This document shows, in pieces, positions 1-64,000 of a DNA stretch of 64,000 nucleotides (position 1 is the stretch's first letter; the number at the start of each line of letters is the position of its first letter). The DNA comes from Kineococcus aurantiacus (GTDB taxonomy: Bacteria; Actinomycetota; Actinomycetes; Actinomycetales; Kineococcaceae), in the NCBI RefSeq assembly GCF_013409345.1, contig NZ_JACCBB010000001.1, positions 930,001 through 994,000 of the forward strand, given 5' to 3'. The notes beneath the pieces are model-generated. The model saw only the letters and a list, made by a program, of their open reading frames with translations, was not told the DNA's origin and made no database searches. The position numbers and the translations under genes are program-made.

Positions 1-704
1 GTCTTGCCCTTGGCGATGGCGAACCCGGCGGGGGCGTCGAAGCTGGGGATGTCCTCGGCGTCGACGAGGCCGAACTGCTGCACGTAGGACTTCGCGGCCT
101 CGTAGTCGAGGAAGTGCGCGTCGACGCTGCCGCCGTTGAGGGCGGAGACGGCGGCGTTGTTGTCCGGGAACCGGACGAGGTCGGCGTCGGGGAAGTTCTT
201 GGCGGCGTAGGCGTCCTGCAGGGTGCCCTGGACGACGCCGAGGCGCTTGCCGGCCAGCGACGCCGCCGAGGTGACGCCGGAGGTGGGCGTGGTGAGGACG
301 GTGAGGTAGCCGGCGAGGTAGCCGTCGCTGAAGTCGACGGTCTGCCTGCGCTGGTCGGTGATGCCGATGGCGGCCACGCCGGCGTCGAACTGGCCGTTGG
401 CCACGCCGGGCAGGATGGCGGTGAAGTCCTGGCCGGTGAAGGTGACGTCGGTGATGCCCATGCGCCGGGCGACGTCGCGGAACAGCTCGACGTCGAACCC
501 GGTGAACTCCCCCTGGGCGTCGGTGAACGTGTAGGGCTTGGCGTCGCCGATGCTGGCCACCCGCAGCGTGCCCGGCTGGATGAGGCCGTAGGGGTCCTCC
601 TGCGGGGAGGAGGTCGTCCCGGAGGAGCTGCAGGCGCCGACGGCGAGCCCCGCCGCGGTGAGCGCGGCGGCGAGGACGGCCCGGCGGGTCGTGTGGCGTG
701 TCAT
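1..704 (-). CDS. ABC transporter solute-binding lipoprotein, family 3 (partial)
   Basis: Predicted extracytoplasmic lipoprotein that captures a polar amino acid or similar small solute for an ABC importer. The ATG at 704 opens a frame that stays open to the window edge, giving 234 residues without a stop. The N-terminus has a short basic stretch, a hydrophobic segment and a lipobox ending GLAVGAC, with the lipidated Cys at residue 25. The mature part reads like the family-3 (PBPb) fold: an [14 protein letters not shown]-like first strand, then [17 protein letters not shown] and the [21 protein letters not shown] region. It diverges from a lacI-type gene across two operators, so it is probably repressed by that protein. 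LacI-family control of a family-3 binding protein is less usual than control of a sugar-binding one. The C-terminus and any permease genes lie outside the window. Confidence 0.88.
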
Positions 705-738
705 GGGTCAGCCGTTCCGTGAGAAGGGTGGGGGAGCA

Positions 739-781
739 TTGAGACCGGTCTCAAACATCCGCGTATGAGACCGGTCTCAAT
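739..781. promoter_or_regulatory. Twin LacI-family operators in a divergent promoter region
   Basis: Two copies of the palindrome TGAGACCGGTCTCA lie here, the first within 739-754 and the second within 765-781, with centres 26 bp apart. The even, inverted GAGACC/GGTCTC half-sites with a central CG are typical of LacI-family operators. They sit between the solute-binding protein gene (start 704, minus) and the lacI-type gene (plus). One repressor, probably the adjacent gene product, could therefore control both directions. No convincing -10/-35 pair was identified by eye. Confidence 0.85.
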
Positions 782-881
782 GGCGGAACTCCGGTAACGT
801 AAAGGGCGCGCCGACCACCGGTCAACCCCTGGCGTTTCCACCGTGTTAAGACTTTCCCGTGCCCAGCGCCCCAGGACGACG

Positions 882-2003
882 ATGACCGAGCCCGCCTCCC
901 GCCGCCGGGAGCCGACCACCGCCGACGTGGCCCGCCGGGCCGGTGTCGCCAAGGCGACCGCCGCGCGCGCCCTCGGCGGCTACGGCTCGGTGAGCCCGGA
1001 GGTGCGCGACCGCGTCACCGCCGCCGCCCGCGCCCTGGGGTACCGGCCCAACGAGCTGGCCCGCAGCATGGGCACCGGCCGCTCGCGGACCATCGGCCTG
1101 GTCGTGGGCGACATCGAGAACAGCTACTTCGGGCTGGCCACCCGCGCGATCTCCGAGGTCGCGCACGCCGCCGGGTACGAGGTGGTGCTCGTCAACACCG
1201 CCGAGCGCCACGCCGACGAGGCCGACGCGGTGCGGCTGCTGCTCGACAAGCGCGTCGACGGGCTCGTCGTCGTCCCGGCCGCCTCCTTCGAGGCCGCCCA
1301 CCTGCGCGCGGCCTGCGCCACCGGGCGCCCCGTGGTCCTGCTGGACCGCCGCCGCGAGGACGTCCCGGCCCTGTCGGTGGGGGTCGACGTCGTCCCGGCG
1401 GTGCGGGAGCTGACCGGGGCGCTGCTGGCCGCCGGGCACACCCGCGTCGCCTACCTGACCTCGCTGGAGCCGGAGTTCGACCACCCCGACCTGGAGCTGG
1501 TCAGCTCCCCCATCGCCGACCGCCTGCGCGGGATGCGCCTGGCCTTCGCCGACGCCGGGGTCCCCTTCCCCGCCGACCTGACCCTCTTCGGGGCCCACTC
1601 CCCCGCCGCCACGGCCGCGCTGGTGGACCGGGCCCTGGACGGCCCGGACCCGGCGACGGCCGTCGTGTCCTCCGACGCCGTCATCGCCCTGGACGTCCTG
1701 ACCCGGCTGCGCGAGCGCGGTGAGGACCTGCCGGGCCGGGTGTCCTTCGCCAGCTTCGACGACGCGCCGTGGGCCCCGCTGGTGGACCCGGCCGTGACCG
1801 CCGTGCGCCAGCCCATCGAGCAGGTGGGGGCCGAGTGCGCCCGGCTGCTGCTGGAGCAGGTCCAGCACCCCGGCACCGGCCGGGACAGCGGTCCGGGTGC
1901 CTCCGGGGACGGGGAGGGCGCTGGGCCGGCGCGCGTGCGGTCCTTCCCCGCGCACGTCGTGCACCGGGCCTCCATCGGCCCGGGCCCGCGGGCCCGCCGC
2001 TGA
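882..2003 (+). CDS. LacI-family transcriptional regulator
   Basis: DNA-binding repressor of 373 residues, the usual LacI length. Residues 11-60 form the LacI helix-turn-helix and hinge: TTADVARRAGVAKATAARAL, then VRDRVTAAARALGYRPNELAR. The rest is a periplasmic-binding-protein-like effector domain starting TIGLVVGDIENSYF. The ATG at 882 was chosen because it has AGGA 5 bases upstream and gives a normal short N-terminus; an in-frame GTG at 843 would add 13 residues. It lies divergent to a family-3 ABC solute-binding gene, with two identical operators in between, so it very likely autoregulates and represses that transporter. The effector is unknown. Confidence 0.92.
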   Translation: MTEPASRRREPTTADVARRAGVAKATAARALGGYGSVSPEVRDRVTAAARALGYRPNELARSMGTGRSRTIGLVVGDIENSYFGLATRAISEVAHAAGYEVVLVNTAERHADEADAVRLLLDKRVDGLVVVPAASFEAAHLRAACATGRPVVLLDRRREDVPALSVGVDVVPAVRELTGALLAAGHTRVAYLTSLEPEFDHPDLELVSSPIADRLRGMRLAFADAGVPFPADLTLFGAHSPAATAALVDRALDGPDPATAVVSSDAVIALDVLTRLRERGEDLPGRVSFASFDDAPWAPLVDPAVTAVRQPIEQVGAECARLLLEQVQHPGTGRDSGPGASGDGEGAGPARVRSFPAHVVHRASIGPGPRARR

Positions 2004-2021
2004 CGGGCGGGCCCGCGCGGC

Positions 2022-2444
2022 TCAGGCGGGCTCGCCGATCCCGCCGGCCGCGGCCGCCGCCTCGACGTCCATCCAGCTGGTCTCCCAGACGTGGCCGTCG
2101 GGGTCGAGGAAGCTCGTGCCGTACATCCAGCCCAGGTCCATCGTCGGCGCGTACTCCCCGCCACCGTGGGCCAGGGCCGCGGCCTTGAGCGCGTCGCACT
2201 CGGCCCGGTCGGCGCACGACAGCGCGACCATGACCTCGTTCGTGCCCTTCGGCGCGGCCTGGCTGTGCAGGAACTGCTGCCACTTGGACGGTTCGTGCAC
2301 GAGGACGACGATGTTCTCCTCCACCACGACGCAGGCCGTGGTCTCGTCCTCGAACTGCGGGTTCAGCGTGAACCCGAGGGCCGTGAAGAAGGTCTTGCTG
2401 ACCTCCTTGTCGGCCACCGGCAGGTTGATGAAGACCATGCGCAC
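2022..2444 (-). CDS. VOC-family (glyoxalase/bleomycin-resistance fold) protein
   Basis: Small 140-residue protein of the vicinal-oxygen-chelate superfamily. It opens with FINLPVADKEVSKTFFTALGF and ends with MYGTSFLDPDGHVWETSWMD, the paired beta-alpha-beta pattern and closing D-P-D-G-x-x-W-E of the family. Relatives annotated as lactoylglutathione-lyase-like usually have no proven substrate. The GTG at 2444 is preferred over the ATG two codons later because GGGGAG lies 6 bases upstream of it. It converges on the lacI-type gene with an 18-base gap. The substrate cannot be assigned from sequence. Confidence 0.8.
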   Translation of the reverse strand: MRMVFINLPVADKEVSKTFFTALGFTLNPQFEDETTACVVVEENIVVLVHEPSKWQQFLHSQAAPKGTNEVMVALSCADRAECDALKAAALAHGGGEYAPTMDLGWMYGTSFLDPDGHVWETSWMDVEAAAAAGGIGEPA

Positions 2445-2533
2445 GACGAGCTCCCCGGTCGCTCACGGGCCGGCGCTCCGACGCTCCGGCCCTCCTGCCC
2501 CTACCGACCGCCGGGACCGCGGGAACTGATCGG

Positions 2534-2965
2534 TCAGAGACCGGGGAACCACAGGCCGATCTCGCGCGCGGCCGACTCCGGGGAGTCCGAGCCGTGCACG
2601 AGGTTCTGCTGCACCTTCAGGCCCCAGTCGCGGCCCAGGTCCCCGCGGATCGTGCCGGGGGCCGCCGTCGTCGGGTCGGTCGTGCCGGCCAGGGACCGGA
2701 AGCCCTCGATGACGCGGTGGCCCTCGACCACGGCGGCCAGCACGGGCCCGGACAGCATGAACTCCACGAGCGGCTCGTAGAACGGCTTGCCCTCGTGCTC
2801 GGCGTAGTGGCCGGCGAGCAGCTCGCGCGTCGCCGAGCGCAGCTCGAGCGCCACGAGGGTGTAGCCCTTGGCCTCGATGCGCCGCAGCACCTCACCGGAG
2901 AGGTTGCGGCGCACGCCGTCGGGCTTGACCAGGACGAGGGTCCGCTGGACGTTGGTGTCAGTCAC
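2534..2965 (-). CDS. ndk: Nucleoside diphosphate kinase
   Basis: Transfers the gamma-phosphate of ATP to NDPs through a phosphohistidine, balancing the NTP and dNTP pools in the cytosol. The 143-residue length is normal. Visible signatures are [15 protein letters not shown] at the N-terminus, the [15 protein letters not shown] stretch, and NLVHGSDS carrying the active-site His at about residue 124. The GTG at 2965 gives the canonical N-terminus; the frame stays open upstream but has no family similarity there. In many actinobacteria ndk follows folC and DUF4233. Here it lies about 3 kb beyond them with a transporter and three small genes in between, so linkage is kept but not operon structure. 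Confidence 0.95.
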
Positions 2966-3005
2966 GGGGCCGACCCTAGCGGGACGGGTCCGGCAGGATG
3001 GCCCC

Positions 3006-3254
3006 GTGCGCCACGACCGCGAGGACACCGCCGCCCAGGAGGACGCGCTGCGCCGCGCCCGCGAGGAGGCCGCCGCGGTGCTGGCCGAGCTGGCCACCGA
3101 GGCGCGCTCGCTGTCCAGGGCCTACGCCGGGCGCACCGCGCGCCTGCCGGACGGCTCGGCCCTGGCCGGGCTCGTCGACGCCGCCCGGCGCGCCGAGGAG
3201 GCCGTCGACCTGGCCGCGCACGACCTCGCCACGGCGCGTGGCGAGGACGCCTGA
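3006..3254 (+). CDS. Small helical protein of unknown function
   Basis: 82 residues, not recognised. It begins [20 protein letters not shown] and is rich in Ala, Arg and Glu with heptad-like spacing, suggesting one or two long helices and no membrane segment. The GTG at 3006 has AGGA 7 bases upstream. It diverges from ndk with a 40-base gap, so the two promoters must be very close or leaderless. Codon use matches the surrounding host genes, with G or C at nearly every third position, which supports it being real. No function is proposed. Confidence 0.6.
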
Positions 3255-3389
3255 GCCCACCCGCCCCCCTTCCGCGGGCAGGGTGGCCCGGTCAGGGTCA
3301 GGTGCTCGGGGTGCGGTGATCGCGGCACGAGCGGACCATCGGGTACGGGCTCCGGCACCGGGGCACCACCGCACCAGCAGGAGGGCCCG

Positions 3390-4856
3390 ATGAGCTCGGA
3401 GAGAGCACACGACCAGGCGCACGACGCCGAGGACGAGAAGCGCACCACGACGAAGGTGGTGCTCATCTCGATCGTCGCCGCCATCGGCGGGTTCCTCTTC
3501 GGGTTCGACACCTCCGTCGTCAACGGCGCGGTCGACGCCGTCACCGACCAGTTCGCCCTGTCCAAGGGGCTGTCCGGGTTCGCGGTCTCCTGCGCCCTGC
3601 TCGGCGCGGCCGTCGGGGCGTGGTTCGCCGGGCGCATCGCCGACCGCTTCGGGCGCAAGGCCGTCATGGTCGTCGGCGGCGCCCTCTTCGCGATCGGGGC
3701 CGTCGGGTCGGCGTTCGCCTTCAGCGTCTGGGACCTCATCTTGTGGCGCGTGGTCGGCGGCGTGGGCGTCGGGGTGGCCTCGGTCATCGCCCCCACCTAC
3801 ATCGCCGAGGTGGCCCCGGCCTACATCCGCGGCCGCCTCGCCTCCCTGCAGCAGCTGGCCATCACCATCGGCATCTTCGCCGCGCTGCTGTCGGACGCCT
3901 TCATCGCCAACACGGCCGGCAGCGCCGCCAACACCACCTGGCTGGGCTGGGAGGCGTGGCGGTGGATGTTCGTCGTGGGCGTCGTCCCGTCGGTGATCTG
4001 GGCGCTGCTGGCCCTGCAGGTCCCCGAGTCCCCCCGCTACCTCATCGCCAAGGGGCAGACCCAGCGCGCCGGTGAGGTGCTGCGCGAGGTCCTCGGCACC
4101 CGCAGCCTGGAGGCGGCGCAGCGCAAGGTCACCGAGATCCGCAACTCGATGCGCCGCGAGCACGACCCGAGCCTGCGCGACCTGCGCGGGCCCCGGTTCG
4201 GGCTGCTGCCCGTCGTCTGGGTCGGGATCCTGCTGTCGGTCCTGCAGCAGGGCGTCGGCATCAACGTGATCTTCTACTACTCCACGACGCTGTGGCAGGC
4301 CGTCGGCTTCCAGGAGTCCGACGCGTTCACGACGTCGGTCATCACGTCGGTCACCAACGTCGTCGTCACCTTCATCGCCATCGCCACCGTCGACCGGATC
4401 GGGCGCAAGCCCCTCCTCACCGTCGGGTCGGCGGGCATGTTCGTGTCCCTGCTCGTCATGGCCGTCGCGTTCTCCCAGGCCGGCGGCACCACCGAGAACC
4501 CCTCGCTGCCCGCCCCGTGGGGCCCCATCGCCGTCGTCGCGGCGAACGTGTACGTCATCTCCTTCGGCGCCACCTGGGGCCCGGTGGTGTGGGTGCTGCT
4601 GGGCGAGATGTTCCCGAACAAGATCCGCGCCGCGGGCCTGGCGGTGGCCGCCGCCGCGCAGTGGCTGGCCAACTTCGCCATCTCCACGAGCTTCCCGGCG
4701 CTGGCCGGGATCGGCCTGCAGTTCGCCTACGGCCTGTACGCGCTCATCGCGCTGCTGTCGTTCGTCTTCGTCCGCAAGGCCGTGCGCGAGACCAAGGGCC
4801 GGGAGCTGGAGGACATGGACGAGGAGTCCCCGGCCACCAGCGGAGGCCAGGCCTGA
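3390..4856 (+). CDS. MFS sugar/proton symporter (SP family)
   Basis: Twelve-helix inner-membrane carrier of 488 residues, probably importing a hexose or pentose with protons. Sugar-porter marks are all present: GRIADRFGRK after helix 2, YIAEVAPAYIRGRL in helix 4, PESPRYL before the central loop, DRIGRKPLL after helix 8, and a conserved helix 7 GVGINVIFYYS. A good ribosome site (CAGGAGGG) sits just before the ATG. The C-terminal tail is short and acidic (ELEDMDEE). The neighbouring plus-strand gene starts 19 bases after its stop and may be co-transcribed. The specific sugar cannot be told from sequence. Confidence 0.93.
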   Translation: MSSERAHDQAHDAEDEKRTTTKVVLISIVAAIGGFLFGFDTSVVNGAVDAVTDQFALSKGLSGFAVSCALLGAAVGAWFAGRIADRFGRKAVMVVGGALFAIGAVGSAFAFSVWDLILWRVVGGVGVGVASVIAPTYIAEVAPAYIRGRLASLQQLAITIGIFAALLSDAFIANTAGSAANTTWLGWEAWRWMFVVGVVPSVIWALLALQVPESPRYLIAKGQTQRAGEVLREVLGTRSLEAAQRKVTEIRNSMRREHDPSLRDLRGPRFGLLPVVWVGILLSVLQQGVGINVIFYYSTTLWQAVGFQESDAFTTSVITSVTNVVVTFIAIATVDRIGRKPLLTVGSAGMFVSLLVMAVAFSQAGGTTENPSLPAPWGPIAVVAANVYVISFGATWGPVVWVLLGEMFPNKIRAAGLAVAAAAQWLANFAISTSFPALAGIGLQFAYGLYALIALLSFVFVRKAVRETKGRELEDMDEESPATSGGQA

Positions 4857-4875
4857 GGACGGGACGGGACCGGCC

Positions 4876-5550
4876 GTGACCCTGCACCTGACCCACGAGG
4901 AGGGCCGCACGGCCCTGGCCGACGAGCTCGCGTCCTGGTCGGTGCTCCTGGGCGCCGACCAGGACCTCGACGCCCCCAGCCGGTGCGCGGGGTGGTCGTG
5001 CGCCCACGTGCTGGTCCACGTCCACCTGGGGCTGCACGAGGTGGCGCTGGCCCTGCTGGACGTCGAGGCCGCCGATGCCCCCGGCGCCGCGACGGTCGAC
5101 GCCGCCGGGTACTGGACCGGCTACCCCGCCACGACCGACGCCCAGCGCCAGACCCAGCTGCTCGACGGGTTCGCCCGCGCCTACCCCGACGCCGCGACGC
5201 TGACGGCCCACCTCGCCGAGACCGTCGCGGCGCTGGGCCGCGGCCTGGGCCGGACACCGGCGGGCCGGGTGGGGTTCCAGGGCCAGGTCCTGTCCACCGG
5301 GGACTTCCTCGGCAGCTGGGCCGTGGAGCTCGCCGTCCACCACCTCGACCTGGACCTCGTCGCCGCTCCCCCGGCCGCGTCGGCGCTGCGGGTGGCGCGC
5401 CGCACCGTCGAGGACCTCGCCGGCGGTGCGGTGCCGGCGGACTGGGACGACGCGACGGTCGTCCTGGCCGGCACCGGCCGGGTGGCCCTGACCGGGGAGG
5501 TGGCGGCGCAGCACCCCGCGCTGGCGGCCCGGTTCCCGGTGCTGCGCTGA
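4876..5550 (+). CDS. MDMPI/DinB-fold protein, maleylpyruvate isomerase family
   Basis: 224-residue protein resembling mycothiol-dependent maleylpyruvate isomerase-like proteins. These have an N-terminal four-helix metal-binding DinB-like domain and a small C-terminal domain. Visible features are PSRCAGWSCAHVLVHV near residue 35, where this family has W-x-V-x-x-V-x-x-H, and WAVELAVHHLDLDLV near residue 150, which supplies the other typical metal-ligand His residues. Such proteins often act in mycothiol-linked chemistry, but most are uncharacterised. It starts GTG 19 bases after the sugar transporter and may share its transcript. Confidence 0.72.
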   Translation: MTLHLTHEEGRTALADELASWSVLLGADQDLDAPSRCAGWSCAHVLVHVHLGLHEVALALLDVEAADAPGAATVDAAGYWTGYPATTDAQRQTQLLDGFARAYPDAATLTAHLAETVAALGRGLGRTPAGRVGFQGQVLSTGDFLGSWAVELAVHHLDLDLVAAPPAASALRVARRTVEDLAGGAVPADWDDATVVLAGTGRVALTGEVAAQHPALAARFPVLR

Positions 5551-5551
5551 C

Positions 5552-5878
5552 TCAGCCGGTCACGACGTGGGCCCGCACGGTGCCCTCGGCGACCCACCCC
5601 TTCGTCTCGGCGTAGGCGAGCATCCCCTCGAACTGCTCGTCCCACCCGGCGTCGGCCCCCTCGGCGTGCGCGGTCTCGCGCAGCCAGGCCACGGACACCC
5701 GCACGTGGGCGGCGGTCACGTCCTCGCCCTGCGCGTCCAGCTCCCCCACCGACCCCAGCACGGCGGACAGGTCCGAGACGGTCGTCCCGGCGGGGACGGC
5801 GACGTCGAACGCCGTGAACACGTCACGGTCGAGCAGTTCGGCCGGCTGGGCGGCGCTGGGGTCGACGGCGATGCGCAC
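5552..5878 (-). CDS. Conserved hypothetical protein
   Basis: 108 residues, family not recognised with confidence. The GTG at 5878 follows an excellent ribosome site (GAGGAGG, 5 bases upstream), so the longer open frame back to 5908 was not used. The protein is soluble, acidic and Ala-rich, with a C-terminal region EGMLAYAETKGWVAEG that looks like a packed helix pair. It converges on the MDMPI-domain gene with a one-base gap and lies downstream of ileS-folC-DUF4233 on the same strand, with 52 bases separating it from DUF4233, so read-through is likely. Confidence 0.72.
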   Translation of the reverse strand: MRIAVDPSAAQPAELLDRDVFTAFDVAVPAGTTVSDLSAVLGSVGELDAQGEDVTAAHVRVSVAWLRETAHAEGADAGWDEQFEGMLAYAETKGWVAEGTVRAHVVTG

Positions 5879-5930
5879 GGGTCCTCCTCGGGGTCGGGAC
5901 CCCATCATCGCGGGCGCGGCGCCCGCGACG

Positions 5931-6296
5931 TCAGGACCCCTCCGCCAGCCGCCGCGCCACCTCGGCCTTCTCCCGGTCGACGCGGCCGCCGATGCGCAGG
6001 GCGAAGAACCAGATGACGGCGAAGCCCAGGCCGATGACGAACATGATGGGCACCACGAACCCGCCGGCGACCAGCAGCACCTGCACGAGCCAGCCCAGGG
6101 CGTACCCCACCCGCGAGCGCAGGGTCCCCGCCGCCACCAGGCACAGCAGGAGCAGGGCGCCGCCCGCGGCGAGGTAGCCGGCGTGCCGGTCCTGCATCGG
6201 GACCAGCCCGTAGGCCACCAGCGTCGCGAAGAACACCAGCAGGGCCTCGCAGGTCAGCGTCGTGGCGGCGAACAGCCGCCTGGTGCTGCGCTTCAC
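5931..6296 (-). CDS. DUF4233 membrane protein downstream of folC
   Basis: 121-residue integral membrane protein with four hydrophobic segments: about residues 8-30 (LFAATTLTCEALLVFFATLV), 43-58, 65-80 and 82-105. It ends in a charged tail with REKAEVARRLAEGS. DUF4233 proteins are found almost only in actinobacteria directly behind folC; their role is unknown. The GTG start at 6296 overlaps the folC stop in a GTGA, indicating translational coupling and a single ileS-folC-DUF4233 operon. Confidence 0.88.
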   Translation of the reverse strand: MKRSTRRLFAATTLTCEALLVFFATLVAYGLVPMQDRHAGYLAAGGALLLLCLVAAGTLRSRVGYALGWLVQVLLVAGGFVVPIMFVIGLGFAVIWFFALRIGGRVDREKAEVARRLAEGS

Positions 6297-7843
6297 CGCC
6301 CGTCCTTCCCCAGCAGCGCCCGGGCGTCCCCGGCCAGCACCACCGACCCGGCGACGAGGACGCCGGCCCCGGAGCCGCCGATGCCCCCGCCGACACCGGC
6401 CTCGGCCTCGGCGAGGTCCACGGCCGTGGCGATGGCCTCGTCGAGCCGGTCGACGACGTGCACGCGGTCCTCGCCGAACACGTCCTCGGCCAGCTCGCCC
6501 AGCTCGGACGGTTCCATGCCCCGCGGGGAGCTGGAGCGGGTCACGACGACCTCGGCCAGGACGGGTTCGAGGGCGTGCAGCACCCCCTCGACGTCCTTGT
6601 CGCCCATGACGGCGACGACCCCCACGAGGCGGCTGAGCGTGAAGGCCTCCGCGATGGCCGCCGCGAGGGCCTGCGCGCCGGCGGGGTTGTGCGCGGCGTC
6701 GGCCAGGATCAGCGGGGAGGTCCGCAGGACCTCCAGCCGTCCGGGGGAGGTGACGTCGGCGAAGGCGGCCTCGACCAGCCCCGGCGGCAGGGTGCCGCCG
6801 GGCAGGGCCAGCAGCGCCTCGGCCGCCGACAGGGCCGTGGCGGCGTTCTCGGCCTGGTGCGCCCCGTGCAGGGGCAGGAACACGTCGGCGTACAGGCCGC
6901 CGCGCGTGCGCAGCGAGACCTGCTGCCCGCCCACGGCCAGGGCCCGCTCCTCCACGCCGAAGTCCAGGCCCTCGCGCACGACGGTGACGCGCTCGGCGGC
7001 GGCCTTGGCCAGCAGCACGCCGCCGGCCTCCTCGGTCTGCCGGCCGAGCACGACGGTGGCCCCGTGCTTGATGATCCCGGCCTTCTGCGCGGCGATCTCC
7101 TCGATCGTCGAGCCCAGCCAGGCCTCGTGGTCCATCGAGACGGGCGTGACGACGGCGACGTCGGGCTGCACGACGTTCGTCGTGTCCCACGTCCCGCCCA
7201 GGCCCGTCTCGACGACGGCGACGTCGACGGGGGCGTCGGCGAACGCGGCGAAGGCCATGAGGGTGAGCACCTCGAAGAAGCTCAGCCGCGGTTCCCCGCG
7301 CTCGGCGGCGCGGGCGTCGACGATCGTCACGACGGGCTCGACGTCGTCCCAGGCCCGCACGAAGGCCGCGTGGGTGATGGGTTCGCCGTCGATGGAGATG
7401 CGCTCGGTGATGTCCACCAGGTGCGGGCTGGTGAACCGGCCGGTGCGCAGGTCGTGCTCGCGGACCAGCCGTTCCACCATGCGCGCGGTCGACGTCTTGC
7501 CGTTGGTGCCGGCCAGGTGCACGACGCGGTAGGCCAGCTGCGGGTCGCCCAGCAGCCCGCACGCCTCGCGCACCCGGTCCAGCGTCGGGTGGATCCGGTG
7601 CTCGGGGTTGCGGCCCAGGATCTGCTCGACGACCCCGGCGAACCGGTCGTCCTCCTCCTGCACGGGCCCGGCGGGCACGAGCCGGCCCGTGGCGTCCACG
7701 CGCGGGGAGCGGCGGTCCTGCGGCACGCGGCCGCGGCGCAGGCCGTCGGTGCCGAAGGCCTCGCCGGTGTCGTCGGTGCCGTCCCCGACCGGCCCCAGCA
7801 GTTCCTCCAGCTCGGCGTCGAAGGGGTCCCTCGGGTCGCTCAC
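6293..7843 (-). CDS. folC: Folylpolyglutamate synthase/dihydrofolate synthase
   Basis: Adds glutamate to folates (and usually to dihydropteroate) using ATP, in the cytosolic folate pathway. The 516-residue protein has a Mur-ligase-type P-loop AGTNGKTS at about 111-118, then [15 protein letters not shown] and [18 protein letters not shown], all FolC signatures. The first roughly 60 residues are an acidic, low-complexity extension before the fold. The GTG start at 7843 overlaps the ileS stop (GTGA), so the gene is translationally coupled to ileS and shares its T-box control. Confidence 0.95.
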
Positions 7844-10800
7844 CGGTCCACCTCCACGACCTTCTCCACCGCGACGCGCACCTCGTGCCCCTCGACCGAC
7901 CCGACGAGGGTCGCCTCGCCGGCGTCCAGCGCGTCGGCCGACCCGCTGGACCCGAACTGCTGGGCCAGCGTCTCGGTCACGACGAGGTCCTGGTGCGCCA
8001 CGAGCGCCTCCCAGACGGGGCCGTCGGCCGCGACCGTGAGCCGGATGCGGTCCGAGACGTGCAGCCCGGCCTCGCGGCGGGCCTGCTGGACGAGGCGGAC
8101 CACGTCGCGGGCGACGCCCTCGGCCGCCAGTTCCGGCGTGACGGTCGTGTCGAGGACGACGAAACCGCCGCCGTCCAGCGCGGACGTCGCCAGGCCCGTG
8201 TCCGTGCCCTCGACGACGGTCGACAGCTCGTACTCGCCCTCGACGAGCTCGATGCCGCCGGCCACGACGGTGCCGTCGGGGCGTTCCTCCCAGTCCCCGC
8301 TCTTGGACCCCTTGATGGCCTGCTGGACGTTCCTGCCCAGCCGGGGCCCGGCGGCCCGGGCGTTGACGGTGAGCTTGGCGACGACGCCGTGCTCCACGGC
8401 CGCCTCCAGGGGGCCCAGCGTGACGGACCGGACGTTCACCTCGTCCGCGACGAGCTGCGTGAACGGTTCCAGGGCGGCCGGGTCCGCGACGAGGACCTCG
8501 ACCTCGCGCAGCGGCAGCCGGACGCGCAGCCCGTTGGCCTTGCGCAGCGCCAGCACGCTGGAGCAGGTGGCGCGGACCTCGTCCATGGCCGCGACGAGGG
8601 CGTGGTCGGCGGGCAGGTCGAGGGCGTCGGGCCAGTCGGTCAGGTGGACCGAGCGGCCACCGGTGAGCGTCCGCCAGATCTCCTCGCTGACCAGCGGCAG
8701 CAGCGGCGCGAGCATGCGCGTCGTCGTCTCCAGCACCGTGTACAGGGTGTCGAAGGCGTCCTTCGCCCGCTCGGACTCCCCGTCCCAGAACGCCGAGCGC
8801 GAGCGCCGGACGTACCAGTTGGTGAGGGAGTCCAAGAACTGCCGGGCGCTCTCGCAGGCCCCGGCGATGTCGTAGGCGTCGAGCTGCTCGGTGACCGTCA
8901 CGACGGTGTCGTGCAGCTTGGCCAGGACGTACCGGTCCAGGACGTCGGGCGAGCTCGTGCGCCAGCGCGGGGTGTGGCTGGAGGAGCCGGCGTACAGCTG
9001 GAAGAACTGGAAGGTGTTCCACAGCGGCAGCAGCACCTGGCGCACGGACTCGCGGATGCCCTGCTCGGTGACGATGAGGTTCCCGCCGCGCAGGACCGGC
9101 GAGCTCATGAGGAACCAGCGCATGGCGTCGGAGCCGTCGCGGTCGAGGACCTCGGAGACGTCGGGGTAGTTGCGCAGGGACTTGCTCATCTTGCGGCCGT
9201 CGTCGCCGAGCAGGATGCCGTGCGAGACGGCCGTGCGGAACGCGGGCCGGTCGAACAGCGCCGTGGCCAGGACGTGCAGGGTGTAGAACCAGCCGCGGGT
9301 CTGCCCGATGTACTCGACGATGAAGTCGCCCGGGTAGTGCGACTCGAACCACTCGGTGTTCTCGAACGGGTAGTGCACCTGGGCGAACGGCATCGAGCCG
9401 GACTCGAACCAGCAGTCGAGGACCTCCGGGACCCGGCGCATGGTCGACTTCCCGGTCGGGTCGTCGGGGTTGGGCCGGGTGAGCTCGTCGACGTGCGGGC
9501 GGTGCAGGTCGGCCGGGCGGACGCCGAAGTCGCGTTCGAGGTCGTCCAGGGAGCCGTACACGTCGACGCGCGGGTAGGTGGGGTCGTCCGACACCCACAC
9601 CGGGATGGGGCTGCCCCAGTAGCGGTTCCGGCTGATCGACCAGTCCCGGGCGCCTTCGAGCCACTTGCCGAAGGAGCCGTGCTGGACGTGCTCGGGGACC
9701 CAGGTGATCTGCTCGTTGAGCTCGACCATGCGCTCGCGGATCGCGGTGACCTTGACGAACCAGCTGGAGACGGCGCGGTAGATGAGGGCGTTGCCGCAGC
9801 GCCAGCAGTGCGGGTAGGAGTGGTCGTAGGTCTCCAGCCGCAGCAGCACGGCACCGCTGGGGAGACCGTTCTTCAGGGCGCGGCCGATCTCCTTGTTGGC
9901 GTCGAAGACGTGCATCCCGGCGAAGTCGGTGACCTCGGCCGTGAAGGTGCCGTTGGAGGCGACGGGCACGACGGGGACGATCCCGGCGGCGTCGGTGACG
10001 AGCTTGTCGTCCTCGCCGAAGGCGGGCGCGATGTGGACCACGCCGGTGCCGGAGTCGGTCGTGACGTAGTCGGCGGCGAGGACCTGGTGGGCGTTCTCGC
10101 GGCCGGCGAAGTACGGGAACGGCGGGGTGTAGGTGCGGCCCAGCAGGTCCGCGCCCCGGTGGCGGGTCAGGACCTGCGGGTCCTCGCCGAGCTCGCGGGC
10201 GTAGTGCCCGACGCGCTCGGCGGCGAGCAGGAACCTGCGTCCCTCGTGCTCGCCGGTGCCGGCGACGACGACGTACTCCAGGTCCGGGTGCACGGCCATC
10301 GCGAGGTTGCTGGGCAGCGTCCAGGGCGTCGTGGTCCAGATGAGCCCCAGGACGCCGTCGAGGTCGTCACCGGCGTCGGTGAACCGGAACCCGACGGTGA
10401 CGGCGGGGTCCTGCCGGTTGCGGTAGACGTCGTCCAGGCGGGTCTCGGAGTTGCTCAGGGGCGTCTCGCAGCGCCAGCAGTAGGCCAGGACGCGGAACCC
10501 CTCGTAGACCAGGCCCTTGTCCCACAGCGTCTTGAAGGCCCACATGACCGACTCCATGTAGTCGGTGTCGAGGGTCTTGTAGTCGTTGTCGAAGTCGACC
10601 CAGCGGGCCTGGCGGGTGACGTACGCCTCCCACTCCTTCGTGTACCGCAGCACCGAGGTGCGGCAGGCGTCGTTGAAGGCGGCGACGCCGAGCGCGTCGA
10701 TCTCGGACTTGTGGGTGATCCCGAGCTGCTTCTCGGCCTCGACCTCGGCGGGCAGGCCGTGGGTGTCCCAGCCGAACCGGCGCTCGACCTGGTACCCGCG

Positions 10801-11058
10801 CATGGTCTTGTAGCGCGGGACGAGGTCCTTGACGTACCCGGTGAGCAGGTGGCCGTAGTGCGGCAGCCCGTTGGCGAAGGGCGGGCCGTCGTAGAAGACG
10901 AACTCCCCGGCCGCGGACCCCTCGCGGGCCCGCACGCTGGCGCGGAACGTGTCGTCGGCCGCCCAGGAGTCGAGGACGCGCTGCTCGATCTCGGGGAAGC
11001 TGGGGCTGCCGGTGGTCTCCGCCCCGGTCGGCGGGGCTTCCGTGACGTCCTCGGACAC
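7840..11058 (-). CDS. ileS: Isoleucyl-tRNA synthetase
   Basis: Charges tRNA-Ile with isoleucine. It is a 1,072-residue class Ia enzyme. The HIGH motif appears as HYGH at about 67-70 inside [16 protein letters not shown], and KMSKS lies near 622-626 in [13 protein letters not shown]. The editing domain lies between them ([16 protein letters not shown]) and an anticodon-binding domain follows. The length and HYGH form match the eukaryote-like IleRS type seen in many actinobacteria, which is often less sensitive to mupirocin; that property is family knowledge and untested here. Translation starts at GTG 11058 after CGAGGAGA. A T-box leader precedes it, and folC overlaps its end. Confidence 0.97.
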
Positions 11059-11275
11059 CGTGTCTCCTCGACTGAACCGCTCCAGCCGCGAGGACGACGC
11101 CGCCGGGGCCGGCGGTGCCGCGGTACCACCCCGCTTGCCACCCGCGCCGCGGGTGACCTCTCTCGTCCGGCGTGCTCACGCGGGCCGGACCCGCCCGGTT
11201 CTAGTGGGGCCCGCTCGTGGCCGACCCGTTCTTCCGGAGGCTCACCGGTGATGGCCGGATCGTCGCCTGTGCGGT
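11059..11275 (-). promoter_or_regulatory. T-box riboswitch in the ileS leader (translational type)
   Basis: The ileS leader carries the T-box bulge sequence GGGTGGTACCGCGG (within 11119-11134, minus strand) that pairs with the uncharged tRNA 3' end. About 120 bases upstream is a short actinobacterial-type Stem I with CCATCACC, putting a likely AUC isoleucine specifier at 11250-11252. Just before the gene, TCCTCG (11089-11094) can pair with CGAGGA (11065-11070) of the ribosome-binding site, forming a sequestering hairpin. This suggests control of translation initiation rather than termination. Uncharged tRNA-Ile should therefore raise IleRS, and with it FolC. The remaining 11276-11412 stretch holds only the divergent promoter region; nothing else was recognised there. 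Confidence 0.85.
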
Positions 11276-11412
11276 CATGGTAACCGGCGCGGGCCCGGCG
11301 GTCTTCCCCCGGCGGCCCGGTGGACCCCGGCCAACTACCAGGGACCCGCGGTACCGCTTACCTCCGGCGGCGCGTACGGTGGGCCCGAGCGCACCCACGA
11401 CGAGGAGGTCCT

Positions 11413-12624
11413 GTGGCCCACACCGCTCCGCCCGGACGGAGCGTCGTCTTCGCCGACGGCGTCCGCACCCCCTTCGGCAAGGCCCGTCCCGACGGCCTGC
11501 ACGCCCAGACCCGCGCCGACGACCTCGTCGTCGCCTGCCTGCGCGAACTCCTGCGGCGCAACCCGTCCCTGCCGCCCGAGCGCGTCGACGAGGTCGCGAT
11601 CGCGGCGGCCACCCAGAGCGGGGACCAGGGCCTCGTGCTCGGCCGCAGCACCGCGCTGCTCGCGGGCCTGCCCGTGACGACGCCCGGCTACGCCGTCGAC
11701 CGCTGGTGCGCCGGGGCCATGACGGCCGTCACGACGACGGCGGCCTCCATCGCCGTCGGGGCGGTCGACGTCGCCCTGGCCGGCGGGGTCGAGCACATGG
11801 GCCGGCACCCCCTGGGGACCGGGATGGACCCCAACCCCCGGTTCCTCACCGAGCGCATCGTCTCCCCCGACGCCCTGGACATGGGCAAGACGGCCGAGGC
11901 CCTGCACGACCGGTTCCCCCAGCTGACCAGGGAGCGGGCCGACGCGTTCGCCGCCGCCAGCCAGGAGAAGTTCGCCAAGGCCGTGGCGAGCGGCCAGGTC
12001 GGCGCCGACCTCGTGCCCGTCGCCTCCGCCAGCGCGGAGCGGGGCTGGGGGCTGGCCACCGCCGACGAGCTGGCCCGCCCCGGCACGACGGTGCAGGCCC
12101 TGGCGAACCTGCGCACCCCCTTCCGCCCGCACGGGCGGGTCACCGCCGGCAACGCCTCCCCGCTGACCGACGGGGCGACGGCCTGCGTCGTCGCGGCCGA
12201 GGACACCGCCGCCGAGCTCGGCCTGACCCCGCGGATGCGGCTCGTCGGGTTCGCCTTCGCCGGCGTCGAACCGGAGGTCATGGGCCTGGGCCCCGTCCCC
12301 TCCACCGAGAAGCTGCTGCGCCGGGTCGGGGTGGGCATCGACGAGATCGGCCTGTTCGAGCTCAACGAGGCCTTCGCCGTGCAGGTCCTCAGCTTCCTGG
12401 ACCACTTCGGCATCGCCGACGACGACCCGCGGGTCAACCCCTACGGCGGGGCCATCGCCATCGGCCACCCCCTGGCCGCCTCCGGCGTGCGGCTCATGAC
12501 GCAGCTGGCCCGGCAGTTCTCCGAGCACCCCGAGGTCCGCTACGGGCTCACGGCCATGTGCGTCGGGCTCGGGCAGGGTGGCTCGGTGCTGTGGGAGAAC
12601 CCGAACTGGGAAGGGGCCAACTGA
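11413..12624 (+). CDS. fadA: Acetyl-CoA C-acyltransferase (thiolase)
   Basis: 403-residue thiolase that cleaves 3-ketoacyl-CoA in beta-oxidation. The nucleophilic Cys is at about residue 99 in DRWCAGAMTAV. GHPLAASG supplies the His at about 355, and the C-terminal acid/base Cys is at about 383 in MCVGLGQGG. The GTG at 11413 follows GAGGAGGT; the frame is open further upstream but without similarity. Its stop overlaps the ATG of the fused FadB gene (TGATG), so the two are translationally coupled and together form the last steps of the spiral, as in trifunctional-enzyme operons. Confidence 0.93.
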   Translation: MAHTAPPGRSVVFADGVRTPFGKARPDGLHAQTRADDLVVACLRELLRRNPSLPPERVDEVAIAAATQSGDQGLVLGRSTALLAGLPVTTPGYAVDRWCAGAMTAVTTTAASIAVGAVDVALAGGVEHMGRHPLGTGMDPNPRFLTERIVSPDALDMGKTAEALHDRFPQLTRERADAFAAASQEKFAKAVASGQVGADLVPVASASAERGWGLATADELARPGTTVQALANLRTPFRPHGRVTAGNASPLTDGATACVVAAEDTAAELGLTPRMRLVGFAFAGVEPEVMGLGPVPSTEKLLRRVGVGIDEIGLFELNEAFAVQVLSFLDHFGIADDDPRVNPYGGAIAIGHPLAASGVRLMTQLARQFSEHPEVRYGLTAMCVGLGQGGSVLWENPNWEGAN

Positions 12625-14687
12625 TGCCGGTGCACGTCCGCGGGCTGGACCTGCCCCGGGCCGGGGGCGGGACGGGCGCGGGGCGGGCGGCGCTGCTGAC
12701 CCTGGACCCCGGCGACCCGCGCAAACCCTTCGTGCTGGGCCCGGAGGTCCTGGAGGAGCTGTCGGCCGCCCTCGACGAGGCCGAGCGGCTGGTCCGGGAC
12801 GAGGGCGTCGTGGCGGTCGGCGTCACCGGCGTGGGCGGCGTGTTCTGCGCCGGGGCCGACCTGAAGCAGGTGGCCCGCACGCCCTCGCGGGAGGACTCCC
12901 TGGCCCTGGGGCGGCTCGGGCACCGCGTCCTGGGACGGTTCGCGACCCTGCCCGTGCCGACCTTCGCGTACGTCAACGGCCTCGCCCTCGGCGGCGGGCT
13001 GGAACTGGCGCTGCACTGCACCCACCGGACGATCTCCTCGGCGGTGCGCGGCGTCGGCCTGCCCGAGGCGTACCTGGGCCTGGTGCCCGGCTGGGGCGGC
13101 ACCCACCTGCTCCCCCGGCTGGCCGGCCCCGACGTCGCCGTGCGGGTCGCGATCGAGAACGCGCTGGCCGGCAACAGGACGCTGACGGGTCCGCAGGCGT
13201 TCGACGCCGGGATCGCCGACGTGCGGTTCCACCCCGCCGACTTCCTCGTGGAGTCGTTGCGCTGGACGGACTCCGTCCTGGCCGGGCGGACCGTCGTGGA
13301 ACGGCGCGACCCGGCGACCGAGCAGGAGTGGGACGCCGCCGTCGCCCGCGGCCGGGCCGTCGCCGACGCCCGCGTCCACGGCTCCGCCCCCGCCCCGTAC
13401 CGGACGCTGGACCTCATCGCCGCCTCCCGCACGAACTCCCGCGAGGAGCACTTCGCGGCCGAGGACGAGGCCCTGGCCGACCTGGGGGTCTCCCCGGAGC
13501 TGCGCGCCGGGCTGTACGCCTTCGACCTCGTCCAGCGCCACGGCCGCCGGCCCACCGGCGCCCCCGGCACCGCGGCGCGGGCGGTGAACTCGGTCGGCGT
13601 CGTCGGGGCGGGGCTGATGGCCTCGCAGCTGGCCCTGCTGTTCCTGCACCGCCTGCAGGTGCCCGTCGTGCTCACCGACGTCTCCGCCGAGCGCGTCGAG
13701 AAGGGCGTCGGGTTCGTCCGGCAGGGCGTGCAGGACCTGCTGGCCAAGGGGCGCATCACGCAGGACACCGTCAACCGGCTCACCGCCTCGGTGTCGGGGT
13801 CGGTGGACAAGGGCGCGCTCGCCGGGTGCGACTTCGTCGTCGAGGCCGTCTTCGAGGAGCTGGGCGTCAAGCAGGACGTGCTGCGCGAGCTGGAACCGCT
13901 GCTGCGCGAGGACGCCGTCGTGGCCACCAACACCAGCTCGCTGCCGGTCACCGGGATGGCCTCGGTGCTGAAGAACCCCGAGCGGTTCGTCGGGTTCCAC
14001 TTCTTCAACCCCGTCGCGGTGCTGCCGCTCGTGGAGGTCGTGCGCACCCCCGCCACCGACGACGCCACCCTCGCCACGGCGTTCGCCGTCGGCGCGGCGC
14101 TGAAGAAGACGTGCGTCCTGGTGCGCGACGCCCCCGCGTTCGTCGTGAACCGGATCTCGACGCGCATGTTCGACGAGGTCCTGCGGGCCCTGGACGCCGG
14201 GACGCCGCTGATGGACGTCGAGCACGCCCTGGACCCCCTCGGGCTGCCGATGTCGCCGTTCCGGCTGGCGCACTTCGTCGGGCCGGCCGTCATGCTGCAC
14301 GTCCACGAGACCCTGGCCGCTGCGTTCCCCGACCGCTACCGCGTCTCGGCGAACCTGCGGCGCTGGGTCGAGGCCGGGGGGCCCGAGCTCGTCACCCCGA
14401 AGGGCCCGGTCGCCGCGACGGGCGCCGACGCGGGCCTGTTCGAGGTGGGCGACGCGCCGCTGACGCGCGAGCAGGTCCTGCGGAACGTGCAGGACGCCCT
14501 GGCCGACGAGGTCCGGCGCGTGCTCGACGAGGGCGTCGTGGCCGGGCCGGAGGAGGTCGACGTGTGCCTTGTGCTGGGCACCGGGCACCCGCTGTCCACC
14601 GGCGGGATCACCCCGTACCTGGACCGCGTCGGGGCCAGCGAGCGCGTCACCGGGCGCCGGTTCCACCCCGCGGCCCCCGCGGCCTGA
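12624..14687 (+). CDS. fadB: Fused enoyl-CoA hydratase/3-hydroxyacyl-CoA dehydrogenase
   Basis: 687-residue bifunctional enzyme. Residues 1-250 are a crotonase fold, with the oxyanion-hole region GGVFCAGADLKQV and catalytic Glu candidates in ALGGGLELALH and GLPEAYLGLVPGWGG. From about 320 the Rossmann domain begins (VGVVGAGLMASQLALLFLHR), followed by FVGFHFFNPVAVLPLVEVV and a C-terminal dehydrogenase helical domain (FVVNRISTRMFDEVLRALDAG). It hydrates enoyl-CoA and oxidises 3-hydroxyacyl-CoA with NAD. It is coupled to the upstream thiolase by a TGATG overlap. Confidence 0.94.
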   Translation: MPVHVRGLDLPRAGGGTGAGRAALLTLDPGDPRKPFVLGPEVLEELSAALDEAERLVRDEGVVAVGVTGVGGVFCAGADLKQVARTPSREDSLALGRLGHRVLGRFATLPVPTFAYVNGLALGGGLELALHCTHRTISSAVRGVGLPEAYLGLVPGWGGTHLLPRLAGPDVAVRVAIENALAGNRTLTGPQAFDAGIADVRFHPADFLVESLRWTDSVLAGRTVVERRDPATEQEWDAAVARGRAVADARVHGSAPAPYRTLDLIAASRTNSREEHFAAEDEALADLGVSPELRAGLYAFDLVQRHGRRPTGAPGTAARAVNSVGVVGAGLMASQLALLFLHRLQVPVVLTDVSAERVEKGVGFVRQGVQDLLAKGRITQDTVNRLTASVSGSVDKGALAGCDFVVEAVFEELGVKQDVLRELEPLLREDAVVATNTSSLPVTGMASVLKNPERFVGFHFFNPVAVLPLVEVVRTPATDDATLATAFAVGAALKKTCVLVRDAPAFVVNRISTRMFDEVLRALDAGTPLMDVEHALDPLGLPMSPFRLAHFVGPAVMLHVHETLAAAFPDRYRVSANLRRWVEAGGPELVTPKGPVAATGADAGLFEVGDAPLTREQVLRNVQDALADEVRRVLDEGVVAGPEEVDVCLVLGTGHPLSTGGITPYLDRVGASERVTGRRFHPAAPAA

Positions 14688-14710
14688 GGCTGCGGGCCCT
14701 CGAGGCCCCG

Positions 14711-14738
14711 CGCCGGGACCCCACCGGGGGTCCCGGTG
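14711..14738. terminator. Bidirectional hairpin between fadB and acyl-CoA dehydrogenase
   Basis: An inverted repeat with arms CCGGGACCCC (14713-14722) and GGGGTCCCGG (14727-14736), a 4-base loop and one more pair plus a G-T pair at the base. It lies between two convergent operons, as expected for a shared terminator. There is no U-tract, which is common in GC-rich actinobacteria. Confidence 0.65.
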
Positions 14739-14747
14739 CGGGACCGG

Positions 14748-15908
14748 TCAGGTGAAGGCGGACAGGCCCGTGAGGTGGCGGCCCACGATGAGGGTCTGGA
14801 TCGACTCCGTCCCCTCGTAGGTGTGCAGGGCCTCCACGTCGGCCATGTGCCGCGCGACGCGGTTCTCCAGCAGGATCCCGTCGCCGCCCAGCAGGTCGCG
14901 CGCCATCGCCGTCACGGCACGGGCCTTGCGGGTCGCGTTGACCTTGGCCAGGGAGGCCTGCGTGTCGGTGAGCCGGCCGGCGTCGGCGAGCTTGCCCACG
15001 CGCAGGCAGAACAGCTGCATGGCGGTGACCTCGGCGAGCATCCGCACGAGCTTGTCCTGCACGAGCTGGAAGCTGCCGATCGGCTGGCCGAACTGCTTGC
15101 GCTCCAGGGAGTGCGCCAGCGCCGTCTCGTAGGCGGCGAGCGCGTGGCCCAGGGCCCCCCAGGCGATGCCGGCGCGGGTGGCCGACAGCACCCGGCCGGT
15201 GTCGCGGAAGCTGTTCGCGCCCGGCAGCCTGTTGGCCGCCGGGACCCGCACCCCCGTCAGCGTGATGTGCGCGTTGTGGATGGCCCGCAGCGACGCCTTG
15301 CCCTCGATGACGGTCGCCTCGAAGCCGGGGGTGCCCCGCTCGACGAGGAAGCCCTGCACCTGCCCGTCCTCCCCGCGGGCCCACACGACGCACACGTCGC
15401 AGACCGTCCCGAAGCCGATCCAGCGCTTGGCGCCGTCCAGGACGTACTCGTCGCCCTCGCGCCGGGCCGTCGTGGCCAGGGCCACGGCGTCGGAACCGTG
15501 GTCGGGTTCGGTCAGGCCGAACGCGCCCAGCACCTCCAGCCGCGCCATGGGCGGCAGCCAGCGCTCCTTCTGCTCGGGCGAGCCGAGGAACGCGATGGAC
15601 CGCATCGCCAGGCCCGCCTGGACGCCGAGCATCGTGGCGAAGCTGCCGTCCCCGCGGGACAGCTCCATCGTCACCAGCCCGGCCGCGGTGTGGCTCAGGG
15701 ACGGGACGCCCGGGCCCTGGAGGCCGTCGCCGACGAGGTTCAGCTGCCCGTACTCCTTGAGCAGGTCCAGCGGCATCTCCGCCCGCTCCCAGAAGCCCCC
15801 GGCGACGGGGATCACCTTCTCGTCGACGAAACCGCGGACGGTCTCCCACACCGAGCGCTCCTGCTCGGTGAGGTCGGCGGCGATGTCGTAGTAGTCCACA
15901 CCGGTCAT
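14748..15908 (-). CDS. Acyl-CoA dehydrogenase
   Basis: 386-residue FAD enzyme that introduces the first double bond in acyl-CoA. Family marks include FGLTEPDHGSDAVALATTA (flavin/substrate region), KRWIGFGTVCDV and the C-terminal HTYEGTESIQTLIVGRHLTG, which contains the catalytic-base Glu position. The sequence runs closest to glutaryl-CoA dehydrogenase-type members, judging by the YEGTE box and the overall length. That substrate is tentative. The ATG at 15908 overlaps the stop of the CoA-ligase gene upstream (ATGA), so ligase and dehydrogenase form one coupled operon facing the fadA-fadB operon. Confidence 0.92.
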   Translation of the reverse strand: MTGVDYYDIAADLTEQERSVWETVRGFVDEKVIPVAGGFWERAEMPLDLLKEYGQLNLVGDGLQGPGVPSLSHTAAGLVTMELSRGDGSFATMLGVQAGLAMRSIAFLGSPEQKERWLPPMARLEVLGAFGLTEPDHGSDAVALATTARREGDEYVLDGAKRWIGFGTVCDVCVVWARGEDGQVQGFLVERGTPGFEATVIEGKASLRAIHNAHITLTGVRVPAANRLPGANSFRDTGRVLSATRAGIAWGALGHALAAYETALAHSLERKQFGQPIGSFQLVQDKLVRMLAEVTAMQLFCLRVGKLADAGRLTDTQASLAKVNATRKARAVTAMARDLLGGDGILLENRVARHMADVEALHTYEGTESIQTLIVGRHLTGLSAFT

Positions 15909-17410
15909 GGCTGTGCTTCCTCTCGTACCGGGGGCTTGATCTGGCGCTTGAGGACCTTCCCCGTGGGGCCCTTGGGCAGTTCGTCGACGATCCACACGCG
16001 CCGGGGGTACTTGTAGGCCGCGAGCTGGCCCTTGACGTGCTCCACGAGTTCCTCGGGGGTGGCCGTGGCGCCCTCCTTGAGCACCACGGCGGCCCCGACC
16101 TCCTCCCCCACGAGGGGGTCGGGGAAGCCGACGACGGCGGCCTGCTCGACGGCGGGGTGCTCGTACAGGACCTCCTCGACCTCGCGCGGGTACACGTTGT
16201 ACCCGGCGCGGTCGATCATGTCCTTGGCGCGGTCGACGATCGTGTAGTAGCCGTCGGCGTCGCGGGTGGCGAGGTCCCCGCTGCGGAACCAGCCGTCGAC
16301 GAAGGCGTGGGCCGTGGCGACCTCGTTGCGCCAGTAGCCCTTCATGACGTTCTCGCCGCGGATGACGATCTCGCCCACCCCCTCGGTGACCGGGGTGCCG
16401 TCGGCGGCGCGCAGGTCCATCTCGCAGCCGCGCACGGGCAGGCCGATGGTGCCGGGCTTGCGCGGGACGTCGGGGCGGTTGAAGGAGGCCACCGGGGACG
16501 TCTCGCTCAGCCCGTACCCCTCCAGCACGACGACGCCGTACTTCTCCTCGAAACCGCGCAGCACCTCCACCGGCAGGGAGGCCCCGCCCGAGACGCACGA
16601 GCGCCACGAGGACAGGTCGAAGTCGCCGGCCGTCGGTTCGCTGAGCATCGCGACGTACATGGTCGGCACGCCCGCGAAGTGGGTGACGCGGTCGCGCTGG
16701 ACGAGGGCGAGCGCGGCCGCGGCGGTGAACCGCGGCAGCAGCGTCATGGTGCGCCCGGCGACGACCGCGGTGTTCATGGCGCAGGTCTGCCCGAAGGCGT
16801 GGAACAGCGGCAGCGCGCCGAGGATCGTGTCGCCCTCCCCCAGCCGGATGAGCTGCTCCTGGCTGGTGACGGCGTTGCTCAGCAGGTTGCGGTGGCTCAG
16901 CTCGGCGCCCTTGGGGGCCCCCGTGGTGCCGGAGGTGTAGAGGATGACGGCGGTGTCGTCCGGGTCCGGCTCGTGCACGTGCGGGTCGGGGTCGACGGAG
17001 GCCAGCAGGGCGCTGGTCGCCCCCGGCTCGACGACGAGGACGCGGGTGCCGGTGCCGACGGCGCCGGCGTGGGCGGCCTCGGCCACGGCGTGCCAGACGA
17101 GGGCCAGGACGGCGCCGGAGTCGGCGAAGAGGTGGTTGACCTCGCGCCCGCGCAGCAGCGGGTTCACGGGGACCACGACCGCGCCGGCGCGCAGGATCCC
17201 GTGGTACAGCACCGGGAAGTGCGGGACGTTGGGGGCGATGAGCGCCACCCGGTCCCCGGGACGGACGCCCCGGGACCTCAGCAGCGCCGCGACGCGGGCG
17301 GTGGCGTCGTCGAGGCCGCGCCAGGTCAGGGCGTGGTCGTCGAGGCGGACGGCCACGTCGTCGGGCCGGGTGCGGGCGTGCTGGGCGATGGTGCTGGCGA
17401 AGCTGGGCAT
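15905..17410 (-). CDS. Long-chain-type acyl-CoA ligase (AMP-binding)
   Basis: 501-residue adenylate-forming enzyme that activates a carboxylic acid to its CoA thioester. The AMP-binding motif is VILYTSGTTGAPKGAELSHRN. The hinge and lid region reads DADGYYTIVDRAKDMIDRAGYNVYPREVEE, and the C-terminal catalytic Lys lies in LPKGPTGKVLKRQIK. The ATG at 17410 has CAGGAG 6 bases upstream, so the longer frame to 17461 was rejected. It is translationally coupled to the acyl-CoA dehydrogenase. Together with fadAB the locus covers a complete beta-oxidation cycle. Chain-length preference cannot be read from sequence. Confidence 0.92.
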   Translation of the reverse strand: MPSFASTIAQHARTRPDDVAVRLDDHALTWRGLDDATARVAALLRSRGVRPGDRVALIAPNVPHFPVLYHGILRAGAVVVPVNPLLRGREVNHLFADSGAVLALVWHAVAEAAHAGAVGTGTRVLVVEPGATSALLASVDPDPHVHEPDPDDTAVILYTSGTTGAPKGAELSHRNLLSNAVTSQEQLIRLGEGDTILGALPLFHAFGQTCAMNTAVVAGRTMTLLPRFTAAAALALVQRDRVTHFAGVPTMYVAMLSEPTAGDFDLSSWRSCVSGGASLPVEVLRGFEEKYGVVVLEGYGLSETSPVASFNRPDVPRKPGTIGLPVRGCEMDLRAADGTPVTEGVGEIVIRGENVMKGYWRNEVATAHAFVDGWFRSGDLATRDADGYYTIVDRAKDMIDRAGYNVYPREVEEVLYEHPAVEQAAVVGFPDPLVGEEVGAAVVLKEGATATPEELVEHVKGQLAAYKYPRRVWIVDELPKGPTGKVLKRQIKPPVREEAQP

Positions 17411-17462
17411 GCGGAGCTCCTGCGGACGTCGTCGTCGCTGGTTGCGTGCAGCTTCGCACACG

Positions 17463-18920
17463 TCACCGTCCCGGGCTCACGCGCTCCCGCGGGTCGTGGG
17501 CCGTCCGGGTGCAGGCGCGGCCGGCGTGCTTGGCGGCGTACAGGGCCGCGTCGGCGCGCGCCACGAGGGCGGCCACGTCCTCCTGCCCGTCCCAGCGGGC
17601 CACGCCCGCGGAGAAGGTCTGCCCCTCGGGCACGACGGCGCGCAGCCGGTCCAGCAGCTGCTCGACCTGCTCGGGGGCCCTCCCGCAGGACACGGCGAGG
17701 AACTCCTCCCCACCCCAGCGCGCCAGCTGGACGCCGCTGCCGCGAAGGGTCTCGCGCCACGCCGCGGACGCCCCCACGAGGAGGCGGTCCCCGGCGGGGT
17801 GGCCGCGGGTGTCGTTGAAGGCCTTGAAGTGGTCCAGGTCCAGGAGGGCGACGACCAGGGGGACCCCGTCGCGCCGGGCGCGGGCGCGGACCCGTTCCAG
17901 CTCGGCGTCGGCGCTGCGGCGGTTCAGCAGCCCGGTGAGGGGGTCGGTGCGGGCCAGGTCGCCCAGCAGGGCCGTCTGCTCGCGCAGCCGCCCCAGCAGG
18001 GCCGACATGCGGGCCACGACGAGGACGAACAGGACGGAGGAGCTGATGACGACGGCCCAGCCCTGCGTGGGCTGGCCGAGGGCGAGCTCCACGCCCAGGG
18101 TGCCCGGCGACAGGAGGCTGGCGGCGGTCAGGACGACCAGGCGCAGGCGGCTGAACTCGTCGCGGGTGGCCGGGGACGGGTCGGACAGGCGCCGCATGGA
18201 GGGGTGCAGCGCCGCGGCGCCCCACAGGACGTAGGACAGGACGAAGACGGAGTCGATCCAGGTCGCGTCCAGCGTCGAGTAGGCCTCGGCGGCCTGCCAG
18301 AGCGCGTCGGCGGTCAGCATGGCCGTGGCGGCGCCGGCCAGCAGGGTGAAGGCGCGCGAGCCGTGCCCGGCCGCGGAGAAGACGCGCACCAGCATGGCGA
18401 GCACGACGACGTCGCCGACGGGGTAGGCCAGGGCGACGAGCCCGGCGGGCAGGTCCTGCGGCAGCGTGTGCAGGGCCGGCCGGACCAGGAAGGTCCACGA
18501 CAGCATCCCGAAGCCGACCGCCAGGATCGCCGCGTCGATGACCCCCTCGCGGTCGGAGCCGGGCCGGGCCTGGCGGGCCATCCGCAGCATGGCCGCCGCG
18601 ATGAGGGGGTAGGCGGCGACGTAGAAGACGTCCGGGACGCTGGGGTAGGCGTCCCAGCCCAGCCAGTCGTAGCAGACGGCGTAGCTGACGTCCCCCAGGG
18701 CCCAGCACAGCAGACCGGCCGCCAGCAGCCACCACGCCGAGGCCCGCTGCGGGCGGTGCAGCCGCGCGCCGACGGCCGTCGCCGCGGCGGCGGACAGGCT
18801 GACGACGGAGAACAGCGCGTCGTGCAGCAGCCCCGCGGGCACGAGCAGGCCCAGCACGCCGAACACCGCGCCGAAGGCGGTGTAGGCCTGCCAGGGCAGG
18901 AACCGGTGCCGGAAGTCCAC
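17463..18920 (-). CDS. Membrane-anchored diguanylate cyclase (GGDEF)
   Basis: 485-residue protein. The first roughly 290 residues hold about eight to nine hydrophobic helices (FGAVFGVLGLLVPAGLL, WWLLAAGLLCWALG, GVIDAAILAVGFGMLSW and so on), resembling an integral-membrane sensor module. A short coiled linker follows, then a GGDEF domain from about 320 with DPLTGLLNRR, a DLDHFKAFND metal/substrate segment, and the active-site variant GGEEF, which is catalytically competent in the family. It should make cyclic di-GMP in response to a membrane-sensed cue. No EAL domain or obvious RxxD inhibitory site was noted. It stands alone between fadD and the divergent valS. Confidence 0.9.
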   Translation of the reverse strand: MDFRHRFLPWQAYTAFGAVFGVLGLLVPAGLLHDALFSVVSLSAAAATAVGARLHRPQRASAWWLLAAGLLCWALGDVSYAVCYDWLGWDAYPSVPDVFYVAAYPLIAAAMLRMARQARPGSDREGVIDAAILAVGFGMLSWTFLVRPALHTLPQDLPAGLVALAYPVGDVVVLAMLVRVFSAAGHGSRAFTLLAGAATAMLTADALWQAAEAYSTLDATWIDSVFVLSYVLWGAAALHPSMRRLSDPSPATRDEFSRLRLVVLTAASLLSPGTLGVELALGQPTQGWAVVISSSVLFVLVVARMSALLGRLREQTALLGDLARTDPLTGLLNRRSADAELERVRARARRDGVPLVVALLDLDHFKAFNDTRGHPAGDRLLVGASAAWRETLRGSGVQLARWGGEEFLAVSCGRAPEQVEQLLDRLRAVVPEGQTFSAGVARWDGQEDVAALVARADAALYAAKHAGRACTRTAHDPRERVSPGR

Positions 18921-19028
18921 GCCCCTGCATCGGCCGGCCCGCGGCCCACCTCAAGCGTCGTGACCGCACCGTTGCGGACGGGCGGGGCAGCGGCGCGGGG
19001 CGCGGGCCGGGGCTGGGATGATGGGGCC

Positions 19029-21668
19029 ATGTCCGACGCCACCACCCCCTCGGCCCCGCCCGCAGCGCAGTTCCGCGCCACCACCGCGCCCGGCGTCGAG
19101 GTACCCGACCGTCCCACCGTGGACGGCCTGGAGGAGCGCTGGGCCCCGCAGTGGCAGGACTCCGGCACCTACGCCTTCGACCGCACCGCGCAGCGCGCCG
19201 ACGTGTACTCCATCGACACCCCGCCGCCCACGGTGTCGGGGTCGCTGCACGTGGGTCACGTCTTCAGCTACACCCACACCGACGTGGTCGCCCGCTTCCA
19301 GCGCATGCGCGGCAAGTCCGTCTTCTACCCGATGGGCTGGGACGACAACGGCCTGCCCACCGAGCGCCGCGTGCAGAACTACTACGGCGTGCGCTGCGAC
19401 CCGTCGCTGCCGTACGACCCTTCGTTCGTGCCGCCGGAGAAGGCCCCGAAGAACGACCGCGACTTCGTCCAGGTCTCCCGGCGCAACTTCGTGGAGCTGT
19501 GCGACCGGCTGACGGCCGAGGACGAGCAGGTGTTCGAGTCGCTGTGGCGGCGCCTGGGCCTGTCGGTCGACTGGTCCCACACGTACTCCACGATCTCGGC
19601 GACCTCGCGCGCCACGGCGCAGCGGGCGTTCCTGCGCAACCTGGCCCGCGGGGAGGCGTACTCCCAGCAGGCCCCCACGCTGTGGGACACGACGTTCCGC
19701 ACGGCCGTGGCCCAGGCGGAGCTGGAGGACCGGGAGACCGAGGGCGCCTACCACCGGCTGGGCTTCCAGCGCACCGACGGCGGCGGGACGGTCTTCATCG
19801 AGACGACCCGCCCGGTGCTGCTGCCGGCGTGCGTGGCGCTGGTGGCCCACCCCGACGACGAGCGCTACCAGCCGCTGTTCGGCACGACGGTGCGCACGCC
19901 GCTGTTCGGCGTCGAGGTGCCCGTCCTGGCCCACGAGCTGGCCGACCCCGGGAAGGGGTCCGGCATCGCGATGATCTGCACCTTCGGCGACACGACCGAC
20001 ATCACCTGGTGGCGCGAGCTGCAGCTGGACAACCGGGCCGTCATCGGCCGCGACGGCCGGCTGCTGCGCGAGACCCCGGCCTGGCTGGTGGGGACCCCGG
20101 GCGAGGAGGTCTACGCCACGATCGCCGGGGCGACGGTGTTCAGCGCCCAGAAGACCCTCGTGGAGGCGTTGCAGGCCTCCGGCGACATGGTCGGGGAGCC
20201 CAAGAAGATCGTGCACCCGGTGAAGTTCTACGAGAAGGGCGACCGCCCGCTGGAGGTCGTCTCGACCCGCCAGTGGTACCTGCGCAACGGCGGCCGCGAC
20301 GGCGAGCTGCGCTCGGCGCTGCTGGGGCGCGGCGCGGAGCTGGCCTGGCACCCCGAGCACATGAAGCACCGCTACGACCACTGGGTCTCGGGCCTGAACG
20401 GCGACTGGCTCATCTCCCGGCAGCGGTTCTTCGGCGTGCCGTTCCCGGTGTGGTACCCGCTGGACGCCGACGGCGAGCCGGTCTACGACTCCCCCGTCAC
20501 CCCCTCCGAGGACGCGCTGCCGGTGGACCCCGCGGCCGAGCCCGCCCCGGGGTACACCGAGGACCAGCGCGGCGTGCCGGGCGGGTTCGCGGCCGACCCC
20601 GACGTCATGGACACGTGGGCGACGTCGTCGCTGACGCCGCTGCTGGCCGGCGGGTGGGAGCGCGACGAGGACCTGTTCTCCCGCGTGTACCCCATGGACC
20701 TGCGGCCGCAGGGGCAGGACATCATCCGCACCTGGCTGTTCTCCACCGTGGTGCGCTCGCACCTGGAGTTCGGCGGGCTGCCCTGGGCGCGGACGGCGCT
20801 GTCGGGCTGGATCCTGGACCCCGACCGCAAGAAGATGTCGAAGTCCAAGGGCAACGTCGTGACGCCGCTGGCGCTGCTGGAGGAGTTCGGCTCCGACGCG
20901 GTGCGGTACTGGGCGGCCTCCTCGCGGCTGGGCACCGACGCGACGTTCGACACGGGGCAGATGAAGATCGGCCGCCGGCTGGCGATGAAGCTGCTCAACG
21001 CCTCGAAGTTCGTGCTCGGCCTGGGGGTGGAGCGCGGGGACGCCGCGGACCCGGCCGCGGTCACCGAGCCGATCGACGCCGGTGTGCTGGCGGGCCTGGC
21101 GGTGGTCGTGCAGCAGGCCACGGAGGCCTTCGAGCGCTACGACCACGCCTCCGCCCTGGACGTGACGGAGAAGTTCTTCTGGAACTTCTGCGACGACTGG
21201 GTCGAGCTGGTCAAGGACCGCGCGTACGGCAGCCGCGGCGAGGGGCCGGCCGCCTCGGCCCGGGCGACCGCGGCCATCGCGCTGCGGACCCTGCTGCGGC
21301 TGTTCGCCCCGTTCCTGCCCTACGCGGCCGAGGAGGTCTGGTCGTGGTGGCAGGACGGGTCGGTGCACACCACCGCCTGGCCCGTGCTGCCCGAGCTGGG
21401 GACGGTCGACGCGGCGGCGGGCGGCGTGCTCCCGGCGGCGGGGCAGGCGCTGTCGGTGCTGCGCAAGGTCAAGAGCGAGGCGAAGGTCTCGCAGAAGACG
21501 CCGCTGTCGGCGGCCACCGTGTCCGGTCCCGCGGCGCTCGTCGAGGCGGCCCGGCAGGCCGAGGGCGACGTCCTGGCGGCCTCGCGCGCGGCGTCGATCA
21601 CGTGGGTCGTCGTCGAGGGCGCCGAGTCGCTGACGGCGCAGGCGCAGATCGCCCCCGCCGGGGACTGA
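19029..21668 (+). CDS. valS: Valyl-tRNA synthetase
   Basis: 879-residue class Ia enzyme charging tRNA-Val. The HIGH motif appears as HVGH at 74-77 in SGSLHVGHVFSYTHTD. KMSKS is near 602 in PDRKKMSKSKGNVV, and the editing domain contains TFGDTTDITWWRELQL. The C-terminus lacks an obvious long coiled-coil arm, so it belongs to the shorter form. The ATG at 19029 gives the expected N-terminus; the frame extends far upstream without any similarity. It diverges from the GGDEF gene with 108 bases between them and ends at a perfect hairpin terminator. No T-box was seen in its leader. Confidence 0.96.
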   Translation: MSDATTPSAPPAAQFRATTAPGVEVPDRPTVDGLEERWAPQWQDSGTYAFDRTAQRADVYSIDTPPPTVSGSLHVGHVFSYTHTDVVARFQRMRGKSVFYPMGWDDNGLPTERRVQNYYGVRCDPSLPYDPSFVPPEKAPKNDRDFVQVSRRNFVELCDRLTAEDEQVFESLWRRLGLSVDWSHTYSTISATSRATAQRAFLRNLARGEAYSQQAPTLWDTTFRTAVAQAELEDRETEGAYHRLGFQRTDGGGTVFIETTRPVLLPACVALVAHPDDERYQPLFGTTVRTPLFGVEVPVLAHELADPGKGSGIAMICTFGDTTDITWWRELQLDNRAVIGRDGRLLRETPAWLVGTPGEEVYATIAGATVFSAQKTLVEALQASGDMVGEPKKIVHPVKFYEKGDRPLEVVSTRQWYLRNGGRDGELRSALLGRGAELAWHPEHMKHRYDHWVSGLNGDWLISRQRFFGVPFPVWYPLDADGEPVYDSPVTPSEDALPVDPAAEPAPGYTEDQRGVPGGFAADPDVMDTWATSSLTPLLAGGWERDEDLFSRVYPMDLRPQGQDIIRTWLFSTVVRSHLEFGGLPWARTALSGWILDPDRKKMSKSKGNVVTPLALLEEFGSDAVRYWAASSRLGTDATFDTGQMKIGRRLAMKLLNASKFVLGLGVERGDAADPAAVTEPIDAGVLAGLAVVVQQATEAFERYDHASALDVTEKFFWNFCDDWVELVKDRAYGSRGEGPAASARATAAIALRTLLRLFAPFLPYAAEEVWSWWQDGSVHTTAWPVLPELGTVDAAAGGVLPAAGQALSVLRKVKSEAKVSQKTPLSAATVSGPAALVEAARQAEGDVLAASRAASITWVVVEGAESLTAQAQIAPAGD

Positions 21669-21677
21669 GGACCGGCG

Positions 21678-21723
21678 ACGAGGAGGGCCCCCACCGGCAG
21701 CTGCCGGTGGGGGCCCTCCTCGT
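21678..21723. terminator. Perfect 46-bp palindrome between valS and ino1
   Basis: Two 23-base arms that are exact reverse complements abut at 21700/21701 with no intervening base. The sequence sits 10 bases after the valS stop and 25 bases before the ino1 stop, so it probably ends both convergent transcripts. Loss of pairing begins one base outside each arm. Confidence 0.8.
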
Positions 21724-21748
21724 GCGGGCGGTGCGGGCGGTGCGGACC

Positions 21749-22831
21749 TCAGCGGTCGACGGTGCCCGCGATGAACGCCTCGACGCCGTTGCGGCCGGTC
21801 TCGTCGTCGCGCTGCTGCGGCGGGGACTTCATGAAGTACGCCGACGGGGACAGCAGCGGGCCGCCGATGCCGCGGTCCAGGCCGATCTTCGCGGCGCGGA
21901 CGGCGTCGATGATGACGCCGGCGGAGTTCGGGGAGTCCCAGACCTCCAGCTTGTACTCCAGGTTCAGCGGGACGCCGCCGAAGGCCTTGCCCTCGAGGCG
22001 GACGTAGGCCCACTTGCGGTCGTCGAGCCACTGGACGTAGTCGCTGGGGCCGATGTGGACGTTGCGGGTGCCGAAGTCGGCCTCCACGTTGGAGGTGACG
22101 GCCTGCGTCTTGGAGATCTTCTTGGACTCCAGGCGGTCGCGCTCGAGCATGTTCTTGAAGTCCATGTTGCCGCCGACGTTCAACTGGTAGGTGCGCTCCA
22201 GCTCGATGCCGCGGTCCTCCAGCAGCTTGGCGAGCACGCGGTGGGTGATGGTCGCACCGACCTGGGACTTGATGTCGTCGCCGACGATCGGCACGCCCGC
22301 GTCGGTGAACTTCTGCGCCCACTCGGGGTCGCTGGCGATGAACACGGGCAGCGCGTTGACGAAGGCGACCTTCGCGTCCAGGGCGCACTGCGCGTAGAAC
22401 TCCGCGGCGTCCTGGGAGCCGACGGGCAGGTAGCAGACGAGGACGTCGACGCGGGCCTCGCGCAGGGCGGCGACGACGTCGACGGGCTCGGCCGCGGACT
22501 CGGTGATGGTCTGGCGGTAGTACTTGCCCAGGCCGTCGAGGGTGTGGCCGCGCTGGACGGTGACGCCGGTGGTGGGGACGTCGCAGATCTTGATCGTGTT
22601 GTTCTCGCTGGCGCCGATGGCGTCGGCGAGGTCGGTGCCGACCTTCTTGTCGTCGACGTCGAAGGCGGCGACGAACTCGACGTCGCGCACGTGGTAGTCG
22701 CCGAACTGCACGTGCATCAGCCCGGGGACGGACTGCGAGGGGTCGGCGTCGCGGTAGTAGTGGACGCCCTGCACGAGCGAGGCGGCGCAGTTGCCGACGC
22801 CGACGATCGCGACGCGGATCGGACCTGCCAT
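21749..22831 (-). CDS. ino1: Inositol-3-phosphate synthase
   Basis: Converts glucose-6-phosphate to inositol-1-phosphate using NAD, the first step to phosphatidylinositol and mycothiol in actinobacteria. The 360-residue protein starts [22 protein letters not shown], a Rossmann glycine-rich motif. It contains [42 protein letters not shown] and [13 protein letters not shown], the conserved catalytic core of the prokaryotic enzyme. The start overlaps the stop of a padR gene by one base (TGATG), so regulator and enzyme are co-transcribed. The same padR-ino1 pairing is known in mycobacteria. Confidence 0.95.
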
Positions 22832-23406
22832 CAGGGTTTCTCCTCGGGGTGGTGGTTCGGGGTGTGCTCTGCGGTGATGAGGCGTTCGAGCCAGTCGACC
22901 TCGCTGCGCACGGTCTCCAGACCGTGCCGCTGGGCCTCCAGGGCGTAGGAGTCGAGCTGGGCCTGGGTGCGCTCGATGGAGCGGTTCATGACCTCGAGGC
23001 GTTCGAGCAGCCGGGCCCGGCGGCCCTCGAGGATGCGCAGGCGGGTGCGCGGGGCGACGCGGGCGAAGAGGGCGAAGTGGACGCCGAAGGCGTCGTCCTC
23101 CCACACCTCCGGGCCGGACTCCTCGAGCAGGTCGGCGAGCCGGTCCCGGCCGTGGGCGGTGATCTCGTACACGACGCGGGCCCGCTTGGGGCTGATGGTG
23201 CCGGGGAGGCGCTGCTCGGTGGTCTCGGTGATGCAGCCGCCGGCCTGCAGCGCCCGCAGGGCCGGGTAGAGGGTGCCGTAGCTCAGGGCCCGGAAGAGCC
23301 CGAGGCGCTGGTCGAGCCGCTTGCGGACCTCGTAGCCGTGCATCGGGCCGTCGGCCAGCAGGGCCAGGACCGCCAGCAGGACGACGTCACCCCGTTTGCG
23401 CACCAC
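22831..23406 (-). CDS. PadR-family transcriptional regulator upstream of ino1
   Basis: 191-residue regulator. The N-terminal winged helix reads [29 protein letters not shown], then [18 protein letters not shown]-terminal helical dimerisation region carries [31 protein letters not shown] 23406 (or the adjacent GTG 23403) is preferred because the upstream ATG at 23457 would put the putative operator inside the gene and create a repeated, family-unlike N-terminus. Its stop overlaps the ino1 start. It probably represses its own operon through the ATGCAT palindrome just upstream, linking inositol synthesis to an unknown signal. Confidence 0.88.
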
Positions 23407-23423
23407 GTCGCCCCCGCTCTCCT

Positions 23424-23445
23424 CGATGCATCGGTTCGATGCATC
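23424..23445. promoter_or_regulatory. Candidate PadR operator
   Basis: Two ATGCAT palindromes (23426-23431 and 23439-23444) in a larger dyad of the form CGATGCATCG-GT-TCGATGCATC lie just upstream of the padR start. PadR proteins typically bind ATGY-type dyads next to their own gene, which fits autoregulation. Inferred, not proven. Confidence 0.6.
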
Positions 23446-23548
23446 TGCGCGTGACATTAGGGGGTGACCGCGACGCTGTTCAAGCCCGTCCGCCCGGCGC
23501 GTCGCCCGTGCCGCACGGGCCGGGGGCGCGGACCGGTAGGTTCCTGGG

Positions 23549-23977
23549 ATGGTCAGTGGCCCCGCCGAAGCGCTGGAACGCGAGCTCGCCGTCCTCCTGC
23601 GGCGATCGCGTGCGATCAACCGGGAGACCGCGAACAGCGTCCACCCGGACCTGGAGCCGGAGGCGTACAGCCTGCTCGTGCGCCTCGACGACGTCGGACA
23701 GGCGCGCCCCTCGGACCTGGCGACGTTCTTCGGGATCGGCAAGCCCACCTTGTCCCGGCAGGTCCAGCTCCTGGAGCGGCTGGGGCTGGTCAGCCGGGAG
23801 GCGGACCCGACCGACGGCCGCGCCGTGCGCCTGACCCTGTCCCCCGACGGCCTGGAGAAGGTCCACGCCGCCCGCGCCGCGCGCCGCCAGCGCCTGCACA
23901 CCCGACTGGAGGGCTGGCCCGAGGAGGACATGACGACCCTGGCCACCCTCCTGCACCGGCTCAACACGGCCATCTGA
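23549..23977 (+). CDS. MarR-family transcriptional regulator
   Basis: 142-residue winged-helix regulator. The DNA-binding part reads VGQARPSDLATFFGIGKPTLSRQVQLLERLGLVSREADPTDGRAVRL, followed by a C-terminal dimerisation helix. It diverges from padR-ino1 and stands alone, with a strong hairpin behind it, so its target may be distant or itself. It is about as similar to the second MarR gene at 24125 as two ordinary family members are. Start ATG 23549 has only a weak purine stretch upstream. Signal unknown. Confidence 0.85.
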   Translation: MVSGPAEALERELAVLLRRSRAINRETANSVHPDLEPEAYSLLVRLDDVGQARPSDLATFFGIGKPTLSRQVQLLERLGLVSREADPTDGRAVRLTLSPDGLEKVHAARAARRQRLHTRLEGWPEEDMTTLATLLHRLNTAI

Positions 23978-23999
23978 GCCCGCCCCGCCGCCGCGCGCG

Positions 24000-24034
24000 G
24001 TGACCCCGCGCCCGGCCGTCGGGCGCGGGGTCAC
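24000..24034 (+). terminator. Hairpin after the first marR gene
   Basis: Arms GTGACCCCGCGCCCG (24000-24014) and CGGGCGCGGGGTCAC (24020-24034), perfect over 15 pairs with a 5-base loop, 22 bases after the stop. It separates the two MarR units. Confidence 0.75.
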
Positions 24035-24057
24035 GCCTGCCCCGGGTGGGGCGATGG

Positions 24058-24096
24058 GGTTGCATGAGGCAACCAATCGACCTATGGTTGCTTGCA
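24058..24096. promoter_or_regulatory. Candidate operator and promoter region of the marR-exporter operon
   Basis: GGTTGC-ATGAG-GCAACC (24058-24074) is an inverted repeat with 6-base arms. A related GGTTGCTTGCA follows at 24086-24096. Both lie just upstream of the marR-exporter-YceI operon start at 24125. MarR proteins usually bind such short dyads and autorepress, so this is the likely site of derepression by a drug-like ligand. Confidence 0.6.
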
Positions 24097-24124
24097 CACA
24101 CCAACCGCACTCCCGAAGGTCGCC

Positions 24125-24610
24125 ATGGCCACCCCGCACGCGTGCGCAGCGCTCGTCGACGTCTTCCCGGACCTGCTCCGGGCCCGCCGCTGCCTGGTCG
24201 GCACGCTGAACACCCCCGCCGTCGCCGCCCTGGCCGTCGTCCACCAGCACGGCCCGCTGCGCCTGAGCGAAGTCGCCGAGCACCTCTCGCTCGACCTGTC
24301 GACCGTCAGCCGCCAGGTGTCGCACCTGAAGGCCAAGGGCCTGCTGCGCGCCACCCCCGACCCCGACGACGGGCGCTCGCACCGGCTGACCGTCACCGAC
24401 GCCGGGGTCGAGGACCTGCGCGCGTTCCGGCGCACCGTCGTCGACCGGCTCGTCGGCCAGCTCGGCAGCTGGCACGACGAGGACGTCCAGGACCTCACCC
24501 GGCTGCTCGGGCGCCTCGCGCGCACCACCGGGTGCACCCCCGCGACCACGCCGGCACCGCCGGAGAACGCCCACACCCACCAGGAGAACCCGTTGCAGGC
24601 GAACGCATGA
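24125..24610 (+). CDS. MarR-family regulator of an exporter operon
   Basis: 161 residues. The winged helix reads HGPLRLSEVAEHLSLDLSTVSRQVSHLKAKGLLRATPDPDDGRSHRL. The tail is Pro/Thr/His-rich and poorly structured. ATG 24125 has GAAGGT upstream and was preferred over an ATG at 24092 that lies inside the putative operator region. Its stop overlaps the ATG of the downstream transporter gene (ATGA), so regulator and exporter are coupled. The usual logic would be repression of the operon until a substrate of the exporter binds the regulator. Confidence 0.87.
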   Translation: MATPHACAALVDVFPDLLRARRCLVGTLNTPAVAALAVVHQHGPLRLSEVAEHLSLDLSTVSRQVSHLKAKGLLRATPDPDDGRSHRLTVTDAGVEDLRAFRRTVVDRLVGQLGSWHDEDVQDLTRLLGRLARTTGCTPATTPAPPENAHTHQENPLQANA

Positions 24611-27138
24611 GCGCCACCACCCACACCCAGGCCCCGCAGCTGGACGGCACCGCCCCCAAGATGAGCCACGGGGAGGTCCTCGAGGCGCTGTCGGGCCTGC
24701 TGCTGGGCATGTTCGTCGCGATCCTGTCCTCGACGGTCGTCTCGAACGCGCTGCCCACCATCGTCAACGACCTGCACGGCACCGAGTCCGGCTACACGTG
24801 GGTCGTCACCGCCGCGCTGCTCGCCACGACGATCTCCACCCCCATCTGGGGCAAGCTGTCCGACCTCTTCTCCAAGAAGCTGCTCGTCCAGTCCGCCCTG
24901 GTGCTCTACGTCCTGGCCTCGGCCGTCGCCGGCCTGTCCACCAACATGGGCACGCTCATCACCCTGCGCGTGTTCCAGGGCATCGGCGGCGGCGGCCTGC
25001 TCGCGCTGGCCCAGGTGATCCTCGCCTCGATGGTCAGCCCCCGCGAGCGCGGCCGGTACTCCGGCTACCTCGGCGCGACGTTCGCCCTCGCGACCGTCGG
25101 CGGCCCCCTCATCGGCGGCGTCCTGACCGAGCACCTGTCCTGGCACTGGTGCTTCTACGTCGGCATCCCCTTCGCCGTCCTGGCCTTCGTCGTCCTGCAG
25201 TTCAAGCTCAAGCTGCCGGCCCAGCCCCGCCGCGCCGTCTCCATCGACTACCTCGGCGCCCTGCTCATCGCCGCCGGCATCTCCGCGCTGCTCATCTGGG
25301 TGTCGCTGGCCGGCACCGAGTTCGACTGGGCGTCCTGGTGGACCGTCGGTCTCGTCGCCGCCGGCGTCGTCCTGCTGGCCCTGGCCGTCCTGGCCGAGCA
25401 CCGCGCCACCGAGCCGATCGTCCCGCTGAAGTTCTTCCGGAACCCGACCATCGCGCTGTCGGCCGCCGCCAGCCTCTTCGTCGGGGTCGCCATGTTCGGC
25501 GCCACGATCTTCCTCAGCCAGTACTTCCAGCTCGCCCGCCACGAGACGCCCACCATGGCCGGCGTCATGACCATCCCGATGATCGTCGGGCTGTTCCTCG
25601 CCTCCACCGTCGCCGGGCAGTTCATCACCCGCACCGGCCGCTGGAAGGCCTGGCTCGTCGTCGGCGGCGTGCTGCTCACCGCCGGCCTGGGCCTCATGGG
25701 CACCATCGAGTACGACACGAACTACTGGGTCGTCGCCCCGTACATGGCCCTCATCGGCCTGGGCGTCGGCATGATGATGCAGAACCTCGTCCTGGCCGTG
25801 CAGAACGTCGCCGAGCCCCGGGACATGGGCTCGGCGTCCTCCTTCGTCGCCTTCGCCCGCAGCCTCGGCGGGGCCATCGGAGTCTCAGCCCTCGGCGCCG
25901 TCCTGGGCCACCGGGTCACCACCCACCTCCAGGACGGGCTGACCGCCGCCCGCATCGACCCCGCCGCGGCCCTGTCCTCGCTGGGCTCCAGCACCGGCGT
26001 GCCGAACCTCGGGGCGATCCCCGAGCCGGTCCGCTCGATCGTGCAGGCCGCCTACGGCTCCTCCATCGCCGACGTCTTCCTGCTCGCCGCGCCGTTCGCG
26101 CTCGTCGCCTTCGTCATCACCCTGTTCTTCAAGGAGCGCGCGCTGCGCACCGACGGCGGCCAGGACGCCCCCGCGGCGGCCGCACCTGCGAAGATCGACG
26201 CAGCTGCGATGAACGGTGCTCAGATCGACGGTGCCCAGCACCAGCACCCCGAGCGGGAGGAGGTCCCCAGCGTGCCTGCCCAGTCCACGCGCACCGACGC
26301 CGGGCTCACGTTGTCCGGCACCGTGCGCCACCACGACTCCCGGCCGCTGGCCGGCGCCGTCGTGACCCTGGCCGACCAGTCCGGCCAGCAGGTCGCCCGC
26401 ACCGCCAGCCGCGACGACGGCGGCTACTCCCTGGCCCTGCCCACCGGCGGGACCTACCTGCTCATCGTCGCGGCCGCCCACGTGGCCCCCGCCGCGACCC
26501 TCGTGGGCATCGGCGACACCTCCGTGACCCGCGACGTCGTGCTGTCGGGGCGCTCGGCCATCACGGGCCGGGTCCTGGCCCACGAGCCGCACCAGGCCGA
26601 CGAGCCGCTGCGCACCCACGGCGTGCAGGGCGCCCTGGTCACCCTCACCGACGTCACCGGCGAGGTCGTCGGGTCCACCCGGACCGACGGCGGCGGCGGG
26701 TACGCCTTCGACCAGCTCATGGGCGGCGCCTACGTGCTGACCGCCCAGAGCGAGTCGCACCGGCCGCTGGCCCGCAGCGTCGAGGTGCCCGACGCCGGCG
26801 CCCTGGCCTGCGACCTCGTCCTGACCGGCGGGGGCCGCCTCACCGGCACCGTGGTCGCCGCCAGCGACGGCCGCGTCCTGCGGGAGGCGTCCGTCACCCT
26901 CGTCGACGCCGACGGCGAGGTCGTCGGGTCCGTCGTCACCGGCCCCGACGGCAGCTACTCCTTCGAGGACCTCGCCGGCGGCCACTACACGCTGACCGCG
27001 GCCGGGTTCGCCCCCGTGGCCGCGTCCGTCGACGTCGAGGAGGACTCGGTGTCCGCCGCCCGGATCACCCTCGGGACCGGCACCGGTCCCGCCGTGCTCG
27101 ACCTGACGCGCTTCGACGCCCGCTCGGAGCAGCGGTGA
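24607..27138 (+). CDS. DHA2-type MFS exporter fused to carboxypeptidase-regulatory-like domains
   Basis: 843 residues. Residues 1 to about 515 form a 14-helix drug:H+ antiporter of the EmrB/QacA type: LSSTVVSNALPTIVNDL in helix 1, WGKLSDLFSKK in the first loop, and LRVFQGIGGGGLLALAQ. A flexible Ala/Gln-rich linker follows (516-564). Three beta-sandwich repeats then start near 565, 650 and 742. Each has the SGTV/TGRV/TGTV start, a G-A-x-V-T-L strand and the D-G-x-Y-x-x closing strand of the carboxypeptidase-regulatory/CnaB-like family. With 14 helices the C-terminus should be cytosolic, which makes this domain placement odd. Coupled at both ends to marR and yceI genes. Confidence 0.9.
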   Translation: MSATTHTQAPQLDGTAPKMSHGEVLEALSGLLLGMFVAILSSTVVSNALPTIVNDLHGTESGYTWVVTAALLATTISTPIWGKLSDLFSKKLLVQSALVLYVLASAVAGLSTNMGTLITLRVFQGIGGGGLLALAQVILASMVSPRERGRYSGYLGATFALATVGGPLIGGVLTEHLSWHWCFYVGIPFAVLAFVVLQFKLKLPAQPRRAVSIDYLGALLIAAGISALLIWVSLAGTEFDWASWWTVGLVAAGVVLLALAVLAEHRATEPIVPLKFFRNPTIALSAAASLFVGVAMFGATIFLSQYFQLARHETPTMAGVMTIPMIVGLFLASTVAGQFITRTGRWKAWLVVGGVLLTAGLGLMGTIEYDTNYWVVAPYMALIGLGVGMMMQNLVLAVQNVAEPRDMGSASSFVAFARSLGGAIGVSALGAVLGHRVTTHLQDGLTAARIDPAAALSSLGSSTGVPNLGAIPEPVRSIVQAAYGSSIADVFLLAAPFALVAFVITLFFKERALRTDGGQDAPAAAAPAKIDAAAMNGAQIDGAQHQHPEREEVPSVPAQSTRTDAGLTLSGTVRHHDSRPLAGAVVTLADQSGQQVARTASRDDGGYSLALPTGGTYLLIVAAAHVAPAATLVGIGDTSVTRDVVLSGRSAITGRVLAHEPHQADEPLRTHGVQGALVTLTDVTGEVVGSTRTDGGGGYAFDQLMGGAYVLTAQSESHRPLARSVEVPDAGALACDLVLTGGGRLTGTVVAASDGRVLREASVTLVDADGEVVGSVVTGPDGSYSFEDLAGGHYTLTAAGFAPVAASVDVEEDSVSAARITLGTGTGPAVLDLTRFDARSEQR

Positions 27139-27983
27139 ACGCCGAACCGGCCGCCCGGCGGCACGCCACGGCCGCCGGGAACGGCGTCACGGGCGAGGGC
27201 CGCGTGCTGACCCGCGAGGGCTGGCCCGTGACCGGCGCCTCCGTGACGCTCCTGGGCGCCGACGGGTCGCAGGTGGCCCGGGCCGTGACCGGCGGCGACG
27301 GCGGCTTCGCCCTGCTCGGGGTGCCCGCGGGGGCGGCGACCATGCTCGTCGCCGCCGCGGCGCACGAGCCCCGCGCGACCAGCGTCGTCGTGCCCGCCGA
27401 CGGCGCCTGGCGCGTCGGGGAGGTCCGGTTGCGGCGCCAGGGCGGCAGCGACGTCCCGCCGCCGGGGGTGTGGGTGATCGACATCGCGCACTCGACGATC
27501 TCCGCCACGGCCCACCACCTGGGCCTGTCCGCCGTGCACGGCCGGTTCACGGGCTTCTCCGGGGTCATCACCGTCCCCGAGGACGTCACGCGGGCCACCG
27601 TGGAGGTCGAGATCGACGCGACCTCCATCGACACCGGCAACGGCGTGCGCGACGACCACCTGCGCTCGCCGGACTTCCTCGACGTCGCCCGGTACCCCAC
27701 GCTGACGTTCCGCGCCGCGGGCGTCCAGCGCGGCGCCGACGGCTGGGTCCTGGCCGGGGACCTGACCCTGCTGGCCACCACCCGGCCCGTGGAGCTGCAG
27801 CTGTCCTACGCCGGCAGCGGCCCGGACCCCTGGGGCGGCACCCGGGCGGCCTTCACGGCCACCACCGAGCTGCACCGCGACGACTTCAAGATGAACTGGA
27901 ACCAGGCCGTCGGGATCGGGGTCGCCGTCTTCGGGACCACCCTGAAGGTCCAGATCGACGTCCAGGCCGTGCTGCAGCAGTAG
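27135..27983 (+). CDS. YceI-like lipocalin-fold protein with N-terminal carboxypeptidase-regulatory-like domain
   Basis: 282 residues. Residues about 18-100 repeat the same beta-domain pattern as the exporter tail (TGEGRVLTREGWPVTGASVTLLG, then TGGDGGFALLGVPAG). From about 112 a YceI domain follows: GVWVIDIAHSTISATAHHLG, VHGRFTGFSGVITV, DATSIDTGNGVRDDHLRSPDFLDV and a final FGTTLKVQIDV strand. YceI proteins bind isoprenoid-like lipids in some bacteria and are often periplasmic, but no signal peptide is visible here. The GTG start overlaps the exporter stop (GTGA). The shared extra domain suggests that transporter and binding protein work on the same ligand. Confidence 0.88.
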   Translation: MNAEPAARRHATAAGNGVTGEGRVLTREGWPVTGASVTLLGADGSQVARAVTGGDGGFALLGVPAGAATMLVAAAAHEPRATSVVVPADGAWRVGEVRLRRQGGSDVPPPGVWVIDIAHSTISATAHHLGLSAVHGRFTGFSGVITVPEDVTRATVEVEIDATSIDTGNGVRDDHLRSPDFLDVARYPTLTFRAAGVQRGADGWVLAGDLTLLATTRPVELQLSYAGSGPDPWGGTRAAFTATTELHRDDFKMNWNQAVGIGVAVFGTTLKVQIDVQAVLQQ

Positions 27984-27991
27984 CCGCCGGA

Positions 27992-28035
27992 CACGACGAG
28001 GGCCCCGCACCAGCCGGTGCGGGGCCCTCGTCGTG
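27992..28035. terminator. Bidirectional terminator between yceI and clpX
   Basis: Perfect 20-base arms (27992-28011 and 28016-28035) around a 4-base loop AGCC, 9 bases after the YceI stop and 14 before the clpX stop. Confidence 0.85.
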
Positions 28036-28049
28036 CCACGAGCAGGTCG

Positions 28050-29342
28050 TCAGGCCGACTTGTCCCGGCGCTCGCGGGTGGGCTTGCGGGCCGGCGCCTC
28101 GCGGGGCACCAGGGTCGGGTTGACGTTCTTGAGGACGACCTCGCGGGTCACGACGACGCGGGCGATGTCGTCGCGGCTCGGCACGTCGAACATCACGGGG
28201 AGGAGGACCTCCTCGATGATGGCCCGCAGGCCGCGGGCGCCGGTCCCCCGCAGGATCGCCTGGTCGGCCACGGCCTCCAGGGCGTCGTCGGTGAACTCCA
28301 GCTCCACGCCGTCCAGCTCGAACATCCGCTGGTACTGCTTGGCCAGGGCGTTGCGGGGCTTGGTCAGGATCTGGACCAGCGCCTCCCGGTCGAGGTTCTC
28401 GACGCTGGTGATCACCGGCAGGCGCCCGATGAACTCGGGGATGAGCCCGAACTTCATGAGGTCCTCGGGCATGACGTCGGCGAAGGTCGGCTCGCCCTTG
28501 GCCTGGTTCGAGCGCAGCTGGGCGCCGAAGCCGAGCCCCTGCTTGCCCGAGCGCGCCTCGATGATGCGGTCCAGGCCCGCGAAGGCCCCGCCCACGATGA
28601 ACAGCACGTTCGTCGTGTCGATCTGGATGAACTCCTGGTGGGGGTGCTTGCGGCCGCCCTGCGGCGGCACGCTGGCCGTGGTGCCCTCGAGGATCTTCAG
28701 CAGCGCCTGCTGCACGCCCTCCCCCGACACGTCGCGCGTGATCGAGGGGTTCTCGGACTTGCGGGCGATCTTGTCGACCTCGTCGATGTAGATGATGCCC
28801 GTCTCGGCCTTCTTGACGTCGTAGTCGGCCGCCTGGATGAGCTTGAGCAGGATGTTCTCGACGTCCTCGCCCACGTAGCCGGCCTCGGTCAGCGCCGTGG
28901 CGTCGGCGATGGCGAAGGGCACGTTGAGCATCTTGGCGAGCGTCTGCGCCAGGTACGTCTTGCCGCAGCCCGTGGGGCCGATCAGCAGGATGTTGGACTT
29001 GGAGATCTCCACGGCGTCCTCGCCGCGGGCCTTGCCCGCGGCCTCGCCGACCTGGATGCGCTTGTAGTGGTTGTAGACGGCCACGGCCAGCGACTTCTTC
29101 GCCGAGGACTGGCCGATGACGTACTGGTCGAGGAAGTCGAAGATCTCCTTCGGCTTCGGCAGCTCCACCAGGCCCAGGTCGTTGGCCTCGGCGAGCTCCT
29201 CCTCGATGATCTCGTTGCAGAGGTCGATGCACTCGTCGCAGATGTAGACGCCGGGGCCCGCGATGAGCTTCTTGACCTGCTTCTGGCTCTTGCCGCAGAA
29301 CGAGCACTTCAGCAGGTCGCCACCGTCACCGATGCGTGCCAC
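28050..29342 (-). CDS. clpX: ATP-dependent Clp protease ATPase subunit ClpX
   Basis: 430-residue AAA+ unfoldase that recognises tagged substrates and feeds them to ClpP. The N-terminal zinc-binding domain has C13, C16, C35 and C38 (KCSFCGK ... [10 protein letters not shown]). The Walker A is [17 protein letters not shown], Walker [15 protein letters not shown], and ClpP-contacting and pore loops are in the usual places. Start ATG 29342. The gene follows clpP2 on the same strand with 227 bases between them, so it may have its own promoter. I saw no clear regulatory motif in that gap. An essential part of actinobacterial proteostasis with ClpP1P2. Confidence 0.97.
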
Positions 29343-29569
29343 CGACGATTCCTCTCCTCGTGCTGCTCGGGCGCGACCCGGGAGGGCCGGCGGAGCCGGG
29401 TCCTCGTCGCGTCACGTGGTGCCACGCTACCTGCCGGGCGGGCGTTCTCCCGACCACTCGCGGGTGCGATTCATTAGACGCCCCCGGGGGACACGGTGCC
29501 AGACCGGTCCCCCGGGGCGCTCCCGTTCACCTCACCCGGTGCTGCAGGTGAGTGACGCCCGGTCCCCGC

Positions 29570-30223
29570 TCACAGGGAGGGGGCGGACGCCTTCCGGCTG
29601 GTCAGGACCTCGTCGATGAGGCCGTACTCGACGGCCTCGGTCGCGGTGAGGAACTTGTCGCGCTCGATGTCGTCGCGCACCTGCTCGGCGGTCCGGTTGG
29701 AGTGGAACGCGAGCGTGCTCTCCAGCCAGGACCGCATCCGCAGGATCTCGTTGGCCTGGATCTCCAGGTCGGAGGCCTGCCCGTAGTCGCCACCGGCCAT
29801 GGCGGGCTGGTGGATGAGGATGCGCGAGTTCGGCAGCGCGAACCGCTTGCCCGGGGCACCGGCCGCCAGCAGGACCGCGGCCGCCGAGGCGGCCTGGCCC
29901 ATGCAGTACGTCTGGATGTCCGGGCGGATGTACATCATCGTGTCGTAGATCGCCGTGAGGGCCGTGAAGGACCCGCCCGGGGAGTTGATGTACATGATGA
30001 TGTCGCGCTCGGTGTCCTGGGACTCCAGGACGATGAGCTGGGCGATGATGTCGTCCGCCGAGGCGTCGTCCACCTGCACGCCGAGGAAGATGATGCGGTC
30101 CTCGAAGAGCTTGGTGTACGGGTCCGAGCGCTTCATCCCGTAGGACGTGCGCTCCTCGAACTGCGGCAGGACGTACCGGGCGGACTGGTCGTACGCCGGG
30201 TTCAGCCGGGACTGCGGGTTCAT
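29570..30223 (-). CDS. clpP2: ATP-dependent Clp protease proteolytic subunit ClpP2
   Basis: 217-residue serine peptidase forming one ring of the mixed ClpP1P2 tetradecamer. The catalytic Ser is about residue 113 in CMGQAASAAAVLLA, His about 138 in RILIHQPAM, and the Asp is in ERDKFLTATEA. The second paralogue in the tandem is the ClpP2 type by position and by its AASAAAV serine context. ATG 30223 follows GGGGAG; the frame is open upstream without similarity. It lies 46 bases after clpP1, so the two are co-transcribed, matching the obligate heteromeric enzyme of actinobacteria. Confidence 0.96.
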   Translation of the reverse strand: MNPQSRLNPAYDQSARYVLPQFEERTSYGMKRSDPYTKLFEDRIIFLGVQVDDASADDIIAQLIVLESQDTERDIIMYINSPGGSFTALTAIYDTMMYIRPDIQTYCMGQAASAAAVLLAAGAPGKRFALPNSRILIHQPAMAGGDYGQASDLEIQANEILRMRSWLESTLAFHSNRTAEQVRDDIERDKFLTATEAVEYGLIDEVLTSRKASAPSL

Positions 30224-30269
30224 CGGGCGGTCTCCCCTCGGAGCGGTGGTGAACGGCGGGCGGTGGAGC

Positions 30270-30911
30270 TCAGGCACCGGTGCCGCCCCCGCCCTCGACC
30301 TCGCTGGTGTGACCGACGACGTGGTCGATGAGCCCGTACTCCTTGGCCTCCTGGGCCGAGAACCAGCGGTCGCGGTCGGAGTCGCGGGTGATGGTCTCGA
30401 AGGTCTGGCCCGAGTGCTTGGCGATCAGCTCGGCCATCTGCTTCTTGGTGGCGATGATCTGCTCGGCGAGGATCTTGATGTCGCTGGCCGAGCCGCCCAG
30501 GCCGCCCAGCGGCTGGTGCATCATGATCTTCGCGTGCGGCAGCGCCGAGCGCTTGCCCGGAGCACCCGCGCAGAGCAGGAACTGGCCCATCGAGGCCGCC
30601 ATGCCGGTGGCGATCGTCGCCACGTCCGGCTTGATGTACTGCATCGTGTCGTAGATCGACATGCCCGCGGACACCGAGCCGCCGGGCGAGTTGATGTACA
30701 TGAAGATGTCCGCGTCCGGGTCCTCGGCCGCGAGCAGCAGCAGCTGCGCGCAGATGGCGTTGGCCATGTCGTCCCGGACCTCGGTCCCCAGCCAGATGAT
30801 CCGCTGCTGCAGGAGGCGCTGGTAGACGTTGTCGTCGAGGCCCACTCCCGGGTTGCCCGTCCGGGCCTGCTGCGGCGTCACCAGTCCCGGTGCGCTCAAG
30901 ATCTCGCTCAC
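30270..30911 (-). CDS. clpP1: ATP-dependent Clp protease proteolytic subunit ClpP1
   Basis: 213-residue serine peptidase of the Clp system. The catalytic triad is Ser about 107 in [13 protein letters not shown], His about 132 in [10 protein letters not shown] and Asp about 181 in [14 protein letters not shown] likely removable N-terminal propeptide precedes the first strand. GTG 30911 has AGGGA upstream and is preferred to further upstream starts. It lies downstream of tig with a hairpin in the 177-base gap, so tig and clpP1 probably form separate transcripts. No ClgR-like palindrome was recognised upstream. Confidence 0.95.
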
Positions 30912-31044
30912 GCTGTTCCCTGGCCCTCTCCTGGCGTCGACCACCCACCCCGGACGTGTCCGGGAGGGTCCGGCGGATGCTCCGCCGATCTCGATCGACC
31001 CTAACGCGCGGGCCCCGACGACCATGTCGGGGCCGGGCCCTTTT

Positions 31045-31081
31045 CGCTGTGGGCGCACCCGTGACGGGTGCGCCCACAGCG
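31045..31081 (-). terminator. Terminator after tig
   Basis: Perfect 17-base arms (31045-31061 and 31065-31081) with a 3-base loop, 7 bases past the trigger-factor stop. No U-tract follows on the minus strand. Confidence 0.75.
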
Positions 31082-31088
31082 ACCGGGA

Positions 31089-32546
31089 TCAGCCCTTCGA
31101 GGGGTCCTGCCCGACCTCCTGCGCGGCCGCGGCCTCGTCCTCACCGGTCGGGTCGACGGTCGCGCCGGCCTCGGAGCCGGGGTTCTCCACGGCCTCGCCG
31201 GTCCCCTGCGTGCCCTCGTCGGTGCCCTCGGTCGCGCCCTCGGTCGCGTCCTCGTCGGTGCCCTCGGCCCCGTCCTCGCCGCCCACGAGCTCCTCCAGGT
31301 CCACCGGGTTGCCCGAGGCGTCGGTCACGGTCGCCTGCTCCATGGCGACGGCCAGCGCCTTGCGGCGACGCACCTCCGAGACCATGGCCGGGACCTGACC
31401 CGCGCCGTCGACCATCTGGACGAACTGGTTCGGGTCCATGCCGTACTGCTGGGACTGCCCGACCAGGTACTCGATGAGCTCGCCCTGCTCCACGCCGATC
31501 TCCTCGCGCTCGGCGAGGGCGTCGAGCAGGAGCTGGCTGCGGATGGCCTGCTCGGTCGACTCCTGGATCTCCGCGCGGTGCTCGGCGTCCTCCAGGCGGT
31601 TCTCGCGCTCGAGGTGGGCGTGGATCTCGGCCTCGACCAGCGACGCCGGGACGGGGACCTCGACGAGCTCGAGGAGCTTCTCGAGCACCTTGTCGCGCGC
31701 CTGCAGGCCCTGCTCGAACTTCTTGGACTGCTCGACCTGCTTGAGCAGGTCCGCCTTCAGCTCCTCCAGCGTGTCGAACTCGCTGGCGAGCTGGGCGAAG
31801 TCGTCGTCGGCCTCGGGCAGCTGACGCTCCTTGACCGACTGCACGGTCACGGTGATGGAGGCGTCCTCGCCCTTGCGGTCCCCACCGGCCAGCGGCGCGG
31901 TGAAGGTCGCGGTGCCCTCGGCGGAGACACCCGTCAGGGCCTCGTCCAGGCCCTCGATCATGTTGCCCTGGCCGATGCGGTAGCTGATGCCCTTGGCCGT
32001 CTCGATCTCCTCGCCGTCGATCTCGGCGTGCAGGTCGATGGAGACGAAGTCGCCGTCGGCGGCCGGGCGGTCGACGCCCACGAGGGTGCCGAAGCGCTCG
32101 CGCAGCGCGGTCAGGCGGGTCTCGACCTCCTCGGCCGGCACGTCGAGGTCCTCGACGGTCACCGTCACCGTGGACAGGTCGGGCAGCTCGAGCGTGGGCC
32201 GGACGTCGACCTCGACGGAGAACTTCAGGTCCCCGCCCTTGGCCGGGTCCGGGGCCTGGGAGACGTCGACCGTGGGCTGGCCCAGCGGCAGGAAGTCCGA
32301 GGCCTCCACGGCCTGCTGGTAGAACTTCGGCAGCGCGTCGTTGACGGCCTCCTCGAGCACGACGGCCCGCCCGAAGCGCTGGTCGATGACGCGCGGGGGC
32401 ACCTTGCCCTGGCGGAAGCCGGGGACCTGGACCTGACCGCCGATCGTCTTGTAGGCCTTGTCGAGACTGGGCTTCAGCTCGTCGTAGCCGACCTCGACGG
32501 TGAACTTGACCCGGGTCGGGTTGAGGGTCTCGACGTCGCTCTTCAC
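31089..32546 (-). CDS. tig: Trigger factor (ribosome-associated chaperone, peptidyl-prolyl isomerase)
   Basis: 485-residue chaperone that binds the ribosome exit tunnel and shields nascent chains. The ribosome-docking signature GFRQGKVP is at about 43-50. A central FKBP-type isomerase domain spans roughly 165-250 (DGDFVSIDLHAEIDGEEI, GTATFTAPLAGG). A long helical substrate-binding region and a low-complexity acidic Glu/Gly/Thr tail follow. GTG 32546 with AGGAG upstream gives the canonical N-terminus VETLNPTRVKFTVEV. tig lies upstream of clpP1-clpP2-clpX, a conserved order that groups folding and degradation. Confidence 0.96.
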   Translation of the reverse strand: MKSDVETLNPTRVKFTVEVGYDELKPSLDKAYKTIGGQVQVPGFRQGKVPPRVIDQRFGRAVVLEEAVNDALPKFYQQAVEASDFLPLGQPTVDVSQAPDPAKGGDLKFSVEVDVRPTLELPDLSTVTVTVEDLDVPAEEVETRLTALRERFGTLVGVDRPAADGDFVSIDLHAEIDGEEIETAKGISYRIGQGNMIEGLDEALTGVSAEGTATFTAPLAGGDRKGEDASITVTVQSVKERQLPEADDDFAQLASEFDTLEELKADLLKQVEQSKKFEQGLQARDKVLEKLLELVEVPVPASLVEAEIHAHLERENRLEDAEHRAEIQESTEQAIRSQLLLDALAEREEIGVEQGELIEYLVGQSQQYGMDPNQFVQMVDGAGQVPAMVSEVRRRKALAVAMEQATVTDASGNPVDLEELVGGEDGAEGTDEDATEGATEGTDEGTQGTGEAVENPGSEAGATVDPTGEDEAAAAQEVGQDPSKG

Positions 32547-32700
32547 AGCGGGGATCTCCTGGGGTCTCTCCGCCGGTGCGGAGGTCGTGGTCAGGCGTGC
32601 GGCACGCCGGGGCAGCCCCGACGCACCGCGAAAGCGTAGCCGTCCGCGCCGGGGCTCTTCACTCGCACGACCGCCGCACGTGCAGGCGGACGCGTGTCCG

Positions 32701-32774
32701 TCGGGGTACCCGGATTCGAACCGGGGGCCTTCCGCTCCCAAAGCGGACGCGCTACCAAGCTGCGCCACACCCCG
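32701..32774 (-). tRNA. tRNA-Pro (anticodon TGG)
   Basis: A complete cloverleaf on the minus strand. The acceptor arms CGGGGTG and TACCCCG pair except at the inner end, the D-arm reads GCGCAGCTTGGTAGCGC, and the anticodon loop CTTTGGGAG centres on TGG. The T-arm carries GGTTCGAATCC, and the discriminator is A at 32701. CCA is not encoded. It lies between tig and tRNA-Gly, as in many actinobacteria. Confidence 0.95.
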
Positions 32775-32864
32775 CGCGCCACCCGCGGGCGGCACGGGGA
32801 GAGGCTACCGCCCCGGCACCCGCTACGATGGTCACCGAGGGTCGCGCGCTGAGCCGGCCCTCAC

Positions 32865-32938
32865 GCGGGTGTAGCTCAATGGTAGAGCCCTAGTCTTCCA
32901 AACTAGCTACGCGGGTTCGATTCCCGTCGCCCGCTCCA
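32865..32938 (+). tRNA. tRNA-Gly (anticodon TCC), site of element integration
   Basis: Cloverleaf with acceptor GCGGGTG pairing to CGCCCGC, anticodon loop CTTCCAA (TCC) and T-arm GGGTTCGATTCCC. The discriminator is T and CCA is encoded at 32936-32938. From 32889 onward the sequence is repeated at 42241. The current 3' half should therefore be the copy brought by the integrated element, while the original host 3' half now sits at the far end. The gene remains intact and functional-looking after integration. Confidence 0.95.
32889..32936 (+). repeat. attL: element/tRNA-Gly attachment repeat, left copy
   Basis: 48 bases shared with 42241-42288. The first 25 (anticodon arm and variable region) are identical, and the remainder differs at three positions: 32914, 32924 and 32929. 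Crossover by the integrase most likely occurs in the identical block, which includes the anticodon loop, the usual site for tyrosine integrases. Everything 3' of the crossover here is element-derived. Confidence 0.9.
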
Positions 32939-32954
32939 GTAAGGCCGCAGGTCA

Positions 32955-32989
32955 GAGGCCGGTTCGCTCCTGAAGGGCGAACCGGCCTC
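32955..32989 (+). terminator. Terminator behind tRNA-Gly, element side
   Basis: Arms GAGGCCGGTTCGC (32955-32967) and GCGAACCGGCCTC (32977-32989) with a 9-base loop. It replaces the host tRNA terminator, whose likely original lies at 42292-42326 beyond attR. Confidence 0.75.
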
Positions 32990-33028
32990 CCCCCACAATG
33001 ACCCGCCACAGACCCCCAATGACCACGA

Positions 33029-33049
33029 CTTAGGTCATGCGGAGGTCAC
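33029..33049 (+). repeat. Left copy of a terminal direct repeat (candidate integrase arm site)
   Basis: A 21-base sequence beginning CTTAGGTCA and ending GGTCAC, with 18 of 21 bases shared with 42163-42183 in the same orientation. Both copies hold two GGTCA half-sites 12 bases apart. They sit just inside the two att cores, where tyrosine integrases bind arm-type sites. Confidence 0.55.
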
Positions 33050-33477
33050 GCCGAGGGCGTCGTGGGGACACTCGGTCGCTTGACCCTGGTGGGCTACTTG
33101 CGCTCCTGCTCGCGTCTCACGATGCCGACCAACCTGCGGTGACCTCGCCCACTCACCCGGACGACCGTGGACGTACCAAGGCAGACGCTCTCGCCGATGG
33201 CGGCGGCACCGTACGAGACCTCCCGCGGCGCGCAGAGACGGCACTGCCCTCGCCCGCTCGGTCCCAGTCATCCCGGCAGGCCGCGACGCGCAACACGGCA
33301 CTGCGACGGAGCAGTCCTTGGACGCCATTGGAGGATCGCGAGCTACAGGACTGCACCACCGACGATGATCTTGAACGCTTTGCTTACCGCTGGCAACGAA
33401 CTTTCAACGCCGTGGAACAACGCCGACGGCGCCCAAGACCCAAGGGCGCAGTGCGGTGTGGGACCGGTTGGGTGTGA
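33037..33477 (+). CDS. Possible small Myb/SANT-like DNA-binding protein
   Basis: Uncertain gene of up to 146 residues. The C-terminal third looks protein-like: SSPWTPLEDRELQDC, then DDDLERFAYRWQRTFNAVEQRRRRPRP. This resembles the W-T-x-x-E-D start and the R-T-x-N-A-V-x-x-R recognition helix of Myb/SANT-like folds used by some phage proteins. The N-terminal part is featureless and the start is doubtful; GTG at 33139 is another option. Codon use is AT-richer than the host. It lies between the element's left end and the XRE gene, and the 32,939-33,581 stretch holds nothing else I can support. It could be a remnant. Confidence 0.35.
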   Translation: MRRSRRGRRGDTRSLDPGGLLALLLASHDADQPAVTSPTHPDDRGRTKADALADGGGTVRDLPRRAETALPSPARSQSSRQAATRNTALRRSSPWTPLEDRELQDCTTDDDLERFAYRWQRTFNAVEQRRRRPRPKGAVRCGTGWV

Positions 33478-33581
33478 CCGACAGCTCTGGTTCGCCTCCC
33501 CCGACAGGTCGCCGTCCGCCTCCGGTACCGAGTGTCCGAGGCAGGCCCTAGAGTCCTTGCCAAGTCAGATGGAGGAGACCC

Positions 33582-34763
33582 GTGTCGACGGCCAGCAGCT
33601 TCGCGGTCCAAGCGCCGGTGTTGCGCTGGGCGCGTGAGACGGCGCGGATCGATCAGCAGACTGCCGCTGCCCGCCTAGGCGTGAAGCTGAATCGCGTCGA
33701 GCAGTGGGAGGCGGGCCAGGCCACCCCCACCTTGAACCAGCTTCGCAAGATGAGCGACGTCTACGAACGCCCCCTTGCCGCCTTCTTCATGCGTGAACTC
33801 CCCGACGTGCCCGAACCCTCCCGACTGCCAGACTTTCGGCGATCAGAGACTCGGGAAGGCATCGATCCGGCTCCGCTACAGAAGGCCATTTCCCGCGCCT
33901 ACCGGCAACGCGATGCCCTCATCGATATTCTTGAGGCGACGGACGGGAATGCAGAGTCCGGGTACGCGGCGTTCGAGCTGGACCCGGAGTCCTCTGCCGA
34001 GGAAATCAGCGTCGAGCTGCGCACTGCTCTTGACCTAGATTCAATCCCCCGCGCCACCGTGCTCCGCCCGGAAGAATACGCGCGCACCCTAATCCGCAGA
34101 GCCGAGGCTCTCGGTATCACCGTCATTCAGACGCAGCGCGTTGACGCTCGCTTGATGCGGGGGTTCTCCATAGCGGATGGACCGTGCCCGATTATCGCGC
34201 TCAACGGTGCGGACTGGCCCCGCGGCAAAATTTACACCCTCATTCACGAGCTGGCTCATGTCGGATTCAGAACGAGCGGCCTCTGCGATCTGCAGCACGA
34301 GGACGACGGCGACCTTGAGCGCAAGTGCGAGCAGATTGCCGCCGCAACCCTCATGCCAAAGGATCAATTCCTCAGCCTGATCGATCTTCCCGATTCACGG
34401 GCTCTAGACACGGACACCGCCCGAGCCATCGGAAGTCAATTCGGAGTGAGCGGCGAGGCGGCTGTGCTCCGGACGATCGAGCTCGGTCTAGCGGAATGGG
34501 ACGACTATTGGCGACTCAAGCCTGAATTCGACGCCGCTTACCGAGCTTTCCGCACGGAACAACGAGAGGCGCGGGAGGGGAAAGATCCTCCACCGATCTT
34601 CTATCAGCTCAAGGCTCGCGACTTGGGTCGCCGCTTCATTACCCGAGTGGTCGAGGCGCACCGCGATGAAGCCATCAGTTCCCGCGACGTCTCGCAGTTG
34701 CTGGAGGTCTCCTACGACAAAGTACCCAAGCTGCTGTCTGTAATCGGGGAGGCTCCAGCGTGA
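33582..34763 (+). CDS. XRE-ImmA/IrrE fusion: HTH regulator with zinc metallopeptidase
   Basis: 393 residues. Residues about 12-70 are a XRE/Cro-type helix-turn-helix (LRWARETARIDQQTAAARLGVKLNRVEQWEAGQATPTLNQL). From about 170 an ImmA/IrrE (COG2856) metallopeptidase domain follows, with the zinc-binding HELAH at 222-226 and downstream acidic residues in ERKCEQIAAATLMP. GTG 33582 has GGAGGAG upstream. The stop overlaps the DUF4411 start (GTGA). Such fusions act as antitoxin-regulators beside DUF4411 or similar toxins, and in mobile elements ImmA cleaves the repressor to allow excision. Either role, or both, is possible here. Low-GC codon use marks it as recently acquired. Confidence 0.9.
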   Translation: MSTASSFAVQAPVLRWARETARIDQQTAAARLGVKLNRVEQWEAGQATPTLNQLRKMSDVYERPLAAFFMRELPDVPEPSRLPDFRRSETREGIDPAPLQKAISRAYRQRDALIDILEATDGNAESGYAAFELDPESSAEEISVELRTALDLDSIPRATVLRPEEYARTLIRRAEALGITVIQTQRVDARLMRGFSIADGPCPIIALNGADWPRGKIYTLIHELAHVGFRTSGLCDLQHEDDGDLERKCEQIAAATLMPKDQFLSLIDLPDSRALDTDTARAIGSQFGVSGEAAVLRTIELGLAEWDDYWRLKPEFDAAYRAFRTEQREAREGKDPPPIFYQLKARDLGRRFITRVVEAHRDEAISSRDVSQLLEVSYDKVPKLLSVIGEAPA

Positions 34764-35248
34764 GTGCAGTCCCGCGGATTTACTCATTCGACACGAGTGG
34801 GCTCATCGACGGAATCGAGCGCTTCTACCCGATCGGCAACTTCCCTGGCGTATGGGAACACGTGGACGACCTCATCGCCGCGGGGCGCCTTCTGGTCTCG
34901 GAAGAGGCTTGGGCCGAGGCGCTACGAGCGGATGCCCCTCTCAAGTCATGGTGCCTGGAACCTGGCATGAACAGGGAAGCTTGCATCCGCGAAACGGATG
35001 CAGCGGTCGCGACTATCGCGGGTTCGATTACTAACGATTTCCCGAAATGGGCTCAGCAGGGTCGCAAGAATGGTGCTGACCCATTCGTCATCGCGGTCGC
35101 TGAGGTCGATGCGTGCACCGTCATCACGGGAGAGACCAACGGTGGACCTGGGCGACCGAAGATCCCTTACGTGTGTGGGCAGCGGAACGTCGACTACGGC
35201 AAGTTCGTGGACATGGTCCGTTACGAGGGGTGGGTACTACACCGGTAG
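34760..35248 (+). CDS. DUF4411 PIN-like toxin
   Basis: 162 residues, PIN-domain-like putative RNase. Conserved acidic positions are visible: D11 in IYSFDTSGLID, E48/E49 in LLVSEEAWAE, D107 in NGADPFVIAVAEVD and E125 in VITGETNGG. Together they would form a metal-binding RNase centre. The gene is translationally coupled to the XRE-ImmA gene, a common predicted type II toxin-antitoxin pairing. It may stabilise the element in the host or act as an abortive defence. The target RNA is unknown. Confidence 0.85.
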   Translation: MSAVPRIYSFDTSGLIDGIERFYPIGNFPGVWEHVDDLIAAGRLLVSEEAWAEALRADAPLKSWCLEPGMNREACIRETDAAVATIAGSITNDFPKWAQQGRKNGADPFVIAVAEVDACTVITGETNGGPGRPKIPYVCGQRNVDYGKFVDMVRYEGWVLHR

Positions 35249-35315
35249 GCGTCACCCCCCGACCCGCAAGACCGGTTGAGGACACGGGTGGGGGGACGTT
35301 GACGTCCGAGCCGGG

Positions 35316-36155
35316 TCAGGACGAAAGAGCGACCTTGACCACGGCAGCGGCGTGCGGCCATGCGTAGCCGACGCGCATGGTGGTGCGCACCGCCACGCTG
35401 TCCTTGGTGAAGAGCGGGCTGCCGTCGGTCTCGACGCGCACCTCGTCGCGGATGACGACGAACGAGCGGGCGCGGGGGATGCCCCACACGGTCCCGGCCG
35501 GCACGGCCGGGGTCACGAACAGCGGCACCCCGAGCACCACGCGCCGGGTCGGCACCGTGGGGTCGCCCGAGAACAGCGGCAGGTTGCTGCCGGTGGCCTG
35601 CTTGAGCTTGGCCAGCGCCCGGGCGTCGGCGGGGTTGGCGACGAACGCATCGACGGTCGCGCCGACCCCCTCGGCCTCGGCGAGGGCATCGACGAACGGG
35701 TCGACGCTCGACCACGTCTCGCCCGCATCGACGGTCGAGACGCCAGCCACCGCACCGATGCCCGCCTGCACGACGCCTGCGGCGGCAGCGGAGAAGAACC
35801 CCGCGTCGAGGCGCTTGGCGATGGCCTCGGCCATGCGGGCGGCGGTGAGGTCGAGCGCGGCGTCGTCGCTGTCCTCGATGGCCTCGCGGGTGATGCTGTC
35901 GAGCACCGCGAGCTTGAACGGCACGACGGTGACGGCGTCGGTACCGAGCGAGCTGAACGGGATCTCCTGCCCCTCGGCGACCCCGGCTGCGGTGGGGTCG
36001 CTGACGACGAGCGGGAACCGGGTCGACTTGCTCGTCGAGGTGACGACGGTGGAGACCTGCGTGGCGACCGAGCCAGTGGTCACGGGCCGCACGATGGTCG
36101 CCTGCACCTGCTCAGGGGTGAGCAGCGGCGCGGCGTTGAGGGTGTTCAAGGGCAT
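35316..36155 (-). CDS. HK97-fold phage major capsid protein
   Basis: 279 residues. The order of segments matches compact HK97-type actinophage capsid proteins: a long N-terminal arm, then FPLVVSDPTAAGVAEGQEIPFSS, VVPFKLAVLDSITREAIEDSD (spine helix region), AKRLDAGFFSAAAAG, FVANPADARALAKLKQATG and a C-terminal TMRVGYAWPHAAAVVKV strand. There is no N-terminal protease-cleaved delta domain inside the gene; a separate scaffold gene lies upstream. An encapsulin is an alternative fold relative but is unlikely next to small terminase and scaffold genes. It is the last gene of the minus-strand unit, 169 bases behind the scaffold. Confidence 0.87.
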   Translation of the reverse strand: MPLNTLNAAPLLTPEQVQATIVRPVTTGSVATQVSTVVTSTSKSTRFPLVVSDPTAAGVAEGQEIPFSSLGTDAVTVVPFKLAVLDSITREAIEDSDDAALDLTAARMAEAIAKRLDAGFFSAAAAGVVQAGIGAVAGVSTVDAGETWSSVDPFVDALAEAEGVGATVDAFVANPADARALAKLKQATGSNLPLFSGDPTVPTRRVVLGVPLFVTPAVPAGTVWGIPRARSFVVIRDEVRVETDGSPLFTKDSVAVRTTMRVGYAWPHAAAVVKVALSS

Positions 36156-36324
36156 GACGGGGGCCTCTCAGCGGGGTGCGTTCGGCGACGTCGTGCTCGA
36201 CGTGGCCGGTACTGCCCGCACCCCGTGCCTGCCGGTTGGTGCGTGCCCCGCTGGGGCCGTGCGCGCTCGGGGTGGCCGGCACCTGGCCCGCACCACCCCT
36301 GCACGACACAGAGTAGTTGGTCGA

Positions 36325-36864
36325 CTACCCGCCGCGCACGGTCTTGCGGACGGCCTGCGCGAACGTCTCGGGCTCACCTCGGGGGATCGGCCGGGTGTAC
36401 CCGAGGCCGAAGCTCGACGGCCCCGGGGGTAGGTACCGCAGCCCCGGGCGGGCGGCCAGCAGGCCAGCCACCGCCTGCTCGACGGCCCCGGCATCGACGT
36501 GCCCGTCGGCGTCGAGCAGGTCGTCGAGGGTCACCTCGCCGTACGTCAGCAGGTCGCCCGCCTGCGCGAGCTTGCCCTCGGCGAGGCGCTCGACCTCGCG
36601 ACGCTGCAGGTTGGTCACCCGCTCGCGCAGGCCGTCCCGCTCGGCCTCGGCCTCACGGAACGACGCCCGCCACCGGGCAGCCTCGGCGTTGGGGCCTCGG
36701 CCGGCGCTCTGCTGGCCCTCGTCCTCGGTGCCCTCGACGGGGTTACCGACCTCGCGGAGGCCCTCGGCCACGAGGTAGTCGTCGAGGCCCTCGGTGGAGG
36801 CCGGGTCGAACGTCTCGTCGGGCCCGGGCTGCGGGTCGGTGGTGGTGGTCGTGGGGATGCTCAT
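36325..36864 (-). CDS. Capsid scaffold-like protein
   Basis: 179 residues, acidic and largely helical. A central coiled-coil-like stretch reads RWRASFREAEAERDGLRERVTNLQRREVERLAEGKLAQAGDLL, followed by DLLDADGHVDAGAVEQAVAGLLAARPGL. This is the layout of actinophage scaffolding proteins that precede the capsid gene. The ATG at 36864 overlaps the terminase-like gene stop (ATGA). In a satellite it would set the size of the procapsid made from the element's own capsid protein. Identification is by composition and position, not by a catalytic motif. Confidence 0.75.
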   Translation of the reverse strand: MSIPTTTTTDPQPGPDETFDPASTEGLDDYLVAEGLREVGNPVEGTEDEGQQSAGRGPNAEAARWRASFREAEAERDGLRERVTNLQRREVERLAEGKLAQAGDLLTYGEVTLDDLLDADGHVDAGAVEQAVAGLLAARPGLRYLPPGPSSFGLGYTRPIPRGEPETFAQAVRKTVRGG

Positions 36865-37373
36865 GCGGGGTTGTCCTCTCGGTGGTCGTGCCCCTCGTCG
36901 CGGGCCTCGGTGGTGGTGTCCTGCGGGCGCGGCGCGAACGCCAGGACCGGGTCGACGGCCTGCAGCGCGGGGTACCGGCGCGGGGCGGCGGTGCGCGGGG
37001 ACGCCTTGCTCTCCTTGGCGTCCGCATCGGCGGCGAAGATGCGCAGGCGGGCACGGTCGGTAGCGGTCGCCCCGAGCGCGGCGGTGCGTCGGCGCAGCTC
37101 GGCAGCAGCGGACGTGCGCCCCCGCACGAACGCCTCGTACAGAACGGCCGCGACCTCAAGCTCGGCCCACTCGGTCGCGGGCCACGTGGTGGTCAACGGC
37201 GAATCGCGCCACGTCGCCCACCACCGCACGGTCGAGGGGTGCCACCCGCCGTCGGGCTCAAGATCGGCTGGCAGGTCTTGCGGGCCAGCCACCGGCAGGT
37301 CGACGCGGCGCACGGTGGGGTCGTCCTTGGGTCGCGCCCGTCGGCGCGGGTCGCGGGGTGGGGGGCCGGGCAT
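36861..37373 (-). CDS. Small terminase subunit-like protein
   Basis: 170 residues. The middle resembles actinophage small terminase proteins: TVRWWATWRDSPLTTTWPATEWAELEVAAVLYEAF, then SAAAELRRRTAALGATATDRARLRIF, where the family has a L-x-x-x-x-x-x-L-G-A-T-x-x-D-R-x-R-L-R motif. It would recognise the packaging site and recruit a large terminase, which the element lacks, so it could redirect the helper's terminase. Imperfect direct repeats just upstream (37417-37517) are a candidate recognition site. Coupled to the scaffold gene by ATGA. Confidence 0.78.
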   Translation of the reverse strand: MPGPPPRDPRRRARPKDDPTVRRVDLPVAGPQDLPADLEPDGGWHPSTVRWWATWRDSPLTTTWPATEWAELEVAAVLYEAFVRGRTSAAAELRRRTAALGATATDRARLRIFAADADAKESKASPRTAAPRRYPALQAVDPVLAFAPRPQDTTTEARDEGHDHREDNPA

Positions 37374-37416
37374 GGGGTGTCCTCTCGTGGTGCGGTGTGT
37401 AGGTCAGGGGGTGGAC

Positions 37417-37517
37417 GGGGGCCGGGAGGGGTCTCTATCCCTCACGCGGGGGCAGCGCCTGAGCGCTCCGGTGATGACGAGGGGGCCGGGGAGAGGTCCC
37501 CTTCCCCCCTCACGCGG
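37417..37517. repeat. Imperfect direct repeats upstream of the small terminase-like gene
   Basis: Two blocks each begin GGGGGCCGGG (37417-37426 and 37481-37490) and end CTCACGCGG (37441-37449 and 37509-37517), with a conserved GGTC-C-TCC middle. They fill the largest gap inside the capsid-side cluster, directly upstream of the terminase-like gene. Phage and satellite packaging sites (cos or pac) commonly lie beside terS and contain such iterons. Inference only. Confidence 0.45.
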
Positions 37518-37905
37518 TCGGTGCGACCGGCGCGGCCGTGGCGATGAGGTGCACCTCGGCGGTGCGCGCGACGGGGTGCGGGTCGAACACCACCTGTCGG
37601 CCGAGGCGGTCGAACCACCGCCGCCGCCGCACGCCGGGGCTCGACCACGCGACGAACGTCTCGACCTCGTCGTCGTCCTCGGGCAGGTCGACCCCGGCCG
37701 CGCGCAGCAGCGACACCTCGGTGTGAGTCGCTGGCCGGCGCACGACGCCCCCATCGACGAACTCATGGTCGGCGACCTCCCGGGCGTCCTCGGCGTGGCC
37801 GTATACGCACGACAAGGTGTGCGAGAAAACGAGCGAGCCGTCGAGGTAGAAGCGCATCCGAGGGCCAGCGCAGAGCGGACAGCTCGGCAAGGTCACAGCC
37901 GTCAC
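37510..37905 (-). CDS. Small protein with N-terminal cysteine pairs (zinc-ribbon-like)
   Basis: 131 residues, function not recognised. The N-terminus VTLPSCPLCAGPRMRFYLDG, then LVFSHTLSCVYGH, supplies C-x2-C plus a later C and H that could bind zinc. The rest is acidic with VVRRPATHTEVSLLRAAGVDLPEDDDEVETF. GTG 37905 overlaps the upstream stop (GTGA), placing it in the element's coupled minus-strand run. Its stop lies at the edge of the repeats before the terminase-like gene. Confidence 0.65.
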   Translation of the reverse strand: MTAVTLPSCPLCAGPRMRFYLDGSLVFSHTLSCVYGHAEDAREVADHEFVDGGVVRRPATHTEVSLLRAAGVDLPEDDDEVETFVAWSSPGVRRRRWFDRLGRQVVFDPHPVARTAEVHLIATAAPVAPTA

Positions 37906-38375
37906 CGGGCACCACCCTCGTCGTCGTCCTCGGCCATAACCCCGGGGTGCTCGGTGCTACTCATAGCCGCGCGCAACCTTGCGATGACTTCGTCGCGGTC
38001 GCCGACCACCGGCACGAGGATGGCCGCGAGCTGCGCGGTGATGGCGGTCAGCGCGACGAGGTCGTCGGGCACTCCGACCCCCTCGGGGACGACGAGGCCG
38101 ACCAATTGCGGGATGCGTTCGCGCTCCCCCTTGGCCGCTGCCTCGACCATCGCCACGGCCGTGAGACGGACGTCGACCCGCTCGACGTCGGTGGGTGCCG
38201 TCGAGTTCTGCGCCAACCACCGACGGTGCATGTCGGACATGGCCAGCGCGAACCCGACGTGCATGGCGCACAACAGGGTCGGCCCCTCGGTCTGCGCGTG
38301 AGGGCACCCGAGGTGGATGCACCGGGGTTCCCCGGTCTCGGTGACGAACGGGGGGAATGCGGGGGCGGTGGTCAT
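37902..38375 (-). CDS. Element protein of unknown function
   Basis: 157 residues. Near the N-terminus RCIHLGCPHAQTEGPTLLCAMHVGFA contains several Cys and His residues in a spacing that could bind one zinc. The remainder is helical (VRLTAVAMVEAAAKGERERIPQLVGLV; LVALTAITAQLAAILVPVV). ATG 38375 has GGGAG upstream, so the longer open frame was not used. It is coupled downstream by GTGA to the cysteine-pair protein. I do not recognise a family. It is separated from the preceding gene by 86 bases that show nothing notable. Confidence 0.62.
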   Translation of the reverse strand: MTTAPAFPPFVTETGEPRCIHLGCPHAQTEGPTLLCAMHVGFALAMSDMHRRWLAQNSTAPTDVERVDVRLTAVAMVEAAAKGERERIPQLVGLVVPEGVGVPDDLVALTAITAQLAAILVPVVGDRDEVIARLRAAMSSTEHPGVMAEDDDEGGAR

Positions 38376-38461
38376 GGCGGCGTCTCCCAACGGATCGGTG
38401 GTGGTGCGGGGGCTGGTGGGATTAGTGCGGAACGTGCGCCGTCGGTGACGGCGTCGAGGGG

Positions 38462-38932
38462 TCACCGGACGGCCCGCAGGTCGGGCGAGTTCGGTGGCCG
38501 GCGCTGCTGCTCGGCCAGCCACGCTGGGGGGCTGTCGTTGCGCTGCACCAACTCGACGAGGTGCTGCAGGCGCTCGACCCACTCGTCAGCGTCGTCCTTG
38601 GGAACGCGCACGCCGAGGGTCGGGGCGTCGCGGTCGGTGGTGATGGTGGGGAACCCCTCGACGGGCACGAGCCCGCACCACCACCCGCAGTTGTGGTTGC
38701 GGCGCAGCTTGTCGACCTCGTGCTCGACGAACAGGCCGACCCGGGCGAGCACGCCCGCGTGGGCCACCCGTCGGGCCTGCACGGTCTCGGCCGACCACGT
38801 CGGCAGGTGCTCGGCGATGGCCTCGGCCGACAACGACGAGCGCACGAGCAGCAGCGCGTGCGCCTTGCGGCTCTCGTCGGTGGGGTCGTCGGTGGCCTCA
38901 ACGACGTCAAGCCGGTTGGGGTGGAACGTCAC
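38462..38932 (-). CDS. Element protein of unknown function
   Basis: 156 residues. It begins VTFHPNRLDVVEATDDPTDESRKAHALLL and ends in a Gln/Arg/Pro-rich tail. The middle, SSLSAEAIAEHLPTWSAETVQARRVAHAGVLARVG, could form a small helix-turn-helix. A C-terminal TLGVRVPKDDADEWVERLQHLVELV resembles the small alpha/beta unit common in actinophage accessory proteins. GTG 38932 overlaps the stop of the replisome-organiser-like gene (GTGA). No function proposed. Confidence 0.62.
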   Translation of the reverse strand: MTFHPNRLDVVEATDDPTDESRKAHALLLVRSSLSAEAIAEHLPTWSAETVQARRVAHAGVLARVGLFVEHEVDKLRRNHNCGWWCGLVPVEGFPTITTDRDAPTLGVRVPKDDADEWVERLQHLVELVQRNDSPPAWLAEQQRRPPNSPDLRAVR

Positions 38933-39678
38933 GAGGCACCACCCCCCTCGGCCGGGGATAAGTCGACCCACGTGGCTGCGAGTTCCCACCCCTGCGGTTC
39001 GGGCCACCGCGCGGTGCTGTCCTCGTGAGGGGTGGACGGCTGCGGCTGTGACCGCGCGCCAGCGCGGGCGCTGTCGCTGTCCGTCCACCCCTCACCCTCA
39101 CCACCACCACTCCACTGACGTTCCGTGGTGGTGGTGTTGGTGCTGGAGCTGAAGTGGTTCTGGGTTAGGGGGGTCAGTGACGGTGGCTCCTCGGTCACTG
39201 ACGCGTCAGTGACGGCCGCGTGACTCGTCACGCCTGCTGTGGCCCGGGCAGCGTCGCGGCCGTGGACCTTGACCCACTCGCAGCGGTCGCACTGCGAGTG
39301 GTCGCCCCGGGCGTGCAGTCCCTTGCGCCTGCGGTGGGCCTCGCTGCTCTTGGCGCTGGCGTCTCGCCGTTCGGCGATGGTCGCCTGCGATGGCTGGCCC
39401 CACCCGCCCTTGTCGAACGGCACCGAGTAGTCGACGACCTGCCACCCGGTGTCGGTGGGGGCCAGTACCCCCGCCTCAACGAGGGACTGCACAGCGGCCT
39501 CGGGATCGGGCACATGGCCGCGACGGGGCACGCCTCGGAGCACGGCCCCGTCGCTCTGGAACCGAGCGCAGTGCGGCAGGACGTCGACGAGGAACAGGGC
39601 CACGGCATCGCTCGTGCATCCGAGGGCGTCGAGCCGCTCGACCGAGTCGTGGTACTGCGGCCAGTAGAGGGCGCTCAC
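38929..39678 (-). CDS. Replisome-organiser-like winged-helix protein
   Basis: 249 residues. The N-terminal 110 residues resemble actinophage replication proteins with a winged-helix DNA-binding fold: WPQYHDSVERLDALGCTSDAVALFLVDVLPHCARFQSDGAV, then EAAVQSLVEAGVLAPTDTGWQVVDYSV. A basic stretch follows (RRDASAKSSEAHRRRKGLH), then CDRCEWVKVHGRD with a C-x2-C. The C-terminal 110 residues are low-complexity Ser/Thr/Pro/Gly-rich and probably disordered. It could bind the element's origin and load host or helper replication proteins. No primase or helicase motif is seen. Coupled on both sides by GTGA overlaps. Confidence 0.62.
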   Translation of the reverse strand: MSALYWPQYHDSVERLDALGCTSDAVALFLVDVLPHCARFQSDGAVLRGVPRRGHVPDPEAAVQSLVEAGVLAPTDTGWQVVDYSVPFDKGGWGQPSQATIAERRDASAKSSEAHRRRKGLHARGDHSQCDRCEWVKVHGRDAARATAGVTSHAAVTDASVTEEPPSLTPLTQNHFSSSTNTTTTERQWSGGGEGEGWTDSDSARAGARSQPQPSTPHEDSTARWPEPQGWELAATWVDLSPAEGGGAS

Positions 39679-40028
39679 GACGTGGCCCCCGGGGTCGCCG
39701 AGGGCGTGGCCGGCACGAGGTCGATGCGGGCAGCCCGTGCTCGTCGAGGACGCCCGACCTCGGCCTCGGGGTCGGGCGCGGGCAGGTTGTAGGGGTCGAT
39801 GGGGGCCTCGGGGTCGAGGGGCCATAGTTCGCACGGCACGAGTCGGGCCGACCACCCCCGGTTGCGGGCGCGGCGCACCCGCTTGGCAGCGGCGCCCATC
39901 GTCAGGAACGGCGAGCGGAACGCGCCCCGGGGCGTCTGCACGAGCACCAACCACACGACGCGCGGGTCGCCGTCGAGCAGCTCGGGGTCGTACTCGCCGA
40001 GGCCGAGGTCGGCGGTGTGGGGGCTCAC
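39675..40028 (-). CDS. Element small protein, paralogue of the next gene
   Basis: 117 residues. A beta strand (VVWLVLVQT) is followed by FLTMGAAAKRVRRARNRGWSARLVPCEL, then a Pro-rich tail. The pattern L-T-x2-A-A-x3-V-x2-A-R-x-R-G-x2-A-x2-V-x2-E-L is shared with the adjacent 40025-40369 gene, so the two look like a tandem duplication. GTG 40028 overlaps the upstream stop. Similar small alpha/beta proteins occur in actinophages without known function. Confidence 0.62.
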   Translation of the reverse strand: MSPHTADLGLGEYDPELLDGDPRVVWLVLVQTPRGAFRSPFLTMGAAAKRVRRARNRGWSARLVPCELWPLDPEAPIDPYNLPAPDPEAEVGRPRRARAARIDLVPATPSATPGATS

Positions 40029-40369
40029 GACGTCGCCCCGAGCGTGCCGACCACCCGCAGCTCGACGAGCACGGCCGCAGCGGGCTGCCCTCGGTCCCGA
40101 GCGGCCTCGACCGCGCGCTGAGCGGCCGTGGCGGTCAGGTAGACCCGGGAGCGGGTGTGCGCCTGGTCACTGCCGACGTTGAAACGGACCACGACGGCCC
40201 ATCGCCCCTCGACGGCCCTCACGGTGTCGTGGTCAACGACGTTGACCCCCTCGACCACCTCGTCGGTCAATGCGATGATGGCGCGGTCGGGGCTTTGGTC
40301 GGCGCTCGACTCCTTGGCGGTGCCCCTGACTCTGGCCGGTGGGGGCGCCGCCGTTCTCGTTCTGGTCAT
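40025..40369 (-). CDS. Element small protein, paralogue of the preceding gene
   Basis: 114 residues. After a basic, Pro/Ala-rich N-terminus it has AVVVRFNVG and then YLTATAAQRAVEAARDRGQPAAAVLVEL, the same L-T/A-A/A-R-x-R-G/E-L pattern as its downstream neighbour. Starts ATG 40369 and is the second gene of the minus-strand unit after the excisionase. Its stop overlaps the next start (GTGA). Function unknown. Confidence 0.62.
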   Translation of the reverse strand: MTRTRTAAPPPARVRGTAKESSADQSPDRAIIALTDEVVEGVNVVDHDTVRAVEGRWAVVVRFNVGSDQAHTRSRVYLTATAAQRAVEAARDRGQPAAAVLVELRVVGTLGATS

Positions 40370-40439
40370 CTGAATTCCTAGGTGTCGGTGTCGTCGATGG
40401 GCGCTGAAGCGTTCATCCCGGCCGTGCCGAGCTACTCCC

Positions 40440-40682
40440 CTACCGCACGGGTGCGGTGCCCCGTTGAGCGAACTCCTCCCGGTCGAGCGCGCTGGCGCCG
40501 TGGACGGCCGGGCGCGTGCCCTGTCGCAGGAACTCGTCGAGCACCTCCGTGGGAAACCGCACGAAGTGACCGACCTTGACGTGCGTGATGCGGCGTTCCT
40601 CGACGAGCCGACGCATGAACCGCGTCGTGACGCCGAGGTAGTCGGCCGCGTCAACCACGTTGAGCATCTGGCGGGCAGGCAT
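40440..40682 (-). CDS. Excisionase-family DNA-binding protein
   Basis: 80 residues. A MerR/excisionase-type winged helix reads MLNVVDAADYLGVTTRFMRRLVEERRITHVKVGHFVRFPTEVLDEFL, the standard form in actinobacterial integrative elements. ATG 40682 has GAAGGA upstream. It diverges from the integrase across a 339-base control region and heads the minus-strand unit. It probably directs excision and may also repress or activate int. The family also contains simple transcription regulators, so a purely regulatory role is possible. Confidence 0.85.
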   Translation of the reverse strand: MPARQMLNVVDAADYLGVTTRFMRRLVEERRITHVKVGHFVRFPTEVLDEFLRQGTRPAVHGASALDREEFAQRGTAPVR

Positions 40683-40822
40683 GAGCGGTCCTTCCGGTTG
40701 AGGGGTCTCGCCGATTGGCGGTCGTTCCCAGGGACTCTCAGAGAACCTCGGGGATTCAATGACGAAACTCTGACCGAGATGGCCGGACAAGGCAAGGCAG
40801 AAATGCGTTGCACTGCAGCGGT

Positions 40823-40936
40823 ACCCGCTTATTACATACGTCGAACCCGCTTTCGCAGGACAACACGTCGGCTGACCTGCGACGACAGTTTCGGCCGTAC
40901 CCATAAGTGGGTACGGCGGCATGCGCTTAAGCGGGT
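40823..40936. promoter_or_regulatory. Element control region between xis and int
   Basis: The 40,683-41,021 stretch has no gene. It contains a near-perfect operator-like dyad, GCCGTACCCA-TAAG-TGGGTACGGC (40894-40917). ACCCGCTTA occurs at 40823-40831, a related AACCCGCTT at 40844-40852, and the inverted copy TAAGCGGGT at 40928-40936. This arrangement between divergent xis and int suggests repressor or Xis binding that decides between integration and excision. Which protein binds is unknown; the XRE-ImmA protein and the excisionase are candidates. Confidence 0.6.
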
Positions 40937-41021
40937 GTAACCCGGTTTCGACGCACGGAGGGGGTAGTCACGCGCCCGATCGGACTAGTAGAAACCACGG
41001 CTAGGCGAGTTCGATGGCATC

Positions 41022-42167
41022 ATGTGCTGCATGACTAGTCCTAAGCGGTCACGCCGGGCATCCGACGGGGCCATCGACAGGTTGCCGAGCGGCGCATGGC
41101 GCGCACGGCACACGGGGCCGGACGGCAAGCGGCGCACCAAGTCGTTCCCAACCAAGGCCGACGCGCGAGCATGGATCAACACCCAAGCGGCCGACGTCGT
41201 GCGCCGCGAGTGGCGGGCGCCCGAGGTCGGCCGGCGCACGGTCGGCGACTACGCGGCCGACTACCTCGCCCGTCCCGACCTGCGCGAGTCGACCCGCACC
41301 CTCTACGAGCGGGTGTGGCGGGTACACCTCGACGAGGTGTGGGCCAGCACCCCCGTCGGCGAGATCACCGTCGAGGCCGTGCGGCGCTGGCACGAGCGCG
41401 TTGGTGCCACGACGGCGCCAACGGCCCTCGTGCAGGCGTACCGGCTGCTGCGGGCCGTCCTTAACGTCGCGCTCAACGACGGGGCCATCCGAGCCAACCC
41501 TGCGACCGTCAGGGGTGCGGCCGTCCATAAGCCCGCGCGGGCCACGCGCAGCCTCTCCCCCGAGGACGTGGTCAAGCTGGCCGAGGCGGTGCCTGCTCGG
41601 TACTCGGTACTCGTGCTGGTCTTGGCGTGGTCAGGGCTGCGCTTCGGCGAGGCCGCTGCGCTGCGCCGTCAGGACGTCAGCGCTGACGGGCGACTGCTGA
41701 CCGTTGAGCGGGGCGTCTGGCACGACGGGCACGAGCACCTCGTCGGCGACGTCAAGACGGCAGCGGGTCGGCGCCGGGTGGCCCTGCCCGATTCAATCGC
41801 CACGGCACTCGTCGAGCACCTGCGCGAGTTCGTGCCACGGCAGCCTGACGCATTGGTGTTCGGCACGAGGTCGGGTGGGTTCCTGGCGCGGTCGAACTTC
41901 TCGTCGATGTTCTCGCGGGCGGTCACTCGGTGTGAACTTCCTCCGACCCGACCTCACGAGCTGCGGCACACGGGCGCGACCCTCGCAGCGGCTGCTGGCG
42001 CCTCGCTGCGCGAGGTGATGACCCGCCTTGGGCACTCGTCACCGGCCGCTGCACTGGTCTACCAGCACGCCTCTGAGCACCGCGACGACGAGATCGCGCG
42101 GGCGCTCGACGTCGTCGCAGCGGCGACCCCGAGGCGGGTCACTAGCACGGCCATTTCAGTCGCTTAG
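41022..42167 (+). CDS. int: Tyrosine site-specific integrase
   Basis: 381 residues. The N-terminus has an AP2-like arm-binding segment (GAIDRLPSGAWRARHTGPDGKRRTKSFPTKADARAWI). A core-binding SAM-like domain follows (TVGDYAADYLARPDLRESTRTLYERV). The catalytic domain has Arg about 207 in SGLRFGEAAAL, H312-x2-R315 in HELRHTG, the His near 338 in LGHSS and the nucleophile Tyr 347 in LVYQHAS. No clear ribosome site precedes ATG 41022; ATG 41031 is an alternative and the mRNA may be leaderless. It abuts attR, as usual for tRNA-integrating elements. Confidence 0.95.
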   Translation: MCCMTSPKRSRRASDGAIDRLPSGAWRARHTGPDGKRRTKSFPTKADARAWINTQAADVVRREWRAPEVGRRTVGDYAADYLARPDLRESTRTLYERVWRVHLDEVWASTPVGEITVEAVRRWHERVGATTAPTALVQAYRLLRAVLNVALNDGAIRANPATVRGAAVHKPARATRSLSPEDVVKLAEAVPARYSVLVLVLAWSGLRFGEAAALRRQDVSADGRLLTVERGVWHDGHEHLVGDVKTAAGRRRVALPDSIATALVEHLREFVPRQPDALVFGTRSGGFLARSNFSSMFSRAVTRCELPPTRPHELRHTGATLAAAAGASLREVMTRLGHSSPAAALVYQHASEHRDDEIARALDVVAAATPRRVTSTAISVA

Positions 42168-42183
42168 GTCACGTGGCGGTCAC
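42163..42183 (+). repeat. Right copy of the terminal direct repeat
   Basis: Matches 33029-33049 at 18 of 21 bases in the same orientation, and includes the integrase stop codon. It lies 57 bases inside attR. Candidate arm-type site for integrase or Xis. Confidence 0.55.
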
Positions 42184-42240
42184 ACGGGGCCTCGCGGGGG
42201 ACCTCGGACGACACTGACCTGCGGCTTTACCTGGAAATAA

Positions 42241-42288
42241 CCTAGTCTTCCAAACTAGCTACGCGAGTTCGATTCTCGTCACCCGCTC
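42241..42288 (+). repeat. attR: displaced host tRNA-Gly 3' half
   Basis: Copy of 32889-32936 with three substitutions. Two of them form a compensated T-stem pair (G-C to A-T, at positions equivalent to 32914 and 32924). The third turns a G-T acceptor pair into A-T. CCA is not encoded after the discriminator. It is followed at once by a strong hairpin, as a real tRNA 3' end would be. This is best read as the host's original 3' half displaced by the element. Confidence 0.88.
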
Positions 42289-42291
42289 ACC

Positions 42292-42326
42292 GACGGCGGC
42301 CGGCTCTCTCAGAGCCGGCCGCCGTC
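42292..42326 (+). terminator. Original host terminator of tRNA-Gly
   Basis: Arms GACGGCGGCCGGCTCT (42292-42307) and AGAGCCGGCCGCCGTC (42311-42326), perfect over 16 pairs with a 3-base loop, starting four bases past the displaced tRNA end. Confidence 0.8.
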
Positions 42327-42358
42327 CGCGTCCCCGGGCCCGTCGGTAGGGTCCGTGC

Positions 42359-43567
42359 ATGCCCACCGCGGAGCCGGCCGGTGTCCACGTCGTCGTGGCC
42401 CCGGACAAGTTCAAGGGGTCCCTGACCGCCGCCGAGGTCGCGCAGGTCGTCGCCGAGGGCTTCACCGCCGGGTTCGCCGACGGCTTCCACCGCGCCGGGG
42501 CCGGTGGCGCGCGCACCGCCCCCACCCTCACCTGCACGGTGCTGCCCGTCGCCGACGGCGGCGAGGGCACCGTGGAGGCGGCCGTGCGCTCGGCGGGCTT
42601 CCGGGCCCTGACCGCGAGCGTGCCCGGGCCGACCGGCGCGACGGTCGAGGCCGTCCTCGCCCGCCACGGCGACCTCGCGCTGGTCGAGATGGCGCAGGCC
42701 TCGGGGCTGGACCGGCTGCCCGGCGGCGTCCCGGCGCCGCTGACGGCGACGACCCGCGGCACCGGCGAGCTGGTCCGCCGCGCCCTCGACGACGGGGCCC
42801 GCGAGGTCGTCCTGGCCGTCGGCGGCAGCGCCACGACGGACGGCGGCGCCGGGGTCCTCACCGCCCTCGGCGCCCGGCTGCTCGACGCCGGCGGCCACGA
42901 CCTGCCCGACGGCGGCGCGGCCCTGCTCGACCTGGACCGCGTCGACCTGTCCGGCCTGGACCCCCGGGTCCGCGAGGTCCGCTGGACGCTCGCCGCGGAC
43001 GTGGACAACCCGCTGCTCGGCGAGCGGGGCGCCGCGGCGGTATTCGGCCCGCAGAAGGGCGCCTCCCCCGCCGACGTCGCGCTGCTCGACGCGGCCCTGA
43101 CCCGCTTCGCCGACGCGCTGGCCGCCGCCACGGGCACCGACGCGCGCCGGGCGCCCGGCGCGGGCGCGGCCGGCGGGCTGGGCCTGGTGGCCCTGGGCCT
43201 GCTGGGGGCCGTGCGCCGGCCCGGCGTCGAGGTCGTCCTGGAGCTCGCGGGCTGGGCCGAGCGCACGCGCGGGGCCTGCCTCGTCATCACGGGTGAGGGC
43301 AGCTTCGACGAGCAGTCCCTGGGCGGCAAGACGCCCGTGGGGGTGGCGGCCGCCGCCGCGCGGATCCCGGCGCCGGTGGTGGTCCTCAGCGGCCGCCGCG
43401 CGCTGCCGGAGGAGCGGTGGCGGGCCGCCGGCTTCAGCGACGCCCGCGCCCTGACCGACCTGGAACCGGACCCCCGCACGTGCGTGCGGGACGCGGCGGT
43501 GCTGCTGGCGCGGCTGGCCCGTCAGCTGGGCGCCGAGCACGGCGCCCGGGCGGCCGCGCGCGCCTGA
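42359..43567 (+). CDS. Glycerate kinase
   Basis: 402-residue type II glycerate kinase (GlxK/GarK family), phosphorylating D-glycerate to a phosphoglycerate with ATP in the glyoxylate/serine degradation route. Signatures: VVVAPDKFKGSLTAAEVA near the N-terminus, VLPVADGGEGTVEA, AVGGSATTDGGAGVLTALGARLLD, FGPQKGAS, APGAGAAGGLG and VITGEGSFDEQSLGGKTPVGVA. ATG 42359 lies 33 bases after the tRNA terminator, so the gene has its own promoter, possibly leaderless. It is the first host gene beyond the integrated element. Its codon use is typical of the host. Confidence 0.93.
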   Translation: MPTAEPAGVHVVVAPDKFKGSLTAAEVAQVVAEGFTAGFADGFHRAGAGGARTAPTLTCTVLPVADGGEGTVEAAVRSAGFRALTASVPGPTGATVEAVLARHGDLALVEMAQASGLDRLPGGVPAPLTATTRGTGELVRRALDDGAREVVLAVGGSATTDGGAGVLTALGARLLDAGGHDLPDGGAALLDLDRVDLSGLDPRVREVRWTLAADVDNPLLGERGAAAVFGPQKGASPADVALLDAALTRFADALAAATGTDARRAPGAGAAGGLGLVALGLLGAVRRPGVEVVLELAGWAERTRGACLVITGEGSFDEQSLGGKTPVGVAAAAARIPAPVVVLSGRRALPEERWRAAGFSDARALTDLEPDPRTCVRDAAVLLARLARQLGAEHGARAAARA

Positions 43568-43595
43568 GCCCGCGCGGCCGCCGGTCGCGCCGTCC

Positions 43596-44219
43596 TCAGT
43601 CGAAGACGGGGCCCTGGGTCCGGGTGCGCTTGAGCTCGAAGAAGCCCGGCACGCTCGCCACGAGCACGCAGCCGTCCCACAGCTTGCCGGCCTCCTCGCC
43701 CTTGGGGGCGGGGGTGACGACCGGGCCGAAGAAGGCGACGTCCTCGAAGGCCACGACGGGCGTGCCGACGTCCTCGCCGACCTTCGTGATGCCCTCGGCG
43801 TGCGAGGCGCGCAGCTCGGCGTCGTAGGTGTCCTTGCCCGCGTGCTCGGCCAGCTCGGCGGGCAGGCCGACCTCGGCGAGGGCCTCGGCGATGATGACGT
43901 CCCAGTCCTCCTGGCCGCCGGGGTGGCGGCGCGTGCCGAGCGCGGTGTACAGCGGCAGGACGACGTCCTCGCCGTGCAGGATGCGCGCGGCCGTCACGAC
44001 GCGCACGGGGCCCCAGCCGCGCTGCAGCATCTCGCGGTAGCTCTCGGGCAGGTCCGGCTTGTCCTCGTTGAGGACCGACAGGCTCATGACGTGCCAGCGC
44101 ACGCTGATGTCGCGGACCTTCTCGACCTCGAGGATCCAGCGCGAGGTCATCCACGCCCACGGGCACAGCGGGTCGAACCAGAAGTCGGCCTGGGCCCGGG
44201 CGGCAGTCTCGGTGGTCAT
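43596..44219 (-). CDS. DsbA-fold oxidoreductase, mycothiol-dependent nitroreductase type
   Basis: 207-residue cytosolic thioredoxin-fold protein. The active site is C-P-W-A in FWFDPLCPWAWMTSRWI, followed by a helical insertion and EDVGTPVVAFEDVAFFGPVVTPAPKGEEAGKLWDG. These are the marks of the Rv2466c family, which reduces substrates with mycothiol under oxidative stress. The same cell appears able to make mycothiol precursors (ino1). ATG 44219 with an acceptable leader. It converges on glycerate kinase and diverges from pepN. Confidence 0.88.
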   Translation of the reverse strand: MTTETAARAQADFWFDPLCPWAWMTSRWILEVEKVRDISVRWHVMSLSVLNEDKPDLPESYREMLQRGWGPVRVVTAARILHGEDVVLPLYTALGTRRHPGGQEDWDVIIAEALAEVGLPAELAEHAGKDTYDAELRASHAEGITKVGEDVGTPVVAFEDVAFFGPVVTPAPKGEEAGKLWDGCVLVASVPGFFELKRTRTQGPVFD

Positions 44220-44323
44220 GGGGCCATGGTGCTCCCCGCGCCCCGGGCACGGGCGGCGGGGCCCCCGTCGGGGCGGCGTGGCAGAGTGCTTCGACGTACC
44301 TGAGACCGAGGGAAGGACGTGCC

Positions 44324-46879
44324 GTGCCCGGGGAGAACCTGACGCGCGAGGAGGCGCGGGCCCGTGCGGGGCTCGTGCAGGTCGAGCACTACGACGTGGA
44401 CCTGGACCTGACGACGGGGCCCGAGACGTTCCGCTCCACCACGACGGTGCGCTTCACCGCCACCGAGGGGGCCTCGACGTTCATCGACCTCATCAGCGCC
44501 GCCGTGCACGAGGTGGTCCTCAACGGCACCGCCCTGGACGCGGCCGCGGTCGCCGACGGGGTGCGCGTCCGGCTCGACGGGCTGGCCGCCGAGAACGAGC
44601 TGCGCGTCGTGGCCGACTGCCGCTACATGAACACCGGTGAGGGGCTGCACCGCTTCGTCGACCCGGTCGACGACGAGGTCTACCTGTACTCGCAGTTCGA
44701 GGTCGCCGACTCCCGGCGCGTGTACGCCGTCTTCGAGCAGCCGGACCTCAAGGCCGAGTTCACCTTCACCGTGACCGCCCCGGCCCACTGGCGGGTGGTC
44801 TCCAACTCCCCCGTCGAGCACCGCCACCCCGTCGAGGCCGGCACCCGCTGGACCTTCGAGAAGACGCCGCGGCTGTCGTCCTACGTGACCGCGATCATCG
44901 CCGGCCCCTACGAGGGCTCGGAGGACTCCCTGGTGTCCGCCGACGGCCGGACGATCCCGCTGGGCGTGTACTGCCGCAAGTCCCTGGTGCAGCACCTCGA
45001 CGCGCACAACGTCGTGCGGGCCACCAAGCAGGGCTTCGAGTTCTTCGAGCGCGAGTTCGACCGCCCGTACCCGTTCGCCAAGTACGACCAGGTCTTCGTC
45101 CCCGAGTTCAACGCCGGGGCCATGGAGAACGCCGGTGCGGTGACCTTCGTCGAGAGCTACGTCTTCCGGTCCAAGGTGCCGCAGGCCACCGTCGAGCGGC
45201 GCGTGGTCACGGTCCTGCACGAGCTGGCCCACATGTGGTTCGGCGACCTGGTGACCATGCGCTGGTGGAACGACCTGTGGCTCAACGAGTCCTTCGCCGA
45301 GTTCGCCTCGACGCTGGCCGCGGCCGAGGCCACGGAGTGGAAGGGGTCGTGGACGACCTTCAACTCCCTGGAGAAGTCCTGGGCCTACCGGCAGGACCAG
45401 CTGCCCACCACGCACCCCATCGTCGCCGAGATCAACGACCTCGAGGACGTCGAGGTCAACTTCGACGGCATCACCTACGCCAAGGGCGCCAGCGTCCTGA
45501 AGCAGCTCGTCGCCTACGTGGGCCGCGAGGAGTTCCTCGCCGGGGTCCGCGCCTACTTCGCCCGGCACGCCTACGGCAACACCGAGCTCGTCGACCTGCT
45601 GCGTGAGCTGGAGACGACCTCGGGCCGGGACCTGTCGGCGTGGTCGCGCGAGTGGCTGGAGACGGCGGGGGTGGCGACGCTGCGCCCGCAGCTGGCGACG
45701 GACGCGGACGGCACGGTCACCTCGGCCGCCCTGCTCCAGGAGGCCCCGGCCGAGCACCCGCACCTGCGGTCCCACCGCATCGCGGTCGGCTGCTACGACC
45801 TCGTCGACGGCAGCTTCGAGCGCACCGACCGCATCGAGCTGGACGCCGCCGGGGCCAGCACCGACCTGCCGCAGCTCGTGGGCCGCCGGCGCCCCGACCT
45901 GCTGCTGGTCAACGACGACGACCTGGCCTACGCCAAGATCCGCCTCGACGAGGCGTCGCTGGCCACGGCCCTGCAGCACCTGGACGCCTTCAAGGACTCC
46001 CTGCCCCGCTCGCTGGTCGCGGCGGCGCTGTGGGACATGACGCGCGACGGCGAGTCCCCCGCGCGCGACTACGTCGACCTGCTCCTGACGACGCTGCTGC
46101 CCGGGGACGCGGCGCGCGCGGACTCCACCGTGGCCCTGGTGCTGCTGCGCCAGCTCACCACGACGGTCGAGCTGTACACCGCCCCGGCCCACCGCGAGGA
46201 GGTCCGCGCCCGGACGGCCTCGACGCTGCTGGAGCTGCTGCGCGCGGCCGCCCCGGGCAGCGACACGCAGCTGCAGTTCGCCCGCTCCTTCGCCTCCTTC
46301 GCCCGCAGCGGCGAGCACCTGGCGGTGATCGGCGGCCTGTACGACGGCTCGCAGGTCATCGAGGGCCTGGAGGTCGACGCGGACATGCGCTGGGTGCTGC
46401 TGACCTCCCTGGTGGCCGGCGGGGCCGCCGGCGAGGAGGCGATCGAGGCCGAGCTGGCCCGCGACGCCACCGCGACCGGCCAGCGCTCGGCGGCCGCGGC
46501 GCGCGCCGCCGTCCCGAGCGCGGAGGCCAAGCAGCGGGCGTGGGCCGACGTCGTCGAGCGCGGCGACCTGCCCAACGCGGTGCAGGCCGCGGTCATCGGC
46601 GGTTTCGGCCGGGCCCACGAGGAGGCCCTGCTGCGGCCCTTCGTCGAGCCGTACTTCGCCGCGCTGCGCACGGTGTGGGCCGAGCGCACCAACGAGATGG
46701 CCCAGCAGATCGTCACCGGCCTGTACCCGGTGGAGCTGGCCGACGCGGCGCTGCTGGAGCGGACCGACGCGTGGCTGGCCGCCGAGCAGGACGCGCCGCC
46801 CGCGCTGCGCCGCCTCGTGCTGGAGAACCGCGACGGCGTCGCGCGCGCCCTGCGGGCCCAGGAGCGCGACGCCCGCTGA
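44324..46879 (+). CDS. pepN: Aminopeptidase N (M1 family)
   Basis: 851-residue zinc metallopeptidase that removes N-terminal residues from peptides in the cytosol. The exopeptidase motif GAMEN is near 265, and the zinc site HELAH at 299-303 with Glu about 322 in LNESFAEF. An N-terminal beta saddle and a long helical C-terminal ERAP1-like domain complete the fold. Length matches actinobacterial PepN. GTG 44324 follows GGGAAGG. The 104-base gap upstream holds the divergent promoter region shared with the DsbA-fold gene. Confidence 0.95.
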   Translation: MPGENLTREEARARAGLVQVEHYDVDLDLTTGPETFRSTTTVRFTATEGASTFIDLISAAVHEVVLNGTALDAAAVADGVRVRLDGLAAENELRVVADCRYMNTGEGLHRFVDPVDDEVYLYSQFEVADSRRVYAVFEQPDLKAEFTFTVTAPAHWRVVSNSPVEHRHPVEAGTRWTFEKTPRLSSYVTAIIAGPYEGSEDSLVSADGRTIPLGVYCRKSLVQHLDAHNVVRATKQGFEFFEREFDRPYPFAKYDQVFVPEFNAGAMENAGAVTFVESYVFRSKVPQATVERRVVTVLHELAHMWFGDLVTMRWWNDLWLNESFAEFASTLAAAEATEWKGSWTTFNSLEKSWAYRQDQLPTTHPIVAEINDLEDVEVNFDGITYAKGASVLKQLVAYVGREEFLAGVRAYFARHAYGNTELVDLLRELETTSGRDLSAWSREWLETAGVATLRPQLATDADGTVTSAALLQEAPAEHPHLRSHRIAVGCYDLVDGSFERTDRIELDAAGASTDLPQLVGRRRPDLLLVNDDDLAYAKIRLDEASLATALQHLDAFKDSLPRSLVAAALWDMTRDGESPARDYVDLLLTTLLPGDAARADSTVALVLLRQLTTTVELYTAPAHREEVRARTASTLLELLRAAAPGSDTQLQFARSFASFARSGEHLAVIGGLYDGSQVIEGLEVDADMRWVLLTSLVAGGAAGEEAIEAELARDATATGQRSAAAARAAVPSAEAKQRAWADVVERGDLPNAVQAAVIGGFGRAHEEALLRPFVEPYFAALRTVWAERTNEMAQQIVTGLYPVELADAALLERTDAWLAAEQDAPPALRRLVLENRDGVARALRAQERDAR

Positions 46880-46964
46880 CCCGTGCCCGGTGCCGGGGGT
46901 GGCCGCACCGCCCCTGGCACCGGCGTGCAAGCAGGTCGCAAGGCGGGCCGGGCACGGTGGCGGT

Positions 46965-47501
46965 GTGAACGAGAACCCTCAGACCTCGCAGCCGTCCGCG
47001 ACGAGCTGGCTGCCGTCCTGGTTCACCCACCCCGCGCACCTGGAGCTGGACAGCGGGTTCCACCTGCGGCCGCTGCGCGCCGTCGACGTCGACCTGGACC
47101 TGCCCGCGGTCCTGGGGTCCCGGCTCAGCCTGTGGGCCCGGTACGGGTTCGCCTGGGGCTGGCCCCCGGCCGACCTGGACCGCGACGGCGACCGGCGGGA
47201 CCTGGAACGGCAGGAGCAGGAGATGTCCGCCGGGACCTCCTTCAGCTACGGCCTGTTCGACGAGGCCGAGGAGGCCCTCGGCGGGTGCGTCTACCTGGAC
47301 CCGCCGCGCGGCGGGCCGGGCGGGGCCGACGTCGACGTGACCTGGTGGACGGTGGACGCGCTGGTCGGCTCGGCCGTGCACGCCGAGCTGCCCGGTGCGC
47401 TGCGCGGCTGGCTGGCCCGGGACTGGCCGTTCACCCGGCCGCGCTTCGTGGGCTTCGACCTCAGCTGGCCGGAGTGGGCTCTGCTGCCGGACCCGGCGTG
47501 A
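46965..47501 (+). CDS. GNAT-like N-acetyltransferase
   Basis: 178 residues. The GNAT order is visible: FHLRPLRAVDVDLDLPAVL at the start, FSYGLFDEAEEALGGCVYLDPP (strand 4 region), DVDVTWWTVDALVGSAVHAELPGALRGWL and FVGFDLSWPEWALLPD at the end. The glycine-rich CoA-binding motif is weak, so activity is unsure. GTG 46965 is preferred because it gives a normal N-terminus. Its last 41 bases overlap the end of the SARP gene on the other strand, an unusual tail-to-tail overlap. Substrate unknown. Confidence 0.72.
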   Translation: MNENPQTSQPSATSWLPSWFTHPAHLELDSGFHLRPLRAVDVDLDLPAVLGSRLSLWARYGFAWGWPPADLDRDGDRRDLERQEQEMSAGTSFSYGLFDEAEEALGGCVYLDPPRGGPGGADVDVTWWTVDALVGSAVHAELPGALRGWLARDWPFTRPRFVGFDLSWPEWALLPDPA

Positions 47502-50445
47502 GGTCCACGGTCACCGGCGCCGCGGCCAGGACGGTGCCCGCGGCACCGGTCGCCAGCGCGACCACCTCGGCCGGTGGGGCCTGCCGGCCGCGGGCCGTGG
47601 CCTGCTGCAGCCGGTGCTCCCCGAGCCCGGCGCGCAGGGCCTCCCGCGCCGCCGCGGCCGCCGCGGCGTCCCGCGGGTAGTAGCGGTACACCTCGAAGCC
47701 GACGGTCTCGCGGGCCGTGGCCGCCGCCGCGGCCAGCACCGCGAGCAGCTCGGTCGTGGCCGGGTCCGGCGCGGGCCCCCCGACGCGCACGAGGAGCACG
47801 ACGAGCGCCTCCAGGAAGTACGACAGGTTGGCCAGGTCCCCCATCTGCTCGGACAGGCGCAGCCCCTCCAGCAGCGCTGCGGCGGCTCCGTGCGGGTCGA
47901 CCCCACCCTCCACGAGGGCCGTGTTGTAGAGGCCCATGTAGGTCGCCAGCCGGTCCCCCACCCCGCGGGCCGCCCGCAGCGCGGCGCGCAGGTCCCGCCG
48001 GGCGTCCTCCAGGCGCCCCGCGCGCCAGGCGGCGGTGGCGCCCCAGACGAGGTTGAGCCGGACGATCCACGGCCCCCAGGAGTCGGCGGGCAGGTCCCGC
48101 GCCAGGTCGATGGCCCGCCGGTGCTGGGTCGCCGCCGTGTCCAGGTCGGCGTCGGTGAGCGCGCAGATGCCCAGCCCCGCCTCGCAGTGGGCGCTCGCCT
48201 CGAGGCGTTCGGCACGGCTGCCGTCGGTCGAGGCCCGCGCCTCGGAGAGCGCCTGGGCCCAGTGCGCGCGCGCGGCCTCGCCGTCGCCCTGGGCGAAAGC
48301 CATCGCCGCGCAGGCCGTGCGGGCCCGCACGAGCGCCAGGCCCACCGGTCCCGGTGGGGCGAGGGACACGACCGCCTCGGCGTAGCGCCGGCCGGTGCGC
48401 AGCTGCCCGCGCAGCCACCAGAACAGCCAGCTGCCCCACACCAGCCGGCCGGCCAGGTCGGCCCGGCCCGCCCCGACCGCCCAGTCGAGCGCGGCGAGGA
48501 CGTTGGGGTGCTCGCGGTCCATCCGGTCCAGCCACCGCACCTGCTCGGCGGAGCGGTAGCCGGCGGCGGCCCGCTCGGTGAGCCGGGCGAAGGCCTCGGC
48601 GTGGGCGCGCGCCGCGGCGTCGCGCTCGGCGCCGGTCAGGAGCCGGCGCGCGTGCTGCACCGTCGGCTCCAGCACCGAGTAGCGCGCCGGTCCCCCGCCC
48701 GCGGCGGGCGGGTCCACGCCGACGAGGGAGTGCTCGACGAGGGTGTGCAGGTGCTGCAGGACGTCGGGGCCCTCGACCTCCTCCAGCTGCTCCAGCGTCC
48801 AGCCCCCGGTGAACACGCCGATCCGCCGGAACAGGCCCTGCGCGCCGGGGTCCAGCAGGTGGTAGCTCCAGTCCAGGGTCGCGCGCACGCTGCGCTGACG
48901 CTCGGGCAGGTCGCGCGGGCCGCTGGCCAGGGCCTGGTCGAGGCGGCCCAGCAGGTCCTCCACGTCGAGGGTGCGCACGCGGGCCGCGGCCAGCTCCAGC
49001 GCCAGCGGGATGCCCGACACGGCGCGGCAGACGGCCTGCACGGCCGGCCCGGTCCGCTCGTCGAGGACGAAGCGGGGCGCGACGGCCTGCGCCCGCTGGA
49101 CGAACAGCTCCCGGGCCGGGGCCGCGGCCAGCGGTTCGACGCGGTGCTCGGCCTCCCCGCTGACCCGCAGCGGCGCGCGGGAGGTCACCAGGACGGACAG
49201 GTCGGGGCAGCGGGCCGCGAGCGCGGCGACGTCGGTCGCGGCCTCCAGCAGGTGCTCGCAGTTGTCCAGGACGAGCAGCCCACGGCCGCCGCTCAGCCGG
49301 GTGGCGACGTCGTCGAGGACGTCGTCGTCGGTGGCCTGCGGCAGCCCGACGGCGCGGGCCACGGCCGGCAGCACCCCGGCGGCGTGCGTGACCATCGCCA
49401 GCGGCACGAACCAGGTCCCGTGCGGGAAGTCCGCGGCGGCGGTCCGGGCCACCGCGGCGGCCAGCCGGGTCTTGCCGACCCCGCCGGTGCCGGTCAGGGT
49501 CAGCAGCCGGCTGGACCCCAGCCGTGCCCGCAGCGCCTCGACCTCGGCGTCGCGGCCGACCAGGGAGGTCGTCGGCACGGCCGGTGCCGTCGTCGCGGCG
49601 GACCGGGCGGGCCCGGCGGCAGGGGGCGGGGTGGGCCGCGGCGCGGGCTCGGGGGCCTCCAGCGAGGGGTCCTGGCGCAGCACCAGGTCCCGCAGCCGGC
49701 GCAGCTGCGGTCCGGGGTCCAGGCCCAGTTCGCGCTGCAGGACGCGCCGGGCGTCGTCGAGGACCGCGAGGGCCTCGGCCTGCCGGGAGCTGCGGTAGAG
49801 CGCCAGGGCCAGCGAGGCGCGCAGGTCCTCGTGCAGCGGGTGCCGGTCGACGAGGTCGGCCAGGTCGGCCAGGACCTCCCGGTGCCGGCCCAGGGCCAGG
49901 TCGAGGCGCGCGCGCAGCTCCAGGGCGCTGAGGCGGCGGCCCTCCAGGCGGTGCGCCTCCTCGCGGGCGAAGTCGGCGCCGACGTCGGCGTAGGCGGGTC
50001 CGCGCCAGCGGGCCAGCGCCTGCGTCACGGCGCGATGGGCGCTCGTGGGGTCCTGCTCGGCGTGCGCGCGGTCCAGCAGCCCCTCGAAGACGGCCGCGTC
50101 GAGCGCGTCGGGGCCCAGGGCGAGCTGGTAGCCGGGCGCGCGGGTCCGCAGGACGTCACCGGCCGGGGCCAGGGCCCGGCGCAGCCGCGAGACGGAGCTG
50201 TGCATCGTGGAGGCGGCGGGGCGGCCCCCGGCCTGCCCCCAGGTGCGCTCGGCCAGCACGTCGGCGCCCACGACGCGCCCGGCGTCCAGGGCCAGGGCCG
50301 CCAGGACGGCCCGCAGGGACGGGCCCAGGGCCACCGCGGTCCCCGCGACGAGGACCTCCACGGCGCCCAGGACGCGCACCTCCACGTCCGGGCCGGCCGC
50401 CCGCTGCGGCGCGGCCACCCCGCTCACCGGGCCCTCACGCGGCAC
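47461..50445 (-). CDS. SARP-type regulator with BTAD, NB-ARC and TPR-like domains
   Basis: 994 residues. An OmpR-like winged helix at about 20-100 (VEVRVLGAVEVLVAG, HSSVSRLRRALAP) is followed by a bacterial transcriptional activation domain (FEGLLDRAHAEQ to LGLDPGPQLRRL). Next is an AAA-like NTPase with P-loop TGTGGVGKTRLAAAVA near 316 and LLVLDNCEHLLEAA (Walker B). A C-terminal tetratricopeptide-like half completes it. Large AfsR-type regulators of this kind activate secondary-metabolite or stress genes upon ATP-dependent oligomerisation. Start GTG 50445 or 50427. No obvious biosynthetic cluster adjoins it, so its target is unclear. Confidence 0.9.
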   Translation of the reverse strand: MPREGPVSGVAAPQRAAGPDVEVRVLGAVEVLVAGTAVALGPSLRAVLAALALDAGRVVGADVLAERTWGQAGGRPAASTMHSSVSRLRRALAPAGDVLRTRAPGYQLALGPDALDAAVFEGLLDRAHAEQDPTSAHRAVTQALARWRGPAYADVGADFAREEAHRLEGRRLSALELRARLDLALGRHREVLADLADLVDRHPLHEDLRASLALALYRSSRQAEALAVLDDARRVLQRELGLDPGPQLRRLRDLVLRQDPSLEAPEPAPRPTPPPAAGPARSAATTAPAVPTTSLVGRDAEVEALRARLGSSRLLTLTGTGGVGKTRLAAAVARTAAADFPHGTWFVPLAMVTHAAGVLPAVARAVGLPQATDDDVLDDVATRLSGGRGLLVLDNCEHLLEAATDVAALAARCPDLSVLVTSRAPLRVSGEAEHRVEPLAAAPARELFVQRAQAVAPRFVLDERTGPAVQAVCRAVSGIPLALELAAARVRTLDVEDLLGRLDQALASGPRDLPERQRSVRATLDWSYHLLDPGAQGLFRRIGVFTGGWTLEQLEEVEGPDVLQHLHTLVEHSLVGVDPPAAGGGPARYSVLEPTVQHARRLLTGAERDAAARAHAEAFARLTERAAAGYRSAEQVRWLDRMDREHPNVLAALDWAVGAGRADLAGRLVWGSWLFWWLRGQLRTGRRYAEAVVSLAPPGPVGLALVRARTACAAMAFAQGDGEAARAHWAQALSEARASTDGSRAERLEASAHCEAGLGICALTDADLDTAATQHRRAIDLARDLPADSWGPWIVRLNLVWGATAAWRAGRLEDARRDLRAALRAARGVGDRLATYMGLYNTALVEGGVDPHGAAAALLEGLRLSEQMGDLANLSYFLEALVVLLVRVGGPAPDPATTELLAVLAAAAATARETVGFEVYRYYPRDAAAAAAAREALRAGLGEHRLQQATARGRQAPPAEVVALATGAAGTVLAAAPVTVDLTPGPAAEPTPAS

Positions 50446-50643
50446 TCACGCCGCACACGGTAGCCACCCGGGGGGTGCGCGCGGGGGGCGTCCGGTCACG
50501 TCGGGGGGACGGCAGCGGCCTGCAAGCCGTCCGCAAGGACGGGCGGGCAGGCTCAGTCCTGCCACCGGGGGGACCGGGACGCGCCGGAGGGGACGTCCCG
50601 GGCGGTGGCGGGTCCGGGCGAGGACGGGGCCGGGGGTGCGGGG

Positions 50644-52794
50644 TCAGCCCCGCAGGGCCTCGTCCACCGCCCGGGCCAGCGAGCGTGCGCGGGCGTTGCC
50701 GGCGAGGTCGTCGAGGAGGACGACCTCGCCGTCGGGGCCCGTCAGCGGCATCCGCCAGTTCGGGTACTCCAGGGACGTCCCGGGCTGGTTCTGGGTGCGG
50801 CGGTCCCCGACGGCGTCGACGAGCGAGACGCCGACCATGAGCGAGGGCGACAGGGCCAGGTAGCGGTGCAGCGCCTCCACGGTGGCCTGCTCGTCGGCCC
50901 CCTCGCGCAGCAGCCCGCGCTCGCGGACCAGCCCCAGGATGCGTTCCTGCTCGGCGGCGTCCTTGGCGCGCTCCTCCTCCACGGGCCGGGTCAGCAGCCC
51001 CAGGCGGTCGCGCAGGGCGACGTGCTCCTGGGCGAGGTAGCCGGCCGTGGGGGGCAGGTCGTGCACGGTGACGCTGGCCAGGGCCAGTTCCCGGTACGCC
51101 TCGGGGGCCTTGGGGCGCTCGCCGTCGTACTCGAACCACAGGACGGCGCTGCCGAGGATCCCGCGGTCGGCCAGGTACTCGCGCACCCACGGCTCGACGG
51201 TGCCGAGGTCCTCCCCGACCAGGACCGCCCCGGCGCGCTGGGCCTCCAGGGCCAGGATCCCGAGCAGGGCCTCGTGGTCGAAGCGCACGTAGGTGCCCGC
51301 CGCGGGCGAGGCGCCCTGCGGGATCCACCAGAGCCGGAACAGCCCGATGACGTGGTCCAGGCGCAGCCCGCCGGCGTGCCGCAGGATCGTGCGGACCATG
51401 TCGCGGAACGGGGCGTAGGCCAGCTCGGCGAGGCGGTCGGGCCGCCACGGGGGCTGGCTCCAGTCCTGCCCCTGCTGGTTGAAGGCGTCCGGCGGCGCGC
51501 CGACGGTCACGCCGTGGGCCAGGGCGTCGCCCAGGGACCACACGTCGGCGCCGTCGGGGTGGACCCCCACGGCGAGGTCGTGGACGATGCCCGGCCCGGT
51601 GCCGGGGGCCGTGGCCGCGTCCTGGGCGGTGCGCAGCTGCTCGTCGCACTGCCACTGCAGCCAGCGGTGGAACTCGACGCGGTCGGCCAGCTCGCCGGCC
51701 AGGCCGGAGGAGGCGGCGGCCTCGGGCGAGGCGGCCTCGGCGGGCCAGTCGGCGGCGGGCAGGCCGAAGCGCTCGGCGAGCGCGCACCAGGTGGCGAACC
51801 CGGTCAGCCCCGGGTCCTCGGCGGCGACGTAGCGGCGGAACGCGGCCTCGCGGGCGGGGGTGCGGCCGTGGGCGAAGACGACCTCCAGGGCCTGCCGCTT
51901 GGCGGCCCAGGCGGCGTCGCGGTCGATCTGGCCGGCGTCGCGGTCGGCCGGGCGCACGCGCTCGGCGAGGCGCTCGACGAGGGCGCGGTCGCCGGGGGTG
52001 AGGTAGGCGACCTCGCGGACGTCCTCGACCCGCAGGTACAGCGGGTTGACGAACCGGCGCGTGGTGGGCAGGTAGGGCGAGGCCTCCATGGGCGGGACCG
52101 GCTGCGCGGCGGCCAGCGGGTTGACGAGGACCCACCCCGCCCCCTGGTCGGCCGCGACGGCGCTCAGCTCGGCCAGGTCGGCGAGGTCGCCCACGCCCCA
52201 GGAGCGGGAGGAGCGGACGGAGTACAGCTGCGTCTGGTAGCCCCAGCTGCGGCCGGTCTGCAGGGTGGGCGGCAGCTCCAGCACGTCGGGGGTCACGACG
52301 CACGGGCACTCGACCTGCCCCGCGGGGGTCCGCGCGCGCAGGACGTGCCAGCCCAGCGGCAGGTCGTCGGGCAGCTCGAAGGTGGCGCGGCCGGTGAGGA
52401 CGCCGTCGACGTGGACGGGGTCGACCCAGCGGTCCAGCTGGCGCAGGGGTGCCCAGCCGCCGCCCTCGAGCTCGACGACGACGTCGACGGGGTCGCCGTG
52501 GGGCACGTGCACGGGCACGGGGTGGACCCGGCCCTCGCGGGCGACGACCACGGGCGGCAGCACGCGCCGCCACGGGCGCAGCTTCACCTCGTGCAGGGCC
52601 TCGCGGGTCGACTGCGCCGTCGAGACGTCCAGCCCCAGCGCGCCGAGCACCGCGGTGATCGTCGTGGCGGGCACGGTCGTCTCCCGGCCCTGCCAGTCGT
52701 GGAACGTCGTGGAGACCCCGCAGGCCGCCGCGAGGTCGGTGAGGTCGGCGCGCGGGGCGGCGGGGGTTTCGGAGCTCGGCACGTCGGTGGCCAC
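50644..52794 (-). CDS. malQ: 4-alpha-glucanotransferase
   Basis: 716-residue GH77 amylomaltase that moves alpha-1,4-glucan segments between maltodextrins. Catalytic regions: GLRLDHVIGLFRLWWIP with the nucleophile Asp, AVLVGEDLGTVEPWV with the acid/base Glu, and SVTVHDLPPTAGYLAQE with the third Asp. The N-terminal extension of about 140 residues (beta-rich) is normal for the long actinobacterial form. GTG 52794 was chosen because the frame opens upstream without similarity. It diverges from ptrB by 73 bases and stands alone; no malto-oligosaccharide transporter is adjacent. Confidence 0.94.
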   Translation of the reverse strand: MATDVPSSETPAAPRADLTDLAAACGVSTTFHDWQGRETTVPATTITAVLGALGLDVSTAQSTREALHEVKLRPWRRVLPPVVVAREGRVHPVPVHVPHGDPVDVVVELEGGGWAPLRQLDRWVDPVHVDGVLTGRATFELPDDLPLGWHVLRARTPAGQVECPCVVTPDVLELPPTLQTGRSWGYQTQLYSVRSSRSWGVGDLADLAELSAVAADQGAGWVLVNPLAAAQPVPPMEASPYLPTTRRFVNPLYLRVEDVREVAYLTPGDRALVERLAERVRPADRDAGQIDRDAAWAAKRQALEVVFAHGRTPAREAAFRRYVAAEDPGLTGFATWCALAERFGLPAADWPAEAASPEAAASSGLAGELADRVEFHRWLQWQCDEQLRTAQDAATAPGTGPGIVHDLAVGVHPDGADVWSLGDALAHGVTVGAPPDAFNQQGQDWSQPPWRPDRLAELAYAPFRDMVRTILRHAGGLRLDHVIGLFRLWWIPQGASPAAGTYVRFDHEALLGILALEAQRAGAVLVGEDLGTVEPWVREYLADRGILGSAVLWFEYDGERPKAPEAYRELALASVTVHDLPPTAGYLAQEHVALRDRLGLLTRPVEEERAKDAAEQERILGLVRERGLLREGADEQATVEALHRYLALSPSLMVGVSLVDAVGDRRTQNQPGTSLEYPNWRMPLTGPDGEVVLLDDLAGNARARSLARAVDEALRG

Positions 52795-52867
52795 CCGGCG
52801 ACTCTGCCAGAGGTGCCCCGCCCCTGCCCGTCCACGCGCCGGGCCCGCCGACCTAGGGTGGGCGGCC

Positions 52868-55012
52868 ATGAGCACCCCGCACCCGGCGCCCGGGCCGGAG
52901 CTGGCCCCGCGCGTGGACGTCGTCGACGAGCTGCACGGGACCGCGGTCCCCGACCCCTACCGCTGGCTGGAGGACGCCGCCGACGAGCGGACGGTGGCGT
53001 GGTCGCGGGCCCAGGACGAGGCGTGGGAGGCGTGGGCGGCGGCGCTGCCCGGGCGCGAGCGGCTGGAGCGGCGCGTGCGCGAGCTCATGGCGACGGGGTC
53101 GGTCGGGACCCCCGTGCACCGCGGGGAGCGGGTGTTCCGCACCCGCCGCGAGCCCACCGCCGAGCACGCGGTGCTGCTGGTCACCGACCCGGGCGCCGCA
53201 CCGCGGGTGCTGGTGGACCCGGTGGCGCTGGACCCCTCGGGCACCACGACGCTCGACGCGTGGCGGCCCGACGTGGAGGGGGACCTGCTGGCCTACCAGC
53301 TGTCCGAGGGCGGCAGCGAGGAGAGCGTGCTGCGGGTCCTGGACGTGGCGACGGGCGAGGTCGTCGACGGCCCGATCGACCGGGCCCGCTACTCCCCGGT
53401 GGCGTGGCTGCCGGCCGACGGGGACCGCCGCGCCTTCTACTACGTGCGGCGGCTGCCGCCGGAGCAGCTGCCCGCCGACGAGCGGCAGTACCACCGCCGC
53501 GTGTACCTGCACGTCGTGGGCACCGACCCCGCGACCGACGTGGAGGTCTTCGGCGCGGGCCGGTCGATGACGAACTACTACGGCGTCTGGACCTCCCGCG
53601 ACGGGCGCTGGCTCGTCGTGAGCGCCTCGGACGGGACCGCGCCGCGCAACGACGTGTGGATCGCGGACCTGGCGGCCTCGGACCCGGCGCGGCCGGAGTT
53701 CGGCACGGTCGTGGAGGGCGAGGACGCGAACACGGGCGCCTGGGTGGGCCGCGACGGGCGGCTGTACGTCTTCACCGACCTCGACGCCCCGCGCGGCCGG
53801 CTGGCGGTGGCCGACCCGCGCGAGCCGGGCGTCGAGGGCTGGCGGGACCTGGTCCCGCAGGGCCCGGCGCTGCTGGACGACGTCGCGGTCCTGGACGGCC
53901 CGGAGCTGGCCGAGCCGCTGCTGGTGGTGGGCTGGACCGAGCACGCGGTGAGCTCGGTGACGGTGCACGACCTCGTGACCGGGGCCCGGCTGGAGGGGGC
54001 CGCGGGGCGCGTGGAGCTGCCGGGGACGGGCTCGATCGGGGGCCTGGTCGGCCGGCCCGAGGGCGGGCACGACCTGTGGTTCACGTACACGGACACCACG
54101 ACGCCGTCGCACGTGTGGCACCTGGACGGCCGCACGCGCGAGCTGACCGTGGAGGCGGCGCCGCCGGGGGCCGTGGAGGTGCCCGCCGTCGTCAGCCGCC
54201 TGCTGGAGTACCCCAGCGCGGACGGGACGGTCGTGCGGCTGCAGGTCACGGCGCGGGCGGACCTGCTGGACGCCGACGGCGCCCCCCGCGGGCCGGTGCC
54301 GGCGATCCTCTACGGCTACGGCGGTTTCGGCATCAGCCTGTCCCCGCACTACGCCCCCGACGCCCTGGCGTGGGTGGAGGCCGGCGGCGTGTACGCCGTG
54401 GCGAACCTGCGCGGCGGCGGGGAGGAGGGCGAGGACTGGCACCGCGCCGGGATGCGCGGGGACAAGCAGAACGTGTTCGACGACTTCCACGCCGCGGCGC
54501 GGTTCCTCGTCGCCCGGGGTTTCACGACGCACGGGCAGCTGTGCGTGCACGGCGGGTCGAACGGGGGCCTGCTGGTCGGGGCCGCGGTGACGCAGGAACC
54601 GTCGCTGTTCGCCGGCGCGGTGTGCTCGGCCCCGCTGCTGGACATGGTCCGCTACGAGCTGCACGGCCTGGGGGCGACGTGGAGCGAGGAGTACGGCAGC
54701 GCCGCGGTCGCCGAGGAGTTCGGCTGGCTGCACGCCTACTCCCCCTACCACCGGGTGGTCGAGGGGACGGCGTACCCGTCGGTGCTGTTCACCGTGTTCG
54801 ACGCCGACAGCCGCGTCGACCCGCTGCACGCGCGCAAGCTGTGCGCCGCGCTGCAGCACGCCACGTCGTCGGACCCGGCGGTGCGCCCGGTGCTGCTGCG
54901 CCGCGAGAAGGACGTGGGCCACGGGGCGCGGTCGGTCTCGCGCAGCGCCGGCCTCGTCCGGGACACCCTGGCCTTCGCGGCCCGGGCCACCGGCCTGACC
55001 CTGCGGGACTAG
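52868..55012 (+). CDS. ptrB: Oligopeptidase B / prolyl oligopeptidase family (S9A)
   Basis: 714-residue serine peptidase with an N-terminal beta-propeller and a C-terminal alpha/beta-hydrolase domain. Propeller entry: VVDELHGTAVPDPYRWLED. Catalytic Ser about 564 in HGGSNGGLLVGA, Asp about 646 in FDADSRVDPLHA, His about 685 in GHGARSVS. GGGEEGEDWHRAG before the serine is a classic S9A block. It cleaves short peptides after basic or prolyl residues; the exact specificity is inferred. A mscS-type gene starts 18 bases after its stop and may be co-transcribed. Confidence 0.92.
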   Translation: MSTPHPAPGPELAPRVDVVDELHGTAVPDPYRWLEDAADERTVAWSRAQDEAWEAWAAALPGRERLERRVRELMATGSVGTPVHRGERVFRTRREPTAEHAVLLVTDPGAAPRVLVDPVALDPSGTTTLDAWRPDVEGDLLAYQLSEGGSEESVLRVLDVATGEVVDGPIDRARYSPVAWLPADGDRRAFYYVRRLPPEQLPADERQYHRRVYLHVVGTDPATDVEVFGAGRSMTNYYGVWTSRDGRWLVVSASDGTAPRNDVWIADLAASDPARPEFGTVVEGEDANTGAWVGRDGRLYVFTDLDAPRGRLAVADPREPGVEGWRDLVPQGPALLDDVAVLDGPELAEPLLVVGWTEHAVSSVTVHDLVTGARLEGAAGRVELPGTGSIGGLVGRPEGGHDLWFTYTDTTTPSHVWHLDGRTRELTVEAAPPGAVEVPAVVSRLLEYPSADGTVVRLQVTARADLLDADGAPRGPVPAILYGYGGFGISLSPHYAPDALAWVEAGGVYAVANLRGGGEEGEDWHRAGMRGDKQNVFDDFHAAARFLVARGFTTHGQLCVHGGSNGGLLVGAAVTQEPSLFAGAVCSAPLLDMVRYELHGLGATWSEEYGSAAVAEEFGWLHAYSPYHRVVEGTAYPSVLFTVFDADSRVDPLHARKLCAALQHATSSDPAVRPVLLRREKDVGHGARSVSRSAGLVRDTLAFAARATGLTLRD

Positions 55013-55030
55013 AAGGAGTTGCTCGACCTC

Positions 55031-56110
55031 GTGCTGGACTCGATCACCGGAACCCTGCCCGCGGTGGACACCGCCGGCGCCACGGCCGGCGCGCAGGACG
55101 TCGCCGCGTTCCTGCTGGACAAACCCCTGAAGATCGTCGTCGTCCTGCTCGTCTGCTGGATCGCGCGGTACCTGCTGCTGCGGCTCATCGGCCGCGTCGC
55201 GGCGGGCATCGCGACGGGGGCCGGCAAGCTCGGCGGCGGGCGGCGCAACGGGTTGCTGGACTCCTCCCCGCTGCTCAGCGAACGCCGCCAGCAGCGCGCC
55301 GAGACGCTGGCCTCGGTGCTCAAGAGCACCGTCACCTTCGTGCTGGGGATCATGGCGATCCTCGTGGTGCTCGACACCGTCGGCATCGCCATCGCCCCGT
55401 TCCTGGCCTCGGCGGGGATCGCGGGGGTCGCGCTGGGTTTCGGCGCGCAGGCGCTGGTCAAGGACTTCCTGTCCGGCATCTTCATGCTGGCCGAGGACCA
55501 GTACGGCGTCGGCGACTCCGTGGACCTGGGCGACGCGACGGGGACCGTGGAGGCCGTGGGTCTGCGGGTGACCCGCCTGCGGGACGTCAAGGGCACCGTC
55601 TGGTACGTCCGCAACGGGGAGGTCCTGCGGGTGGGCAACATGAGCCAGGGCTGGGCCCGCGCCGTGGTCGACGTGTCGGTCGCCTACGGCCAGGACCTGA
55701 CCCACGCGCAGGAGGTGCTGCAGCGCATCGCCGACGGCCTGGCCGCCGAGGAGGAGTGGAAACCCCTCGTGCTGGACGCCCCCGAGGTGTGGGGCGTGGA
55801 GCAGATGACGACCGACGGGATCGTGCTGCGGCTCGTCGTCAAGACGGCCCCCATGCAGCAGTGGGCCGTGCAGCGGGAGCTGAACCGCCGGGTGAAGGGC
55901 GTGTTCGACGCCGAGGGCATCGAGTTCCCGCCGGCCCAGCGCACGGTGTTCCTGCCCCAGGGCGCCCCGGGCCAGGGGGCGCGCCGGGAGCACCGGCCGG
56001 TCGACCCGGCCGCGGCCGTGGTCCCGCACCCGCCCGCCCCGAGCGAGGCGGACGTCGCCGCGCAGGACGCCGCGGCCGCCGACCCCCGGACCACCGACCG
56101 CGGTCTGTGA
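55031..56110 (+). CDS. Small-conductance mechanosensitive channel (MscS family)
   Basis: 359 residues. There are three transmembrane helices (about 33-55, 98-120 and 126-150), the last being the Gly/Ala-rich pore helix ASAGIAGVALGFGAQALVKDFLSGIF typical of MscS. A cytosolic beta domain follows (EDQYGVGDSVDLGDATGTVEAVGLRVTRLRD, then TVWYVRNGEVLRVGNMSQG) and a Pro/Ala-rich tail. It opens under membrane tension to release solutes on hypo-osmotic shock. GTG 55031 is used; a TTG at 55019 abuts the AAGGAG ribosome site too closely. Confidence 0.9.
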   Translation: MLDSITGTLPAVDTAGATAGAQDVAAFLLDKPLKIVVVLLVCWIARYLLLRLIGRVAAGIATGAGKLGGGRRNGLLDSSPLLSERRQQRAETLASVLKSTVTFVLGIMAILVVLDTVGIAIAPFLASAGIAGVALGFGAQALVKDFLSGIFMLAEDQYGVGDSVDLGDATGTVEAVGLRVTRLRDVKGTVWYVRNGEVLRVGNMSQGWARAVVDVSVAYGQDLTHAQEVLQRIADGLAAEEEWKPLVLDAPEVWGVEQMTTDGIVLRLVVKTAPMQQWAVQRELNRRVKGVFDAEGIEFPPAQRTVFLPQGAPGQGARREHRPVDPAAAVVPHPPAPSEADVAAQDAAAADPRTTDRGL

Positions 56111-56152
56111 ACCGTCCCGGGGCCCGCACGCCGCAGGCCCCGGAGGCCGGGT

Positions 56153-58528
56153 TCAGTCCAGGACCCAGTCCCGCACCTCGGGCATGTCCTCCAGGTGCTC
56201 CACGACGTGGGCGCGGTGCCGTTCGAGCTGGGCCCGGCACCAGCGGCGCAGGTCCCCGGCCCCCACGGGCAGCCGGCCGGCGTTGTTCAGCGCGTCGACC
56301 ACGAGGTCGTAGCGGGAGACCTTGTTGCGCACCGTCATGTCGAACGGCGTGGTCGTCGTCCCCTCCTCGATGAACCCCCGCACGTGGAACCGGTCGGCGC
56401 GGGGCCGGCCGTGGACGAGCTGGTGCACGGCCCCGGGGAACCCGTGGAAGGCGAACACGACGTCGACGTGGTCGGTGAACAGTTCCCGGAAGGTGAACTC
56501 GTCCACGCCGTGCGGGTGGTCGGCGGGGCGGTGCAGCCGCATGAGGTCGACGACGTTGACGACCCGCACCCGCAGCTGCGGCAGCCGCTGGGCCAGGATC
56601 CGCGCCGCGGCGACGGTCTCCATGGTCACCACGTCCCCCGCGCAGGCGAGCACCACGTCGGGGTCGGCGGACCCGTCGTCGGTCCCGGCCCACTCCCAGG
56701 TCCCCGCCCCGCGCGCCACGTGGTCGGCGGCCTCCGCGGCGGACAGGTACTGCAGCTGCGGCTGCTTGTCGATGACGACGAGGTTGATGCGCGAGCGGGT
56801 CCGCAGGCAGTGGTCGGCGACCTCCAGCAGGCAGTTCGCGTCCGGGGGCAGGTAGATGCGCGAGATCCCCGACCGCTGGGTGAGGGCGGTCTGGATGAGC
56901 CCGGGACCCTGGTGGCTGAAGCCGTTGTGGTCGTTGCGCCAGGCCGTGGAGGTCAGCAGCACGTTCAGGCTCGGGACGGGCGCCCGCCACGGCAGGTGCT
57001 CGGCCTCCTCCAGCCACTTGCCGTGCTGGACGGTCTGGGAGGCGCTGACCATGGCGAACGCCTCGTAGGTGGCGAACAGCCCGTGCCGGCCGGTGAGGGT
57101 GTACCCCTCGAGCCAGCCGTGGCAGTTGTGCTCGGACAGCACTTCCAGCACCCGCCCGGAGGCCGACAGCCCCACGTCGCCGGGGACGGTCGCCTCCATC
57201 CACGCGCGGTCGCTGGCCTCGAACACCGCGCCGAGCCGGTTGCTGCTGGTCTCGTCGGGGCAGAACAGCCGGAACGTCTCGGGATTGGCGCGGTAGACGT
57301 CGCGCAGGTACTCCCCCAGCCGCTGCGTCGACTCCGCGCGGGTGGCGCCCGGGCGCGGGACGTCGACGGCGTAGTCGCCCGGGGAGGGCAGCACGAGGTC
57401 GCGCGTGAGCAGACCGCCGTTGGCGTGCGGGGTCGCCGACATCCGCAGCGCCCCCTCGGGGTCGTTGGCCCGCACGAGCGCGGTGGGCCGGCCCCGGTCG
57501 TCGAACAACTCCTCGGGCCGGTAGGAGCGCATCCACTCCTCCAGCAGCCGCAGGTGCTCGGGGTTCTCCTCCACCCCCGACAGCGGGACCTGGTGGGCCC
57601 GCCAGGTGTCCTCGACCTGCACCCCGTCGACGACGGAGGGCCCGGTCCAGCCCTTGGGCGAGCGCAGCACGATCACCGGCCAGGCGGGGACCCCCTCGGG
57701 GGCCTGGCCGCTGCGGGCGGCCCGCTGGACGGCGCGGATGCGCCGGTGGGCCTCGGCCAGGGCGGCGGCGAACCGGTGGTGCATGCCGGGCAGGTCCTCG
57801 CCGGTGACCTCCAGCACGTGGTAGCCGTGCCCCTCCAGCAGGGACCGCACGAGCACGGGGTCCTTGCGGGCCAGGACGGTGGGTCCGGAGATCTTGTAGC
57901 CGTTGAGGTCCAGGACGGGCAGCACCGCGCCGTCGCGCGCGGGGTTGAGGAACGAGATGCCCTTCCACGCCCCCTCCAGCGGCGCGGTCTCGGCCTCGCC
58001 GTCGCCGACGACGGCCACGGCCAGCAGGTCGGGGTTGTCCATGACGGCGCCGAAGGCGTGGACGAGGACGTACCCCAGCTCGCCGCCCTCGTGGATCGAG
58101 CCGGGGGTGGTGACCGAGGCGTGGGAGGGGATGCCGCCCGGGGAGGAGAACTGCCGGAACAGCCGGCGCATCCCGTCGGCGTCCCGGGTGACGGCCGGGA
58201 AGCACTCGGCGTAGGTGCCCTCCAGCCAGCTGGCGGCCACGAGCGCGGGCCCGCCGTGCCCGGGGCCGGCGAGGTAGAGGGTCTGCTGCCCGGTGTGCCG
58301 GATCAGCCGGGAGACGTGGGCGTAGACGAACGACAGGCCCGTGCTGGTTCCCCAGTGGCCCAGGAGGCGGGGTTTGACGTCGGAGGGCCGCAGGGGCCGC
58401 TGGAGCAGGGCGTCGTCCTGGAGGTAGATCTGCCCGATGGTCAGGTAGTTCGCGGCCCGCCACCAGGCGTCGACCGTGGCGAGCTCTTCGGTGGAGAGGC
58501 TGTCGGGGACGGTCTCGAGGAGTTCCAC
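56153..58528 (-). CDS. Phosphoketolase
   Basis: 791-residue TPP enzyme that splits xylulose-5-phosphate (and often fructose-6-phosphate) into acetyl phosphate and an aldose phosphate. Family blocks: RPLLGHWGTSTGLSFVYAH-like start, LAGPGHGGPALVAASWLEGTY, SSPGGIPSHASVTTPGSIHEGGELGYVL, the TPP site VVGDGEAETAPLEGAWKGISFLNP, GWTGPSVVDG, and the C-terminal VMLRSRINLVVIDKQP region. Full length. No acetate kinase or phosphotransacetylase gene is adjacent. It lies just downstream of a NarL-type response-regulator gene on the same strand. Confidence 0.94.
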   Translation of the reverse strand: MELLETVPDSLSTEELATVDAWWRAANYLTIGQIYLQDDALLQRPLRPSDVKPRLLGHWGTSTGLSFVYAHVSRLIRHTGQQTLYLAGPGHGGPALVAASWLEGTYAECFPAVTRDADGMRRLFRQFSSPGGIPSHASVTTPGSIHEGGELGYVLVHAFGAVMDNPDLLAVAVVGDGEAETAPLEGAWKGISFLNPARDGAVLPVLDLNGYKISGPTVLARKDPVLVRSLLEGHGYHVLEVTGEDLPGMHHRFAAALAEAHRRIRAVQRAARSGQAPEGVPAWPVIVLRSPKGWTGPSVVDGVQVEDTWRAHQVPLSGVEENPEHLRLLEEWMRSYRPEELFDDRGRPTALVRANDPEGALRMSATPHANGGLLTRDLVLPSPGDYAVDVPRPGATRAESTQRLGEYLRDVYRANPETFRLFCPDETSSNRLGAVFEASDRAWMEATVPGDVGLSASGRVLEVLSEHNCHGWLEGYTLTGRHGLFATYEAFAMVSASQTVQHGKWLEEAEHLPWRAPVPSLNVLLTSTAWRNDHNGFSHQGPGLIQTALTQRSGISRIYLPPDANCLLEVADHCLRTRSRINLVVIDKQPQLQYLSAAEAADHVARGAGTWEWAGTDDGSADPDVVLACAGDVVTMETVAAARILAQRLPQLRVRVVNVVDLMRLHRPADHPHGVDEFTFRELFTDHVDVVFAFHGFPGAVHQLVHGRPRADRFHVRGFIEEGTTTTPFDMTVRNKVSRYDLVVDALNNAGRLPVGAGDLRRWCRAQLERHRAHVVEHLEDMPEVRDWVLD

Positions 58529-58577
58529 GGCGCCCAGGCTGGCCCACCCCGCCGGGGGCGCGCCAGGGCCCTTCGGC

Positions 58578-59201
58578 TCAGGCCTGCGCGACGAAGACGG
58601 CCGCCTGGGTGCGGCTGCTCAGCCCCAGCTTCGCCAGCAGGCTCGACACGTGGTTCTTGACGGTCTTCTCCGCCAGGTGCATCTCCCGGCCGATCTGCCG
58701 GTTGGTGCAGCCCCGGCTGACCAGGCTCAGCACGCGCCGCTCCTGCGGGGTGAGGTCGGCCAGCCGCGGGTCCGCCGCCAGCGGGTCCTGCAGGCGGCGG
58801 CGGACGGCCTCGACCGCGGCGGGGTCCAGCAGGGAACCCCCGGCGTGCACGGTGCGCACCGACCCCACGAGGTCGGTGGTGCCGATCTCCTTGAGCAGGT
58901 ACCCCGCGGCCCCGGCGACGACGGCCGCCCAGAACGCCTGGTCGTCGTCGTAGGAGGTCAGCAGGATGCTGCGGGTGCCCGGGGAGACCAGCTGCGCCTG
59001 CCGGCACACCTCGGTGCCGGACCCGTCGGGCAGCCGGCCGTCGAGGACGGCCACGTCCGGGCGGGTCAGCGTGATGCCCGCGAGCGCCTCGGCGACCGTG
59101 CCCGCCTCGCCCACGACCTCGATGCCGGGGTCGGACTCCAGCACCGCGCGCAGACCGGCGCGGACCACGGCGTGGTCGTCCAGCAGGAAGACCCGGATCA
59201 T
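58578..59201 (-). CDS. NarL/DevR-type response regulator
   Basis: 207-residue two-component regulator. The receiver domain has acidic pocket residues in VFLLDDHAVVR, the phosphorylated Asp about 54 in VAVLDGRLPDGSG, the Thr/Ser switch in ILLTSYDDD and Lys in YLLKEIG. The C-terminal LuxR-type helix-turn-helix reads LTPQERRVLSLVSRGCTNRQIGREMHLAEKTVKNHVSSLLAKLG. GAGGGGAG precedes ATG 59201. It resembles DevR/DosR of hypoxia responses. No histidine kinase gene adjoins it. It lies 49 bases upstream of phosphoketolase on the same strand, which it may control. Confidence 0.92.
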   Translation of the reverse strand: MIRVFLLDDHAVVRAGLRAVLESDPGIEVVGEAGTVAEALAGITLTRPDVAVLDGRLPDGSGTEVCRQAQLVSPGTRSILLTSYDDDQAFWAAVVAGAAGYLLKEIGTTDLVGSVRTVHAGGSLLDPAAVEAVRRRLQDPLAADPRLADLTPQERRVLSLVSRGCTNRQIGREMHLAEKTVKNHVSSLLAKLGLSSRTQAAVFVAQA

Positions 59202-59394
59202 CGCTCCCCTCCCGGAGTCGGACCGTCGGGACCATCCTGGCCCGCGCGGCGGGCCGGCGGGGACCGCGGGGACCGGTTCGGGACGAAGGTCCCGGGCGGT
59301 GCGCGCCGCCGGGGTGGACGCCGCGGTCGCCGCCCCCTCGCCGGGCACCTGCGCTGACTCGCGCGGCGGACCGACCCCTCCGACACTGGGCGGC

Positions 59395-60951
59395 ATGAGC
59401 GAGATCGCGGCGGGGGACGGACGGCTGGCGCTGGTGACGGGGGTCACCGGGTACATCGGCGGCCGGCTGGTGCCGGAGCTGCTGTCGGCCGGTTTCCGGG
59501 TGCGGGCGATGGCCCGGCGGCCGGAGTCCCTGCGCGACCGCCCGTGGGTCGACGACGTCGAGGTCGTGCAGGCCGACGCCTCCGACGCCGACCAGGTCGG
59601 CGCGGCCCTGGAGGGCGTCGACGTGGCCTACTACCTCATCCACGCCATGAGCGGGGGGTCGTCGTTCTCGGCCAAGGACCGCCGCACGGCGCGCACCTTC
59701 GCGCGCGCCGCGGCCGCGCGCGGGGTGCGCCGCACCGTGTACCTGGGGGGTCTGCACCCCGAGGGCGAGGAGCTGTCGCGGCACCTGGAGTCGCGCCGGG
59801 AGGTCGGGGAGATCCTGCTGGACTCCCCCGTGCCGGCGACGGTGCTGCAGGCCGCGGTCATCCTGGGGTCGGGGTCGGCCAGCTTCGAGATGATGCGCTA
59901 CCTCACCGAGCGGTTGCCGGTCATGGTCTGCCCGGCCTGGGTGAACAACCGCATCCAGCCCATCGCCGTGCGCGACGTGCTGCGCTACCTCGTCGGGTCG
60001 GCCTCGATGCCGGACGACGTGAACCGCACGTTCGACATCGGCGGCCCGGACGTCATGACCTACCTGGACATGATGCGCGGGTACGCCGAGGTCGCCGGGC
60101 TGCCCAAGCGCCACGTGCTGCCGGTGAAGGTCATGTCCCCCAAGCTGTCCAGCCACTGGGTCGGGACGATCACGCCGGTGCCGGGGTCGATCGCGCGGCC
60201 ACTGGTGGAGAGCCTGGTGCACGAGGTCGTGTGCAAGGAGAACGACATCGCGAAGTACGTGCCGGACCCGCCGGGGGGCCTGGTCCCGTTCCGGCGGGCC
60301 GTGCAGCTGGCGCTGCAGCGCATCCAGGAGGCCGACGTCACGACCCGCTGGAGCTCGGCCTCGGTGCCCGGCGCCCCCAGCGACCCGCTGCCCAGCGACC
60401 CGGACTGGGCCGGCGGCAACCTCTACGTCGACGAGCGGACGACGGTCGTGCAGGCCCCGCCGCACGTGCTGTGGGAGGTCCTGGAGGGGATCGGCGGCGA
60501 GCAGGGCTGGTACTCGTGGCCGATGGCGTGGGCGGTGCGCGGGGTGATGGACCGCTTCTCCGGCGGCCCGGGCCTGCGGCGCGGGCGGCGCGACCCGCGG
60601 CACCTCATGGTGGGTGACGCGGTGGACTGGTGGCGGGTGGAGGAGCGGGAGGAGGACCGGCTGCTGCGGCTGCGCGCGGAGATGAAGCTGCCGGGCCTGG
60701 CCTGGCTGGACCTGCGGGTCGACACCGACGCCGTGGGGCGCACGCTGTTCCACCAGCGGGCCCTGTTCCACCCCAAGGGGCTGGCCGGGCAGGCGTACTG
60801 GGCGGCCATCAGCCCGTTCCACGGCGTCGTCTTCGGCGGGATGCAGAAGAACGTCAAGGACGCCGCCGAGGCTGCCGCGCGCGGTCGCGGGCCGACGGCC
60901 TCGGCCCCGGGGTCGGTGGACGTGCGCGCGGAGGGGACACTGGTGCGGTGA
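59395..60951 (+). CDS. NmrA-like SDR reductase fused to a DUF2867 domain
   Basis: 518 residues. An atypical short-chain dehydrogenase/NmrA fold occupies the first 300: ALVTGVTGYIGGRLVPELL is the nucleotide-binding glycine motif, VDVAYYLIHAM follows, and there is no classical YxxxK pair. A DUF2867-like START/polyketide-cyclase-type domain spans about 345-500, with YVDERTTVVQAPPHVLWEVLEGIGG, DWWRVEEREEDRLLRLRAEMKLPG and the closing LAGQAYWAAISPFHGVVF. Such two-domain proteins occur widely in actinobacteria without known substrate. The stop overlaps the globin start (GTGA), coupling the two. Confidence 0.85.
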   Translation: MSEIAAGDGRLALVTGVTGYIGGRLVPELLSAGFRVRAMARRPESLRDRPWVDDVEVVQADASDADQVGAALEGVDVAYYLIHAMSGGSSFSAKDRRTARTFARAAAARGVRRTVYLGGLHPEGEELSRHLESRREVGEILLDSPVPATVLQAAVILGSGSASFEMMRYLTERLPVMVCPAWVNNRIQPIAVRDVLRYLVGSASMPDDVNRTFDIGGPDVMTYLDMMRGYAEVAGLPKRHVLPVKVMSPKLSSHWVGTITPVPGSIARPLVESLVHEVVCKENDIAKYVPDPPGGLVPFRRAVQLALQRIQEADVTTRWSSASVPGAPSDPLPSDPDWAGGNLYVDERTTVVQAPPHVLWEVLEGIGGEQGWYSWPMAWAVRGVMDRFSGGPGLRRGRRDPRHLMVGDAVDWWRVEEREEDRLLRLRAEMKLPGLAWLDLRVDTDAVGRTLFHQRALFHPKGLAGQAYWAAISPFHGVVFGGMQKNVKDAAEAAARGRGPTASAPGSVDVRAEGTLVR

Positions 60952-61397
60952 GCCCCGACCTGCCGTTCGTCCGTCCGCAGAACCTGATCGGCCGCACACC
61001 GGCGGGCCCGGACGGCGGGACGCGCAGCTTCTACGACGAGGTCGGCGGGCACGAGACGTTCGTGGCCCTCGTGGACCGGTTCTACGAGGGCGTCGCCGCC
61101 GACGACGTCCTGCGGCCCATGTACCCCGAGGCCGACCTGGGGCCCGCGCGGCGGCGCATGCTGATGTTCCTGGAGCAGTACTGGGGCGGCCCCACGACGT
61201 ACTCGGACGAGCGCGGGCACCCGCGGCTGCGGATGCGGCACGCGTCGTTCAAGGTCAACCCCGACGCGCGGGACCGCTGGCTGGGGCACATGCGGGGGGC
61301 GGTGGAGTCGCTGGGGCTGCCCCCGGCGCAGGAGGGGGTCCTGTGGGACTACCTCGACCGCGCCGCGCACAGCATGCTCAACACCTTCGAGGACTGA
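60948..61397 (+). CDS. Truncated haemoglobin, group II (trHbO-like)
   Basis: 149-residue haem protein that binds oxygen or NO, usually linked to respiration or nitrosative stress. The N-terminal half reads RSFYDEVGGHETFVALVDRFYEGVAADDVL. The proximal-His region is RLRMRHASFKV (His in the F helix), with Trp and Tyr residues in EQYWGGPTTYSDERGHP. GTG 60948 overlaps the reductase stop (GTGA), so the globin could receive electrons from, or share stress control with, that protein. Confidence 0.9.
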   Translation: MSPDLPFVRPQNLIGRTPAGPDGGTRSFYDEVGGHETFVALVDRFYEGVAADDVLRPMYPEADLGPARRRMLMFLEQYWGGPTTYSDERGHPRLRMRHASFKVNPDARDRWLGHMRGAVESLGLPPAQEGVLWDYLDRAAHSMLNTFED

Positions 61398-61406
61398 CGA
61401 CCCCGG

Positions 61407-61462
61407 AGTGCTCGATCACGACAGTGCTCGATCAGCGCGGACCCTGCCGGTGATCGAGCACT
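61407..61462. repeat. Triple TGCTCGATCA repeat / hairpin between convergent genes
   Basis: AGTGCTCGATCAC at 61407-61419 and AGTGCTCGATCA at 61423-61434 are direct copies. GTGATCGAGCACT at 61450-61462 is the inverted copy. Either direct copy can pair with the inverted one, giving two alternative hairpins between the globin and hxlR stops. Probably a bidirectional terminator, or a member of a dispersed intergenic repeat. Confidence 0.6.
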
Positions 61463-61469
61463 TCGGTGG

Positions 61470-61826
61470 TCAAGCGCTCTCGCGCGCGCAGCGGTCGGCG
61501 GGCAGGTTCTCGCGGGCCCAGGTCGTCAGCTCGCGCAGGGCCGGGGTGAGCGCGCGGCCGGAGTCGCTGAGCTCGTAGACGACCGCGACGGGCGGGCCCT
61601 CGTGGACGGTGCGGTGCACCAGGCCGGCCCCGCACAGCTCGGCCAGCCGGTCGGACAGGACCGAGTCGCTGATGCCCGCGACGGCGCGGCGCAGCTCGGA
61701 GAAGCCGGCGGGGCCCGAGCCCAGGGTCGCGAGCAGGATGCCGTTCCAGCGCTTGCCGAGGAACCCGAAGGCGCGGGCGAGGGCTCCGTCGCACGCCCGC
61801 GCGTCGTGCTGCACCTGCTCGCTCAC
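61470..61826 (-). CDS. HxlR-family transcriptional regulator
   Basis: 118-residue winged-helix regulator. A conserved Cys at about 13 near the start (ARACDGALARAFGFLGKRW) is the redox-sensing position in some relatives. The DNA-binding part reads GFSELRRAVAGISDSVLSDRLAELCGAGLVHR, and it ends ALRELTTWARENLP. GTG 61826. It diverges from a nitroreductase with a shared promoter/operator region. HxlR proteins often activate or repress such detoxifying reductases in response to electrophiles. Confidence 0.88.
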   Translation of the reverse strand: MSEQVQHDARACDGALARAFGFLGKRWNGILLATLGSGPAGFSELRRAVAGISDSVLSDRLAELCGAGLVHRTVHEGPPVAVVYELSDSGRALTPALRELTTWARENLPADRCARESA

Positions 61827-61842
61827 GGGACCACTGTACCCC

Positions 61843-61882
61843 TTGACGCTTCAAACGAAAGTGCTACTCTCTTTTTCGAAGC
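61843..61882 (+). promoter_or_regulatory. Promoter of the nitroreductase gene with overlapping dyad
   Basis: A TTGACG (61843-61848) and a TACTCT (61865-61870) lie 16 bases apart, matching a housekeeping-sigma promoter. Two GCTTC-based arms (61848-61856 and, inverted, 61874-61882) bracket the spacer and -10, an arrangement that fits HxlR control of the divergent pair. Confidence 0.6.
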
Positions 61883-61921
61883 AGCAAGCCCACGGCTAGC
61901 CGATACGAGGAGAGCAGCCAG

Positions 61922-62533
61922 ATGACCACCCTGGACGACCGCCCCCGGGGCCTCGACGAGGCCGCCCGCGCCGCGCTGTTCAGCGACGCGCACACCGCCA
62001 ACGCCTTCGCCCCCACGCCCGTCACCGACGAGCAGCTCACGCAGATCTGGGAACTGGCGCGCTGGGCGCCCACCGGGGCGAACCTGCAGCCGCTGCGCGT
62101 GCTGTTCGTCCGCTCCCCCGAGGGCAAGCAGCGCCTGGTCCCGCTGCTGTCCGACACCAACCAGGCCCGCGCGGCCAGCGCCCCGGTCACCGCCGTGCTC
62201 GCCGTCGACGACCGCTTCCACGACGCCATCCCCACCGTGGCCCCCTTCATGGCCCCCCGCCAGGGCTTCCTGGAGGAGAACCCGGCCGTGCGCGGTGAGA
62301 TGGGTTCCTACAGCGCGGCCCTGCAGGCCGGGTACTTCATCCTCGCCGTCCGCTCCCTCGGCCTGGCCGCCGGCCCCATGGCAGGTTTCGACAAGGCCGC
62401 CGTGGACGCGGAGTTCTTCGCCGGCACGAACTGGCGCTCGTCCCTCGTCGTGAACATCGGCTACCCCGGCGAGGACGCCTTCCGCCCCCGTCTGCCGCGG
62501 CTGCCGCACGAGGACGTCGTCCGCTTCGCCTGA
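61922..62533 (+). CDS. Nitroreductase-family flavoprotein (RutE-like)
   Basis: 203-residue FMN protein. Matches include FAPTPVTDEQLTQIWELARWAPTGANLQPLRVLFV at the N-terminus, the QGFLEENPAVRGEMGSYSAALQAGYFILAVRSLGLAAGPMAGFD region and NIGYPGEDAFRPRLPRLPHEDVV at the end. The pattern is close to malonic-semialdehyde reductase RutE-type members, but without a rut operon beside it the substrate is uncertain. A good ribosome site (GAGGAGAG) precedes ATG 61922. Its promoter is shared with the divergent hxlR gene. Confidence 0.9.
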   Translation: MTTLDDRPRGLDEAARAALFSDAHTANAFAPTPVTDEQLTQIWELARWAPTGANLQPLRVLFVRSPEGKQRLVPLLSDTNQARAASAPVTAVLAVDDRFHDAIPTVAPFMAPRQGFLEENPAVRGEMGSYSAALQAGYFILAVRSLGLAAGPMAGFDKAAVDAEFFAGTNWRSSLVVNIGYPGEDAFRPRLPRLPHEDVVRFA

Positions 62534-62685
62534 GGCTCCCCCGGCGTTCCCGCCGGAGGCGCACCTCGGGGCCGAGGTTCCCGGCCCGACCGGGACCCGA
62601 GTCACGTCCGGCCGGGACACCCCCGTACCTACCGTCGGCGCGACGGCGACGACCGTCGCCGTCCCGCCGACGAGAGGAACCCGCT

Positions 62686-63381
62686 GTGGACCCCGACCGG
62701 ACGCCCCGGACCCCCCGAACCACCACGACCGCCACGGTGCTGGCCGCCTCGCTGCCGGCCGTCCCCCTCCTCCTGCTGCTCACGCCGGCCCTGCTCGGCG
62801 GCGAGCACGCCCGCGCCGAGGACGCGCTGCGCCAGTGGGCGGCCGAGGGCTTCCCCCACCACCTCCTGACCCTGCAGCTCCTCGGCGCGCTGGCCCTCGC
62901 CCCGCTGCTGGTCTCGTCGCTGACCCTGGTCCCGCCCGGGACCCGGGGCCGGGTGCCGGCACTGGCCGCCACGGTGCTCGGCGGCGCGGCGGCCGTGACC
63001 ACGGTGCTCGTGCTCGGGTACGAGCTCGCCCAGGGCGCCCTCGTGTCGGGGACCCTCGACGTCGAGGCCGGCGTCCGCGCCGCCCTGGTCACCAACGACT
63101 GGCTCCCCTTCCTGGTCATGCTGCTCGCCGGAGTGGGCGGGTGCGTCCTGACCCTGCCGCTGGTCACCGCCGCTCTGGCGCGGCACGGACTCGTGCGCTG
63201 GACCGCGCTCGCCGCCTTCGCCCTGCCCGTCGTCGCGGCCGTCCTGCCGCTGCCCGGCCGGGCCGCGGAACTCCTGCCGTCGGCCGTCCTCGTCCTGGCC
63301 TGCCTGCCGGCCACCGCGGACCTCCTGCGCGGCCGGCACCGCACCGCACCGCACCGATCGCTGAGCGACGCCCACGCCTGA
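62686..63381 (+). CDS. Multi-pass membrane protein of unknown function
   Basis: 231 residues with six or so hydrophobic segments: about 18-37, 60-82, 90-110, 140-160, 170-190 and 195-220. Loops are short and Arg-rich and the C-terminus is basic. GTG 62686 follows CGAGAGGAA-like purines. No family was recognised. The 152-base gap upstream of it shows nothing notable except GC-rich short dyads. It is followed by another membrane-protein gene on the same strand, so the two may be functionally linked. Confidence 0.72.
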   Translation: MDPDRTPRTPRTTTTATVLAASLPAVPLLLLLTPALLGGEHARAEDALRQWAAEGFPHHLLTLQLLGALALAPLLVSSLTLVPPGTRGRVPALAATVLGGAAAVTTVLVLGYELAQGALVSGTLDVEAGVRAALVTNDWLPFLVMLLAGVGGCVLTLPLVTAALARHGLVRWTALAAFALPVVAAVLPLPGRAAELLPSAVLVLACLPATADLLRGRHRTAPHRSLSDAHA

Positions 63382-63440
63382 GCAGCGCTACCGTCGGCGG
63401 CACCGGTCCGGCACCGCGGCGACGAGGAGGACGGTGTCCC

Positions 63441-64000
63441 GTGCCACCACCACCCGCGCTCACCGTCCCCGCCCCGCGCACCCCGCTCCCGCCCTGGTGG
63501 TGGCTCACCGGGACGGGGACCGCGGTGGTCACCTTCCTCCTGTGCGTGCCCGCCGGGGCGCGCCGGCACGGGCGGGTGGACGAGTCGCTGGTCCCGGACG
63601 AGCGCTGGACGGTGACCGACGTGCGGTCGGCGCTGCGGGAGCTCGGTGTCCCGGAACCGCTGTACGCCGGGGCCGTGCACGCCGTCGGCCAGCTCGTCAC
63701 GGTCAGCTTCCTCACCGTGGCCGTCCTGATCGGCCGGCGGCGCCCCGGCGACCGCGGTCCCCTGGTGGTCTCGCTGCTGCTGGCCGTCAGCGGGTGGGCG
63801 CTCTCGGGGACGCACTCCACCCTCGCCACGCTCCTGCCGTTCGCCGCCGAAGCCCTGCAGCGGTTCGGCGTCGCCGCCTTCGGCGGGCTGACCGTCCTGC
63901 TCCTCGTGTTCCCCGACGGCCGTTTCCGCCCGCGGTGGACGTGGGTCGTGGCGGTCGTCGGGGTCACCTGCGCGGCGCTCGGGGTGACCGGACCGGTGGC
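63441..64000 (+). CDS. Membrane protein (partial, cut by window end)
   Basis: 186 codons visible, open to the edge. There are hydrophobic segments at about 20-37, 85-100, 108-122, 140-160 and 170-186. The short block LLLVFPDGRFRPRW is a pattern seen in the membrane-sensor part of many actinobacterial histidine kinases, which hints at, but does not prove, a sensor kinase. GTG 63441 (or 63434 out of frame) follows GAGGAGG, supporting this start. The C-terminus and any catalytic domain lie beyond the window. Confidence 0.6.
   Translation, partial: MPPPPALTVPAPRTPLPPWWWLTGTGTAVVTFLLCVPAGARRHGRVDESLVPDERWTVTDVRSALRELGVPEPLYAGAVHAVGQLVTVSFLTVAVLIGRRRPGDRGPLVVSLLLAVSGWALSGTHSTLATLLPFAAEALQRFGVAAFGGLTVLLLVFPDGRFRPRWTWVVAVVGVTCAALGVTGPV

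Follow-up and report, generated by a model that had tools for sequence, protein, structure and literature searches.

A conserved, probably MarR-controlled operon pairing a DHA2-type exporter that has a triple CPD tail with a CPD-YceI protein

Organisation of the operon

The window, a stretch of 64,000 nucleotides from Kineococcus aurantiacus (contig NZ_JACCBB010000001.1, positions 930,001 to 994,000), includes three overlapping genes on the forward strand. The first, marR (24125-24610), encodes a MarR-family regulator of 161 aa (Pfam MarR, PF01047, 47.4 bits against a cut-off of 24.6), and its start codon position is conserved throughout Kineococcus. Its end overlaps by 4 bases the start of a gene for a DHA2/EmrB-type MFS exporter of 843 aa with a triple CPD tail (24607-27138; ATG at 24607, stop codon ending at 27138), which in turn overlaps, in the sequence GTGA, the start of a gene for a 282 aa CPD-YceI protein (27135-27983; GTG at 27135, stop codon ending at 27983). 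An earlier note on this DNA had placed an exporter and a coupled YceI protein at 24607-27983 under a MarR gene, and both the coordinates and the arrangement were correct. In gene layout, domains and conservation, the exporter, CPD-YceI and MarR genes are one conserved operon, probably under MarR control.

Upstream of marR on the same strand, a promoter-like element and a probable MarR operator occupy 24060-24091. The former consists of TTGCAT (24060-24065), a 17-base spacer and TATGGT (24083-24088), and is overlapped by the palindrome GCAACCA-N8-ATGGTTGC at 24069-24091 which, as read from the sequence, is the probable operator. The operator pattern has one match in the window and none in 100 shuffles, there is one site per genome in nine of the 11 Kineococcus genomes, and the operator/promoter layout is common to Kineococcus and Streptomyces, two distant orders. 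A second MarR gene lies at 23549-23977, with a hairpin between it and marR.

Membrane body of the exporter

The exporter matches MFS_1 (182.7 bits, Pfam) and scores 246.4 bits against the EmrB model TIGR00711 (cut-off 230.2), placing it in the DHA2/EmrB subfamily. The AlphaFold model has 14 long helices, as in that subfamily, and the membrane body was assigned to residues 20-515 (24664-26151) from the model, fold matches and the topology count; hydropathy alone found 13 helices, missing helix 2. Structure comparison matched the fold to EfpA, MHAS2168/Rv1410 and EmrB, the VIA-align list covering the membrane body only. An acidic residue in helix 1 is a motif of the proton-coupled DHA2 drug antiporters. 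In the alignment, position 41 is D or E in six other rows and serine in all 20 rows of the subfamily of this exporter, hence drug/proton antiport is uncertain here.

The triple tail, the CPD-YceI protein and their side of the membrane

The membrane body is followed by a disordered linker (26152-26301, residues 516-565, pLDDT under 50) and then by three beta-sandwiches at residues of about 567-646, 650-739 and 743-822 in the model. These correspond to CPD repeats 1 (26308-26544), 2 (26620-26823 for the part matched by Pfam, from about 26554 in the model) and 3 (26839-27072), and belong to the CarboxypepD_reg family (PF13620, 119.8 bits over three stretches). Pfam, TIGR00711 and AlphaFold thus agree with the earlier description of a 14-helix DHA2 exporter that ends in three beta-sandwich repeats.

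The CPD-YceI protein begins, as had also been claimed, with a domain of the tail type (27195-27425; CarboxypepD_reg, 39.7 bits against a cut-off of 32.3). Scored against the three repeats, this domain is only weakly assigned, two of three training sets favouring repeat 1 and the MMPL-trained set repeat 3. It is followed by a YceI lipocalin-like barrel (27471-27968; PF04264, 146.5 bits against a cut-off of 23.7), for which a structure search returned 1y0g with a TM score of 0.88 by target length. The CPD-type neighbours in the structure search included teneurin and cohesin-dockerin X modules. The protein had been described as lacking a visible signal peptide, and within the first 60 residues no segment is strongly hydrophobic (the highest mean over 15 residues is 0.79). 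Streptomyces orthologues start right at the first CPD strand. The YceI protein is predicted to be cytosolic.

When lysines and arginines are counted using the helices of the model, 17 lie on the side of both termini and five on the opposite side, and motif A is on the same side as the termini. Because the positive-inside count and motif A place the termini inside, the linker and tail are predicted to be cytosolic, in line with the orientation proposed earlier from the 14 helices. Domains of the CPD type are mostly known from extracellular proteins, and this, together with the teneurin and cohesin-dockerin neighbours, would favour an extracytoplasmic location of the tail and the YceI protein, with molecules that are exported or belong to the envelope as their targets. 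However, given the 14 helices and the distribution of charge, an extracellular tail is unlikely; a tail-bearing MMPL transporter with a 12-helix body likewise has 25 K+R on the side of its termini and five on the other, and the YceI protein lacks a signal peptide. We therefore consider the outside placement very improbable.

Conservation of the exporter-YceI pair

The two genes are adjacent in all 11 Kineococcus genomes, and this recurrence indicates that the architecture is not due to chance. They are also adjacent in 13 of 13 other genomes with a close type of CPD-YceI in a 148-genome sample of the class, a count that leaves out a match in genome G050 that covers the N-terminal domain and has three stops inside; MarR accompanies the pair in 12 of the 13. 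In Streptomyces, a tailed exporter lies beside the CPD-YceI gene at 83 of the 85 top-scoring matches, the cut at 85 having been set after seeing where adjacency ended. At least 42 of these were established by coordinates, by comparing 150 YceI places among the matches listed with 53 tail places (picked from the Streptomyces matches listed, plus five from the class-sample tail search). The remaining 43 loci were read individually and 41 have the tail on the same strand, though L233, at a contig end, shows two repeats only, and the contigs of L194 and L220 likewise end within the locus. Among the 65 lower-scoring Streptomyces matches listed, the tail was absent from all 17 loci inspected. No fusion of exporter and YceI in one polypeptide was noticed among the loci inspected. 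The survey in other actinobacteria proposed in the earlier note, where a lack of co-occurrence along with a lack of interaction would have counted against the proposed handover, thus revealed very strong co-occurrence.

For a second class of CPD-YceI, none of the 23 examined loci has a tail next to the gene, and this class occurs in eight Streptomyces genomes in which, among the matches listed, no triple tail was found. As these unlinked paralogues were never seen beside a tail and persist without one, the CPD of YceI has some use away from tails. Conversely, a close CPD-YceI is missing from 11 of the 25 tail-bearing genomes in the class sample. The tail may then be a general cytosolic platform for docking or clustering that serves another partner or other tails, with a duplication from the adjacent gene as the source of the YceI CPD and with YceI acting alone as a cytosolic buffer for lipophiles or quinones in the same stress response. 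The tail-bearing genomes without a close CPD-YceI, the unlinked CPD-YceI in genomes without tails, the tails on other transporters described below and the link between YceI proteins and lipid peroxyl detoxification made in passages of PMC9113575 all fit such a platform. On the other side, the association of the linked CPD-YceI with a tailed exporter persists in Kineococcus, in Streptomyces and in further families, and every YceI member of this linked class seen has retained the CPD; we hold the general platform to be a tentative possibility.

Co-divergence was also considered as a sign that the tail and YceI touch each other. An initial mirror-tree run gave positive partial correlations, with the same values when MarR was used as the control, and the tail co-diverges with YceI (r 0.73) to the same degree as with MarR (r 0.72). 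Hence, the co-divergence is explained by descent, and this line of evidence was dropped.

The tail on other transporters

Triple tails with the same repeat order also occur in MMPL transporters and in further MFS exporters, including ones without an adjoining YceI gene, though the MMPL assignment of the minus-strand protein at L055 comes from a single search. Repeat order is kept on these unrelated transporters: profiles built from other classes assigned 33/33, 33/33 and 33/33 of the repeats. The triple CPD tail is, thus, a real portable module. In one genome, two exporters have tails that are 79 % identical on bodies that are 32 % identical, as expected from either a shared partner or gene conversion. 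At L051, the reading frame upstream of the tail does not, as it stands, encode a transporter, which may be due to a frameshift. Both operon and module are apparently new to the literature, as neither fusion nor operon was found as the topic of a paper by title or abstract opening in the open-access literature.

The conserved number and order of repeats, the flexible linker and the fact that transporters of different superfamilies have the same tail would also suit a tail that regulates its own pump. It would stabilise, oligomerise or gate the pump from the cytosol in answer to a ligand or to a YceI protein acting as sensor, and no cargo would be handed over. This leaves the CPD on YceI unexplained, and a likeness between tails that follows the genome and not the pump is odd for a pump-specific gate, making self-regulation unlikely. 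A broader proposal, that a cytosolic docking module has moved onto DHA2, other MFS and MMPL transporters, is kept alike within a genome and receives cargo binders such as CPD-YceI that plug in and deliver substrate, appears doubtful.

A possible handover of cargo in the cytosol

The reading we prefer, which is quite possible without our holding it probable, is that YceI is a cargo binder that docks on the pump tail inside the cell and hands its cargo to the exporter. The three CPD domains would hang from the last exporter helix into the cytosol via the flexible linker, and the YceI barrel would hold a lipophilic molecule (drug, metabolite or isoprenoid). With its own CPD docked on the CPD tail, YceI would keep this cargo in solution close to the cytosolic opening of the pump, by which it would then be expelled; the ligand probably also makes MarR leave the palindrome at the promoter. 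When present on other MFS and MMPL proteins, the tail may be a common docking platform for YceI or another soluble partner.

We count the handover as partly supported because the pair is adjacent, the operator is shared and the tail is predicted to face the cytosol; because Streptomyces YceI proteins start at the CPD strand and repeat order is kept on unrelated transporters with tails alike within a genome; and because YceI relatives bind lipophiles and one of the nearest exporter folds is that of a lipid exporter whose partner, a lipid carrier, is encoded in the same operon. Tails without a close CPD-YceI, unlinked CPD-YceI without tails, co-divergence equal to that with MarR, a repeat assignment for the YceI CPD that is weak and varies with the training set, and the missing helix-1 acid count against it.

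Efflux pumps are thought to draw their substrates from the membrane or directly from the cytosol, and Streptomyces are the main antibiotic producers. If the handover is true, efflux would gain a new step, in which a soluble lipocalin feeds the pump from within the cell, and this in Streptomyces. With the portable tail as a signature, sequences can be searched for further pumps that may have a soluble partner in common. The operator, being single and well defined, allows the inducer to be approached directly.

Comparison with known systems

The membrane body resembles EmrB, EfpA and QacA in its 14 helices. It differs from them in the serine that replaces the helix-1 acid, and the listed chains of these proteins, at 470-629 residues, match the membrane body only. 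A close parallel to the pair is Rv1410-LprG of mycobacteria, described in sections of PMC10576003 as an MFS triacylglyceride exporter and a lipid-binding lipoprotein from one operon. The exporter fold is alike (8pnl, Z 38.4, rmsd 4.2, 458 residues aligned, membrane body only) and LprG is, according to the same sections, an operon partner with a hydrophobic pocket. However, LprG is there a lipoprotein on the outer side that takes lipid from the pump, whereas the partner here is not an exported lipoprotein but a YceI protein with no signal peptide seen, and exporter and partner both include CPD domains.

The barrel is shared with BcnA and BcnB (5ixg and 5ixh were matched), which are associated with the cytochrome b561 LcoA and, like the YceI protein here, are encoded beside a membrane-protein gene. 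Parts of PMC5350466 report that BcnA binds hydrophobic antibiotics and that YceI relatives have octaprenyl pyrophosphate as well as hydrophobic antibiotics among their ligands. Unlike the present protein, BcnA and BcnB are secreted or periplasmic with a cytochrome as partner, and the CPD is not mentioned in the portions of PMC9113575 covered; here the neighbour is an MFS exporter and no signal peptide was seen. Finally, the CPD domains share their fold and Pfam family with the CarboxypepD_reg/prealbumin-like domains of carboxypeptidase D, CnaB and the teneurin TTR domain, and are distinguished from all of these by their arrangement as three domains in a set order, on the side of exporters that is predicted to be cytosolic.

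Gene organization and predicted topology

Three genes, marR (24125-24610), an exporter (24607-27138) and a YceI gene (27135-27983), are joined by start-stop overlaps (ATGA between marR and the exporter, GTGA between the exporter and YceI) and, judged from the sequence, are laid out as a co-transcribed unit. The exporter, an 843-residue MFS protein of the EmrB subfamily, ends in three CarboxypepD_reg (CPD) domains, the triple tail, and the YceI protein carries one CPD domain, so both domain sets described in the earlier note are present. Full-text searches of an open-access library yielded no report of the operon, the cytosolic placement or a portable triple module; the domains and single parts are already known. 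In a plasmid gene table, relatives are labelled simply 'YceI family protein'.

In the AlphaFold model (26 sequences, mean pLDDT 80), the exporter comprises 14 long helices, as the earlier note had counted, followed by a disordered segment (516-565) and three beta-sandwiches; hydropathy scanning alone gave 13 helices, missing helix 2. When the helices of the model are used, 17 K+R residues fall on the face that carries the two termini versus 5 on the opposite one, and motif A is also on the terminal side; hence both termini are predicted to be cytosolic, in agreement with the tail placement proposed earlier. No signal peptide was seen in the sequence of the window YceI protein, again as claimed, and its Streptomyces orthologues mostly start at the first CPD strand or just ahead of it. 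The cytosolic location of tail and YceI is a prediction rather than a measurement. Residue 41 of the exporter (24727-24729) is a serine in place of the helix 1 acid, which was found in 0 of 20 rows of this exporter subfamily (serine there) versus all six other tailed DHA2 exporters (D or E).

Regulation

Upstream of marR, a candidate promoter (TTGCAT, 17-base spacer, TATGGT) is overlapped by the palindrome GCAACCA-N8-ATGGTTGC, and a slightly varied form of this layout precedes marR in six other Kineococcus and nine Streptomyces loci inspected. It was absent on inspection in L132 and L133, two loci where marR lies downstream. The pattern matched once in the window versus never in 100 shuffles; nine of the 11 Kineococcus genomes have one pattern site each, which in two of these nine reads on both strands, the pattern being palindromic, and a reversed-pattern control gave no matches in the 11 genomes. 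It is likely, on these sequence patterns, that MarR governs mainly its own operon. Farther upstream there is another MarR gene (23549-23977), with a long G+C-rich hairpin (24000-24034) between it and the operon promoter.

Conservation and distribution

The survey of other actinobacteria suggested earlier bore out the co-occurrence. A three-CPD exporter followed by CPD-YceI was found in all 11 Kineococcus genomes searched. In the class sample, 25 of 148 genomes match the tail with E ≤ 1e-20, and 14 (K. aurantiacus included) have a CPD-YceI closely resembling that in the window, adjoined by the tailed exporter in 14/14. A MarR gene was within the fetched stretch in 12 of the 13 other genomes with this close type, the 13th being at a contig edge; in three of these genomes (L132-L134) it is downstream instead. 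Among the matches listed from 121 Streptomyces genomes, the tail adjoins 83 of the 85 best-scoring CPD-YceI matches (42 placed by coordinates and 41 of the remaining 43 read on fetched DNA), the cut at 85 being set post hoc where adjacency ended. Two matches depart from this: at L228 there is an exporter body, but the tail is not read in one frame, and L235 lacks both tail and MarR and is like the unlinked class discussed below.

In the order sample, the tail profile matched 15 of 149 genomes, namely 10/10 Kineococcus and five others, including one from another family (G698) with the entire exporter and CPD-YceI pair; a same-family genome of another genus gave no match. This patchy distribution hints at transfer or loss.

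The triple tail on other transporters

The K. aurantiacus genome also encodes an MMPL transporter (L015:5479-8820, minus strand; C1, ~2910.5-2911.3 kb) with an identically ordered triple tail, and in other Kineococcus genomes the tail is attached to additional MFS exporters and to MMPL proteins, with three repeats apiece, to a total of 26 Kineococcus tails over 10 genomes in the order sample. When profiles of repeats 1, 2 and 3 were trained on only the non-YceI-linked Streptomyces and other tails, 33/33, 33/33 and 33/33 repeats of the remaining classes were put in their true position. The two other training sets placed repeat 3 every time and repeat 1 in all but one case, and did less well on repeat 2.

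The YceI-linked exporter of G006 and a further MFS exporter there (L014, L054) have bodies that are 32 % identical, against 79 % for their tails, and the window tail shares 50 % identity with the MMPL tail encoded in the K. aurantiacus genome. The window exporter and a Streptomyces orthologue share 42 % (tail) and 64 % (body). As tail identity is higher within a genome than between orthologues and the repeat order is kept, the tail moves as a block and homogenizes within a genome. Behind this likeness would be gene conversion or a partner that the tails share, or the two together.

The L014 and L054 tails look like a case of exchange or gene conversion. Three same-order MFS exporters (L087, L266, L267) end in two CPD domains, and at L051:1700-4723 a triple tail follows a frame that, as read, is not a transporter, perhaps due to a frameshift in the gene or assembly. 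Streptomyces exporter bodies (L123-L131, L193-L234) form approximately five discrete clusters, and distances between them track those of the same-operon tail, YceI and MarR weakly.

Proposed docking and comparison with known systems

According to two papers (PMC5350466, PMC9113575), YceI relatives are barrels with octaprenyl pyrophosphate, ubiquinone-8 or hydrophobic antibiotics as ligands. Gene layout, domain content and conservation are direct observations here; we infer that the CPD domains dock, that YceI binds a ligand, and that this cargo is handed over to the exporter. Several observations count against handover: 11 of the 25 tail-bearing class-sample genomes lack the close CPD-YceI, eight Streptomyces genomes have a CPD-YceI of a second class and no tail match at E 1e-40, tail-MarR co-divergence equals tail-YceI co-divergence, and the serine at residue 41 puts the exporter's energy coupling in doubt. 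The second Streptomyces class (L136-L141, L236-L252) is adjoined by a tailed exporter at none of the 23 loci read (6 + 17), and by a DNA polymerase III delta gene at two of four checked.

The folds closest to the exporter body are EfpA, EmrB and the Rv1410 homologue MHAS2168. LprG, the partner of Rv1410, is described in PMC10576003 as a lipid carrier on the outer side. By analogy, CPD-YceI would be the carrier; however, while LprG is on the outer side, carrier and pump would here meet on the inner side via CPD contacts.
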